A stretch of DNA of 40,610 nt from Halocatena pleomorpha (lineage in GTDB: Archaea; Halobacteriota; Halobacteria; Halobacteriales; Haloarculaceae). The notes beneath the pieces were generated by a model. It saw only the letters and a program-made list of their open reading frames with translations, was not told the DNA's origin and made no database searches. Below, piece by piece: positions 1 through 40,610 of the stretch; position 1 is the first letter of the stretch; every line of letters starts with the position of its first letter. The translations under genes and the position numbers were made by a program. The DNA lies in assembly GCF_003862495.1 (NCBI RefSeq), contig NZ_RRCH01000013.1:1-40610 (forward strand). Reading direction: 5' to 3'.

Positions 1-44
1 CTCTGGGAGGGAAGCCCCGCCGTTCACGGCGGGGAGGATGTCAC
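1..44 (+). mobile_element. Right end of an IS200/IS605 (TnpB-type) element
   Basis: The segment has a perfect 8-bp GC-rich stem (15-22 with 27-34, loop TTCA) followed by GAGGATGTCAC. This matches my memory of the 3' ends of haloarchaeal IS1341/IS605-type elements, where a GGGGAAGCCCC-type hairpin precedes GGATGTCA. In the family this is the transposition hairpin and the 3' end of the TnpB guide RNA (omegaRNA). The tnpB gene itself would lie to the left, outside the window, so whether the element is intact cannot be seen. Confidence 0.72.
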
Positions 45-87
45 TTTGAGCTGGTAGCGGCCTGTGAGGAGTGAGGGTCGGTGTCGT

Positions 88-97
88 TGATATATTA
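88..97 (+). promoter_or_regulatory. Probable box A of the ABC importer operon
   Basis: The AT-rich box TGATATATTA lies about 45-50 nt before the ATG at 140. A TATA-to-start distance of 25-30 nt would put the transcript start near 118-122, giving a leader of about 20 nt. It sits just downstream of the transposon end. Confidence 0.45.
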
Positions 98-139
98 ACC
101 CGCCAATATTTGCTCGGCATAGATGTATACTGTAGTGGC

Positions 140-1510
140 ATGGCAAGGAAGCACATATCCCGCCGCCAAGCGCTGCGTCTCCTTGGCACGACCGGGATCA
201 CTGGTCTTGCGGGCTGCACGGGCGGGGACTCCGAACGGGCAGACTCGGGCAGCGGGGGATCGTCCTCGGGAACAGTTAGCATCGGCGTCCTGCAGCCGAT
301 ATCGGGCGATCTTAAATACTACGGCGAGCAGGCACTGTGGGGCTTTTACTCCGGGCTCGCTTACAAGGGAGAGACAGATCCCATCGAGAAAGCCAGCACA
401 GGAACGCGGAGTGTAACGATCGGAGACACCACCTACGAGTTGCACGTTCGAGACACGCAGTTCGACACCGACACGGCCCAAACGTTAGCGACGAACCTCG
501 TGCAAAATGAGGACGTGGATCTTCTGTTTGGGTGTGCCTCATCGGGGGCAGCAACGCGCGTCATCAAGACAGTCTCAAAGCAGACGGGGATTCCGACGCT
601 CATCGGTCCCGCAGCCTCAGCGTCAATCACTGCAGACTCAGAAACCTGTGCGGCGAACGTCTTCCGAGCGAGCGAGAACACAGCGATGGACGCCCGCAGC
701 GGCGGAACGTACGTTGCCCAACAGACAGACGTCGACTCGGTGTATCTGTTCGGTGCCGACTACAGCTTTGGCAAGGCCGTCGTGAACAACTACCGGGCTG
801 TTCTTGAAGCAGAAGGGATCGAAATCCTCGGTGAGAAGTTCGTTCCACAGGGCTATTCGGAGTGGGAGGGACTGCTCAAGAACGCAGAAGACGCCGGTGC
901 TGCGGGCATCGTCGGTGGATTCACCGTTTCCACGCTCCCACAACTGTTCACGGCGTTTCTCAACGGCGACTACTCTTATCGGGTTTTCGGTGGATTCGCC
1001 ACCCGGATCACGAACGCAGCCATGGGCCAGACGCTACAAAAGGAACTCGGAAGCCTCACCAAAAACGCGGTGAAGAAGACGAAACTCGGCCCGTTCACCA
1101 CGCGCTACCACTGGAACCAGTACGACAACGAGATCAACAACGAATTCGTCAATATGTACACCAAGACGTACGGAGTGGTTCCCGATCTGTTCACCGCCGG
1201 AACGTTCACCGCCGCGTCAGCGATCGTACAAGCCGTCGAAGAGGCCGGTTCGACAGACGGATCCGATATTGGGGCGGCACTGGGGGGGATGACCGTCGTT
1301 GACACGCCCAAAGGACCGGACGGCTACACGTTTCAGGGATACAACAACCAGGCCCGCTCGGAAATGACCGTCGCGGCTCCTGTTCCAACCGGTGATGCAT
1401 GGACGGACAGTTGGGACGCCCCTGTTCGGCCGAGCGACCCTGTTGCCCGCATTGACGCTGACACTGTAACGATTCCAAAGGGAGCCGACAGCATGGCCTG
1501 TACCCTCTGA
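140..1510 (+). CDS. ABC transporter substrate-binding lipoprotein, branched-chain amino acid/amide type
   Basis: This is the extracellular binding protein of an importer of the branched-chain amino acid/urea-amide class. The ATG at 140 is chosen over the more upstream in-frame start at 71 because it places a Tat motif (SRRQALRLLG) directly at the N terminus. That motif is followed by a hydrophobic stretch and a lipobox LAGC near residue 28, so the mature protein should be a lipid-anchored Tat substrate. The mature part begins with GVLQPISGDLKYYGEQ and continues as a typical periplasmic-binding-fold type I protein of about 456 residues (LFGCASSGAATR, SVYLFGADYSFGK). It is the first gene of a five-gene operon; its stop directly abuts the next start. 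The ligand cannot be told: leucine/isoleucine/valine, urea or short amides are all possible. Confidence 0.9.
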   Translation: MARKHISRRQALRLLGTTGITGLAGCTGGDSERADSGSGGSSSGTVSIGVLQPISGDLKYYGEQALWGFYSGLAYKGETDPIEKASTGTRSVTIGDTTYELHVRDTQFDTDTAQTLATNLVQNEDVDLLFGCASSGAATRVIKTVSKQTGIPTLIGPAASASITADSETCAANVFRASENTAMDARSGGTYVAQQTDVDSVYLFGADYSFGKAVVNNYRAVLEAEGIEILGEKFVPQGYSEWEGLLKNAEDAGAAGIVGGFTVSTLPQLFTAFLNGDYSYRVFGGFATRITNAAMGQTLQKELGSLTKNAVKKTKLGPFTTRYHWNQYDNEINNEFVNMYTKTYGVVPDLFTAGTFTAASAIVQAVEEAGSTDGSDIGAALGGMTVVDTPKGPDGYTFQGYNNQARSEMTVAAPVPTGDAWTDSWDAPVRPSDPVARIDADTVTIPKGADSMACTL

Positions 1511-2317
1511 ATGATGATGCTTCGTACACGGGGACTGACCAAGCAGTTCGGTGGCCTGACTGCGGTCGATGGCGTGGACATAGATCTCGCGGCCGACGAA
1601 TGCTGCTCGCTCATCGGTCCCAACGGTGCGGGCAAGACGACGTTTTTCGATCTGCTAACTGGGAAGCTGACACCCACCGCTGGCACGGTTGAGTTGTGGG
1701 GAGAGGATGACTGGATCGATATTACTCACACACCACCCCATCGGACGGCAGAAGTCGGTCTCCACCGATCCTACCAGATAACGAACCTCTTTAACAAGAA
1801 CACAGTTCGCGAGAACGTCCGAATCGCGGCCCAAGCAGCCGGTGATGACGCGATGAACTGTTGGCACAACACCGGTGCATTCGAAGAGTACATTACGGAG
1901 GCAGAGGCGATACTCGACCGGGTCGGACTGGCCGAAGACGCCGACGAGTCCGCTGGATCGCTGAGCCACGGCGCAAAGCGCCAGCTGGAAATCGCCGTCG
2001 CACTGGCTGGCGATCCGGACGTGCTCCTGCTGGACGAACCGAACGCGGGTGTTTCCTCGGAGTCGGTGGAGGACATCGTGGCACTCATCGAGGACGTCGC
2101 AACCGATCACGCTGTGTTGCTAGTCGAACACAACATGGACATCGTGATGACCGTCTCAGACCGGATCGTCGTGCTGAATCAGGGTGCAGTGATTGCCGAC
2201 GACGAACCGGCGGCTGTTCGGTCCGACGAGACGGTCCAGCAGGCATATCTCGGCGGGTATGAGCGCGGCGATGTCGATGACGATCGCACGGGAGAAACAG
2301 CGGGAGGGAGGGCGTGA
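1511..2317 (+). CDS. livG: Branched-chain amino acid-type ABC transporter ATP-binding protein LivG
   Basis: This is one of the two cytoplasmic ATPase subunits energising the importer. Visible motifs are Walker A GPNGAGKTT (residues 36-44), signature LSHGAKRQ (151-158) and Walker B VLLLDEP (171-177), followed by the switch His in LLVEHNMD. The insert between Walker A and the signature (HRSYQITNLFNKNTVRENV) is typical of the LivG subfamily. Length 268 aa is normal. The gene begins with three consecutive ATG codons right after the stop of the binding-protein gene, so the exact start is uncertain by two residues. It overlaps livF by 4 bases. The C terminus is an acidic tail as expected for a halophile. 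Confidence 0.92.
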   Translation: MMMLRTRGLTKQFGGLTAVDGVDIDLAADECCSLIGPNGAGKTTFFDLLTGKLTPTAGTVELWGEDDWIDITHTPPHRTAEVGLHRSYQITNLFNKNTVRENVRIAAQAAGDDAMNCWHNTGAFEEYITEAEAILDRVGLAEDADESAGSLSHGAKRQLEIAVALAGDPDVLLLDEPNAGVSSESVEDIVALIEDVATDHAVLLVEHNMDIVMTVSDRIVVLNQGAVIADDEPAAVRSDETVQQAYLGGYERGDVDDDRTGETAGGRA

Positions 2318-3012
2318 GTCTCCTCTCACTCGAAGCGGTCCACACGTACTACGGCGACAGCCACATCCTCGAAGGCGTTTCTCTCGAAGTCGACCGGGGG
2401 GAAGTCGTCGCACTCGTCGGTCGCAACGGCGTCGGCAAGACGACCACTCTTCGGACGATCCTGCAGCTGACGCCGCCAAGCGAGGGACAGGTGTGGCTTC
2501 GTGGCGAGGATATCACGGGAGCCGACACCCACGAGGTCGCGGATGCTGGTGTCGGTTGGATCCCCGAGAACCGACGGATCTTCTCACGACTCACCGTCGA
2601 GGAGAACATCCATGTCGCCGTTCCGGAGGGACGCAACATCGATGCAGCCCGAGAACGCGCCTACGAGACGTTCCCTGATCTGCGCGAGCACCGTCACCGC
2701 GATGCTGGCACCCTCTCGGGAGGACAACAGCAGATGCTCGCCATCGTGCGCGGATTGGTCGGTGACAACGATCTCCTGCTGGTCGACGAACCGTCCGAGG
2801 GGCTAGCCCCGCTCATCGTTTCAGCTGTCGCCGACGCATTGGCGGCCACAGCGACCGAAACGACCGTGCTCCTCGTCGAGCAGAACCTCCCGCTTGCGCT
2901 CGATCTGGCCGATCGGTTTTATGTTCTCGATGATGGGCAGGTCGTCGATTCGGGCGACACGAACGAGGTTGATGACGATGATGAACGGTTCCGGAGGTAT
3001 CTGTCCGCATGA
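2314..3012 (+). CDS. livF: Branched-chain amino acid-type ABC transporter ATP-binding protein LivF
   Basis: Second ATPase subunit of the importer, forming a heterodimer with LivG. Walker A GRNGVGKTT is at residues 36-44, signature LSGGQQQ at 134-140 and Walker B LLLVDEP at 154-160, followed by SEGLAPLIV, which is diagnostic for LivF. The length of 232 aa is typical. A GTG start is chosen because it overlaps the livG stop as GTGA, with a purine-rich GGAGGG a few bases upstream. Its own stop overlaps the next start as ATGA, so the operon is translationally coupled. Confidence 0.93.
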   Translation: MSLLSLEAVHTYYGDSHILEGVSLEVDRGEVVALVGRNGVGKTTTLRTILQLTPPSEGQVWLRGEDITGADTHEVADAGVGWIPENRRIFSRLTVEENIHVAVPEGRNIDAARERAYETFPDLREHRHRDAGTLSGGQQQMLAIVRGLVGDNDLLLVDEPSEGLAPLIVSAVADALAATATETTVLLVEQNLPLALDLADRFYVLDDGQVVDSGDTNEVDDDDERFRRYLSA

Positions 3013-4043
3013 GTGGTGTCCTCGCGCTGTCGCCGTTTGCGGATAGTGTTCCGCTGTTTGTCGACACGCTCGGCGCGTTTTTCCGGCCCCGTACGCTGTT
3101 TGGCGTGCTCGTCGACGGAGTGGCAAAAGCAGCGCTGTACATCATGATCGCAAGCGGACTCACCCTCATCTTCGGACTGATGGGCGTGTTGAACTTCGCC
3201 CACGGGTCGATGACGATGGTGGGTGCGTATCTGGGTGGTCTCCTCATGGTGTTGGTAGTGGGTCAGGAAACCGGTGATCCGACGCGTTTGCTCGTGTTCG
3301 GCCTTGGCGTTGTCGTCGTGTTCGCAGTGCTGGCCGCGTTCGGCGGCCTGCTCGAAATTGGTCTTATCCGACCGATCTACGACCGGCCGCCGCTCTCTCA
3401 GATCCTGCTGACGTTCGGCCTGACGCTGATACTCGACGAGCTCGCGCGAATCGTCGTCTCGTTCTATGGCCTTCAGCCGATCTCCGAGTGGCAGGCAGCG
3501 ATGGCGACTAAACCCGACGTATTGGGTCAGCAACACGATCTTGTGGTAGCGTCGGTATCGGGACTGAAACTGTTCGAGATCGCGTGTGGCATCCTCGCCG
3601 TGGTCGTCATCTGGGTGTTTCTCACTCGAACGCGCTACGGTCTGTACGTCCGCGCTGGCAGCGAGGACTCGGAGATGGCGGCGGCGCTCGGCGTCGACGT
3701 TCGTCGGGTGTTCACTGTCGTCTTCGCGCTCGGGACCGGGCTTGGGGGTGTCGCGGGGATCCTGCTTGCATGGGACCCGTCGTGGGGTGCGAGCGTTCCC
3801 CTTGCCGTCGAGACGCTGTTGCCCGCGTTCGTCGTCGTCATCATCGGCGGACTCGGCACGTTTCGCGGAACCGTCGCTGCCGGTCTCCTCGTTGGGCTCA
3901 TCGACGCGACGATGACGTGGTGGTTTCAGAACGCCATCGCGTTCACTGGTCTCCCCGAGATGACGATCTTCCTCATCCTTGTAATCGTACTAGTGGTCAG
4001 GCCACAGGGCCTGTTCGGCGTCGAGGAGGTGGGTGGCCATTAG
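3009..4043 (+). CDS. livH: Branched-chain amino acid-type ABC transporter permease LivH
   Basis: Integral membrane permease subunit of the importer. The sequence is almost entirely hydrophobic helices with the LivH hallmark LIFGLMGVLNFAHGSM near residues 54-69, a second hallmark around LTFGLTLILDELAR, and RAGSEDSEMAAALGVDV in the cytoplasmic loop that contacts the ATPases. Length 344 aa is slightly longer than bacterial LivH because of an N-terminal extension. The ATG overlaps the livF stop, and a good ribosome-binding site (GGAGGT at 2993-2998) lies 10 nt upstream. It pairs with the next gene as the permease heterodimer. Confidence 0.92.
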   Translation: MSGVLALSPFADSVPLFVDTLGAFFRPRTLFGVLVDGVAKAALYIMIASGLTLIFGLMGVLNFAHGSMTMVGAYLGGLLMVLVVGQETGDPTRLLVFGLGVVVVFAVLAAFGGLLEIGLIRPIYDRPPLSQILLTFGLTLILDELARIVVSFYGLQPISEWQAAMATKPDVLGQQHDLVVASVSGLKLFEIACGILAVVVIWVFLTRTRYGLYVRAGSEDSEMAAALGVDVRRVFTVVFALGTGLGGVAGILLAWDPSWGASVPLAVETLLPAFVVVIIGGLGTFRGTVAAGLLVGLIDATMTWWFQNAIAFTGLPEMTIFLILVIVLVVRPQGLFGVEEVGGH

Positions 4044-5334
4044 CCCCTCCGATTCCGCCGACCTAACAGCCTCGCTGCTCCTCAGCTACGCCCGCGACCA
4101 CGTCGTCCACCTGCTCGTCATCGCGGTGCTCGCGGCCTACCCGGGCATCTACGCTATCGCGGTGAACTCACCACTATCTGCACAAGCAGTAGCGGTGTTA
4201 CCGCGAGTTGAAACCATGGTCGCCGTCCTCTATTTCGGACTCTTTGCCATCTCCTTTGACTTCGTCTCGGGCTACACCGGCTACCTGTCGTTCGGCCATA
4301 CCATGTTTTACGGCGCAGGTGCCTATCTCGTCGTCCTCACGGCGAACGGAAAGATACCATTTCTCTCGGCATCGACGCCGTTCGTCCTTCTGCTCGTGCT
4401 CTGTGGCCTTCTCGCGGTTATTCTCGCGTTGCTCGTCGGCGTTGTCTCCTTTCGGCTTTCGGGCGTCTACTTTGCGATGATTACGCTCGGTTTTTCTCAG
4501 GTGCTGTACGTCTTCGTTCGCGACTGGAACTATCTCGGATCGAACCCCCGCGACGGTGTCGCTGTCACTGGACGGACTGCAGGGTTCGAGATCGGCATCC
4601 CCGGCGTCGACTCAGCGTCGCTCGCCATCGGTCAGCTGACCGGCGACACTGCCGAACTGCTCGGCGTCGTCACCCTCACAACCGCGGAGGTGTCCTACTA
4701 CATGGTCGGGCTAGTCGTGCTCATCTGTTATTTTGCAATGCAACGCGTCATCCACTCGCCCTTCGGACGGACGCTAATCGCCATTCGGGAAAACGAGGAA
4801 CGCGCTCGCGCGATCGGCTACAACACCTTCTACTACAAGCTCGGAGCGTTCGCTATCTCGGCGTTCTTCGCGGGGACCGCTGGGGGACTCTTCGCGGGAT
4901 ATCGTCGCTCGGTGACGCCCGAAAGCGGGTTCTATTTCCTCACCACGGGGGATGCCCTCCTGGCGAGCATCATTGGTGGCTTTGGTACACTCGCCGGGCC
5001 GCTGTACGGTCACCTCTTCGATGAGAGTGTGCGTGAATTCCTCTCAAAGGCAGGAAGCGGAGGCGGACTCCTGCCGTATCTCCGGTCGAATCTCGGCCAA
5101 GGAACACTGGAAACGGTTATCTACAACGGAATGACGATCGGCGAGTCCATCGACGTCTTCCTCAACGGGCGGGCGGCGCTGTACGTCGGCATCGTTTTCG
5201 TCCTGTTCGTGCTGTACGTGCCAAACGGACTGCTCGGGACCGTCCGCGGCCGCCTGAACGGTACGGTCGCAAAAGGATTTCCGATGTGGTTCAGACAACG
5301 ACTACCAGACCGCGACAGCGATCAGTCCCGGTGA
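4033..5334 (+). CDS. livM: Branched-chain amino acid-type ABC transporter permease LivM
   Basis: Second permease subunit. The hallmark FDFVSGYTGYLSFGHTMFYGAGAYLV (around residues 72-97) and the EAA-like loop RTLIAIRENEERARAIGYN identify LivM. Later segments TAGGLFAGYRRSVTPESGFYF and IIGGFGTLAGPLYG also match the family. The 433 aa are longer than typical because of an N-terminal membrane segment and an extra loop (about residues 335-370). The GTG start overlaps livH by 11 bases; no better start keeps the first membrane helix. The gene ends the operon, meeting a convergent gene 27 bases later. Confidence 0.9.
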   Translation: MAISPSDSADLTASLLLSYARDHVVHLLVIAVLAAYPGIYAIAVNSPLSAQAVAVLPRVETMVAVLYFGLFAISFDFVSGYTGYLSFGHTMFYGAGAYLVVLTANGKIPFLSASTPFVLLLVLCGLLAVILALLVGVVSFRLSGVYFAMITLGFSQVLYVFVRDWNYLGSNPRDGVAVTGRTAGFEIGIPGVDSASLAIGQLTGDTAELLGVVTLTTAEVSYYMVGLVVLICYFAMQRVIHSPFGRTLIAIRENEERARAIGYNTFYYKLGAFAISAFFAGTAGGLFAGYRRSVTPESGFYFLTTGDALLASIIGGFGTLAGPLYGHLFDESVREFLSKAGSGGGLLPYLRSNLGQGTLETVIYNGMTIGESIDVFLNGRAALYVGIVFVLFVLYVPNGLLGTVRGRLNGTVAKGFPMWFRQRLPDRDSDQSR

Positions 5335-5361
5335 GCGTCGACGTGGCTCTGTCCGACAGTA

Positions 5362-6528
5362 TCAGATCCCCTGTCCCATCAGGTGGCTCCGGAGTAGATC
5401 CGCGTCTTTCTCCGCGCTCGCAGTGTTGATGAGAACGACCGTATCGTCTTCGTCGAACCGTTCGCGCAACTCCCACGCCGCGCTCGCGGCGGCACCCGTC
5501 GCAACACTCACACCGATCCCTTCGTGGCTGGCAACGGTGACCGCGCTTTCGAGAAGGGTGTCATCGCTGCTGGCGACCGCACCGCCACCGGTTTCACGCA
5601 GCGCATCAAGAACGAGCGCGCTGCCGTTGGGATCCGGTCGTTCGAGCGCACCACAGACAGTGTCGGGCACGTCCCACGGTTCGTGTGCGTCGGCTCCGGA
5701 CTCAAACGCCTCGACGATCGGTGCACACGCCGTCGATTGGGCGGCGTACACCGCTGGCAGTGAGTCGGTCACGCCCAACTCCCGGAGTTCCCGAGCGGCC
5801 TTTGCCATACCGACGATCGGCCCACCCCCAACAAACGGACAGAACACGGCGTCTGGCACCTGCCACTCCAACTGTTCGAGGAGTTCGTACACCACTGGTT
5901 TCATTCCTTCGTGGCGATATGGTGTTTCGAACGGCTGGAGGGAATACCAGTCTTCGTCGCTCGCGTGAAACGCTTCGTTCGCGTCGTCCAATCGCCCACC
6001 AACAACGTTCATATCGCCGCCGTGGACGTTTATCATCGCTTTCGTGAGAAACGACGCCCGGGAGGGAACGAAGACGTGGCTCGTGATTCCGGCACGGGCG
6101 GCGTAGGCGGCAACCGACTGGCCGCTGTCGCCCGGCGTTGAGAGGGCCACGTCGTTCGCACCGTGCTGACGGGCCGCAGAAACAGCGAGCGCGCTCGCTC
6201 GATCCGCGATCGTTCCCGTCGGATTCGCGCTTTCGTCTTTAATCACCACGCGACCAACACCGAGTTCCTCAGCCAGTGACGGACAATCGACGAGCGGCGT
6301 GCCGCCTTCACCTAGTGACACCCGTGCGTCGGCCGGGATCGGGAGAAGTTCTTCGTACTTGCCCGGGCCGAACTGCCGGCGTTCGATCTCCGCTCTGGAC
6401 AACTCGATCGCGTCGTATTCGTACGCCGAGTCGAGCGGTTTGCCATCCGGATGGTGGCTCGTCGTCGCGTCGAATCGTTCATCGGTTTCAGGACACCGCA
6501 GCCCCGCGAACGTTGGCGTCGTCTTCAT
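5362..6528 (-). CDS. Threonine synthase-like protein lacking the PLP lysine
   Basis: A 388-aa fold type II PLP-enzyme homologue closest by eye to threonine synthase. It has an N-terminal zinc-ribbon-like region (GLRCPETDERFD), then GEGGTPLV (residues 73-80) and KDESANPTGT (97-106). The family motif NPTGSFKDR carries the Schiff-base lysine; here it reads NPTGTIADR with Ala108. The phosphate/ring-binding SGNTG loop reads PGDSGQS (132-138). The glycine loop PFVGGGPIVG is kept. By family knowledge it should therefore not work as an ordinary PLP enzyme. It may be a pseudoenzyme, a regulator or an enzyme with altered chemistry. The start (ATG, 6528) matches usual ThrC N termini; the open frame continues upstream but is not conserved-looking. 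It is downstream of the PAC2 gene with a box A-like GTGCTTAGT at 6551-6559. Confidence 0.8.
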   Translation of the reverse strand: MKTTPTFAGLRCPETDERFDATTSHHPDGKPLDSAYEYDAIELSRAEIERRQFGPGKYEELLPIPADARVSLGEGGTPLVDCPSLAEELGVGRVVIKDESANPTGTIADRASALAVSAARQHGANDVALSTPGDSGQSVAAYAARAGITSHVFVPSRASFLTKAMINVHGGDMNVVGGRLDDANEAFHASDEDWYSLQPFETPYRHEGMKPVVYELLEQLEWQVPDAVFCPFVGGGPIVGMAKAARELRELGVTDSLPAVYAAQSTACAPIVEAFESGADAHEPWDVPDTVCGALERPDPNGSALVLDALRETGGGAVASSDDTLLESAVTVASHEGIGVSVATGAAASAAWELRERFDEDDTVVLINTASAEKDADLLRSHLMGQGI

Positions 6529-6571
6529 GCGTTGGCTATCTAGGCCCGCGACTAAGCACTGTTGGGTCTGA

Positions 6572-7360
6572 TCAGCCGATGTACCGGAGGTCGTCGTCGG
6601 TCGGCGCTGCACTTTGTTCCATCTCGCGAATCTTCGTGACGACTTCTTCCATCTCCTCGGCCCGCTCTTCCAAGGAGTCGTATCCAACTTCGAAATCGAG
6701 AATCGTTTCGAGGGCTTCGAGAACGGCACGAGCGCTTTTCGGATCCACAAGATAGCCGCTCGTTTCACCCATGAGACAGGCTGCGCGTAGTCCTCGCCGG
6801 CCACCCAATCCGAGTAGAAGTCCGCTCACTCCGACGATCCCCCCGGCTGGCTCGTTCTCACGGAATTCGATGATGTCCGATAGTTCCTCGACAAGCGACG
6901 CTGAGGACGCCGCACCGATGACGCTGTACTCCTCGATCAGTTCGCCAGTCGGAACGCCGCCCAGAGTGAACACGCGCTCAACGCCGTATCCCTCCGCAAC
7001 GTCGAGGATGGTGTCCGTCAGTTGGTAGTGGCCGGACGGATCCTGTGCCTGGTGATCGCCGGTCAAAACGATCAGATCGTTGGATGGATCCTGATCAGCC
7101 GGAGCTTCCTCGGCGTCGGTGGGCGCGGAGAGATCCACTTTGTGGAATTCGAGGCAAGCTAGTTGAGAGGTTCCCTCGTCGATGGTCACCTGTGGCGGGA
7201 AGTGCTCGGAGTACAACCGACAGAGAAGCGTCGTCTCGAATTCTTCGAGAAGGTGCTCGGCAGCGAGCTTCCCGACGTGCCCGACGCCGGGAAGCCCTTC
7301 GATGAGAATCGGAGCGTGGAGATCAGGTTCTGCAACCGTCTCGATATCGAACTCGTCCAT
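6572..7360 (-). CDS. PAC2 (proteasome assembly chaperone) family protein
   Basis: A 262-aa protein of the PAC2 family. Family members resemble eukaryotic proteasome assembly chaperones, but their archaeal role is not settled. The N-terminal signature is LIEGLPGVGHVGKLAAEHL (residues 18-36). It is followed by LTGDHQAQDPSGHYQL and GGVPTGELIEEYSVIGAA, then GLLLGLGGRRGLRAACLMGETSGY, all typical of the family. The C terminus is an acidic coiled-coil-like tail (YDSLEERAEEMEEVVTKIREME). It lies 5 bases behind nop10, completing the rpl44e-rps27e-aif2a-nop10 operon seen in many archaea, so co-expression with translation factors is expected. Confidence 0.9.
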   Translation of the reverse strand: MDEFDIETVAEPDLHAPILIEGLPGVGHVGKLAAEHLLEEFETTLLCRLYSEHFPPQVTIDEGTSQLACLEFHKVDLSAPTDAEEAPADQDPSNDLIVLTGDHQAQDPSGHYQLTDTILDVAEGYGVERVFTLGGVPTGELIEEYSVIGAASSASLVEELSDIIEFRENEPAGGIVGVSGLLLGLGGRRGLRAACLMGETSGYLVDPKSARAVLEALETILDFEVGYDSLEERAEEMEEVVTKIREMEQSAAPTDDDLRYIG

Positions 7361-7365
7361 GCAGC

Positions 7366-7548
7366 CTACTCCTGTGCTCGCTGCTTAAGTGCACGTCGGT
7401 ACTCGCCGTATCGGTCCGTCGGGTCGTACGGGGCTGGGGCGCTGTTGACGGCGTTACCGCCGCATTCCGGACAGCGAGTGGTAAGCGTGTACACCGGTCG
7501 ATCGTGGCGGTCGGACCACGATTCACACACGCGGATGTCAGAATGCAT
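7366..7548 (-). CDS. nop10: Ribosome biogenesis protein Nop10
   Basis: A 60-aa component of H/ACA ribonucleoproteins, which guide pseudouridylation of rRNA; Nop10 bridges Cbf5 and L7Ae. The zinc-binding part is reduced: CESWSDRHDRPVYTL, then the CPECGG knuckle (residues 26-31), followed by the highly conserved SAPAPYDPTDRYGEYRR. The ATG at 7548 gives the normal length; a longer open frame upstream is a shadow of aif2a. It starts 10 bases after the aif2a stop and ends 5 bases before the PAC2 gene. Confidence 0.95.
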   Translation of the reverse strand: MHSDIRVCESWSDRHDRPVYTLTTRCPECGGNAVNSAPAPYDPTDRYGEYRRALKQRAQE

Positions 7549-7558
7549 CGAACGGTCG

Positions 7559-8365
7559 TTAGCTGTTCTCGCCTTCAGTCTGCTGTTCGCGGTGGAACTG
7601 TGCGGTTCCGCCTCGGTCCTCGATGGCCGACCGCGCGCGGTCGACGGTTGCGGTGAGTTCGTCCTCTGCGAGTTTGTACGACGGCGCGCGGACTTTGATC
7701 CGGTATTCGGGTGCACCCACGTAAGTCACATCGAGATCCGTCTCGTCCCCGATCTCTCCGTTACCGGCTGCCGTTTCGAGAGCCGCTCGAACGTCGTCGA
7801 CGCCGTTGGGGTTGGGTGATTCGAGGTGAATGTACCCCGTAACGGTAACGTAGGGCACCGAAACGTTTGCGCGAGCGGTTTCGACAATCGCGTCGACCTC
7901 CTCGTCGGTTAGATCAGTCTCAGAAAGCGCCTCCGTTCCACGGATCGCCGCCTGCTCGAAGCCCTCATACAGCGTGCCGAACGCTCCGAGCAGTTCGTTT
8001 GCGACCGTACCGTACTGTTCGTCGGACACGTCCTCACCGAACGCCAGCGTCATCCACTTGTCGGCTTTCTGTTCGTTTTTCCACTCTTGGATCTTCTCAG
8101 ATCGCTGGTGATCGTTGACATCCTTGAGCGAGAGATCGATTTGTTGGGTGCTTTGATCAACGTCGAGGACCTTACAAACGACCGTCTCACCCGTCCCTAC
8201 GTGGTCACGGATGTTTTTAATCCACCCGCTTGCAACCTCGCTGATGTGCACTAGTCCGCGTCGGTCGGTGTACTCCAGAAGATCCACGAACACCCCGAAA
8301 TCCTCAATCTCATCGATCCGGCCGACAACGAGATCTCCCGGGTCAGGCCAGCCTGTGTATTTCAT
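7559..8365 (-). CDS. aif2a: Translation initiation factor aIF2 subunit alpha
   Basis: The alpha subunit of archaeal initiation factor 2, which brings Met-tRNAi to the small ribosomal subunit. The N-terminal S1 domain is clear ([23 protein letters not shown], residues about 10-32, then [20 protein letters not shown]). A helical middle domain and an alpha-beta C-terminal domain ([20 protein letters not shown]) that binds the gamma subunit follow. The 268-aa length is right. The ATG at 8365 ([11 protein letters not shown]) is the family start. It lies in the rpl44e operon between rps27e and nop10. Confidence 0.95.
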
Positions 8366-8442
8366 GCTCGTCAGTTGTGGACTGACGGGAATAAAGGCAC
8401 CGTATACCGGATGCACTCCCAGAATGGAGCGTCACCGACTAC

Positions 8443-8625
8443 TCAGGCGTGATTTTGACGAGTGATCGTTTCGGTAACGTCACCCTCAAAGACGGCCTTG
8501 CCGCCCGTCGGACGGGCGAGGACGTGGCCACAGACCGCACACGCAACATCACTCGCGGCTTTTCCGTAAATGAGCTGTTCGTTTTCACAGTCCGGGCATG
8601 TCACCCGGTAGAACTGTCCCGCCAT
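8443..8625 (-). CDS. rps27e: 30S ribosomal protein S27e
   Basis: A 60-aa zinc-ribbon ribosomal protein. The four cysteines appear as CPDCENEQLIYGKAASDVACAVC (residues 10-32), followed by the family-typical GHVLARPTGGKA. The ATG at 8625 gives the normal start MAGQFYRVTC. It begins 2 bases after the rpl44e stop, showing translational coupling, and precedes aif2a in the conserved archaeal order. Confidence 0.95.
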   Translation of the reverse strand: MAGQFYRVTCPDCENEQLIYGKAASDVACAVCGHVLARPTGGKAVFEGDVTETITRQNHA

Positions 8626-8627
8626 GA

Positions 8628-8912
8628 TTACTCCTGAAACTCCAATCGACCGGCTCGCCATCCCTCACGGAGGTGAGCGTTACCGCACTCGCTACACCTG
8701 TAGGTCAGGTTGGTCTTTTTCGTCGGCTTGTTCCCCGCCGGTACTTTCGAGAACTTTCCGGCGTTCCCGATACCGGATTTCTGGCGCTCGCGCTGGCGGC
8801 CCTGTACCTCTGTCATTCCCGAAGGACGACCTGAACGAACTTTCTCGACCTCGTGCTCCTCATGGGAGTCACAGTTCGGACAGTACGTCCTGAATCGGCG
8901 TGGCATCTGCAT
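8628..8912 (-). CDS. rpl44e: 50S ribosomal protein L44e
   Basis: A 94-aa zinc-finger ribosomal protein near the E site. It begins [20 protein letters not shown], with CPNC and the later CSEC as the zinc ligands, and ends [15 protein letters not shown], which is the conserved haloarchaeal C terminus. A methionine two codons later is an alternative start, but haloarchaeal L44e proteins normally start MQMPRRF. This is the promoter-proximal gene of the five-gene translation operon. Confidence 0.96.
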
Positions 8913-8941
8913 GGTTACTGAGTCTATCTTATCGACGCCGC

Positions 8942-8948
8942 ATTAAAA
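8942..8948 (-). promoter_or_regulatory. Box A of the rpl44e operon
   Basis: On the - strand TTTTAAT is centred about 33 nt before the rpl44e ATG, giving a leader of only a few nucleotides. It is the only AT-rich box in this spacer. Confidence 0.5.
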
Positions 8949-8998
8949 CCCGTTTGGTTCGGACCAGAACGGTCTGAGGACACGCGAATGCTGCATCC

Positions 8999-9421
8999 TC
9001 ACTCCATAGACCCTGCTGTCGGAAGTTTCGATCGTGCTCGTGGCGTCAGTTCGTACCCTAACACGGGGTCGGAGGTGGACGCGACGAGACCCCCAACTCG
9101 AAGTTCGGTGAGCAGTCCGTTGAGATCGCTCTCACACAGTTCCGTACATTCAATCAGATCGATGGCTGCGATCGGCTCAGTGCGTGCGAGCACAACCAAC
9201 AGCCCGAGGGCGCGATCGTCCTGGACACCGATATCCGCGCCAGTGTCTGCAGACACTGTCGTCCCGATCGTTTCTAAGGGTGCGGTCTCCGCTTGGAGTT
9301 CAAGCCGATCGGGATCGATATATCGCTCCTCGCCGGTGACCGGATCAGCCACGAGCCACGCGTCCGAAGCGCGTTTCCGGAGAAGATACCGAGAGCCATC
9401 GTCAGCCCGAACGGTGCGCAT
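8999..9421 (-). CDS. Uncharacterised haloarchaeal protein with probable winged-helix C terminus
   Basis: A 140-aa soluble acidic protein I cannot name. The first third (residues 1-45) looks like a small beta-rich domain (SRYLLRKRASDAWLVADPVTGEERYI). The last 70 residues (LGLLVVLARTEPIAAIDLI then ESDLNGLLTELRVGGLVAS and GYELTPRAR) have the helix-turn-helix pattern of a winged helix of the kind that senses or binds DNA. No catalytic motif is seen. It is the last of three consecutive small - strand genes and may be co-transcribed with the membrane protein gene 24 bases upstream. A transcription-regulator role is inference only. Confidence 0.75.
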   Translation of the reverse strand: MRTVRADDGSRYLLRKRASDAWLVADPVTGEERYIDPDRLELQAETAPLETIGTTVSADTGADIGVQDDRALGLLVVLARTEPIAAIDLIECTELCESDLNGLLTELRVGGLVASTSDPVLGYELTPRARSKLPTAGSME

Positions 9422-9445
9422 ACCGTCGGTACTGGCCGACAGCAG

Positions 9446-9724
9446 TTATCCATTCCGGTGGTTTCGGTATCGGAGGTAGCCAATCAACAACGCAGCCACA
9501 CCGATCACGGTAAGGCTCCCTCCAAACTGGAGTCGGCCCCGAAACACCACGAACAGCACCCCGAGACTGAGAGCGAACAGCCCGACGTTGGCCATCAGAA
9601 CCAGCAACCAAAACGTGCGTTGGAGTTCGGGCGGAGCGTTGGTGTCGCTCGGACCGGGAGCCTCAGGAATATCGATTTGAGGCCCGACTGCGTCGGGATC
9701 AAACTCCTCTGGCTCAACGGACAT
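9446..9724 (-). CDS. Small two-helix membrane protein, DUF7322-like
   Basis: A protein of about 92 aa with an acidic proline-rich N-terminal part (EPEEFDPDAVGPQIDIPEAP). Two transmembrane helices follow (about residues 38-58 and 63-80), then a short basic end (GYLRYRNHRNG). The architecture and wording resemble a haloarchaea-only family I remember as DUF7322; function is unknown. The ATG at 9724 is one choice. An in-frame GTG at 9784 would add 20 residues that repeat the EPxxFDP pattern, so the true N terminus could be longer. Positively charged residues after the second helix suggest a cytoplasmic C terminus. Confidence 0.7.
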   Translation of the reverse strand: MSVEPEEFDPDAVGPQIDIPEAPGPSDTNAPPELQRTFWLLVLMANVGLFALSLGVLFVVFRGRLQFGGSLTVIGVAALLIGYLRYRNHRNG

Positions 9725-9857
9725 GGGATCGAACCCATCCGGTTCTGTCGGCCACGAACTGTCGTCCTCTCGGGATGGAGCCACACTGACTGTTCTCCAG
9801 TCAGCCACAAAAGATTCTCGTTGCTGTGTGGCTACTGTTGGATCAGTTCGCTCCGGA

Positions 9858-10037
9858 TCAAACGGCGTCGTCAAGCCTGATAGCGCGACAGGCCTGAATC
9901 CAGGCCAAGGGGTTGCCAGCGTCGTAGAACACGACACCCTCTTCAACCTCATACGCCTCCGTCGTCTCGATAGCGTCGGAACCTGGTGACTCGGCGCGTT
10001 GTGCGTCCATCGACACTAGGGTGTCATTGTCTGACAT
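9858..10037 (-). CDS. Small haloarchaeal acidic protein, DUF7331-like
   Basis: A 59-aa protein with an acidic, disordered first half. The second half carries the pattern YEVEEGVVFYDAGNPLAWIQACRAIRLDDAV, which I recognise as a small haloarchaea-specific family (DUF7331-like). No function is known. The ATG at 10037 is chosen over an in-frame codon nine residues upstream because it is the conserved-looking start. A weak box A-like CCTATG lies about 30 nt upstream. Confidence 0.75.
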   Translation of the reverse strand: MSDNDTLVSMDAQRAESPGSDAIETTEAYEVEEGVVFYDAGNPLAWIQACRAIRLDDAV

Positions 10038-10168
10038 ACCGTACTCCACGGTGATGGCTGTCACGACATAGGCTTTCGGAACCCACCCAAAGATTGCCGG
10101 ATCGATTGTTGGGAGCGAGGGATGGCGCGATGATTGGCAGGGACGGGATCAGGAGACTGCGTGTGAAC

Positions 10169-11206
10169 TCACAGCCAGCCTTGTTTGTGGAGGAGTTCGC
10201 CGTTCAGAACGCTCGCACCGGCCGCTCCACGAATGGTGTTATGGGCCAAACAGTTGTACTGGACGCCATCCGTGGTCTCTTGGAAACCGCCTGCAGTCAC
10301 AGCCATTCCATCACCACGGAGCCGATCGAGTCGGGGCTGGGGCCGATCCGGTTCATCGTCGAACACGTGGATGAGTGGGTCGGGGGAGCTGTAGAGATCG
10401 ATCGAGGAGTACGACTGCATTGCAGCCCGAGCGTCTGCTGGGGTGATCGACTCGCGGGTGTCGGCCCAGACGTTTTCGAGGTGTCCATCAAGCGTCGGGA
10501 TGCGATTACACGACGCCGCCACGTCGACACCGTGCCAATCGATTTCTGCCCCATCAAACGTGCCGAGGAGCTTGCACGCTTCTTGTTCCATCTTGCGTTC
10601 CTCGCCGCCGATGTGGGGGATGGCGTTGTCGATGATCTCCATTGAACTCACTCCCGAGTAGCCTGCTCCCGACACCGCCTGAAGCGTGGAGACAGTGACT
10701 CGTTCGAGACCGAACGAGTCGAGCGCTGCGAGTGTCGGAACCATCGTGATCGTTGAACAGTTTGGATTTTTCACCAGCGCCCCATCCCAACCGCGTTCGT
10801 CTTGTTGGACTTCGAGTACGCCGAGATGGTCGGGATTCACTTCGGGTATCGTGAGCGGAACATCGGGCGCAGTCCGGTGGTTCGAGGAGTTCGAGGAGAC
10901 GACGTAGCCCGCCTCACAGAACGCCGGCTCGACGCGCTCACCGACGCTAGAGGGCAACGAGGAAAACAATAGATCGATGTCATCGGGTACCGCGTCGGGT
11001 TCAGTTCGACGGACGGTCGTTTCTGCGACCGATTCTGGAATCGGCGCGTCGATTCGCCATTTCGCAACGTCGCGGTAGGGATGGCCTGCGCTCGCGTTGC
11101 TCGCAGTGAGCGCAGCCAGTTCGAAATCAGGGTGTGGTTCGAGCAGTTGAATGAGTCGTTGACCGACAGCTCCGGTCGCACCGAGGATTCCAGCAGTGAC
11201 AGTCAT
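10169..11206 (-). CDS. asd: Aspartate-semialdehyde dehydrogenase
   Basis: This enzyme reduces aspartyl-4-phosphate to aspartate semialdehyde with NADPH, the branch point to Thr, Met, Ile and Lys. The nucleotide-binding loop is GATGAVGQRL (residues 9-18) and the catalytic cysteine lies in KNPNCSTI (Cys150). The active-site region SGAGYSGV and the HIGGEERKMEQE helix follow. At 345 aa it belongs to the archaeal/fungal-type Asd family. The ATG at 11206 starts MTVTAGILGATG; further upstream frame is not conserved. It has a weak T-rich box (CGTTTTTGTG on the - strand, 11228-11237) at the right distance for a leaderless start. 131 bases separate it from the next - strand gene, in which I see no further feature. 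Confidence 0.95.
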   Translation of the reverse strand: MTVTAGILGATGAVGQRLIQLLEPHPDFELAALTASNASAGHPYRDVAKWRIDAPIPESVAETTVRRTEPDAVPDDIDLLFSSLPSSVGERVEPAFCEAGYVVSSNSSNHRTAPDVPLTIPEVNPDHLGVLEVQQDERGWDGALVKNPNCSTITMVPTLAALDSFGLERVTVSTLQAVSGAGYSGVSSMEIIDNAIPHIGGEERKMEQEACKLLGTFDGAEIDWHGVDVAASCNRIPTLDGHLENVWADTRESITPADARAAMQSYSSIDLYSSPDPLIHVFDDEPDRPQPRLDRLRGDGMAVTAGGFQETTDGVQYNCLAHNTIRGAAGASVLNGELLHKQGWL

Positions 11207-11318
11207 TACCGAAGATGGGCCGTGACGCACAAAAACGATTGTGATACGCACAATTGACGCGCTGTCGCGTCGTGCACCGTTTAACTAGCGCTTTCGAGGG
11301 TTATACACGAACAGAATG

Positions 11319-11341
11319 TAAAATAAAATACTTTTTTCTTA
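11319..11341 (-). terminator. T-rich terminator region behind rps17e
   Basis: The - strand reads a run of A followed by TATTTTATTTTAC about 100 nt after the rps17e stop. Such oligo-T tracts are the usual intrinsic termination signal of archaeal RNA polymerase. The opposite strand has CTTTTTTCTT, so it could work in both directions. Confidence 0.45.
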
Positions 11342-11441
11342 GATCACGACGGGTTCCGTCCACTGCGATCGGTAGAGGTGACAGGGTCATCCAATCGCCT
11401 CGTTGGCACAGCGATTCGATCGATTCGGTTCCGAGCGGTGG

Positions 11442-11630
11442 TTACTGCGCGGGACTGCCTTGCTTTCGCGTGATGTAGCCAGCGATCCGGTTGCGGACGG
11501 ATTTCGACTCGATGTTGGTGAGTTCCATGACGAGATCCTTGTTCCGATCGAAGTCGTCGTCGAACGCCTCGGAGTATCGGTCTAGCAGCACTGTCGCCGT
11601 TTTCTTGACGTAGGCGGGTTTGATGGCCAT
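11442..11630 (-). CDS. rps17e: 30S ribosomal protein S17e
   Basis: A 62-aa ribosomal protein, short archaeal form. Its start is MAIKPAYVKKTATVLLDRY, and the core ELTNIESKSVRNRIAGYITRK is diagnostic. The ATG at 11630 is leaderless: box A CCTTTTAG (- strand, 11653-11660) lies 27 nt upstream. It lies downstream of the DUF447 gene but has its own promoter, so co-transcription is optional. Confidence 0.95.
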   Translation of the reverse strand: MAIKPAYVKKTATVLLDRYSEAFDDDFDRNKDLVMELTNIESKSVRNRIAGYITRKQGSPAQ

Positions 11631-11652
11631 GCGGTGATTTTCCGACGGCGAG

Positions 11653-11660
11653 GCTAAAAG
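11653..11660 (-). promoter_or_regulatory. Box A of rps17e
   Basis: CCTTTTAG on the - strand is centred about 27 nt before the ATG, the expected position for a leaderless transcript. Confidence 0.6.
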
Positions 11661-11692
11661 GATTCGTTTCATGGTCCACGACGAAACCGACG

Positions 11693-12262
11693 TCACTCCA
11701 CCAGTTCCTCAAACCGCTCCCATGCCGCTCGTTCCCGTTTCCCGCCACAGCGGTCGACCACGGTTCCGGCTCGATCGATCCGCGCCCGGAGTTTGTCGGT
11801 GTCGTACTCGGGCACGTCGAGGCGCGAGGCGGCGACAGTAGCCTCGATGATCGCGTAGTAGCCCCGGTTCGTCGTTGGTACCACGCGTTGTTCGATAGCC
11901 GATTCGACGGGCGTGAGCACCCACTCCTCCCAGTGGCCTTCATTACCTGTTCCGATCGATTCGACGGCGACCCGAACCCACGCGTCGGCGCTGTCGAGGA
12001 TCGGCGTTTCTTCTTCGCGGATCGAACACGCGGCTTCAACGAAATCCACGGGATCACGGGTGAACTGGACGTACCCCTCGGCGCGCTCGTGGAGATTATG
12101 ACGTGTGCGCGTACGCCCCCACGTCCGGGCGGTGATCACCGCTTCATCCCCACCAGCGAACAGGCCGAGCACGGCGACGTTCCACCGATCGTTCGGCCCC
12201 AGCGTCGTGATGATTGATTCGGTGACACCCGACAGTTCGAGAGGCCAGTCGGATTCTGTCAC
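11693..12262 (-). CDS. DUF447 family protein, probable flavin-binding
   Basis: A 189-aa member of the archaeal DUF447 family. Structures of family members, as I recall, show an FMN-binding split-barrel type fold; the reaction is unknown. Recognisable parts are ESIITTLGPNDRWNVAVLGL (residues 15-34), RTWGRTRTRHNL and YVQFTRDPVDFVEAA, then a helical C terminus. The start overlaps the stop of the CitG-like gene by 4 bases, the last link of the overlapped cofD set. Homologues of this family and of the CitG-like neighbour occur in tetrahydromethanopterin-linked C1 gene clusters of methylotrophs and methanogens (remembered, not checked). This suggests a role in a C1-carrier or flavin/F420-type cofactor pathway. 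Confidence 0.82.
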   Translation of the reverse strand: MTESDWPLELSGVTESIITTLGPNDRWNVAVLGLFAGGDEAVITARTWGRTRTRHNLHERAEGYVQFTRDPVDFVEAACSIREEETPILDSADAWVRVAVESIGTGNEGHWEEWVLTPVESAIEQRVVPTTNRGYYAIIEATVAASRLDVPEYDTDKLRARIDRAGTVVDRCGGKRERAAWERFEELVE

Positions 12263-13101
12263 ACCGACACCCCCTGTTCGAGTGCGAGAAACAGCGCGGC
12301 CGCAGTGATGTCTGCGGTCGTTCCGGGGTTGATCTCGCGGCGAATGAACTCCGTTGCGAGGTCATCGGCTGTGATCGTTCCGTCGAGTGCCGCCTGTGCG
12401 CGTTCGACCACCTCCTCGGCCGTCGCGTGGTCGTGTCGTTTCACGACGAACGTGTCCGGTTCGGACGCGAGCAACCGGAGATACGCGTCTGCTGCCCGAT
12501 CGGAAATCGGGCCGTCGCCCGCTTCGATCCAGTCGGCGGCACGAAACGATCGGGGGAACGCTTCCGTCCACTCCCGAGCGACGCCATCTACGTCCGCGCT
12601 TAGCTCCATCACGTCGAACAGCGTGAGACCACGTTCTCGCAGCGTCGACGCAGCGCGGGCCCCCCGCCGGACATCGAGCGCAGTGAGTTCCGGCGGTGGA
12701 TCATCGACACCCACATCCACGTGTTCAAACGCCCGGTAGAAATCACAAGCATCCTCGACGGTGGTCGCGTGAACGATCTCCTCGATCGGTTCTGGCGTGA
12801 GGGCGGTCTCAGAATCTGCGCTTGCGGCTTGGACGAGCGGAACCAGCAGCAACAGCGCCCCGAACTGGGTGTTTCCACCCCGCTGTTCTGCCATCCCAAC
12901 AACGCCACGCTCGAAGGCACGACCAACCGCAGCACCCTGCTGTGCCAACAACAGCCCCGGCGTGCTCCCAACGGCACCGGCCATGAAATGCTCGAACCGG
13001 AGATCGTTGTACTCGTGGCGTCGATCCACGTTGCCGGGCTTTGGCGTTCCAGACAGTTCGAGCAACAGCGCCAGCTGGGCGTTCTGTGCCGGCGATCTCA
13101 C
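12259..13101 (-). CDS. CitG/MdcB-like triphosphoribosyl-dephospho-CoA synthase family protein
   Basis: A 280-aa protein of the family that makes the triphosphoribosyl-dephospho-CoA prosthetic group in bacteria. The family start motif TPKPGNVDRRHEYNDL (residues 18-33) and GGNTQFGALLLLVPLVQA (74-91) are clear, as is the C-terminal ATEFIRREINPGTTADITAA. Haloarchaea are not known to have citrate or malonate lyase acyl carrier proteins, so the substrate is probably different. The GTG start overlaps the preceding stop as GTGA. It is embedded between the Dus-like barrel and DUF447 genes, both overlapping, implying one pathway with CofD. Confidence 0.85.
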   Translation of the reverse strand: MRSPAQNAQLALLLELSGTPKPGNVDRRHEYNDLRFEHFMAGAVGSTPGLLLAQQGAAVGRAFERGVVGMAEQRGGNTQFGALLLLVPLVQAASADSETALTPEPIEEIVHATTVEDACDFYRAFEHVDVGVDDPPPELTALDVRRGARAASTLRERGLTLFDVMELSADVDGVAREWTEAFPRSFRAADWIEAGDGPISDRAADAYLRLLASEPDTFVVKRHDHATAEEVVERAQAALDGTITADDLATEFIRREINPGTTADITAAALFLALEQGVSV

Positions 13102-13871
13102 GCGTCAACCCTCCGATCGAGACCGAACCACTCTACCGTCGCGTCGTGAACGCGAGCGAGCACGCGTGGATCGTCGCTCGGTCTGCCGACGCTCACCGCG
13201 TCTGCGCCGTAGTCGAAGTATTCCCGTACCGTTTCGCGATCGCGGACACCGTTGTTTGCAATGAGGAACGCGTCGGTGTGTGCAGCCACCGCCTCAATCA
13301 CCGGTTCTGAGTCCATTGCGTCGATGTGGAGGATGTCCGCACCCGCCTGACTCGCCTGTCGCGCTGTTTCGAGGAGATCGACGCCCGGAACCGCAGCGCG
13401 CAGTTTCACGCTGGTCGTCGCGCCCGTCTCGCTCGCACCGCGGACGTACGTACAGAGCCGGTCGAGATCAGCCAACAGCGTTTCACCGGCACCCGCTGTA
13501 CACATCTCTTCCTGTCTGCAATGGGCGTTGATCTCGACGATCGCGTCGTGTTCGTGGCAGACTGTGGCCGCGTTCCGAAGCGGTTCGAGGGAGCTGCTTC
13601 GGACGTTGAACCCGGCCGTGATCGGTAGCTCGGACAGCTCGGACAGTTGGGTGTCGATAAACGCGAGCGGATCGGTGGGCAGAAACTCCTCACGGTCGCG
13701 CTCTGTGAGCGCGCGGGCAGCCTCGCGCGTCGGTCGATCGAGCGCGATCCCACCGAGAAACGCACAGCCGGCGTAGGGAGCGGCTCGCCGTGCCCACGCC
13801 GCGTCCGACGCCCCGCTCAGACTCGCTACCGCAACCCTAGGAGTGAAGGCCACGGGATCGGAGCCACCCAT
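13098..13871 (-). CDS. Dus-like FMN TIM-barrel protein of unknown function
   Basis: A 257-aa TIM-barrel protein related to tRNA-dihydrouridine synthases and dihydroorotate dehydrogenases. In Dus enzymes the motif NxGCPxxxV...GAGAxLL carries the catalytic Cys. Here NAHCRQEEMCTAGAGETLL (residues 115-133) keeps Cys118 and the glycine-rich helix but not the Gly-Cys-Pro wording. TSVKLRAA (153-160) is the next strand, and NNGVRDRETVREYFDYGADAVSVGR (206-230) is the typical phosphate-binding end for FMN. It lacks the C-terminal tRNA-binding helical domain of true Dus enzymes, so a small-molecule substrate is likelier. ATG at 13871 shares one base with the cofD stop; a GTG one codon upstream is also possible. 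It is part of the cofD operon. Confidence 0.75.
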   Translation of the reverse strand: MGGSDPVAFTPRVAVASLSGASDAAWARRAAPYAGCAFLGGIALDRPTREAARALTERDREEFLPTDPLAFIDTQLSELSELPITAGFNVRSSSLEPLRNAATVCHEHDAIVEINAHCRQEEMCTAGAGETLLADLDRLCTYVRGASETGATTSVKLRAAVPGVDLLETARQASQAGADILHIDAMDSEPVIEAVAAHTDAFLIANNGVRDRETVREYFDYGADAVSVGRPSDDPRVLARVHDATVEWFGLDRRVDA

Positions 13872-14911
13872 CACCGATCACCGCCCGTCTCGGACTGGGG
13901 GACACTGGGCGTTGCTGTGTGCTCGCTCAGTTCGAGCGCGTCGCGGACCGCACGGGCAACCCGCTCCGCGTCGGCGTCGGCGTCGAGCGTCGTGTCGGTT
14001 CGCACCACCGGCCGGTCGAGCGCTGTTGGATCTTCAGAATCGAGCACGAACGCGTCCACGAAGGGGTAGGTCTCAGCGACGCCAGCGGTGCTAGCTTCAT
14101 AGCCCATTGCGCGCATGAGCTTGGCTGCCGGGCCGGAAAAGACCCGATCACCGATGAACGGCGAGACTGCGACGACCGTCGTCTCGAACAGTGCGCGCTC
14201 GAATCGTTCCATCGACAGCATCGGGCCGATGCTCGTCACGGGGTTCGACGGACCGATTACGACCGGTTGGGACAGCGCATCGAGCACCTGCTCAGTTGGC
14301 TCGGCGTCGACTGCGCCACGGAACTCCACCGTCTCGACCGGTGGCTCTCCGTCGTGGCCGACCCAAAACGCCTGAAAATGCATCGGTCCGTCCGGCGTGT
14401 GAACGATCGTCGCCACCGGATCGTCGCTCATCGGCAACAGGGTCCGGTCCAGTCCGAACGCGTCAGCCAGCGTTTCCGTCGCCTCAGTCAGCGTCGCACC
14501 CGCATCCAAGAGGCTCGTTCGGGTCACGTGAACCGCACGATCCCGGTCACCGATCTGCATGAACTCACCCACGCCGGAAAACCGTCGCCACTGGGCGATC
14601 GCGCGGCCAGCAGTCTGTCGATCCGCGGGAAGATAGCGCGGTTCGGAATTGAGTCCCGTTCGGTCAGCGATCCGAACGAGTTCGTCGTGAGTGGTGGTCG
14701 GATCGTCGTCGATCCCCCACCACGTTTCACGGTCGAGCACACCGCCATCGAGAAAGAGTACCGTATCGAGATCCGGCGAGACGAGGACGCCGCCGAGTTC
14801 GATGTCATCTCCCGTGTTCCCCACAACAACTGTTTCGGACGAAGGAAACACGGTGTCGCTCCCGGCGAGCAGTTTCGGGGTGCCGGTTCCACCAGCGAGG
14901 AACGTCGTCAT
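13871..14911 (-). CDS. cofD: 2-phospho-L-lactate transferase CofD
   Basis: This enzyme transfers the phospholactate (or related) unit to 7,8-didemethyl-8-hydroxy-5-deazariboflavin (Fo), making F420-0, the hydride-carrying deazaflavin of methanogens and haloarchaea. The N-terminal loop [12 protein letters not shown] (residues 4-15) and [23 protein letters not shown] are the family signature. [15 protein letters not shown] and [16 protein letters not shown] follow, the latter shaping the nucleotide/Fo site. Length 346 aa is normal. The ATG at 14911 is leaderless with ACTTATC 27 nt upstream; the open frame reaches much further upstream but enters the divergent promoter. It is the first gene of a four-gene overlapped set. 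Confidence 0.93.
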
Positions 14912-14935
14912 ACTCCCAACCGGGAGATGTACGAA

Positions 14936-14985
14936 GATAAGTGCTTGTGGTTGTACCTGTGCTTGTGCTTGTCTTGTATTTGTAC
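14936..14985. promoter_or_regulatory. Divergent promoter region with TTGT repeats
   Basis: Box A of cofD reads ACTTATC on the - strand (14936-14942). Directly upstream of it are six TTGT units on the + strand (starting 14945, 14951, 14963, 14969, 14974 and 14980), mostly one every 5-6 bases. This is either a decaying microsatellite or a set of regulator sites. It lies in the 141-bp spacer between cofD and the divergent HD-domain gene. Confidence 0.45.
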
Positions 14986-15024
14986 ACCCAGTTGCTACCA
15001 CGGGCAGCACCGAGCACGGCCCGT

Positions 15025-15030
15025 TTTTAT
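15025..15030 (+). promoter_or_regulatory. Box A of the HD phosphohydrolase operon
   Basis: TTTTAT is centred about 25 nt before the GTG at 15053, as expected for a leaderless transcript. It supports that start over the very long upstream frame. Confidence 0.6.
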
Positions 15031-15052
15031 CGACCGGCGGCAAAGTAGGCTC

Positions 15053-16288
15053 GTGACGACGATCAAAGACAGTGTTCACGACCACATCGAGGTCGAGGGC
15101 GTCGCCGCCGCCCTGCTCGATACGCCCCCTGTTCAGCGGTTACGTCGGATCGGTCAGCTCGGGACAGTTAATCTCGTGTATCCCTCGGCCAACCACACCC
15201 GGTTCGAACACAGCCTTGGCGTCTACCACATCGCCAATCAAGCCCTCTCGAAGCTCGGGATCGCGGGACAGAACGCCGATCGGATCCGAGCGGCGGCGTT
15301 GCTTCACGACGTGGGACACTGCCCGTACAGCCATAATATCGAGTCGCTCATTCACCGCCACACGGGGAAATACCACGACGACGTACACGAGCTGCTCGAA
15401 TCGTCATCGATCGCGGCGGTACTCGAACGCCACGACATCGACCCGGAGACCGTGGCGGCACTCATCGCTGGTGAGGGACAGTACGGACAGCTCGTTTCGG
15501 GCGAACTCGACGTGGATCGGATGGATTATCTCGTCCGGGATGCCCACCACACGGGCGTCCCCTACGGCACGATCGATCACGAGCGCTTCGTCCGCGAGCT
15601 ACGATTCATCGACGGCGAGCTCGTGCTCGACGCTGGCAACGTCCAGACGGCTGAAAGCCTACTACTCGCGCGGGCACTGATGAACCGCGCCGTGTACAAA
15701 CATCCAACCGTTCAGATCGGGCGAGCGATACTCCAACGGGGAACTGAACGGCTGTTAGCAGTCGACGCCACCGATCCCGAAACGCTACGTCGGATGGACG
15801 ATCACGACCTCCTCGCTGCGCTCCGCTCGTGCCCGTCAACGACCGAGCACGCCCGCCGTCTCGACACCCGAACGCTGTACAAACGCGCGGTGTGGGCGGA
15901 ACTGGGTGATGTCCCCGACGAGCTACTCGAAATGAGTTACGAGCAAACACGAACACTCGAAGCAGACGTAGCCGACGCGGCCGGTGTCGATACCGAAGCC
16001 GTTATCTTCGATATTCCCGGAGAGCCGTCGATGCCCGAATCGACGAGCCGCGTCGTTGTCAACGGAGAGATCAGGACGCTCGCGGGTGAATCGACGCTTG
16101 TCCGCGCGCTCATGGCAGCCCACCGCGATCGGTGGCGGTTTGGCGTGTACGCGCCCGAGGCGTCGGTTGACGCCGTTGGCCACGCGACCGAACAGGTGCT
16201 CGGACTGGAACTTGACGCGCTGGTCAACGACCTCCAGCTCGGTCGACCCGCAACGCTCGATGAGTTCACCAATGAGGGGCAATCGTGA
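15053..16288 (+). CDS. HD superfamily phosphohydrolase (dGTPase/SAMHD1-like)
   Basis: A 411-aa metal-dependent HD-domain phosphohydrolase of the COG1078 type, likely acting on nucleotides. Metal-ligand motifs are [14 protein letters not shown] (His48 and His53 region), [15 protein letters not shown] (His85-Asp86) and the late Asp in [17 protein letters not shown]. The N-terminal [10 protein letters not shown] and [11 protein letters not shown] are also family-typical. The C-terminal third has less recognisable regulatory sequence. The GTG start at 15053 is supported by box A 25 nt upstream; the frame stays open far upstream only because it lies antisense to cofD. It overlaps the amidohydrolase gene by 4 bases. 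Confidence 0.9.
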
Positions 16289-17313
16289 GTACGCAGCTCA
16301 CCGGAACGATCCTCCGAGGCCGTGAATTCGAGCCGGTCGAGGGACGGGTCGTCATTGAGGACGGCCACATCGCTGCCGTCGAGGAGACGACGACCGACTC
16401 GACGGACATCATCCTCCCGGCGTTCGTCAACGCCCACACCCACATCGGGGATTCGATCGCAAAGGAAGCCGGTGGGGGGCTGTCGCTGGACGAGCTCGTT
16501 GCGCCGCCCGACGGTCTCAAACACCGCCTGCTCCGAGCGGCGAGCGACGAGGAGCTGACACGCGCGATGGCCCGGTCACTGCGATTCATGCAACGAGGCG
16601 GCACCGGTGCGTTCCTCGAATTCCGCGAGGGCGGCGTTGCGGGCGTGCAGGCGATCGAACGCGCGCTAGCCAACGACGATCTCGATCTGCGAGCTGTCGT
16701 GTTCGGCCGTGAGTCGATCGAAGCGATGGAGGCAAGCGATGGGTTTGGGGCCAGCGGTGCGCGCGACAGCGATTTCGAAGCGGAGCGAAACGCCACCCGC
16801 AACGCTGACAAACCCTTTGCCATCCACGCCGGAGAGCGTGATCCCCACGACATCGATCCGGCCTTCGAGCTTGATCCGGAGCTACTCGTCCACATGGTCC
16901 ACGCCCAGTCCGACCACCTCGCACGTCTCGAAGAAACTGAGACGCCGGTCGCCGTCTGTCCCCGGTCGAACCTCGTAACTGGCGTCGGGCTGCCACCCAT
17001 CAGACAACTCCTCGATCACACCACCGTCGCACTCGGAACGGACAACGTCATGCTGAACAGCCCCTCGATGTTCCGGGAGATGGAGTTTGCCTGTAAATTC
17101 GCGGATGTCACCGCCCGCGAGACGCTGCGGATGGCGACGGTCGCTGGTGCCGACGCCATGGGTCTGAACTGTGGTCTCATCGAGGAGGACAGGGACGCCC
17201 GGCTGCTGGTACTCGATGGTGATTCGGACAACCTCGTGGGCGCGCGGGATCCCGTGCGGGCGGTGGTCCGCCGGGCGGGCGTGAGCGATGTGAAACGTGT
17301 TGTATTGTTGTGA
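16285..17313 (+). CDS. Amidohydrolase family metal-dependent hydrolase/deaminase
   Basis: A 342-aa member of the amidohydrolase superfamily (COG0402-like: cytosine/guanine/methylthioadenosine-type deaminases). Metal ligands are all present: NAHTHIGDS (His-x-His near 52-54), FAIHAGERD (His near 180), LVHMVHAQ (His near 205) and LGTDNVMLNSPSMF (Asp near 252). It is shorter than most COG0402 enzymes (about 430 aa), with a reduced N-terminal beta-sandwich. The substrate cannot be deduced. The GTG start overlaps the stop of the HD phosphohydrolase as GTGA, suggesting linked nucleotide or nucleoside metabolism. Confidence 0.88.
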   Translation: MSTQLTGTILRGREFEPVEGRVVIEDGHIAAVEETTTDSTDIILPAFVNAHTHIGDSIAKEAGGGLSLDELVAPPDGLKHRLLRAASDEELTRAMARSLRFMQRGGTGAFLEFREGGVAGVQAIERALANDDLDLRAVVFGRESIEAMEASDGFGASGARDSDFEAERNATRNADKPFAIHAGERDPHDIDPAFELDPELLVHMVHAQSDHLARLEETETPVAVCPRSNLVTGVGLPPIRQLLDHTTVALGTDNVMLNSPSMFREMEFACKFADVTARETLRMATVAGADAMGLNCGLIEEDRDARLLVLDGDSDNLVGARDPVRAVVRRAGVSDVKRVVLL

Positions 17314-17501
17314 CTGACATCCGCTCATCGCCAGCGTTCACGATTCATCGAATTGACGACGCAGCGTTCGACGCGACGTGTGAGCAGTTCGAACGGCATA
17401 ACGATCACATCATCTCGGTCATCGACTATTCGAGCGCCGTGCTTGCCCGCGAACACGAGATCGATCACGCGTTCACGTTCGACGGCCGAAGTGCCGAATA
17501 A
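17310..17501 (+). CDS. Short PIN-domain-like protein (VapC C-terminal remnant)
   Basis: A 63-aa product that looks like only the C-terminal half of a VapC-type PIN ribonuclease. HIISVIDYSSAVLAREHEIDHAFTFDG (residues 33-59) matches the last conserved blocks, with the acidic residues Asp39 and Asp58. The N-terminal PIN strand with the first catalytic Asp is missing and no antitoxin gene is adjacent. GTG start overlaps the amidohydrolase stop as GTGA, so it is translated with the operon if real. It ends 3 bases before the convergent carbonic anhydrase gene. It may be a degraded toxin, or a small stand-alone domain retained for another use. Confidence 0.6.
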   Translation: MTDIRSSPAFTIHRIDDAAFDATCEQFERHNDHIISVIDYSSAVLAREHEIDHAFTFDGRSAE

Positions 17502-17504
17502 TCC

Positions 17505-18008
17505 TCACTCGATCAGTTCGGAACTCCGTTCGTGTCGGTTTGCCAGTTCTGCGTAGTGTTCACCAGCGTAGGTCCACGGCGAATCCGGAACGTGCTCGCG
17601 GACCTCTGCGGGCGTACCGACGGCGATGTGTTCCGGCGGGATCTCAGTGTCCTCGGTGACAACGCTGCCGGCGGCCACGAGGCTCCGCGCGCCGACGTCC
17701 GCACCATCGAGCACCGTTGCGCCCATCCCGACGGTGGCGCGTTCACCGACGGTTGCGGCGTGCACGATCGCGGTGTGGCCGACCGTGGCGTACGGACCGA
17801 TCTCACACCCCTCGTGACAGACAGCGTTATCCTGAACGTTCGCGCCCTCTCTGAGCACGATCGCGCCCGAATCGCCCCGGAGCGTCGTGTTGGGCCAGAC
17901 GCTCGCTTCGGCCTCGATCGTCACATCACCGATCACCACCGCCGTCTCATCGACGCGGGCCGTCTCGTGTACTGTCGGAGCTGTCCCTTCAAACGAACGT
18001 AACACCAT
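17505..18008 (-). CDS. Gamma carbonic anhydrase-like hexapeptide-repeat protein
   Basis: A 167-aa left-handed beta-helix protein of the gamma carbonic anhydrase/PaaY group. Hexapeptide repeats run from about residue 12 to 130. The RGDSG turn (44-48), Gln59 and three histidine metal ligands (His65 in VCHEG, His78 and His83 in VGHTAIVH) are present, so zinc or iron binding is likely. The acidic proton-shuttle loop of the Cam-type enzyme is absent, as in CamH proteins. The start at 18008 is leaderless, with box A GGGTTTATCC (- strand, 18031-18040) 27 nt upstream. Confidence 0.9.
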   Translation of the reverse strand: MVLRSFEGTAPTVHETARVDETAVVIGDVTIEAEASVWPNTTLRGDSGAIVLREGANVQDNAVCHEGCEIGPYATVGHTAIVHAATVGERATVGMGATVLDGADVGARSLVAAGSVVTEDTEIPPEHIAVGTPAEVREHVPDSPWTYAGEHYAELANRHERSSELIE

Positions 18009-18030
18009 ACCAACTCGGTGTTCAGCAGAT

Positions 18031-18040
18031 GGATAAACCC
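18031..18040 (-). promoter_or_regulatory. Box A of the gamma carbonic anhydrase gene
   Basis: GGGTTTATCC on the - strand is centred 27 nt before the ATG at 18008. The divergent btpA-like gene probably uses GGATACAAAC at 18087-18096 on the + strand. Confidence 0.55.
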
Positions 18041-18125
18041 ACCTCATCTACCGACACACCCCTGGTCACCGGCGTCAGCGGATTCGGATACAAACCACCA
18101 AGTCACTCGGGGATCGGTGGTGGGT

Positions 18126-18923
18126 ATGGAGCTGTTCGATCCCCAGCCGATCATCGGAATGGTCCACCTCGATCCGCTGCCGGGTGCGCCGCAGTTCGAT
18201 GGCGACCGTGCGGCGATCCGCCAGCGAGCGCTCGACGACGCCCGAGCGCTCACTGCCGGCGGCGTCGACGCCGTGATCGTCGAAAACTTCGGAGACGCAC
18301 CGTTCTACCCAACGGATGTTCCGACCCACGTGGTTGCGGAGATGACGAGTCTCGTCGGGGCTGTGGCCGATGTTGTCGACGTACCGGTGGGCGTGAACGT
18401 GCTCCGCAACGACGCCGAGGCCGCGCTGTCGATCGCCGCCGCGACCGGGGCGTCGTTCGTCCGGATCAACGTCCATACCGGCGCGCGCGTCACCGATCAA
18501 GGAGTTCTCGAAGGACGAGCACACGAAACACTCCGATTGAGTGATCGGTTGGACGCCGATGTGCGAATCCTCGCTGACGTGGCGGTCAAACACAGTGAAC
18601 CACTGGGACCCGAAAACGTGCGAAACGAAACACGGGACGCCGTCGAGCGCGGACTCGCTGACGCTGTGGTCGTCTCCGGCGCAGGCACCGGACGAGAAGT
18701 CCCCCGAGAGCGCCTCGACACCGTTGTTGCTGTTGCTCACGAGTGCGGCGTCCCGGCGTACGTCGGCAGCGGCGTGACCCACGACACTGCTGCGGAACTC
18801 CTCTCGATCGCTGACGGCGCGATCGTCGGCTCAGCACTGAAAACTGACGGCGCTGTCCACGCTCCTGTGGCACACGCCCGCGTCGAGGCACTCACCGACG
18901 CGGTCGATCGAGTGGATCGGTAG
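18126..18923 (+). CDS. BtpA family protein
   Basis: A 265-aa TIM-barrel-like protein of the BtpA family. It is named after a cyanobacterial photosystem I biogenesis protein, but it is widespread in archaea, where its function is unknown. Signatures are IIGMVHLDPLPGAP (residues 9-22), GGVDAVIVENFGDAPF (about 41-56), VGVNVLRNDA and the phosphate-binding-like YVGSGVTHDTAAELL and GAIVGSALK near the end. The ATG at 18126 fits the family start; upstream frame is non-coding promoter sequence. It stands alone, 51 bases before a cysteine synthase-like gene that has its own box A. Confidence 0.9.
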   Translation: MELFDPQPIIGMVHLDPLPGAPQFDGDRAAIRQRALDDARALTAGGVDAVIVENFGDAPFYPTDVPTHVVAEMTSLVGAVADVVDVPVGVNVLRNDAEAALSIAAATGASFVRINVHTGARVTDQGVLEGRAHETLRLSDRLDADVRILADVAVKHSEPLGPENVRNETRDAVERGLADAVVVSGAGTGREVPRERLDTVVAVAHECGVPAYVGSGVTHDTAAELLSIADGAIVGSALKTDGAVHAPVAHARVEALTDAVDRVDR

Positions 18924-18940
18924 CAATTATTCATGGCACT

Positions 18941-18948
18941 TTAATATA
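18941..18948 (+). promoter_or_regulatory. Box A of the cysteine synthase-like gene
   Basis: TTAATATA is centred about 30 nt before the ATG at 18975, fitting a leaderless transcript. It rules out the in-frame GTG at 18951, which would be upstream of the transcript start. Confidence 0.65.
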
Positions 18949-18974
18949 GTGTGAAGTGCAATATTTGCCATCGA

Positions 18975-19955
18975 ATGACGACACACAAAGAGCCGTTGTC
19001 GTCGGTGCTCGACACTGTAGGAGAAACGCCGTTGGTCGCTGTCCACACCGGTCCGTCATCGGTCGACGTGTACGCGAAGCTGGAATCGTTCAATCCCGGT
19101 GGGAGTGTGAAAGACCGGATCGGGGAGTACATGCTCGAACGGATGCTCGAACGGGGCGACATCGATCCCGGCGGCACGGTGATCGAACCGACGGCGGGAA
19201 ACACAGGGATCGGCTTTGCGATCGCGGCCAAACAGCTTGGTCTCGAAGCGATCTGTGTGGTTCCCGAGCGGTTCAGCCGGGAGAAACAGCAGCTCATGCG
19301 CGCGCTGGGTGCGGAAGTGGTGAACACGCCCACTGAGGCCGAAATAGCGGGCGCGGTTGAGCGGGCGCACGAACTCGCTGCGGAGATCGACAACAGCGTG
19401 GTTCCACAGCAGTTCTCGAACCCGTTGAACGCTGAGGCCCACTACGAAACGACGGGCCCGGAGATCTACGAGGCGCTTGACGGCGAAGTCGGGGCGGTCG
19501 TCGCCGGGTGTGGCACGGCAGGCACCCTGATGGGGATCGGGCGGTACGCTCGTGAGCAACACCCTGACACCCACGTCTGTGCCGTCGAACCAGAAGGGTC
19601 GGTGTACACGCGATTTTTCGGGGCAGAAACCGACCACGAGGAGTATAAGACCGAAGGCATTGGGACGAGCGATCCGGCGACGAACGAACTGTTTGAGCCG
19701 GAGCTGGTCGATGACGTGCTGCAAGTGAGCGATCGGGCGGCACAGGCGGAGCTGAAACGGCTCGCCCGTGAGGAAGGCCATCTCGTCGGATCGAGCGCAG
19801 GGGCGGCCAGCGCCGCTACGCAACGCGTCGCTGAACGGATCAGCGACGGACAGTTGTCAGTGCCACACCCGACGGTAGTGACCGTCTTTCCGGATACGAG
19901 CGAGCGGTACCTCTCGAAAGGCATCTACGAAGCGTTTGCGGCGTGGGAAGGGTGA
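18975..19955 (+). CDS. Cysteine synthase/cystathionine beta-synthase-type PLP enzyme
   Basis: A 326-aa fold type II PLP enzyme of the CysK/CBS group, forming Cys or cystathionine from an activated serine. The PLP lysine is Lys46 in NPGGSVKDR, the substrate loop is TAGNTGIG (73-80) and the phosphate loop is GCGTAGTLMG (178-187), all intact. There is no C-terminal CBS-domain pair. SAGAASAA near the end is the cofactor-ring serine region. The ATG at 18975 is set by the box A at 18941-18948. The contrast with the lysine-less threonine synthase-like protein in this window is useful as an internal control. It meets gpmI tail to tail, 10 bases apart. Confidence 0.9.
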   Translation: MTTHKEPLSSVLDTVGETPLVAVHTGPSSVDVYAKLESFNPGGSVKDRIGEYMLERMLERGDIDPGGTVIEPTAGNTGIGFAIAAKQLGLEAICVVPERFSREKQQLMRALGAEVVNTPTEAEIAGAVERAHELAAEIDNSVVPQQFSNPLNAEAHYETTGPEIYEALDGEVGAVVAGCGTAGTLMGIGRYAREQHPDTHVCAVEPEGSVYTRFFGAETDHEEYKTEGIGTSDPATNELFEPELVDDVLQVSDRAAQAELKRLAREEGHLVGSSAGAASAATQRVAERISDGQLSVPHPTVVTVFPDTSERYLSKGIYEAFAAWEG

Positions 19956-19965
19956 CGAGCAACGA

Positions 19966-21465
19966 TCACACGACCAACGACTCGCCAGTCATCGCCTCGG
20001 GCACCTCGATCCCCATGGCGGACAGCACCGTGGGCGCGATGTCTGGAAGCGTGCCGTCCTCGCGTACGTCGTGTGCTTCGTCTGTCACCGCAACGAACGG
20101 CACCGGATTGGTGGTGTGAGCGGTGTGGGGACTCTCGGGCGTACCCATTTCGTCGGCGTTGCCGTGGTCAGCAGTGACAAACACCTGCGCGCCAGCCCCG
20201 CGACACGCTTTGACGAGACGGTTGAGTTGCGTATCGACGGCTTCCACTGCCGCAACGGCCGCCTCGAAATCGCCGGTGTGACCGACCATATCCGGATTGG
20301 CGTAGTTGAGCACAAGCAACGCCGGGTCATCGCGGTCGATGGCGTCGATCGCGGCGTCGGTCACCTCGGGCGCACTCATCTCGGGTTGGTGGTCGTACGT
20401 CGGCACGTCGGGGCTGTCAACGATGGTTCTGTGTTCGCCCGCGAACTCCACTTCTCGGCCGCCGTTGAGGAAATACGTCACGTGGGCGTACTTCTCGGAC
20501 TCAGCGAGTCGGAGCTGTGTCCGGTTGTGGGCAGCAACGACTTCCCCGAGTGTGTCGGTGGGTTCGGTGGGCGGAAACGCGACCGGGAGACCGAAGGTGG
20601 CGTCGTACTCCGTCATCGTCACGAAGAACGTGTCGGGTGGCGTCGTCTCGAACGACCACTCGGGACGAATGTCAGCGAGCATCCGGGTCAGTTGTCGCGC
20701 CCGATCGGCCCGAAAGTTACAGAAGATAACCGCATCGCCGTCGGTGAGCGCCGGCTCGCCCTCGATCAGCGTCGGTACGATGTACTCGTCGGTTTCCTCG
20801 CGGTCGTAGGCGTTTTCGACGCTTTCGACAGCGCCAGTCGCGGTGTGTTCTGCGCTCCGATTGACGATGGCGTCGTAGGCGAGTTTCGTTCGGTCCCAGT
20901 TCTCGTCTCGATCCATCGCGTAGTAGCGCCCGGACACCGTGGCGACGTGGCCGGTTCCGGCCGCCGAAGCGACCGCCTCCAACTCGCGGAGATACTCTAT
21001 CCCGCTCGTCGGTGGAGTGTCACGACCGTCGGTGAACGCGTGGGTGACAGCCGGAACGTCGTGGTCTGCGACCAACTCGATGAGGGCGTGTAAGTGTGAC
21101 TGCAAGGAGTGGACGCCGCCGTCACTGACCAATCCCATCAGGTGAACGCGTCCATCGTGTGCCCGTGCGTGCTCGATCGCGCCGGAGAGCGCTTCGTTCT
21201 CGGTGATCGAGCCATCAGCGATCGCGTCGGAGACGCGCGTTGAACTCTGAGCGACAACCCGACCCGCGCCGATGGTCAAGTGGCCGACTTCGCTGTTACC
21301 CATCTGACTAGTCGGCAGCCCAACCGACCGTCCGTGTGTCGTGAGCGTCCCCGAACCGTTCTCCGATCGGAGTCGATCGAACGTTGGCGTCCGCGCGGCA
21401 GCGACCGCGTCCCGTTCACTCGATCCGATACCCCATCCGTCGAGGACGATGAGCGCCGCGTCCAT
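19966..21465 (-). CDS. gpmI: 2,3-bisphosphoglycerate-independent phosphoglycerate mutase
   Basis: Interconverts 3- and 2-phosphoglycerate in glycolysis/gluconeogenesis using two manganese ions. The 499-aa protein is of the long bacterial iPGM type. It has LIVLDGWG (metal Asp9), the phosphorylated Ser58 in QMGNSEVGH (55-63), VHLMGLVSDGGVHS, FTDGRDTPP, FCNFRADRARQL, YANPDMVGHTG and TADHGNADEM, i.e. all metal and substrate motifs. The ATG at 21465 gives MDAALIVLDG; an in-frame TTG two codons upstream is less likely. The divergent 129-bp spacer to uspA holds no strong box A on this strand. Confidence 0.96.
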   Translation of the reverse strand: MDAALIVLDGWGIGSSERDAVAAARTPTFDRLRSENGSGTLTTHGRSVGLPTSQMGNSEVGHLTIGAGRVVAQSSTRVSDAIADGSITENEALSGAIEHARAHDGRVHLMGLVSDGGVHSLQSHLHALIELVADHDVPAVTHAFTDGRDTPPTSGIEYLRELEAVASAAGTGHVATVSGRYYAMDRDENWDRTKLAYDAIVNRSAEHTATGAVESVENAYDREETDEYIVPTLIEGEPALTDGDAVIFCNFRADRARQLTRMLADIRPEWSFETTPPDTFFVTMTEYDATFGLPVAFPPTEPTDTLGEVVAAHNRTQLRLAESEKYAHVTYFLNGGREVEFAGEHRTIVDSPDVPTYDHQPEMSAPEVTDAAIDAIDRDDPALLVLNYANPDMVGHTGDFEAAVAAVEAVDTQLNRLVKACRGAGAQVFVTADHGNADEMGTPESPHTAHTTNPVPFVAVTDEAHDVREDGTLPDIAPTVLSAMGIEVPEAMTGESLVV

Positions 21466-21594
21466 ACCCAAACCCTCGCCACCAGCGGGTAACTAGCCTT
21501 CGTTTCAAACGCTCACCGATCCGTTGGGTAAGCCGACGAATGTGTCAAATATCCCGTCGGAGGTTTCTTGTTCGAATAACCACTATGCATCAAT

Positions 21595-22020
21595 ATGGTT
21601 GAGGATGTGCTCATCCCACACGATGGATCGGAGCCATCCGAACGCGCGCTCGCCCACGCCATGGAGATCGCTCCGGACGCACACCTAACGCTCCTGACGG
21701 TGATTGATCCGTCCTCAGGATTCGGAGCGGGGGCTGGTGCGCCGGGTGCTGCTGAGGTGTGGTATCGATCCGAGAAGAGTCAGGTTGAGGCCCGGCTTGC
21801 TGGCGCAAAGCAAACGGCAGAACAACAGGGGATGGTAGTCGAGACAGTGGTCGAGATGGGTCGTCCAGCCCGGACGATCATTGATCACGCCAACTCGAAC
21901 GACATCGATCGGATCATCATGGGGAGTCACGGACGACGGGGCGTCTCTCGGTTGCTGTTGGGCAGCGTCGCTGAGACGGTTGTTCGGTGCTCATCGATAC
22001 CGGTGACGGTCGTACCGTGA
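21595..22020 (+). CDS. Universal stress protein UspA family
   Basis: A 141-aa single-domain Usp protein. It begins VEDVLIPHDGSEPSERALAHAM and ends with the ATP-binding pattern MGSHGRRGVSRLLLGSVAETVVRCSSIPV (residues about 110-138), which has the G-2x-G-9x-G-S spacing of nucleotide-binding Usps. These proteins help cells under stress by mechanisms that are only partly understood. The residues 40-60 contain a flexible GAGAGAPGAA insert. ATG at 21595 gives the family start; another ATG at 21585 is out of frame. It is convergent with the EamA gene, 3 bases apart. Confidence 0.92.
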   Translation: MVEDVLIPHDGSEPSERALAHAMEIAPDAHLTLLTVIDPSSGFGAGAGAPGAAEVWYRSEKSQVEARLAGAKQTAEQQGMVVETVVEMGRPARTIIDHANSNDIDRIIMGSHGRRGVSRLLLGSVAETVVRCSSIPVTVVP

Positions 22021-22023
22021 GCG

Positions 22024-22959
22024 TCAGTCGTCGGCCGGACCGGTATGCTCGGAACCGAATACAGGAAGTTCTTGCCGTATCGCGTCTCGTTTGATCAGGA
22101 CGAACCCGGCCATAACGATACCAAATCCAGCGACCGTCGTGAGAGTGATGCGTTCTCCGAGGGCGAGAAAGCCAGTGACGGCAGCCACGGGCGGCGCGGT
22201 GTAGGAAACGAGATTGATCTCGATCGGGCCGAGGCGTTCGAGTAGCGCGAAGTAGATGAGAAAGCCGATGGCGCTCGCAAACACCGACAGATAGCCCAGC
22301 GCAAGAAGCGCCTCGGTCGTGAGCGTGATCGCTTGTGGGGACTCACCGAGTCCGATGCTGGCCGCGTGCATGAGCACGGCTCCACCGAGCATCGACCACG
22401 CTTCAAGCGATTCGATCGGGAGCGTAGCGTCGGCGCGACGGGTGAGCACGCTGCCCAACGCAAACGAGAGGGCGGCAACGAAGATCAGGAACGTCGCCAC
22501 CACGTCCGAGGCGAACAGGTTTGAGGGATCTGGTCGTGCCAGAACGATCACGCCGAGGAAACCGAGCACCAGTCCACCCAGTCCAAGCGTTTCGAGGCGT
22601 TCGCTGGGGAGCATGAGACGCGCGAACGCGGTCGTCAACACCGGCGAGAGCGACACGACGATCGCCGCGGTGGCGCTGGTGACCCCTGGATCGGTTTCTC
22701 CGATGAACAACAGCGCGTGATACGTTCCGATCAGAAACACCGCGCCGATGGCGATGAGCCGCCACTCGCTGCGCGTGCGAGGGATGGGATCATCGAGTGC
22801 GTACCACGCGTAGCCGAGCATCAAGATCCCAGCGATGTCGTACCGCAACGCAGCGAACAACACCGGCGGAAAGTACGCTACTCCCGCCTTGATTGCCATG
22901 AATGCCGATCCCCACAGAACCGCGAGCACCAGAAACAAGAGGAGATTTCGATAGCGCAC
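22024..22959 (-). CDS. DMT superfamily (EamA) transporter
   Basis: A membrane protein of about 311 aa with ten predicted helices in two EamA repeats, as in drug/metabolite exporters of the DMT superfamily. The first repeat begins LFLVLAVLWGSAFMAIKAGV and includes ETDPGVTSATAAIVVSLSPVLTTAFA; the second includes GSVLTRRADATLPIESLEAW and TAPPVAAVTGFLALGERIT. The GTG at 22959 (VRYRNLLL) is preferred over the GTG five codons upstream, which would add a non-typical N terminus. The cargo, often amino acids or cofactors, is unknown. It lies 58 bases behind ggt on the same strand and may be co-transcribed with it. Confidence 0.88.
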   Translation of the reverse strand: MRYRNLLLFLVLAVLWGSAFMAIKAGVAYFPPVLFAALRYDIAGILMLGYAWYALDDPIPRTRSEWRLIAIGAVFLIGTYHALLFIGETDPGVTSATAAIVVSLSPVLTTAFARLMLPSERLETLGLGGLVLGFLGVIVLARPDPSNLFASDVVATFLIFVAALSFALGSVLTRRADATLPIESLEAWSMLGGAVLMHAASIGLGESPQAITLTTEALLALGYLSVFASAIGFLIYFALLERLGPIEINLVSYTAPPVAAVTGFLALGERITLTTVAGFGIVMAGFVLIKRDAIRQELPVFGSEHTGPADD

Positions 22960-23017
22960 ACAGAGACTCCACACGGATCGACAGTTTACGTTCCGATCCC
23001 GGCAAACGTCAGCCCGG

Positions 23018-24883
23018 CTACAAACCGATCACCGAGCCATCGCGTCGACCGTCTGCCACCCCGAAATACTCCTCGTCCCTGACGGCGATCGCCTGTACAT
23101 TGCCCAGCGGCGTCGCTGTCTCCTCGATGTCGTGACCGAGCCGACCGAGCTGGCGGCGCGCCGTAGCGGGAACGGTCCCCTCCCAAACCACTGCCGGATC
23201 CACGTCGGCGTAAATGCGCGGCTCAGCAACGGCGTCCGGGAGGCTCATCCCGAACTCGGCAACGTTGAGAATGACCTGTAGAATCGTCGTAATGATCGTC
23301 TTGCCGCCGGGGGAGCCGATCGTCATGAGTGGCTCGCCGTCTTTGAAGACGATGGTCGGACTCGTGCTGCTGAGCGGTCGTTTGGTCGGCTCGACTTGGT
23401 TGGGTCCGCCCGGTTTGGCGTCGAAATCCGTCAGCTCGTTGTTCAGCATGAACCCGTGTTCGGGCACCATGATTCCGGTGCCGAAGAACTGTTCAATGGT
23501 GCTCGTCCAGGAGACGAGATTCCCCTCGCTGTCAGCAGTCGTGAAATGCGTAGTTTGGCCGAGATCGCTTTGGAACGGGCTTTTGAGCCGCTTTGAGCCG
23601 TCGGTCTCGCTACGCTTACGCGTCGAAACCCGGTAGGGGTCGCCGGGCTGGTACGCCCACGGATCACCGGGATCAGCCCCTGCAAGCTCGGCGCTGTCGG
23701 GATCGATCAGGCTGCGCCGTTGATCGACGTACTCCGCATCGAGCAGCCCCTGCCACGGCGCGTCGACGAGCGCCTTATCGCCCATGTACTCACCCCGATC
23801 CGCGTACGCCAAGTGGAAGGCTTCGATCAACCTGTGATACGTTTCGGCCGACCGACGTTCGTACTGACCGAGATCGAACGCCTCCAACAGCGCGAGGAGT
23901 TGTGCGATCGTCAACCCGCCGGAACTCGGAAGCGATTGGGTCCGAACAGTCAGGTCGCCGTACTCCCCGGCGTCCGGATGATCGATGGTGACGTTGTATC
24001 TGGCGAGATCGTCGACGGTCATGCTGCCGCCGTGTTTCTGAACGGCATCGGCGGTCGCTGTTGCGATCTCGCCGGTGTAAAACGAGCCGATCCCGTCGGC
24101 TCTGATCTGTCGGAACGTGTCAGCCAACGCCGGTTGTACCAGTTCGTCCCCCGCTTGAAGCGGTTCGCCATCGGGCACAAACACCGATCGGGCAGCGTCA
24201 TTGAACTTCTCCCGTTCCGCTTCGATCACGCTTGCGAGATGTTCATCCACCGTGACGGAACACTCACCGCTCGCGAGTTCAATCCCCGGCGTGATCAATT
24301 CGGAAAGCTCGCAGGTTCCAAACCGCTTGAGAGCCACATCACACGCCCTGAGTGTGCCGGGAACGCCGACTGCCTCCCCGAGTGTGATCCGCTCTTTGAA
24401 GGGGATCGGTTCGCCCGCGTCGTCCAGAAACATCTCGGGGGTCGCGCCAAGGGGTGCTCGTTCGCGGTTGTCAATTGAGTAGAGTTCGTCTTCCTCGGCT
24501 ATGTAAACGAGCATGAAGCCGCCGCCGCCGATCCCCGAGCCGTGGGGCTGTACCACGTTCAGCGCGAACTGCGCCGCAACCGCGGCGTCGATCGCATTGC
24601 CGCCGGTCCGAAGCACGTCTGCCCCCACTTCTGTCGCTCGTGGGTGGACGGTCGAAACCATGCCGTCCGATCCCGTGTCCGTCCGAACTTGCTGCTCGGA
24701 TCGGTCCGCGCCCGTCTCGGACGCGCGAACGGCCGAAACCGGTAGTGTGCTCGCGCCGAGTGTTGCGGCCGATCCTTTCAAAAACGTTCGTCGATACGTC
24801 ATCACCGGAATATCATCGGTTGCGTCTTCGGTCGACAGATCGCTCGGACCGTCTGCGCCATCCCCACTGTCGTCGTGCGTCAT
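23018..24883 (-). CDS. ggt: Gamma-glutamyltransferase, Tat-exported
   Basis: Secreted enzyme of 621 aa that cleaves or transfers gamma-glutamyl groups and matures by self-cleavage. After a 27-residue acidic leader comes a Tat signal (TYRRTFLKGSAATLGASTLPVSA, about 29-51). Family motifs are GGNAIDAAVAA (94-104), NRERAPLGA (139-147), LPSSGGLT (318-325), the catalytic Thr444 in GQTTHFTTADSEGN, and SPGGKTI for the oxyanion site. The ATG at 24883 is supported by a box A (TATATGTTTA on the - strand) about 33 nt upstream; ATG at 24802 would give a signal without the unusual leader. Haloarchaea use gamma-glutamylcysteine as main thiol, so outside peptide scavenging is a reasonable role (inference). 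Confidence 0.94.
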   Translation of the reverse strand: MTHDDSGDGADGPSDLSTEDATDDIPVMTYRRTFLKGSAATLGASTLPVSAVRASETGADRSEQQVRTDTGSDGMVSTVHPRATEVGADVLRTGGNAIDAAVAAQFALNVVQPHGSGIGGGGFMLVYIAEEDELYSIDNRERAPLGATPEMFLDDAGEPIPFKERITLGEAVGVPGTLRACDVALKRFGTCELSELITPGIELASGECSVTVDEHLASVIEAEREKFNDAARSVFVPDGEPLQAGDELVQPALADTFRQIRADGIGSFYTGEIATATADAVQKHGGSMTVDDLARYNVTIDHPDAGEYGDLTVRTQSLPSSGGLTIAQLLALLEAFDLGQYERRSAETYHRLIEAFHLAYADRGEYMGDKALVDAPWQGLLDAEYVDQRRSLIDPDSAELAGADPGDPWAYQPGDPYRVSTRKRSETDGSKRLKSPFQSDLGQTTHFTTADSEGNLVSWTSTIEQFFGTGIMVPEHGFMLNNELTDFDAKPGGPNQVEPTKRPLSSTSPTIVFKDGEPLMTIGSPGGKTIITTILQVILNVAEFGMSLPDAVAEPRIYADVDPAVVWEGTVPATARRQLGRLGHDIEETATPLGNVQAIAVRDEEYFGVADGRRDGSVIGL

Positions 24884-24910
24884 GGCCTACTCTACGATCA
24901 CATTCCCCTG

Positions 24911-24920
24911 TAAACATATA
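24911..24920 (-). promoter_or_regulatory. Box A of ggt
   Basis: TATATGTTTA on the - strand lies about 28-37 nt before the ATG at 24883, giving a leader of a few bases. Confidence 0.6.
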
Positions 24921-25033
24921 GAAAACCAAACATCTTGCCGGTTGTCGCTCACCCTGACATTGGTCTGATATACAGGTTCCTTATTTGTTGTCGTACGATG
25001 TAGGAACTAATAATTGTGTCTATCGGCAGCAGA

Positions 25034-25039
25034 TTTAAG
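25034..25039 (+). promoter_or_regulatory. Box A of the RNase HI-like gene
   Basis: TTTAAG is centred about 26 nt before ATG 25063. It supports that ATG, because the ATA/ATG codons a few bases upstream would fall before or at the transcript start. Confidence 0.55.
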
Positions 25040-25062
25040 GTGGGAGAGAAGTAGTGATAGAT

Positions 25063-25698
25063 ATGGCCGCATACGGCCGGCCGAGCTTGCGAGACCTGTT
25101 CGATGAATCGCCGACTCCTCACATTGCCCATCCGCCGCGAACGCACCACCGAGATTTTTACATCGCTAGCGATGGTTCGTTCAGCGACGCCGGTGGTGGG
25201 CTTGGCGTCATCATTGAAACCCGCGACGGCGAGCGCGTCGTCCGCCGGTCGCTCCCTGATGACGTTCCGAACAACAACGTCGCGGAGTACCGTGCGTTAC
25301 ACCTCGGGTTAGACATCCTCAGCGCCCGAGCACCCCGAGACACACGGGTTGGGGTGCTCATCGATCACGACAATCTGGCCGCGAACGTGAACCGGGCGAC
25401 GATCGCAGCCAAGCAGCCCAGCATCGGTCCACCGCACCCGTTTCAGGTTCCTGGTCTGTCTCAACACCACTGGCGGGGGATCCGCGCTCGGATCGCGGGC
25501 TTTCAAGAGCTTCGTGCCGCTCGCATCGATAGCAGCGAGAATCCGGCGCACCCGCTTGCGAACACCCCCAAGCAGTACGCGCACGTCAACCAAGAACCGG
25601 ACCGGTGTGTGCTGCCGTCACAGCCCGTCGACACCGATCCAACGGGACAGTTCCCCCCACCATCACGGGCCAATCGACCGCGTCACGCCAGCGACTGA
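25063..25698 (+). CDS. RNase HI-like protein
   Basis: A 211-aa protein with a ribonuclease H fold; such proteins cut RNA in RNA-DNA hybrids. The pattern IASDGSFSDAGGGLGVI (first catalytic Asp near 41), NNNVAEYRALHLGLDIL (catalytic Glu near 77) and VGVLIDHDNLAANVN (Asp near 104) matches the D-E-D core of archaeal RNase HI-type and reverse-transcriptase-like RNase H families. A ~37-residue N-terminal extension (GRPSLRDLFDESPTPHI) and a Pro-rich C-terminal tail flank the core. The fourth acidic residue or His is not obvious: HVNQEPDR may be its place. It is convergent with the PitA-type gene, 33 bases apart. Confidence 0.82.
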   Translation: MAAYGRPSLRDLFDESPTPHIAHPPRTHHRDFYIASDGSFSDAGGGLGVIIETRDGERVVRRSLPDDVPNNNVAEYRALHLGLDILSARAPRDTRVGVLIDHDNLAANVNRATIAAKQPSIGPPHPFQVPGLSQHHWRGIRARIAGFQELRAARIDSSENPAHPLANTPKQYAHVNQEPDRCVLPSQPVDTDPTGQFPPPSRANRPRHASD

Positions 25699-25731
25699 CG
25701 GCACTGGCTGCGATCAACTGTTTGTGATTTC

Positions 25732-27474
25732 TCACGCCAAAAAGACGTGTCGCGGCCGATCGGTGAGGATGTCACGGCCCCACTCGACCGTCTCACGGAA
25801 CTCGTCCGACCGGAAAAACGCCATAGCGTCCTCTTTCGAGCGCCACTGGCTGGCGATGAACATGTCGTTTTCGGCCGCCGTATTGATCATGAGATCGGTT
25901 TCGCGGTGGCCGTCCATCCCCGCAAGCACGTCGTTGACCTCCTCAAACGCGCTGACGAATTCCTCGCGGTGCTCGGGTTTTACGGTGTAGAACATCCCCA
26001 TCGTTCCGAACCCGTCCGTCTCGTCACCGGGGCGGGCGACGATCTCAGGGAGATCAGCGAGATATCCGCCCGCGGTTTCAGCGCCGCTTTCAGTGTCCCA
26101 TAGACTCACCACAGCGGATCGCTCCTGATCGTGCGCCTGATAGACACTCGTGTCGACGTGTGTGTCGTACCGATCGAATCCGTCGCTGAGATCGCCAACA
26201 GCGTGTTCGAGTTCGTCGACGGGCGCCGTCGAGTAGAGCACGATCGCGTGAACGTCCTCGCCGTGGGGCTGTCCGGCGTAGATGTCGAGAGACGCAAGCT
26301 CGGATCGCAGATCCGACGACGTTGACGCCTGTTGTCCGTGATTCCCACCGCTATCGTCGTCACCGGTGCCGGTCGATCCGGTGAGCGTCTCGGTCGCGCC
26401 CGGAAGATCGTCGAGAAAGCCGGCGGCGGTATCGGCCGCGCGAGCGGTCGTCCACGTACTGATGACTGTCGGCTCGTCGCCGTCGTGAACGAACGTCTCG
26501 ATATGACTGTCGTAATGCTCGAAGTTGCCCCGAAGATCGTTAACGGCGTTTGTGAGTTCCTCGACAGAGGAGTCACACGACACGAGAACGGCGTGTGGCT
26601 CTGTGTCTGCTGGTGCGTCGAGTGTCACACCGAGGCGATCGAGACGGGCAGACAGTTCGCTGGCGGCCGAGTCGTCCTCCGCGCGACCATCCCAGTCGAC
26701 AGGATCGCCAGCCAAGACGGCGTCGAGATCCGACGGACCGAAGCGCCGTCCGAAATAAAACGAGCCGAACTCTGCGTACCGCGAGGAGGACGGATCAAAG
26801 CGCATCTCATAGAGGAGGTGTTTGATCTCGGTCGGATCGTCTGCGAACAGCGTCACCCCCCACTCATAATCGTCGAAGCCGATGCTCCCGGTGATGATCT
26901 GTGTCACTTTCCCCGCGTACTCCCGTCCGATCTCGCCGTGGTTCGACATGAGATCCGCGCGCTCCTCGAAGGGGAGATCGTACCAGTTGTCCTGTTCTCC
27001 ACGGCGTTTGTCCATCGGATAGAAACAGACGTGCTCGGCGTCAGGGATCTCCGGCTCGATCCGCGAGCGGATGTAACGGGCCATCCCGCTGTCTTCGACG
27101 GTCTCGCCCTCGAAATACTCCTGTGACATGTAGCCCGAGACTTCCGTCACTGAGACGTACGAGGCGGTCTGCTCGGTGAATCGGGCGAACGCCGTTTGCT
27201 CGAACGTGCGTTCAGCGGTGTCGAGTTGGGCCGTAGTGGGTCGGAGATGGAGAATCAATAGATCAGCCGTGTGTCCCAACACGGTGAACACCGCAGATCC
27301 ACCAGCCTCCTCATCGGTGTCAGAGAGCGCCTCGTGGGCCTGTAAATAGTCGATACCGGACTCGATGGCCCGGTCACGCTCGCGCTTGGTGGCGTCGCGC
27401 CACGCGTCCCAATCGACTGTGCGAAAGTCGTGTAACGCGTACCACCCCTCGTCGGTCTGTGGTGCTTCTGGCAT
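25732..27474 (-). CDS. pitA: PitA-type heme protein: chlorite dismutase/HemQ domain, duplicated module, ABM domain
   Basis: A 580-aa fusion. Residues 1-250 form a chlorite dismutase-like/HemQ domain. YPMDKRRGEQDNWYDLPFEER includes Tyr152, matching the radical Tyr of coproheme decarboxylase. His179 in LMSNHGEIG is the proximal heme ligand, and EWGVTLFADDP plus YAEFGSFYFG follow. Residues about 270-362 and 385-480 are two copies of one module (HAVLVSCDSSVEELTNAV against HAIVLYSTAPVDELEHAV, then HYDSHIETFV against RYDTHVDTSV). Residues about 490-580 are an antibiotic-biosynthesis-monooxygenase (ABM) domain. Haloarchaeal Cld-ABM fusions are known as PitA; a role in heme maturation is likely. ATG at 27474 is backed by ACAAATAACT (- strand, 27511-27520). 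Confidence 0.88.
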   Translation of the reverse strand: MPEAPQTDEGWYALHDFRTVDWDAWRDATKRERDRAIESGIDYLQAHEALSDTDEEAGGSAVFTVLGHTADLLILHLRPTTAQLDTAERTFEQTAFARFTEQTASYVSVTEVSGYMSQEYFEGETVEDSGMARYIRSRIEPEIPDAEHVCFYPMDKRRGEQDNWYDLPFEERADLMSNHGEIGREYAGKVTQIITGSIGFDDYEWGVTLFADDPTEIKHLLYEMRFDPSSSRYAEFGSFYFGRRFGPSDLDAVLAGDPVDWDGRAEDDSAASELSARLDRLGVTLDAPADTEPHAVLVSCDSSVEELTNAVNDLRGNFEHYDSHIETFVHDGDEPTVISTWTTARAADTAAGFLDDLPGATETLTGSTGTGDDDSGGNHGQQASTSSDLRSELASLDIYAGQPHGEDVHAIVLYSTAPVDELEHAVGDLSDGFDRYDTHVDTSVYQAHDQERSAVVSLWDTESGAETAGGYLADLPEIVARPGDETDGFGTMGMFYTVKPEHREEFVSAFEEVNDVLAGMDGHRETDLMINTAAENDMFIASQWRSKEDAMAFFRSDEFRETVEWGRDILTDRPRHVFLA

Positions 27475-27755
27475 ACAGATCGTTCGTCTCCAGCGGACAA
27501 GGACCTTTGGAGTTATTTGTAGCGTGCCGATCGGTTCTTCCACGCTGGGATCCGTGACTTGAGAGCGCGAGCGCATACCTGCGTCTTCAGGCGCAGGTCG
27601 AGCGGACCATAGCGTACACAACCTCATTCGATAGCTGAACTGGATCTCTCTACGCTTTTCGGTGGTTTTATTTGAGAGCGCCACAGTGTGACCTTAGCAC
27701 GGCGTGAAAAACTGTAGCATGGGAGTACCGTCGACGATGAACTGCGGGTTGCGTA
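27475..27755. other. Gene-free spacer with a 7-bp GC hairpin
   Basis: This 281-base stretch holds the probable pitA box A (27511-27520, - strand). It also holds a perfect 7-bp inverted repeat ACCTGCG/CGCAGGT (27577-27583 and 27592-27598, loop of 8). The repeat resembles right-end hairpins of IS200/IS605-type elements but is not followed by the GGATGTCA motif. No coding sequence was supported in the rest. Confidence 0.4.
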
Positions 27756-28667
27756 TCAGGCTTCGATCTCGTCTAACGGAAACTCGACGAGCCGTTCATC
27801 GCTGTCTGCACACGTCACGGCGAGGACGCTGTGGGATTGACAGCACGATTCGACGACTTCCTCATTGTACTCGATAGCACCGCCGTCACCGGGACAGTCC
27901 TCCAGAAACAGCCGAAGCCCGTTGAGGAGCTGGCCCTTCTGGTTGGGCGAGCGTTCGTCCCACTGGGGATCGAATTCCTCAAGGACTGCTGTCCCACTGA
28001 CATCTGCGATCAGCGCAGCGTTCGACGGCCACTGCCCGATCATTCGCTGGCCCTGTCTGAGAATCCGGGCGTCGTCGTGGGATTCGATGGTGTACTCCTC
28101 GTCTTGCTCATCGATCCCGAACGCCGTGGCAACGTGGTCGGCACTCGCGTCCGCGCTCTCTACTCGCTCGATCTCCTCGGTCCACTTCGTCGAGAACTCC
28201 TCGGTCAAACAGAGGTCGTCGTGTTCCTCACACGGCGCGAGGACACCGATTTCGAGGAAATACTCGTCGGGATCAAGATCTGTAGTGGTGGCCGGTGCGT
28301 CGTCAGTCACCTCCGAACGCCCCTCCGATTCGGCGGGAGACGCCGCAGAAGAACCGTCCAGTTGTTCGTTCGGATCCCCGAATCCGCTCCGGACCGGAAC
28401 GTCGTCGGGATCCTTGCCGAACCACCGGAGTACTTCTGCCGGCAGATACTGTTTGGTGAGCGTCGGAGTCCCCGGGACCAGATATCCGCGCAGATGGATA
28501 CACGCAAGCGATCCGGCGAACGCAAGCCCGCCCCAGACGCGCGATTTACGCGACACGATGAGGCTCCCAACCGCTGCGATCACCACGTTCACAACTGTGC
28601 ATGGCAGACATCGGTTCTCACCGGTGTGTTCCGGCTGCCGGAGTTTATCTACAATTTCCTTTCCCAT
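27756..28667 (-). CDS. Uncharacterised membrane-anchored haloarchaeal protein
   Basis: A 303-aa protein I do not recognise. The N terminus has a CLPC motif (Cys20, Cys23) at the edge of two hydrophobic helices (about 24-38 and 45-62). A linker with acidic and serine-rich sequence follows (about 90-130). The rest is a soluble, strongly acidic domain with several further cysteines (APCEEHDDLCL near 160, LEDCPGD near 256, VESCCQSHSVLAVTC near 276-290). The paired cysteines suggest metal or disulfide chemistry, but no known site is recognisable. ATG at 28667 has a box A-like GATAGATAC on the - strand about 27 nt upstream. It stands alone between the S2P gene and the pitA promoter spacer. Confidence 0.75.
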   Translation of the reverse strand: MGKEIVDKLRQPEHTGENRCLPCTVVNVVIAAVGSLIVSRKSRVWGGLAFAGSLACIHLRGYLVPGTPTLTKQYLPAEVLRWFGKDPDDVPVRSGFGDPNEQLDGSSAASPAESEGRSEVTDDAPATTTDLDPDEYFLEIGVLAPCEEHDDLCLTEEFSTKWTEEIERVESADASADHVATAFGIDEQDEEYTIESHDDARILRQGQRMIGQWPSNAALIADVSGTAVLEEFDPQWDERSPNQKGQLLNGLRLFLEDCPGDGGAIEYNEEVVESCCQSHSVLAVTCADSDERLVEFPLDEIEA

Positions 28668-28740
28668 TATATATGGACAGCTACCCAGCGAAGTATCTAT
28701 CTTTCGGTTTTGTTATCAAATAGATAACTGATACCGACGA

Positions 28741-30519
28741 TCAGTTAAACAGCTGTGGGCCAAACACCATCAGGATCAATCCAGCGCCCATACTCAGACC
28801 GACGAACGTGGTGATGGTGCGTGTGACGACCCGACCGTTTTCGATGGGTAGCCGCGAAACGACGGCTTCGGTGCCTGTTCGGAGGATATGCCCGCCGTCC
28901 AACGGATAGGCCGGGACGCAGTTGAAAAATCCGAGATTGATGTTGATCCAGCCGGTCCAAAACAGCAGGTTGGCCAGCAGGAACACCCACCCCCCGAGGA
29001 AGCCAAGCGGGCCGGTGACGGTGTAGAAGTTCGTTATCGGAGCGACGAACCCCGCGAAGTTGTACGAGGTGAGTCCGACAGCCCCCGCCAGCGGAAGGAA
29101 TAGCACGCTGATCGAGTGACTGAGGAAGCCACGGATGCTGAGGGACGTACCACCACCAAGCATCGTGAGAAACTGCTGTGCTGGATACTCGAACACGCCG
29201 AAATCGTCCACGACGATTCCGCCGGTCCCGCGGTGGATGCCCACCCCGAGGTAGCCGTGGTTCTCAGGACCGTCCGTGAGCGTCGTGTTGTACTGGCGTT
29301 CCGTGCCGTTGACGTAGGCCGTCACGGAAACAGATTGGCCGGGCGAGGTGTTCGAGAGGCGCTGCTGGAGATCGGTGTCAGTCACGATCCGATCGCCGTT
29401 GATCTCGGTGATGATAATCTCCGCGTTGTTCGGAACGTCGTCAGCGAGCGGACTGTCATTGTTGACCCGACTGATGGAAGTCCCAGCGATCAACTCGAAG
29501 CTTCCGTTGTCGGTGGTCACCGTCGTCACCGGATTCGCTTCGAGCGTCTCGTAGAACTCCGCACGGGTAGAGACCTGACTTCCGTTAACGGACTGAATAT
29601 GGGGCGGCGTGCCGTTCTCTGTGGTCGTATTTGCGTTCACGACGCCCGGAGCGGTGTGTGTTAGGAACAGCTCGCGATTCACCTGTTTGGTCTGTTGGTT
29701 CCCATCACTATCCTCGACGGTCACTGACACCTGTTGCGCCGGGGTCTCTGTGAGCGTCTCGTCGAGATCCGATCCGTTGGCGATCGGCTGGCCGTTGACC
29801 TTCGTGATGCGGTCGCCGCGATCGATGCCAGCGCTTGCGGCAGGGGAACCGGAGACGACATCGCCAACAGGAGCGCCCGGCGCAACGGCGATCGAGCCGA
29901 CCACGGGACCGAACAACAACACGAAGACGAGGATTGAGAGCGCGAAGTTGTTCGTCACACCCGCGGCGAACATCCGCGTTTGGCTCCCTCGGTCGGCTTC
30001 AAGTCGGCTTTTTTCTTCTGGCTCCACGAACGCACCCATCGGGATGATCGCCAACAGCGCAACCCCCATCGACTCGATGTCGATGTCTCCGACGCGACAG
30101 AACAGGCCGTGGCCTCCTTCGTGAACGATCAATCCGATGAGCAATCCGAAGACAATCTCCGGAGCGACCGAAAGTGGGAGGAAGTCGTTGACACCGGGGA
30201 TCACTAACACGTTCTGGGGCTCGTTGACAGCGGTGGGTTGGGGATTCGACACCGCCACGATGCCGGAGTAGAGCACCATCCCGAACATACCGGCGATCAC
30301 GACGAGCGACACGCCGACGCCGAAGTTGCCCCACGCACGCCAGAACCGCTTTGGCCGGGAGAGTCGATCGAGAAGTACCTTTCCGTATTGGGTGTGGATC
30401 GTCGTGATCGGCCCTTGGGCCCGGACTTGGTCGGGGAGCCATCCGCGCTGTTGGGCGACCGTTACGACGAGCCAATAGAGCATCAGCCCACCAAGAGCCA
30501 ACCAGAGCGTATCAACCAT
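28741..30519 (-). CDS. Site-2 protease family (M50) membrane metalloprotease with PDZ-like modules
   Basis: A 592-aa intramembrane zinc protease homologue. The zinc motif is HEGGH (residues 133-137, in GLIVHEGGHGLFCR) and the second ligand region is YPLDGGHILR (LDG at 540-542). Between them lies a long extracytoplasmic part with one clear PDZ domain (VGDVVSGSPAASAGIDRGDRITKVNGQPI, about 218-246). Two weaker PDZ-like units follow (around PPHIQSVNGSQVSTRAEF and PNNAEIIITEINGDRIVTDTDL). Family members release membrane-bound regulators or trim signal peptides. ATG at 30519 is preferred to a TTG four codons upstream. AAGATAAG (- strand, 30553-30561) may be its box A. Lys-tRNA synthetase lies upstream on the same strand. 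Confidence 0.9.
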   Translation of the reverse strand: MVDTLWLALGGLMLYWLVVTVAQQRGWLPDQVRAQGPITTIHTQYGKVLLDRLSRPKRFWRAWGNFGVGVSLVVIAGMFGMVLYSGIVAVSNPQPTAVNEPQNVLVIPGVNDFLPLSVAPEIVFGLLIGLIVHEGGHGLFCRVGDIDIESMGVALLAIIPMGAFVEPEEKSRLEADRGSQTRMFAAGVTNNFALSILVFVLLFGPVVGSIAVAPGAPVGDVVSGSPAASAGIDRGDRITKVNGQPIANGSDLDETLTETPAQQVSVTVEDSDGNQQTKQVNRELFLTHTAPGVVNANTTTENGTPPHIQSVNGSQVSTRAEFYETLEANPVTTVTTDNGSFELIAGTSISRVNNDSPLADDVPNNAEIIITEINGDRIVTDTDLQQRLSNTSPGQSVSVTAYVNGTERQYNTTLTDGPENHGYLGVGIHRGTGGIVVDDFGVFEYPAQQFLTMLGGGTSLSIRGFLSHSISVLFLPLAGAVGLTSYNFAGFVAPITNFYTVTGPLGFLGGWVFLLANLLFWTGWININLGFFNCVPAYPLDGGHILRTGTEAVVSRLPIENGRVVTRTITTFVGLSMGAGLILMVFGPQLFN

Positions 30520-30618
30520 CGTTCGTCTCAAACAGTGGTACTCGTATGAGCCTTATCTTCTTTCACGTCGTGATGTTTCAGTATCGTTGGCTATCCCTGA
30601 TCAGATACGTCGTACACA

Positions 30619-32289
30619 CTATTCCATTGGCGTCCGTTCTCGACGGAGCCGACGAACGACGAATGACTGACTCACGGCCGCCAAGAACGGTCCCAGTCGA
30701 GGACCTTGTGGTTGCTCGAGAAACAGCCGATACCCCAACTCGAAGAAGTCCCCCACCTCGATCCCGTGCTCGCGGGCAATGTCGTAGATGTGCTGTTGGA
30801 GCGTCTCCCCATCGGGATTCTCGCGCTCGATGAAATCAGCGAGCGAATCGAGCGCTGCAGCTTCGTTTTCGGAAACAGAGATGTCGGGCAGCGACTCAGC
30901 AAGGCGGTAGTTGTACTCGTTGTCCGTTTGTACCGCCCACGTGCGCGCCTTCTCGACGCGTGCGAGCGCGTCGTCAACAACCCACTCCGGCGCGTCATCG
31001 GGAAGGTGACCGCTGCGGCGAGCCATCGACGCGCGAAGTTTTCTGTCATCTGTCATTCCGAGCACGGCAGCGAACGTGTAGGGAATACGAACCCGGTCTT
31101 CGCGGACTGAATCCACGACCATCGGATACGCACGCTCTGCGATGGCGCGTTCGCGGTCGGTTACGTCGACTCGATCGAAGTACGTCGATTCGAAGCGGTC
31201 GAACTCATCGACGAGCTGATCGAGCCGTTGTACGTCGAAATCACGCGCGCGCTTTGGATCCTTCGTGAAAAAATAGCGGAACACCTCGGGTTCGAGCATC
31301 GAGAGCACTTCGTTGACGGTGATGACGTGGCCAGAAGAGGAAGACAGCGCGGCCCCGTTGTACGTAAACCATTCGTACACCATCGGCACGGGCGGCTCGG
31401 TTGTAAGTAACTCCTGACAGATCTCTGTGCCGCTGGGCCACGAACCACTGGCATGGTCCTTCCCGAACGGCTCGAAGTCGACGCCGAGTATCGTCCACTG
31501 AGCCGGCCATTCGAACCGCCACGGAAGTTTGCCTTCACGGAGGGTTGCCGTTCCTTCGTGACCACAGCCGTCGATGACACGGTCGCCGGCCGTGACGGCG
31601 TCACAAACGTAGTCGACTGTTCCCTCCGCCAGATCGATCGCGGTCACGGTTTCGGTCAGATGTCCACACGATTCACACTGCGGGATGAACGGGACGTACG
31701 TGTCGTCGACCTTCTCTTGATAGTCAGTGAGGATTTCACGCGCGCGTTCGCGGTGTTCGAGTACTGTCCGGGTGACAGCCTCGAACGCGCCCTCGGCGTA
31801 CAGTTCGGTGTTCGAAACGACGTTGATCGGTACACCCATCGCTTCGGCACTCTTGCGCAGCAGTTCGGTCTGGTGGGCACCGAACGACGAACAGCAGCCG
31901 AACGGATCCGGGATGTCGGTCAACGGCTTGCCGAGATTCTGTCCGAGTGCGCCGGCGTCTACGTCATCGAGACCGACGATCTCCCCGTCCAGCGATGCGA
32001 GCGTCCGGGGCATCTTGCGCAATCGATCCTTGTCGTCGCTCGTAAACACCTGCTCGACCGTATACCCCCGGTCGCGGAGCGCTTCAGCCACGAAATACCC
32101 TCGCAGAATCTCGTTCAAATGGCCGATGTGGGGGACGCCGGAGGGGGAAACGCCGCCCTTGATGGTGATCGGCTCCGCAGGATCGCGGGTCTCAATCTTG
32201 TCGGCAACCTCGTCAGCCCAAAACGCACGGTGGTCCGTCCCGGTGTCGTCGACCGCGTCGGACTGCACGGAGGCATCGTTCTCAGTCAT
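30619..32289 (-). CDS. lysS: Lysyl-tRNA synthetase, class I
   Basis: Charges tRNA-Lys. The class I form is typical of archaea and unrelated to bacterial class II LysRS. The 556-aa protein shows the HIGH motif in PSGVPHIGHLNE (54-57) and DDKDRLRKMP. FGCCSSFGAHQTELL, a zinc-ribbon-like region (CESCGHLTETVTA and CGHEGTATL) and the KMSKS counterpart SSSSGH in NGAALSSSSGHVIT follow. The C-terminal domain is helical. The start at 32289 overlaps the pyrH stop by 4 bases, so the two are one operon. A 99-base spacer follows before the S2P gene. Confidence 0.95.
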   Translation of the reverse strand: MTENDASVQSDAVDDTGTDHRAFWADEVADKIETRDPAEPITIKGGVSPSGVPHIGHLNEILRGYFVAEALRDRGYTVEQVFTSDDKDRLRKMPRTLASLDGEIVGLDDVDAGALGQNLGKPLTDIPDPFGCCSSFGAHQTELLRKSAEAMGVPINVVSNTELYAEGAFEAVTRTVLEHRERAREILTDYQEKVDDTYVPFIPQCESCGHLTETVTAIDLAEGTVDYVCDAVTAGDRVIDGCGHEGTATLREGKLPWRFEWPAQWTILGVDFEPFGKDHASGSWPSGTEICQELLTTEPPVPMVYEWFTYNGAALSSSSGHVITVNEVLSMLEPEVFRYFFTKDPKRARDFDVQRLDQLVDEFDRFESTYFDRVDVTDRERAIAERAYPMVVDSVREDRVRIPYTFAAVLGMTDDRKLRASMARRSGHLPDDAPEWVVDDALARVEKARTWAVQTDNEYNYRLAESLPDISVSENEAAALDSLADFIERENPDGETLQQHIYDIAREHGIEVGDFFELGYRLFLEQPQGPRLGPFLAAVSQSFVVRRLRRERTPME

Positions 32290-32966
32290 GGGACGATCTC
32301 CGTGCCATCGTGCTCGCTCGCCCCGATCGCCCGGTACACGTCGTCCGGATCGGTGCCATCCAACACGATCGTTCGGGTTCCAGAACGCTGAATGAGCTTC
32401 GCCGCGAGGAGATCGACGGGCGCGTTGCTCCCCGCGTTCATTTCGATGTCCCCGATGATGTCGACAAGATCGGTCGTCGCAAGCTCGTCATAGCGTTTCG
32501 CGTCCGGATTATCCTCGGGGTCCTCGCTGTACACACCCGAAACGCTCGTGGCGTAAACGAGTAGATCCGCGTCGACAGTTTCCGCGAGTGCCGCGCTCAC
32601 AGCGTCCGTGGTCTGTCCGGGCACCATCCCACCCATCACGGGGATCTCCGACCGCCGGAGCGCAGCAGCAGCGGTCTCATAACACTCCGGCGGCGTCGGC
32701 ACGGCCGCCTCACCGAGCGCAGCGATGAGCAACCGCGCGTTGAGTCGCGTGACTCTGATTCCGAGTTGGTCGAGCGCCATCTCGTTCGCCCCCAGATTGC
32801 GGCCTGTTTCAATGTACTCACGGGCGACCCGCCCCCCACCGACGACGAGACCGATCTCATGGCCCGCCGAACGAAGTGTTTCGACGCAGTCGGCGTACGC
32901 CCTCACGCGCTCACTGTCGAGATCCGGCGCAAGAACGCTCCCACCGACGGAAACGATTACTCTCAT
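32286..32966 (-). CDS. pyrH: UMP kinase
   Basis: Phosphorylates UMP to UDP in pyrimidine nucleotide synthesis. The 226-aa archaeal-type UMP kinase has the amino acid kinase fold with MRVIVSVGGSVL (1-12) and LVVGGGRVAREYIE (41-54). VMGGMVPGQTTDAVSA (UMP site) and the ATP-binding end LVYATSVSGVYSEDP and APVDLLAAKL follow. ATG 32966 is leaderless with CTCTTAAA (- strand, 32991-32998) 27 nt upstream; the GTG two codons earlier is not favoured. It overlaps lysS. Confidence 0.95.
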   Translation of the reverse strand: MRVIVSVGGSVLAPDLDSERVRAYADCVETLRSAGHEIGLVVGGGRVAREYIETGRNLGANEMALDQLGIRVTRLNARLLIAALGEAAVPTPPECYETAAAALRRSEIPVMGGMVPGQTTDAVSAALAETVDADLLVYATSVSGVYSEDPEDNPDAKRYDELATTDLVDIIGDIEMNAGSNAPVDLLAAKLIQRSGTRTIVLDGTDPDDVYRAIGASEHDGTEIVP

Positions 32967-32990
32967 TGCCACGCCGTAACCCTGTTACCC

Positions 32991-32998
32991 GTTTAAGA
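32991..32998 (-). promoter_or_regulatory. Box A of the pyrH-lysS operon
   Basis: CTCTTAAA on the - strand is centred 28 nt before ATG 32966. The divergent moaE fusion has ACCTAAAC at 33044-33051 (+ strand) in the same relation to ATG 33074. Confidence 0.6.
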
Positions 32999-33073
32999 GT
33001 TATTAACGCGATATCGAGGCTATTTCGCTCAGCGTCACAAAATACCTAAACCGTGCCGTCGGATACAAGTGGT

Positions 33074-33901
33074 ATGCACACCGTCACCGTCGTCGGTCCC
33101 CACGCATCGGATCTTGTCGAACGGTTGGTTGGCGAACTTGCGACCGACGGATCGGTTGCAACCGTTTCCTCGCTTCCGGTCGCCCCAGCACCGGGGTTCG
33201 AGGACGCCATCGGGTACACTGCGGTGGGCGCTGGCGTCTCCGTCGGACGCAGTTCCGATGGATGGACCGCATACAACGATAGCGACGACCGACCGGTGTC
33301 CGATATCCTCGACGAACTCGCGCCGAACCACGACTACTGTCTGCTTGACGGCGTCGCTGAGGTGACGCTACCAACTATCACCATCAACGACGCCGATCAC
33401 GCTGGTGAGTCGATCGCAACCGTTACAGATCCGAACGATTGTGCGCTCGAACCGCTGCTTGCTGCCATTGAGGGCACAGATCCCCACGAAACGCTCGGAT
33501 CGCTCGTCGAACGCGTGAAACGATCTCCCCATGCCGACAGAGCGGGAGCGATCGCCACGTTCACCGGTCGCGTGCGCGTGAAAAATGATCCTGACGACGC
33601 GCCGACCAAACAACTGGAGTTCGAAGCCTACGAGGATGTCGCAGCCGAACGGCTACGAACCATCAGATCCGAACTCGAAGACCGCGACGGCGTCTATGAC
33701 GTGTGTCTCCACCACCGAACCGGCGTCATCGAACGAGGAGAGGACATCGTCTTCGTGGTTGTGCTCGCCGGCCACCGAGAGGAGGCGTTTCGAACCGTCC
33801 AAGACGGCATCAATCGCCTCAAAGACGAGGTGCCGTTCTTCAAAAAGGAGGTGACGACTGATGATGAGTTCTGGGTCCACGAACGGTCACAAACGCCGTG
33901 A
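33074..33901 (+). CDS. moaE: MobB-like/MoaE fusion: molybdopterin synthase large subunit
   Basis: A 275-aa fusion. Residues about 130-275 are MoaE, the subunit that inserts sulfur from MoaD into precursor Z to make molybdopterin. HRTGVIERGEDIVFVVVLAGHREEAF (214-239) and the catalytic lysines in NRLKDEVPFFKKE (Lys250 and Lys257/258) are intact. Residues 1-110 look like the MobB GTP-binding domain (start HTVTVVGPHASDLVERLV, later DYCLLDGV), but the P-loop GxxGxGKT/S is lost, so it should not bind nucleotide in the usual way. ATG 33074 is leaderless, with a box A 26 nt upstream. MoaD is not in the window. Confidence 0.88.
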   Translation: MHTVTVVGPHASDLVERLVGELATDGSVATVSSLPVAPAPGFEDAIGYTAVGAGVSVGRSSDGWTAYNDSDDRPVSDILDELAPNHDYCLLDGVAEVTLPTITINDADHAGESIATVTDPNDCALEPLLAAIEGTDPHETLGSLVERVKRSPHADRAGAIATFTGRVRVKNDPDDAPTKQLEFEAYEDVAAERLRTIRSELEDRDGVYDVCLHHRTGVIERGEDIVFVVVLAGHREEAFRTVQDGINRLKDEVPFFKKEVTTDDEFWVHERSQTP

Positions 33902-33946
33902 GCCGCGCGGGCGCAGCACCCCAACCACTCACCGTCAAACAATAGG

Positions 33947-33955
33947 TTATATTTT
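33947..33955 (+). promoter_or_regulatory. Strong orphan box A upstream of a structured spacer
   Basis: TTATATTTT is one of the best TATA boxes in the window, yet no start codon of a gene lies 25-30 nt downstream; the next gene begins at 34196. The expected transcript start is near 33977, just before a run of inverted repeats. Confidence 0.5.
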
Positions 33956-33976
33956 CCGCTTCCAAAGCAGGGAGAC

Positions 33977-34130
33977 CGAACGCTGACCAAGGGACGTGCA
34001 GGTACAAGAGGGAATCCGAAGATTCGAAACGACGGCCTCAGCCCCGGTTTTAAAACGTTTGCAGTCGTTTGAGGCAGTCGTGAATGGTACATTTTAGCGA
34101 CATTCAGGCGGCTTTGCGGCTCCAGAACGT
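33977..34130 (+). ncRNA. Candidate structured RNA or long mRNA leader
   Basis: Three inverted repeats follow one another. The first is GAATC/GATTC with a CGAA loop (34012-34016 and 34021-34025). The second is an 11-bp stem with one mismatch (34029-34040 with 34070-34081), holding an inner 4-bp stem AACG/CGTT (34054-34057 with 34066-34069). The third is TGAATG/CATTCA (34081-34086 with 34101-34106). A strong box A lies 25-30 nt before 33977, and a second box A at 34155-34160 serves the next gene separately. This suggests an independent small RNA, or an alternative long leader of the DUF7123-like gene. It is not a tRNA, and I see no RNase P, SRP or C/D-box signature. Confidence 0.4.
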
Positions 34131-34154
34131 GAATTAGCCCTAGCGTTCCTCCCC

Positions 34155-34160
34155 TTATAT
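34155..34160 (+). promoter_or_regulatory. Box A of the DUF7123-like gene
   Basis: TTATAT predicts a transcript start near 34184 and a leader of about 12 nt to ATG 34196. Confidence 0.5.
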
Positions 34161-34195
34161 GCCGGTGTCTCTCAACAGGAGATATGTGAAAAAGC

Positions 34196-34459
34196 ATGAG
34201 CGCAATCCCCTCTCAACGCAACGCTGAATCCCTCCCAGCAAACAAAGAAGAGCGGCTTCTCGCATATCTTCACCAGCAGGCCGTGGAGGATAACGGTGAG
34301 GTGTACTTTAAGAGCAAATTCATCGCTGACGATGTTGGTCTCTCTCCCAAGGAGATCGGCGCGTTGATGTGCAAGCTCCGTGATTCGGCCACAGATCTCT
34401 CAATCGAGAAGTGGTCGTACACGAGCGCCACGACGTGGCGCGTCACGACAGACGGCTAG
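34196..34459 (+). CDS. Small winged-helix-like haloarchaeal protein, DUF7123-like
   Basis: An 87-aa protein. After a short variable N terminus it reads KEERLLAYLHQQAVEDNGEVYFKSKFIADDVGLSPKEIGALMCKLRD and then IEKWSYTSATTWRV. This is the pattern of a haloarchaea-specific small winged-helix family (DUF7123-like), probably a DNA- or RNA-binding regulator. The recognition helix would be LSPKEIGALMCKL (residues about 50-62). ATG 34196 is the only start that keeps the family N terminus. It is monocistronic, followed by a 131-base spacer with a 5-bp stem (CCGTG/CACGG, 34524-34543) next to a short T run that could end transcription. Confidence 0.78.
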   Translation: MSAIPSQRNAESLPANKEERLLAYLHQQAVEDNGEVYFKSKFIADDVGLSPKEIGALMCKLRDSATDLSIEKWSYTSATTWRVTTDG

Positions 34460-34560
34460 GTCCCCCCCGTCTGTTCCCCTTCTGGCTAGTCCATTGCCCT
34501 CCGTTTGGTACTCCCCGTATGAGCCGTGCGTTTTGAAACACGGCGGCGTCACTCACGGGG

Positions 34561-34566
34561 TTTATT
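34561..34566 (+). promoter_or_regulatory. Box A of the second site-2 protease gene
   Basis: TTTATT is centred about 27 nt before ATG 34591. This favours that ATG over the GTG at 34579 and ATG at 34582, which would lie at or before the transcript start. Confidence 0.6.
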
Positions 34567-34590
34567 TTTGCTGAGACCGTGATGTCGGTA

Positions 34591-35733
34591 ATGGCCGGTA
34601 CCGACGAACCAGTTGGTGGACCTCCTGCCGAAGCGTTCTCGTCGGTTTTCGATGTCACCGAAATTCGGAGAGAGGACGATCGGCTGTTGTATTTCGGAGA
34701 GCCAACCGTCTCCCCAGCAGTGCTTGAACAGCACGTCTGGCCCCTGTTTCGAGAGCACGGCTATGAAGTGCAGTTAGCGACCGTCAGCGACGACGAAACC
34801 GATCCCATCACTGGCGTCGAGATCAGCACGGAACGTCAGGCGCTCGTCGCTGAACAGCGATCGATCGGCGTCGATGGAGTACCGTGGTACAATCTCCTCT
34901 TCGGACTGCTCACGATCGTAACGACGCTGTATGCAGGGCTACAGTGGTACGGACTCGATGGAAGCGATCCGACCACTATCCTCAACGCGTGGCCGTTCGC
35001 ACTCGCTGTTCTCGGCGTCCTCGGGATCCACGAACTCGGTCACTACGTGATGAGTCGATATCACCGGGTGAGCGCGAGTCTGCCGTATTTTATTCCTGTC
35101 CCGACAATTTTCGGAACGATGGGAGCAGTCATAAAAATGAAAGGACGGATCCCGAGTCGGAAGGCGCTGTTCGACATCGGCGTTGCCGGGCCGCTGGCCG
35201 GACTCATCGCCGCCGTCGTCGTAACAACGGTGGGGTTACAGCTCAATCCGGTCACTGTGGAGGGACCGATCTACCAGATCCAGAACTTGAACTACCCGCC
35301 GCTCATCCAGATCATCGCTGTGGCCACCGACTCACAACTGACGTTCGCTGAAAGCGGCCAACGGGTCAACCCCGTTGTCGTCGGTGGCTGGGTCGGAATG
35401 TTCGTCACGTTTCTCAATCTCCTTCCGGTCGGTCAACTGGACGGGGGGCATCTCCTGCGTGCGATGCTCGGCAAGCGACAGGAAACCGTCGCGGCACTCG
35501 TCCCTGCCGTGCTGTTCGTGCTCGGTTCGTATCTACTGTTCGTGCGTGAGTTCGCGCTCGAATCCGTCTTCCTCTGGTTTTTTTGGGGACTCATCACCAT
35601 CGGTTTTGCGTACGCTGGCCCGGCGCACCCGATCCGCGACGAACCACTCGACTCGCGGCGAATAGCGATCGGCGTGATCACGTTCGTGCTCGGGCTACTC
35701 TGTTTCACACCCGTTCCGTTCCAGCTGGTGTGA
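34591..35733 (+). CDS. Site-2 protease family (M50) membrane protein
   Basis: A 380-aa membrane zinc protease of the short archaeal S2P type. The N-terminal 90 residues are soluble (FDVTEIRREDDRLLYFGEP and so on), followed by about six to seven helices. The zinc motif is HELGH in GIHELGHYVMSRYHRV (near residue 148). The third ligand is in LDGGHLLRAML (near 286), and GTMGAVIKMKGRIPSRKALFDIGVAGPLAGL is typical of the family. Unlike the other S2P in this window it has no PDZ domain. Substrates are unknown. It is monocistronic and convergent with thiL, 9 bases apart. Confidence 0.92.
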   Translation: MAGTDEPVGGPPAEAFSSVFDVTEIRREDDRLLYFGEPTVSPAVLEQHVWPLFREHGYEVQLATVSDDETDPITGVEISTERQALVAEQRSIGVDGVPWYNLLFGLLTIVTTLYAGLQWYGLDGSDPTTILNAWPFALAVLGVLGIHELGHYVMSRYHRVSASLPYFIPVPTIFGTMGAVIKMKGRIPSRKALFDIGVAGPLAGLIAAVVVTTVGLQLNPVTVEGPIYQIQNLNYPPLIQIIAVATDSQLTFAESGQRVNPVVVGGWVGMFVTFLNLLPVGQLDGGHLLRAMLGKRQETVAALVPAVLFVLGSYLLFVREFALESVFLWFFWGLITIGFAYAGPAHPIRDEPLDSRRIAIGVITFVLGLLCFTPVPFQLV

Positions 35734-35742
35734 GTCAGCGCG

Positions 35743-36603
35743 CTAATGACTGTATCCGCGGTCTGCGAGCGGTTCGCCATCGATCGTCACGTTGCGTTCG
35801 GTAACGGTACCGATCGGCGTCACTGAGACAGACGCAGCCGCTTGGACCGCCGCAACGTCGTCAGTCGTGAACACGAGCTCGAAATCCTCACCGAAATGAA
35901 CGGCGTGTTCGAACGCTTCGGCAGCGTCTGTCGTGGTGTCGTAAACCCGCTCGTCGATCGGGAGCGAATCACGCTCCACGTCGAACCCACAGCCGCTTGC
36001 GTCTGCGAGTTGGTGAAGCGACCGCGCAAGTCCGTCGCTTGAGTCCATCATCGCGCCCGCGTGGGCTGCGATCGCCTGCCCGGTCGTCACACGCGGCTCG
36101 AACCGAAACAGTGCGTTCGCCAGCTCCGGTTCGTGCTCAAACAGTTCGAGTGCGGCCGCACTGCGTCCCAGCGTGCCGGTCACACAGAGGGTTTCGCCCG
36201 GCGTTGCCCCCGACCGGGAAACCGGAGCGGTGCCGCTGCCGATGGCGGTTGTCGCAACAGTAAACTCGGCGTGTTCGTCGAGATCGCCCCCGACGTACGC
36301 CGCGTTGCACAGTTCACACACCGCTCGTGCGCCGTCGATGAAATCTCGTAGCGCGTTCTCTTCGAAGGACGGTGATCCGTACACCGCGACCGCTGCCGTC
36401 GCCTCAACGCCCATGGCAGCGATGTCGGACAGCGACGCGCCGACCGACCGCCACCCGGCCGTGTATCGCGTTGTTCCGATCGGAAAATCTGTCGTCTCGT
36501 GGAGCATATCCGTCGAGATCACGAGATCGTCCACGACCGCTCCGTCGTCACCCGCGGCCGGAAGCCACGAATCGATGAGGGAAAGCGCAGCCCGTTCGTG
36601 CAT
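35743..36603 (-). CDS. thiL: Thiamine-monophosphate kinase
   Basis: Phosphorylates thiamine monophosphate to the active diphosphate with ATP. The 286-aa protein has the family parts GDDGAVVDDLVISTDMLHETTDFP (metal and substrate Asp residues, 18-41) and GWRSVGASLSDIAAMGVEA. YVGGDLDE and MMDSSDGLARSLHQLA follow, ending with HFGEDFELVFTT. ATG 36603 matches MDERAAL-type starts; a start two codons upstream is possible. Box A GGTTTACA (- strand, 36631-36638) is at leaderless distance. It is divergent from rps19e. Confidence 0.94.
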   Translation of the reverse strand: MHERAALSLIDSWLPAAGDDGAVVDDLVISTDMLHETTDFPIGTTRYTAGWRSVGASLSDIAAMGVEATAAVAVYGSPSFEENALRDFIDGARAVCELCNAAYVGGDLDEHAEFTVATTAIGSGTAPVSRSGATPGETLCVTGTLGRSAAALELFEHEPELANALFRFEPRVTTGQAIAAHAGAMMDSSDGLARSLHQLADASGCGFDVERDSLPIDERVYDTTTDAAEAFEHAVHFGEDFELVFTTDDVAAVQAAASVSVTPIGTVTERNVTIDGEPLADRGYSH

Positions 36604-36630
36604 CGTCATCACCACTACACGATCCGCCAC

Positions 36631-36638
36631 TGTAAACC
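36631..36638 (-). promoter_or_regulatory. Box A of thiL
   Basis: GGTTTACA on the - strand is centred about 30 nt before the thiL start. On the other strand TTTAAA at 36705-36710 is the matching box for rps19e (ATG 36736). Confidence 0.55.
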
Positions 36639-36735
36639 ACCACGGGTTCGTTATAGGCTTGCGAAGATCGACTCCGACGGTGAACGAAAGGGCACATCGA
36701 TGTGTTTAAACAGCGCGCGAGAGGATAGATCCGTA

Positions 36736-37185
36736 ATGACGACGTTTTACGACGTGCCGGCCGACGCGCTCATCGAAGCGGTCGCCGAGGAACTCGACAT
36801 CGAAGCACCGGAGTGGGCGGCCTACACGAAATCGGGCGTCTCCCGCGAACTGCCCCCAGAAGAAGAAAACTTTTGGCAACGTCGTGGTGCCAGCCTCCTG
36901 CGACGGGTAGCGATCGACGGCCCGGTCGGGATCAAGCGACTTCGGACGCAGTACGGTGGCTCGAAACAAGGATCAACGCGGTACCGCGTTCGTCCCGACA
37001 TGAAAGCCGACGCCAGCGGTAACGTCATCCGTACGATCCTCCAACAGCTTGAATCAGAGGGCCTCGTTAAGATCGCAGAGGGCGAAGGTCGGCGAATTAG
37101 CGGTGACGGTCGCTCGCTTCTCGACGAGACCGCCTCCGACGTGCTTGCGGATCTCGACCGGCCCGAGCTGGAACGGTACGCCTAA
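36736..37185 (+). CDS. rps19e: 30S ribosomal protein S19e
   Basis: A 149-aa ribosomal protein shared by archaea and eukaryotes, needed for small-subunit maturation. The sequence starts MTTFYDVPADALIEAVAEEL. It has PEWAAYTKSGVSRELPPEEENFWQRRGASLLRR, then GIKRLRTQYGGSKQGSTRY and IRTILQQLESEGLVK, all diagnostic. The long in-frame extension upstream (to 36499) is antisense to thiL and is rejected; box A TTTAAA at 36705-36710 sets ATG 36736. It is followed by the PDCD5-like gene after 88 bases, a common archaeal neighbourhood. Confidence 0.96.
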   Translation: MTTFYDVPADALIEAVAEELDIEAPEWAAYTKSGVSRELPPEEENFWQRRGASLLRRVAIDGPVGIKRLRTQYGGSKQGSTRYRVRPDMKADASGNVIRTILQQLESEGLVKIAEGEGRRISGDGRSLLDETASDVLADLDRPELERYA

Positions 37186-37273
37186 TCATCCCGACGACCG
37201 ATCCGTCGTCGGTTCACTAACCACCTCAGCTTGGCCCGTCACGGTTTTGTGTCGTCCTCTCTAATCGATGGGC

Positions 37274-37618
37274 ATGTCGAACGAGGACGATCTTGAGGAA
37301 CTCCGAGAGAAAAAAATGGAACAGCTCAAAGAGCAACAGCAACAGCAGGATGTCGACGAAGAGGCACTCCAAGCACAACAGGAGCAGGCTGAAGCGCAAA
37401 AGAAGGCAGTGCTTCGTCAGAATCTCACCGACGGTGCTCGAAAACGCCTCAACACGGTGAAGATGTCAAAGCCAGAACACGGCGAGCAGATTGAGCGCCA
37501 AGTGATCGCTCTCGCACAGAGCGGTCGTGTTCAGGGCAAGATCGACGAGAACCAGATGAAACAGCTTCTTCAGGAGTTGACGCCGGATTCACAGAGTTTC
37601 AACATTCGCAGACGCTGA
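37274..37618 (+). CDS. PDCD5 family DNA-binding protein
   Basis: A 114-aa protein of the PDCD5/TFAR19 family, small DNA- and chaperone-binding proteins common to archaea and eukaryotes. The N-terminal part is a Glu/Gln-rich coiled coil ([29 protein letters not shown]). The three-helix core has [49 protein letters not shown], which is diagnostic. ATG 37274 gives MSNEDD; an ATG two codons upstream (37268) is equally possible. It follows rps19e with a T-rich box (GGTTTTGTG, 37241-37249) ahead of it. Confidence 0.93.
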
Positions 37619-37684
37619 GGCAGATGGTCGGCATCGTGCTCACGTTACCGCACAGTTGAAGTGTACTCTCCGAGAGTGTCGCGT

Positions 37685-38983
37685 ATGTACGAGAATATCA
37701 AGGGATTTCGCGATTTCTACCCCGAGGGGATGGGTGCGCGACGGTCAGTTATTGACACCCTAGAGCGCGTTGCCCGTCGATACGGCTTCCGAGAGGTCGG
37801 AACGCCAGCACTTGAACGCACGCAGTTGTACATCGATAAAAGCGGCGAGGAAATCGTCGAGGAACTGTACTCGTTCACTGATCAGGGCGGGCGGGAACTC
37901 GCACTCACCCCGGAGTTGACGCCGACCGTTGCACGCATGGTCGTCGCCAAACAGCAAGCACTCACGAAACCGATCAAATGGTTCTCGACGCGTCCGTTCT
38001 GGCGGTACGAAGAGCCACAGCAGGGTCGCTTCCGGGAATTTTATCAGACGAACATCGATTGCTTTGGTTCGTCAGATCCAGCAGCTGACGCCGAGATCCT
38101 CGCGTTCACAGCGGACGCGCTCACTGAACTCGGACTCACGGGCGAGGAGTTCGAGTTCCGGGTTAGTCACCGAGACATCCTCGGTGGACTACTCGAAACG
38201 TTCGACGCCGATGTCGACGTGGCTAGGGCGATTCGTGCGGTCGACAAGCGCGAGAAAATTGAACGAACGGCGTATTACGATCTGTTGGTCGAGAGCGGCT
38301 TGACGGACGCACAAGCCAGAACGTTCGATGAACTGCTGTCGGCCGACGACCTGTCGGAGCTGACATCGTTTTCGGACAACGAACGACTGACCGACGCCGT
38401 CACGAATCTTCGTGCGGTGCTGGCGGCCACCGAGGACTTCGGCGCGAGGGAATACTGCACGATTTCGTTGGATACGGCCCGTGGATTGGATTATTACACC
38501 GGGACCGTGTTCGAGTGTTTCGACTCAACGGGGGATGTCTCCCGATCGGTGTTCGGCGGCGGGCGATACGACGAACTGATCGAGGAATATGGGGGACAGC
38601 CGACGCCGGCGGTCGGGGTCGCGCTGGGCCACTCGACGCTTTCTCTGTTGCTCGAACGGGCGGGCGTCTGGCCCGAGGAATCGCTCACAACCGACTACTA
38701 CGTGTTGCAGGTCGGTGAGACGCGTGGTGTTGCCGCCGAGATCGTGCAGTCGTTGCGTGGGCTTGGCCACACCGTCGAAACCGACGTTTCGGGGCGGAGT
38801 TTCGGGGCACAGATGGGGTACGCCGACAGCATCAACGCTCAAACAGTGATCATCGTAGGCGAGCAGGATCTCGAATCCGATCAGGTGACGATCAAAGACA
38901 TGCAGAGCGGTGAACAGACGACGGCACCGCTCGATTCGTTCCCACCAGAGCAGGGACGACCGACGTACGACGACTACGCTTGA
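37685..38983 (+). CDS. hisS: Histidyl-tRNA synthetase
   Basis: Class II enzyme that charges tRNA-His. The 432-aa protein has motif 1 around ERVARRYGFREVGTPALE. Motif 2 is FSTRPFWRYEEPQQGRFREFYQTNIDCFGS, and the histidine-binding segments are LDTARGLDYYTGTVFE (HisA) and GGGRYDEL. Motif 3 is GVALGHSTLSLLLE, followed by an anticodon-binding domain. ATG 37685 begins MYENIKGFRDF; an upstream in-frame GTG at 37661 is not conserved-looking. A short ACTCT/AGAGT inverted repeat (37665-37677) sits just before the ATG. It overlaps truA by one base. Confidence 0.95.
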   Translation: MYENIKGFRDFYPEGMGARRSVIDTLERVARRYGFREVGTPALERTQLYIDKSGEEIVEELYSFTDQGGRELALTPELTPTVARMVVAKQQALTKPIKWFSTRPFWRYEEPQQGRFREFYQTNIDCFGSSDPAADAEILAFTADALTELGLTGEEFEFRVSHRDILGGLLETFDADVDVARAIRAVDKREKIERTAYYDLLVESGLTDAQARTFDELLSADDLSELTSFSDNERLTDAVTNLRAVLAATEDFGAREYCTISLDTARGLDYYTGTVFECFDSTGDVSRSVFGGGRYDELIEEYGGQPTPAVGVALGHSTLSLLLERAGVWPEESLTTDYYVLQVGETRGVAAEIVQSLRGLGHTVETDVSGRSFGAQMGYADSINAQTVIIVGEQDLESDQVTIKDMQSGEQTTAPLDSFPPEQGRPTYDDYA

Positions 38984-39801
38984 TGGGACACCGTGCGTTC
39001 CGAGTGGCCTACGACGGCAGCCGCTACCACGGCTTTCAGCGCCAACCCGACGTACCGACCGTTGAGGGCGAGCTGTTCTGTGCACTCCAAGCTCTCGGCG
39101 TCTTCGATGGTGATCACCGTCCGACAGGGTACGCCGCTGCCGGACGGACAGACAGGGGAGTGTCCGCTGTCGCCCAGACGGTTTCTTTTGACTGTCCGGC
39201 GTGGCTCTCACCGCGGGCGCTCAACAGCGAACTCCCGTCTGCCATTCGGGCATGGGCGAGTGCGGAGGCGTCGCCAGCGTTTCACGCGACCCACGACGCC
39301 ACTCACCGCGAATACACGTATCACCTTCATGCGCCGAATGTGGCACTCCATCGGGTACGCGAAACGCTGTCCGCACTCGATGGAACCCACGATTTCCACA
39401 ATCTCACCCCTGACACGGACCGTACTCGGCGGACGCTTGAGACAAAACTCGAAACGGCTGGTCCGTATCTCCGCATCACGCTCCGGGCGTCTGGGTTTGC
39501 TCGGCAACTCGTCCGCCGCGTCGTCGGACTCCTCACCGCAGTCGCACACGGCGACCGCGATGATGTCGATCGCGTGCTCTCCGCCGAACGACTCTCCGGT
39601 CCCGACGGCGTGGGTGCTGCCCCGCCCGAGCCACTAGTGTTGACACACGTCGAATACCCGATGCTGGACTTCGAACGGGATGTTCAGGCAGCGGCGAGCG
39701 CCACGGAACTGTTCGAGACCAAACGGATCGAGCGAGAAACACGATCACGAGTGGCTGGAACGATCCATAGAATGATCGATGAACCACCCAACTATCAGTA
39801 G
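38983..39801 (+). CDS. truA: tRNA pseudouridine(38-40) synthase TruA
   Basis: Makes pseudouridine in the anticodon stem-loop of tRNAs. The 272-aa protein has FRVAYDGSRYHGFQRQP (6-22), the catalytic Asp in AAGRTDRGVSAVAQ (near residue 58) and HREYTYHLH. HDFHNLT and the late ASGFARQLVRRVVGLL helix follow. ATG 38983 shares a base with the hisS stop (TGATG); the TTG one codon earlier is not needed. The region near the C terminus (LFETKRIERETRSRVAG) is typical for haloarchaeal TruA. It is the last gene before the AT-rich spacer. Confidence 0.94.
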   Translation: MGHRAFRVAYDGSRYHGFQRQPDVPTVEGELFCALQALGVFDGDHRPTGYAAAGRTDRGVSAVAQTVSFDCPAWLSPRALNSELPSAIRAWASAEASPAFHATHDATHREYTYHLHAPNVALHRVRETLSALDGTHDFHNLTPDTDRTRRTLETKLETAGPYLRITLRASGFARQLVRRVVGLLTAVAHGDRDDVDRVLSAERLSGPDGVGAAPPEPLVLTHVEYPMLDFERDVQAAASATELFETKRIERETRSRVAGTIHRMIDEPPNYQ

Positions 39802-39977
39802 TGACTTGACTATATTTTATATAATAAATTCCATAGGCATAATTTTATTTGGATATGAAGACAATCGGTGTTACTACTAGATATCGTAATGAAACTCATA
39901 ACACGTCTCTATAAAATACAAATCAATACAAGAACTCTATAACAAAACGGAAACGGCCTCTCAGGGACTACTGCGTC
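39802..39977 (+). promoter_or_regulatory. AT-rich spacer with two box A candidates
   Basis: This 176-base stretch is strongly AT-rich compared with everything to its left. Near the truA stop it reads as T- and A-rich terminator-like sequence (TATATTTTATATAATAAA). CTATAAAATA (39909-39918) and TCTATAAC (39936-39943) are possible box A elements for the next gene; the second would give a leader of about 10 nt. No convincing gene is seen. Confidence 0.45.
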
Positions 39978-40610
39978 ATGCCGAAAGACAGCAGGAAGCG
40001 CGACGGAATTGGACGAAGAGACCTGGTAAAAATGCTCGGTGCAACTGGCGTTACGCTCGGGACGCTCGGGACGGGGATCACCGTCGCGTCAGCCAGTGAC
40101 GGTCGAAGGGACGGGAAACACCACAAACGGAAAACTCCGAAAGACCTCAATATTGCATACACGCGCAAATACGGGGAGTGGTGGCCCGACACGTACGACG
40201 ACATCGGAAAGGAAGTCGACCCGGACAAATTCTACATCAAAGGCGACAAACGGAAGGTGATGATCTGTGCTCCCTTCCCGTTCTCGGTTACCTTCGCCAC
40301 TCGGAAAAAGAAGCACAAGAAACGCAAGAAGCACAAGAAACGCGACGAGAACAACAACGAGAACCGAAAGGAGCACCACCGGAGAGGTCGGTCGCGCGGT
40401 CGCTTCAAGGGCTGTAAGAAACAAAAAACGGTTCGCTCCAAAAAGGACAGAGGGCATCACCGCGTTAAGATCGAGTGCCCCAAGAAAAAGAAGATCTGTT
40501 GGTTCCGTGTCCACCATCCGGACAAAAAGGACCGTCGCGATAATCACGATCACCACCGTGGCCGCCATGGCCGAGATGGTCGAGACGGTCACGATGGTCA
40601 CGATGGCCGA
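39978..40610 (+). CDS. Tat-exported, extremely basic His/Lys-rich protein with collagen-like triplets (3' partial)
   Basis: An open frame with no stop before the window edge; 211 codons are visible. A Tat signal is clear: GRRDLVKMLGATGVTLGT (11-28), with likely cleavage after ASA (37-39). Residues 40-108 are moderately basic with KYGEWWPDTYDD and Cys97. Residues 109-122 are fourteen Lys/Arg/His in a row, and basic residues stay dominant to about 190. Cys146, Cys167 and Cys174 lie in this part. From Gly195 come five complete Gly-X-Y triplets (GRH GRD GRD GHD GHD). A basic secreted protein is the opposite of the acidic haloarchaeal norm. The codons mostly end in G or C as in neighbours, so it seems expressed. 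I recognise no family. Polyanion, surface or metal binding are guesses. Confidence 0.75.
   Translation, partial: MPKDSRKRDGIGRRDLVKMLGATGVTLGTLGTGITVASASDGRRDGKHHKRKTPKDLNIAYTRKYGEWWPDTYDDIGKEVDPDKFYIKGDKRKVMICAPFPFSVTFATRKKKHKKRKKHKKRDENNNENRKEHHRRGRSRGRFKGCKKQKTVRSKKDRGHHRVKIECPKKKKICWFRVHHPDKKDRRDNHDHHRGRHGRDGRDGHDGHDGR

Follow-up and report, generated by a model that had tools for sequence, protein, structure and literature searches.

The open reading frame that ends a 40,610-nucleotide stretch of Halocatena pleomorpha DNA (hereafter the window) is, judged from sequence comparison, a genuine gene encoding an exported haloarchaeal protein. Alignments and predictions strongly support a product made of one Cys-containing beta domain, exported through the Tat pathway and belonging to a haloarchaeal family without a name, and they support as strongly that tandem duplications which keep the frame alter the length of two regions, a loop inserted in this domain and the C-terminal tail. 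The family is real, unusual and taxonomically patchy, and its loop became hyper-basic in one sublineage. As to its role, we tentatively favor (probability about 0.4) a surface- or matrix-binding module whose loop would contact acidic partners, with the tail as a spacer.

Results

Reading frame and continuation beyond the contig break

The gene starts with ATG at 39978 and stays open on the plus strand to the end of the contig (39978-40610, 211 residues, 5′ part only), with truA to its left. The window is the whole of contig C5, so its right edge is an assembly break within repeats. The sequence to the right of 40610, which the first-pass annotation had proposed to read, very probably lies at one end of contig C3. 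Read on its minus strand, this contig opens in a similar repeat and extends the frame as DGRRGRDGRDDHDGHRGRDGRDGRGRDCRKKDDD-stop. The C-terminus obtained in this way, DCRKKDDD-stop, resembles that of the orthologue in genome G003 (DCRKKNDD) and lacks the hydrophobic segment of a PGF-CTERM anchor. Genomes G003 and G005 carry truA, the gene, a surface protein (approximately 324 residues) and pepF in one uninterrupted order, and of the two flanks of the gene there, one matches C5 and the other C3. The join of C5 and C3 is very likely because of this continuous order, the matching flanks and the similar end in G003; the C3 end is very probably the continuation of the gene, DGRRGRDGRDDHDGHRGRDGRDGRGRDCRKKDDD-stop being the part beyond a gap in which repeats are lost. 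The neighboring surface protein on C3 (L004, 8807-9781) carries a C-terminal membrane segment weakly like those of PGF-CTERM proteins, and its position next to truA is conserved throughout the genus.

The first-pass annotation had named a sequencing artefact in the basic run as a condition that would refute it; the reading frame is real, as shown by the collinear G003 orthologue and by the occurrence of the loop in the same frame in relatives. By a simple Nei-Gojobori count, dN/dS between the window gene and the G003 orthologue was 0.24 overall, 0.05 for residues 56-108 and approximately 0.26 for the loop; these low values mark a real gene under constraint, which is strongest in the first core half. 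Change was faster in the loop (pN 0.20) than in the core (pN 0.02).

Export signal and composition

Each of the features first noted in this frame is present: a Tat signal, a Lys/Arg/His stretch (residues 109-122), four Cys, and triplets of the Gly-X-Asp type where the contig ends. The Tat signal peptide region lies at 39978-40097 (plus strand; Arg-Arg at 40014-40019), and its motif GRRDLVKML matched NCBIfam TIGR01409 with 17.5 bits against a cut-off of 16.7; cleavage is likely near VASA. Residues 109-122 (RKKKHKKRKKHKKR) form a 14-residue run of Lys, Arg and His, and a run of at least 14 such residues arose in just 0.045% of shuffles of the mature part, in which these residues make up 43% as far as the partial protein extends. 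The Cys residues are at positions 97, 146, 167 and 174. The long open reading frames of the window are nearly all acidic, a rough comparison because their selection favored acidic frames. The description of an exported, strikingly basic protein on an acidic background is supported.

Core domain

The core beta domain is divided by the loop into a first half, the most conserved part in alignments (residues 56-108; 40143-40301, plus strand), and a second half with the ICWFR signature, delimited by alignment (residues 145-181; 40410-40520, plus strand). The conserved segments read GLNIAYxxKYGEWWPDTYDD..PDxFxIEGDxxxVTICAPFPFxVSYATRKK and ICWFRVxCP. A structure model built on six sequences (mean pLDDT 69) places strands on either side of a low-confidence loop (pLDDT <50; model residues 62-88, corresponding to protein residues 114-140). 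The monomer prediction suggested by the first-pass annotation gave beta strands and a low-confidence loop, and no confident match to a solved fold, the best Foldseek hit of this model having an E-value of 0.27. Sequence comparison of the core with solved structures gave nothing with E <0.2, and the fold search with a long form of the protein gave weak Ig/FnIII-like matches. The suggested profile search likewise had a divided outcome: relatives were found in several haloarchaeal genera, but the core matched no profile above cut-off in Pfam, NCBIfam or PHROGs. The earlier remark that no described haloarchaeal system of this kind was known agrees with the family libraries searched, and the open-licence literature likewise yielded no such system.

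Basic loop and charged tail

The expandable basic loop (residues 109-144; 40302-40409, plus strand), predicted to be disordered, opens with the Lys/Arg/His run at 40302-40343. This run includes a perfect 18-nt tandem duplication (40308-40343, plus strand; 100% match by TRF) that encodes KKHKKR twice. The loop is 18-116 residues long in all members except those of Haladaptatus, whose compact domains of approximately 85 residues have the two core halves joined directly. Its units differ by lineage, being KKHKKR in the window gene and GGKHGGKH and KGW in Natrinema, and the repeat periods are mostly multiples of 3 (for example 9, 12, 18, 27, 30, 33, 39 and 57). In all ten members examined the loop contains 21-55% Lys/Arg and has a net charge of 0 to +15, never net negative, whereas in three long forms the charge of the part preceding it was measured and came to between -41 and -53. 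His accounts for 11-30% of the loop in nine of the ten members (3-30% overall); the window loop has 51% Lys/Arg and 11% His, and that of the paralogue 3% His. Since the loops of G005 and G242 are charge-neutral with high His, a basic surface is not universal in the family.

The tail, of low complexity and made up of basic residues and Asp, starts at 40521 and runs to the break at 40610 (plus strand), as delimited by the sequence, the C3 continuation and orthologues. The Gly-X-Asp form is confined to this species; relatives have RD/HD, KDHDKDHGKD, KHDDWKHDKKRDE or KEEKEK repeats, with RD, KDHD or KHDD motifs. A Cys stands within the last seven residues in all five tailed members. The longest uninterrupted Gly-X-Y run before the break comprises five triplets, four of them with Asp at Y, and after the break the triplets are interrupted by DHD.

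Distribution and architectures of the family

The family was detected in 8 of 391 sampled genomes of the class. Protein and profile searches placed relatives in Halocatena (H. marina, L040), Natrinema (L041-L044), Haladaptatus (L071, L072) and a few other haloarchaea, and none in viral contigs and phage records. Short forms consist of a Tat signal, the core domain and a charged repeat tail; long forms consist of a Tat signal, a Cys-rich module, one or two Ig-like modules and the core domain, and in one Haladaptatus protein the core follows an ASH-type domain. These partner assignments, Ig-like or ASH-like, are mostly weak matches. Homology of the N-terminal module of the long forms to the core, suspected from strand order, was unsupported by profile comparison.

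The protein had been called hyper-basic, which holds for the window protein (pI 11.0 for the partial sequence) but not for the family, because the syntenic G005 orthologue has a pI of 5.7 and the long forms are strongly acidic proteins containing a basic loop; the corresponding values are 10.0 for G003 and 9.3 for the short form of H. marina. In G001, G004 and H. marina, truA directly adjoins the surface protein and the gene is missing from this slot; H. marina has one short and one long copy at other sites. Two Haladaptatus regions also carry glycosyltransferase, O-antigen ligase-family or glycoside hydrolase genes, and comparison by eye found no neighbors conserved between genera.

Further members and records were noted. 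A second member in the same genome (L005, 6850-8313 on contig C22) is a long form, an acidic protein with a basic loop. In G158 a 49-residue remnant of the second core half (L068, 7683-7829) lies behind a stop, apparently as part of a broken family gene. Two core-domain proteins are encoded close by on a Haladaptatus megaplasmid (L072, 2015-3550 and 4560-5930), one of them with a further related-looking C-terminal module. G002 and G006, classified as different species, gave matches at identical contig coordinates and may share one chromosome; one of the pair has higher contamination.

Upstream elements

Three elements precede the gene on the plus strand. The block ATATCGTAAT (39881-39890) is identical in the three syntenic Halocatena orthologues, and a longer form of it has a single occurrence in the genome. 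A TATA-like box (TATAAAA, 39910-39916) has a similar and similarly spaced counterpart in G003 and in Natrinema. Approximately 27 nt past this box lies the conserved element ATAACAA (39939-39945). With start codons harmonized, TAACAA precedes the start codon by approximately 36-40 nt in 10 of 12 family genes, which come from three genera, and nine of the ten have the form ATAACAA; (T/C)ATAACAA precedes the window gene, L036, L037, L039, L040, L041, L071 and L072, and L005 has TTAACAA. Among the 14 occurrences of [CT]ATAACAA in the 263 kb examined, ten precede family genes (two of these being close Natrinema copies). The element looks like a transcript start region, and its recurrence in three genera suggests common control of the family genes. 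When ATAACAA was tried across the same genome as an element common to exported genes, it gave 30 matches against 23 in a reversed control and hence no clear enrichment; among the matches heading an open frame, the window gene alone has a Tat signal. Several copies, possibly by chance, occur in a cluster resembling surface polysaccharide synthesis (L126/L127, contig C23, 245000-272000) whose proteins appear by eye to be flippase-, glycosyltransferase-, sulfatase- and epimerase-like; two of these copies are 34-35 nt before start codons.

Discussion

The sequence supports both export and the domain architecture, and the proposed role is built on composition, architecture and the Haladaptatus neighborhoods. 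The folded domain would belong, as a module, to a protein of the cell surface or extracellular matrix, and its flexible loop of Lys, His and Arg may provide a surface for many weak contacts with acidic partners, for example S-layer or exopolysaccharide glycans or DNA; the alternating basic and acidic tail would serve as a flexible, soluble spacer and might be paired by way of the Cys near its end. Consistent with such a role are the Tat signal and the absence of a C-terminal anchor from the C3 continuation, conservation of the core across several genera under purifying selection, the predicted strands with low confidence exactly at the insert, and the loop-free compact domain of Haladaptatus. 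The contrast in charge between the loop and the part before it, the in-frame repeats with units mostly of multiples of 3, the Ig-like or ASH-like partners (mostly weak matches) and the glycan-related genes in the two Haladaptatus regions point in the same direction. The main objection is that electrostatic attraction is strongly screened at molar salt. Also against this role are the neutral, His-rich loops of G005 and G242, the lack of a neighbor conserved across genera, and a core that has no confident solved-structure match and a model drawn from six sequences. The boldest version, an extracellular family that binds acidic glycans or DNA near salt saturation by polycationic Lys/His loops grown from minisatellites, as an exception to the acidity rule, seems rather improbable to us.

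A rival to be taken seriously, although on balance unlikely, is neutral growth of the repeats: loop and tail would be minisatellites tolerated at exposed sites, slippage would set their composition, and the beta domain would do the work while the loop binds no ligand. The in-frame tandem repeats of many unlike units, the loop-free Haladaptatus domain, the faster change of the loop and an inconstant charge all fit this explanation. It accounts less well for the fact that units as unrelated as KKHKKR, GGKHGGKH and KGW all yield Lys/Arg-rich loops, nearly all rich in His and never net negative, which is unusual for acidic haloarchaeal proteins. Capture of zinc, copper or similar metals outside the cell by the His/Asp-rich loop and tail, with calcium perhaps bound by the Asp-rich tail, is less probable still. 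Coordination escapes salt screening, most loops are rich in His, Natrinema has HGGKHGGK repeats and tails have HD/DHD ones, the Halocatena clade has been noted for secreted proteins that carry Asp-rich repeats (PMC10067837), and periplasmic zinc proteins (ZnuA, PA4063) offer a model, binding such ions by disordered loops rich in His; but the window loop is mostly Lys/Arg, the paralogue loop is poor in His, no metal-uptake genes were recognized nearby, and profile searches matched no metal family.

Two further explanations are very improbable. The collagen-like trimer proposed by the first-pass annotation is contradicted by the orthologues, none of which keeps Gly at each third position; the tail itself, despite five consecutive triplets and more beyond the break, is Pro-free, short and interrupted, with Asp at Y. 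A part in hyphae or spore formation is suggested by the genus (in the GTDB sense), which has hyphae- and spore-forming strains, YIM 93972 among them, and in which many of the genes gained are secreted (PMC10067837). The gene is nevertheless outside the set shared by morphogenetic strains (PMC10067837), being missing from G001 (YIM 93972) and G004 with the slot empty, and it is present in Natrinema; given its absence from the hyphal relative, it does not count as a shared morphogenesis gene.

If the loop does bind polyanions at molar salt, the family would show charge-based adhesion under strong electrostatic screening. Even otherwise, it offers a natural series of absent, neutral and hyper-basic loops on one conserved domain, with which the tolerance of exported haloarchaeal proteins for basic regions can be tested, and it reveals a domain missed by Pfam, NCBIfam and PHROGs.

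The protein is exceptional with respect to haloarchaeal acidity and ordinary in that a secreted domain bears a loop expanded by repeats. What prokaryotic collagen-like proteins share with it is a short stretch of Gly-X-Y, confined to this single species, whereas here the triplets are not conserved, Pro is lacking and no trimerization domain is seen. ZnuA and PA4063 would be comparable, should the metal explanation be right, in that their folded, exported domain has a disordered loop rich in His; they differ in their known zinc context and the lack of a polylysine run, and no sequence relation was detected. The secreted hypothetical proteins WP_227777636.1 and WP_227779059.1 of Haladaptatus pallidirubidus share the Tat-like signal, the beta domain with IHWFR/ICWFR and the upstream element, but their compact domain has neither basic loop nor charged tail and stands alongside Ig-like or other modules. 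The Natrinema long forms (L041-L044) have the same domain with a loop of KGW and GGKH repeats at the same place, and differ in their extra N-terminal modules, the lack of a tail and an acidic character overall.
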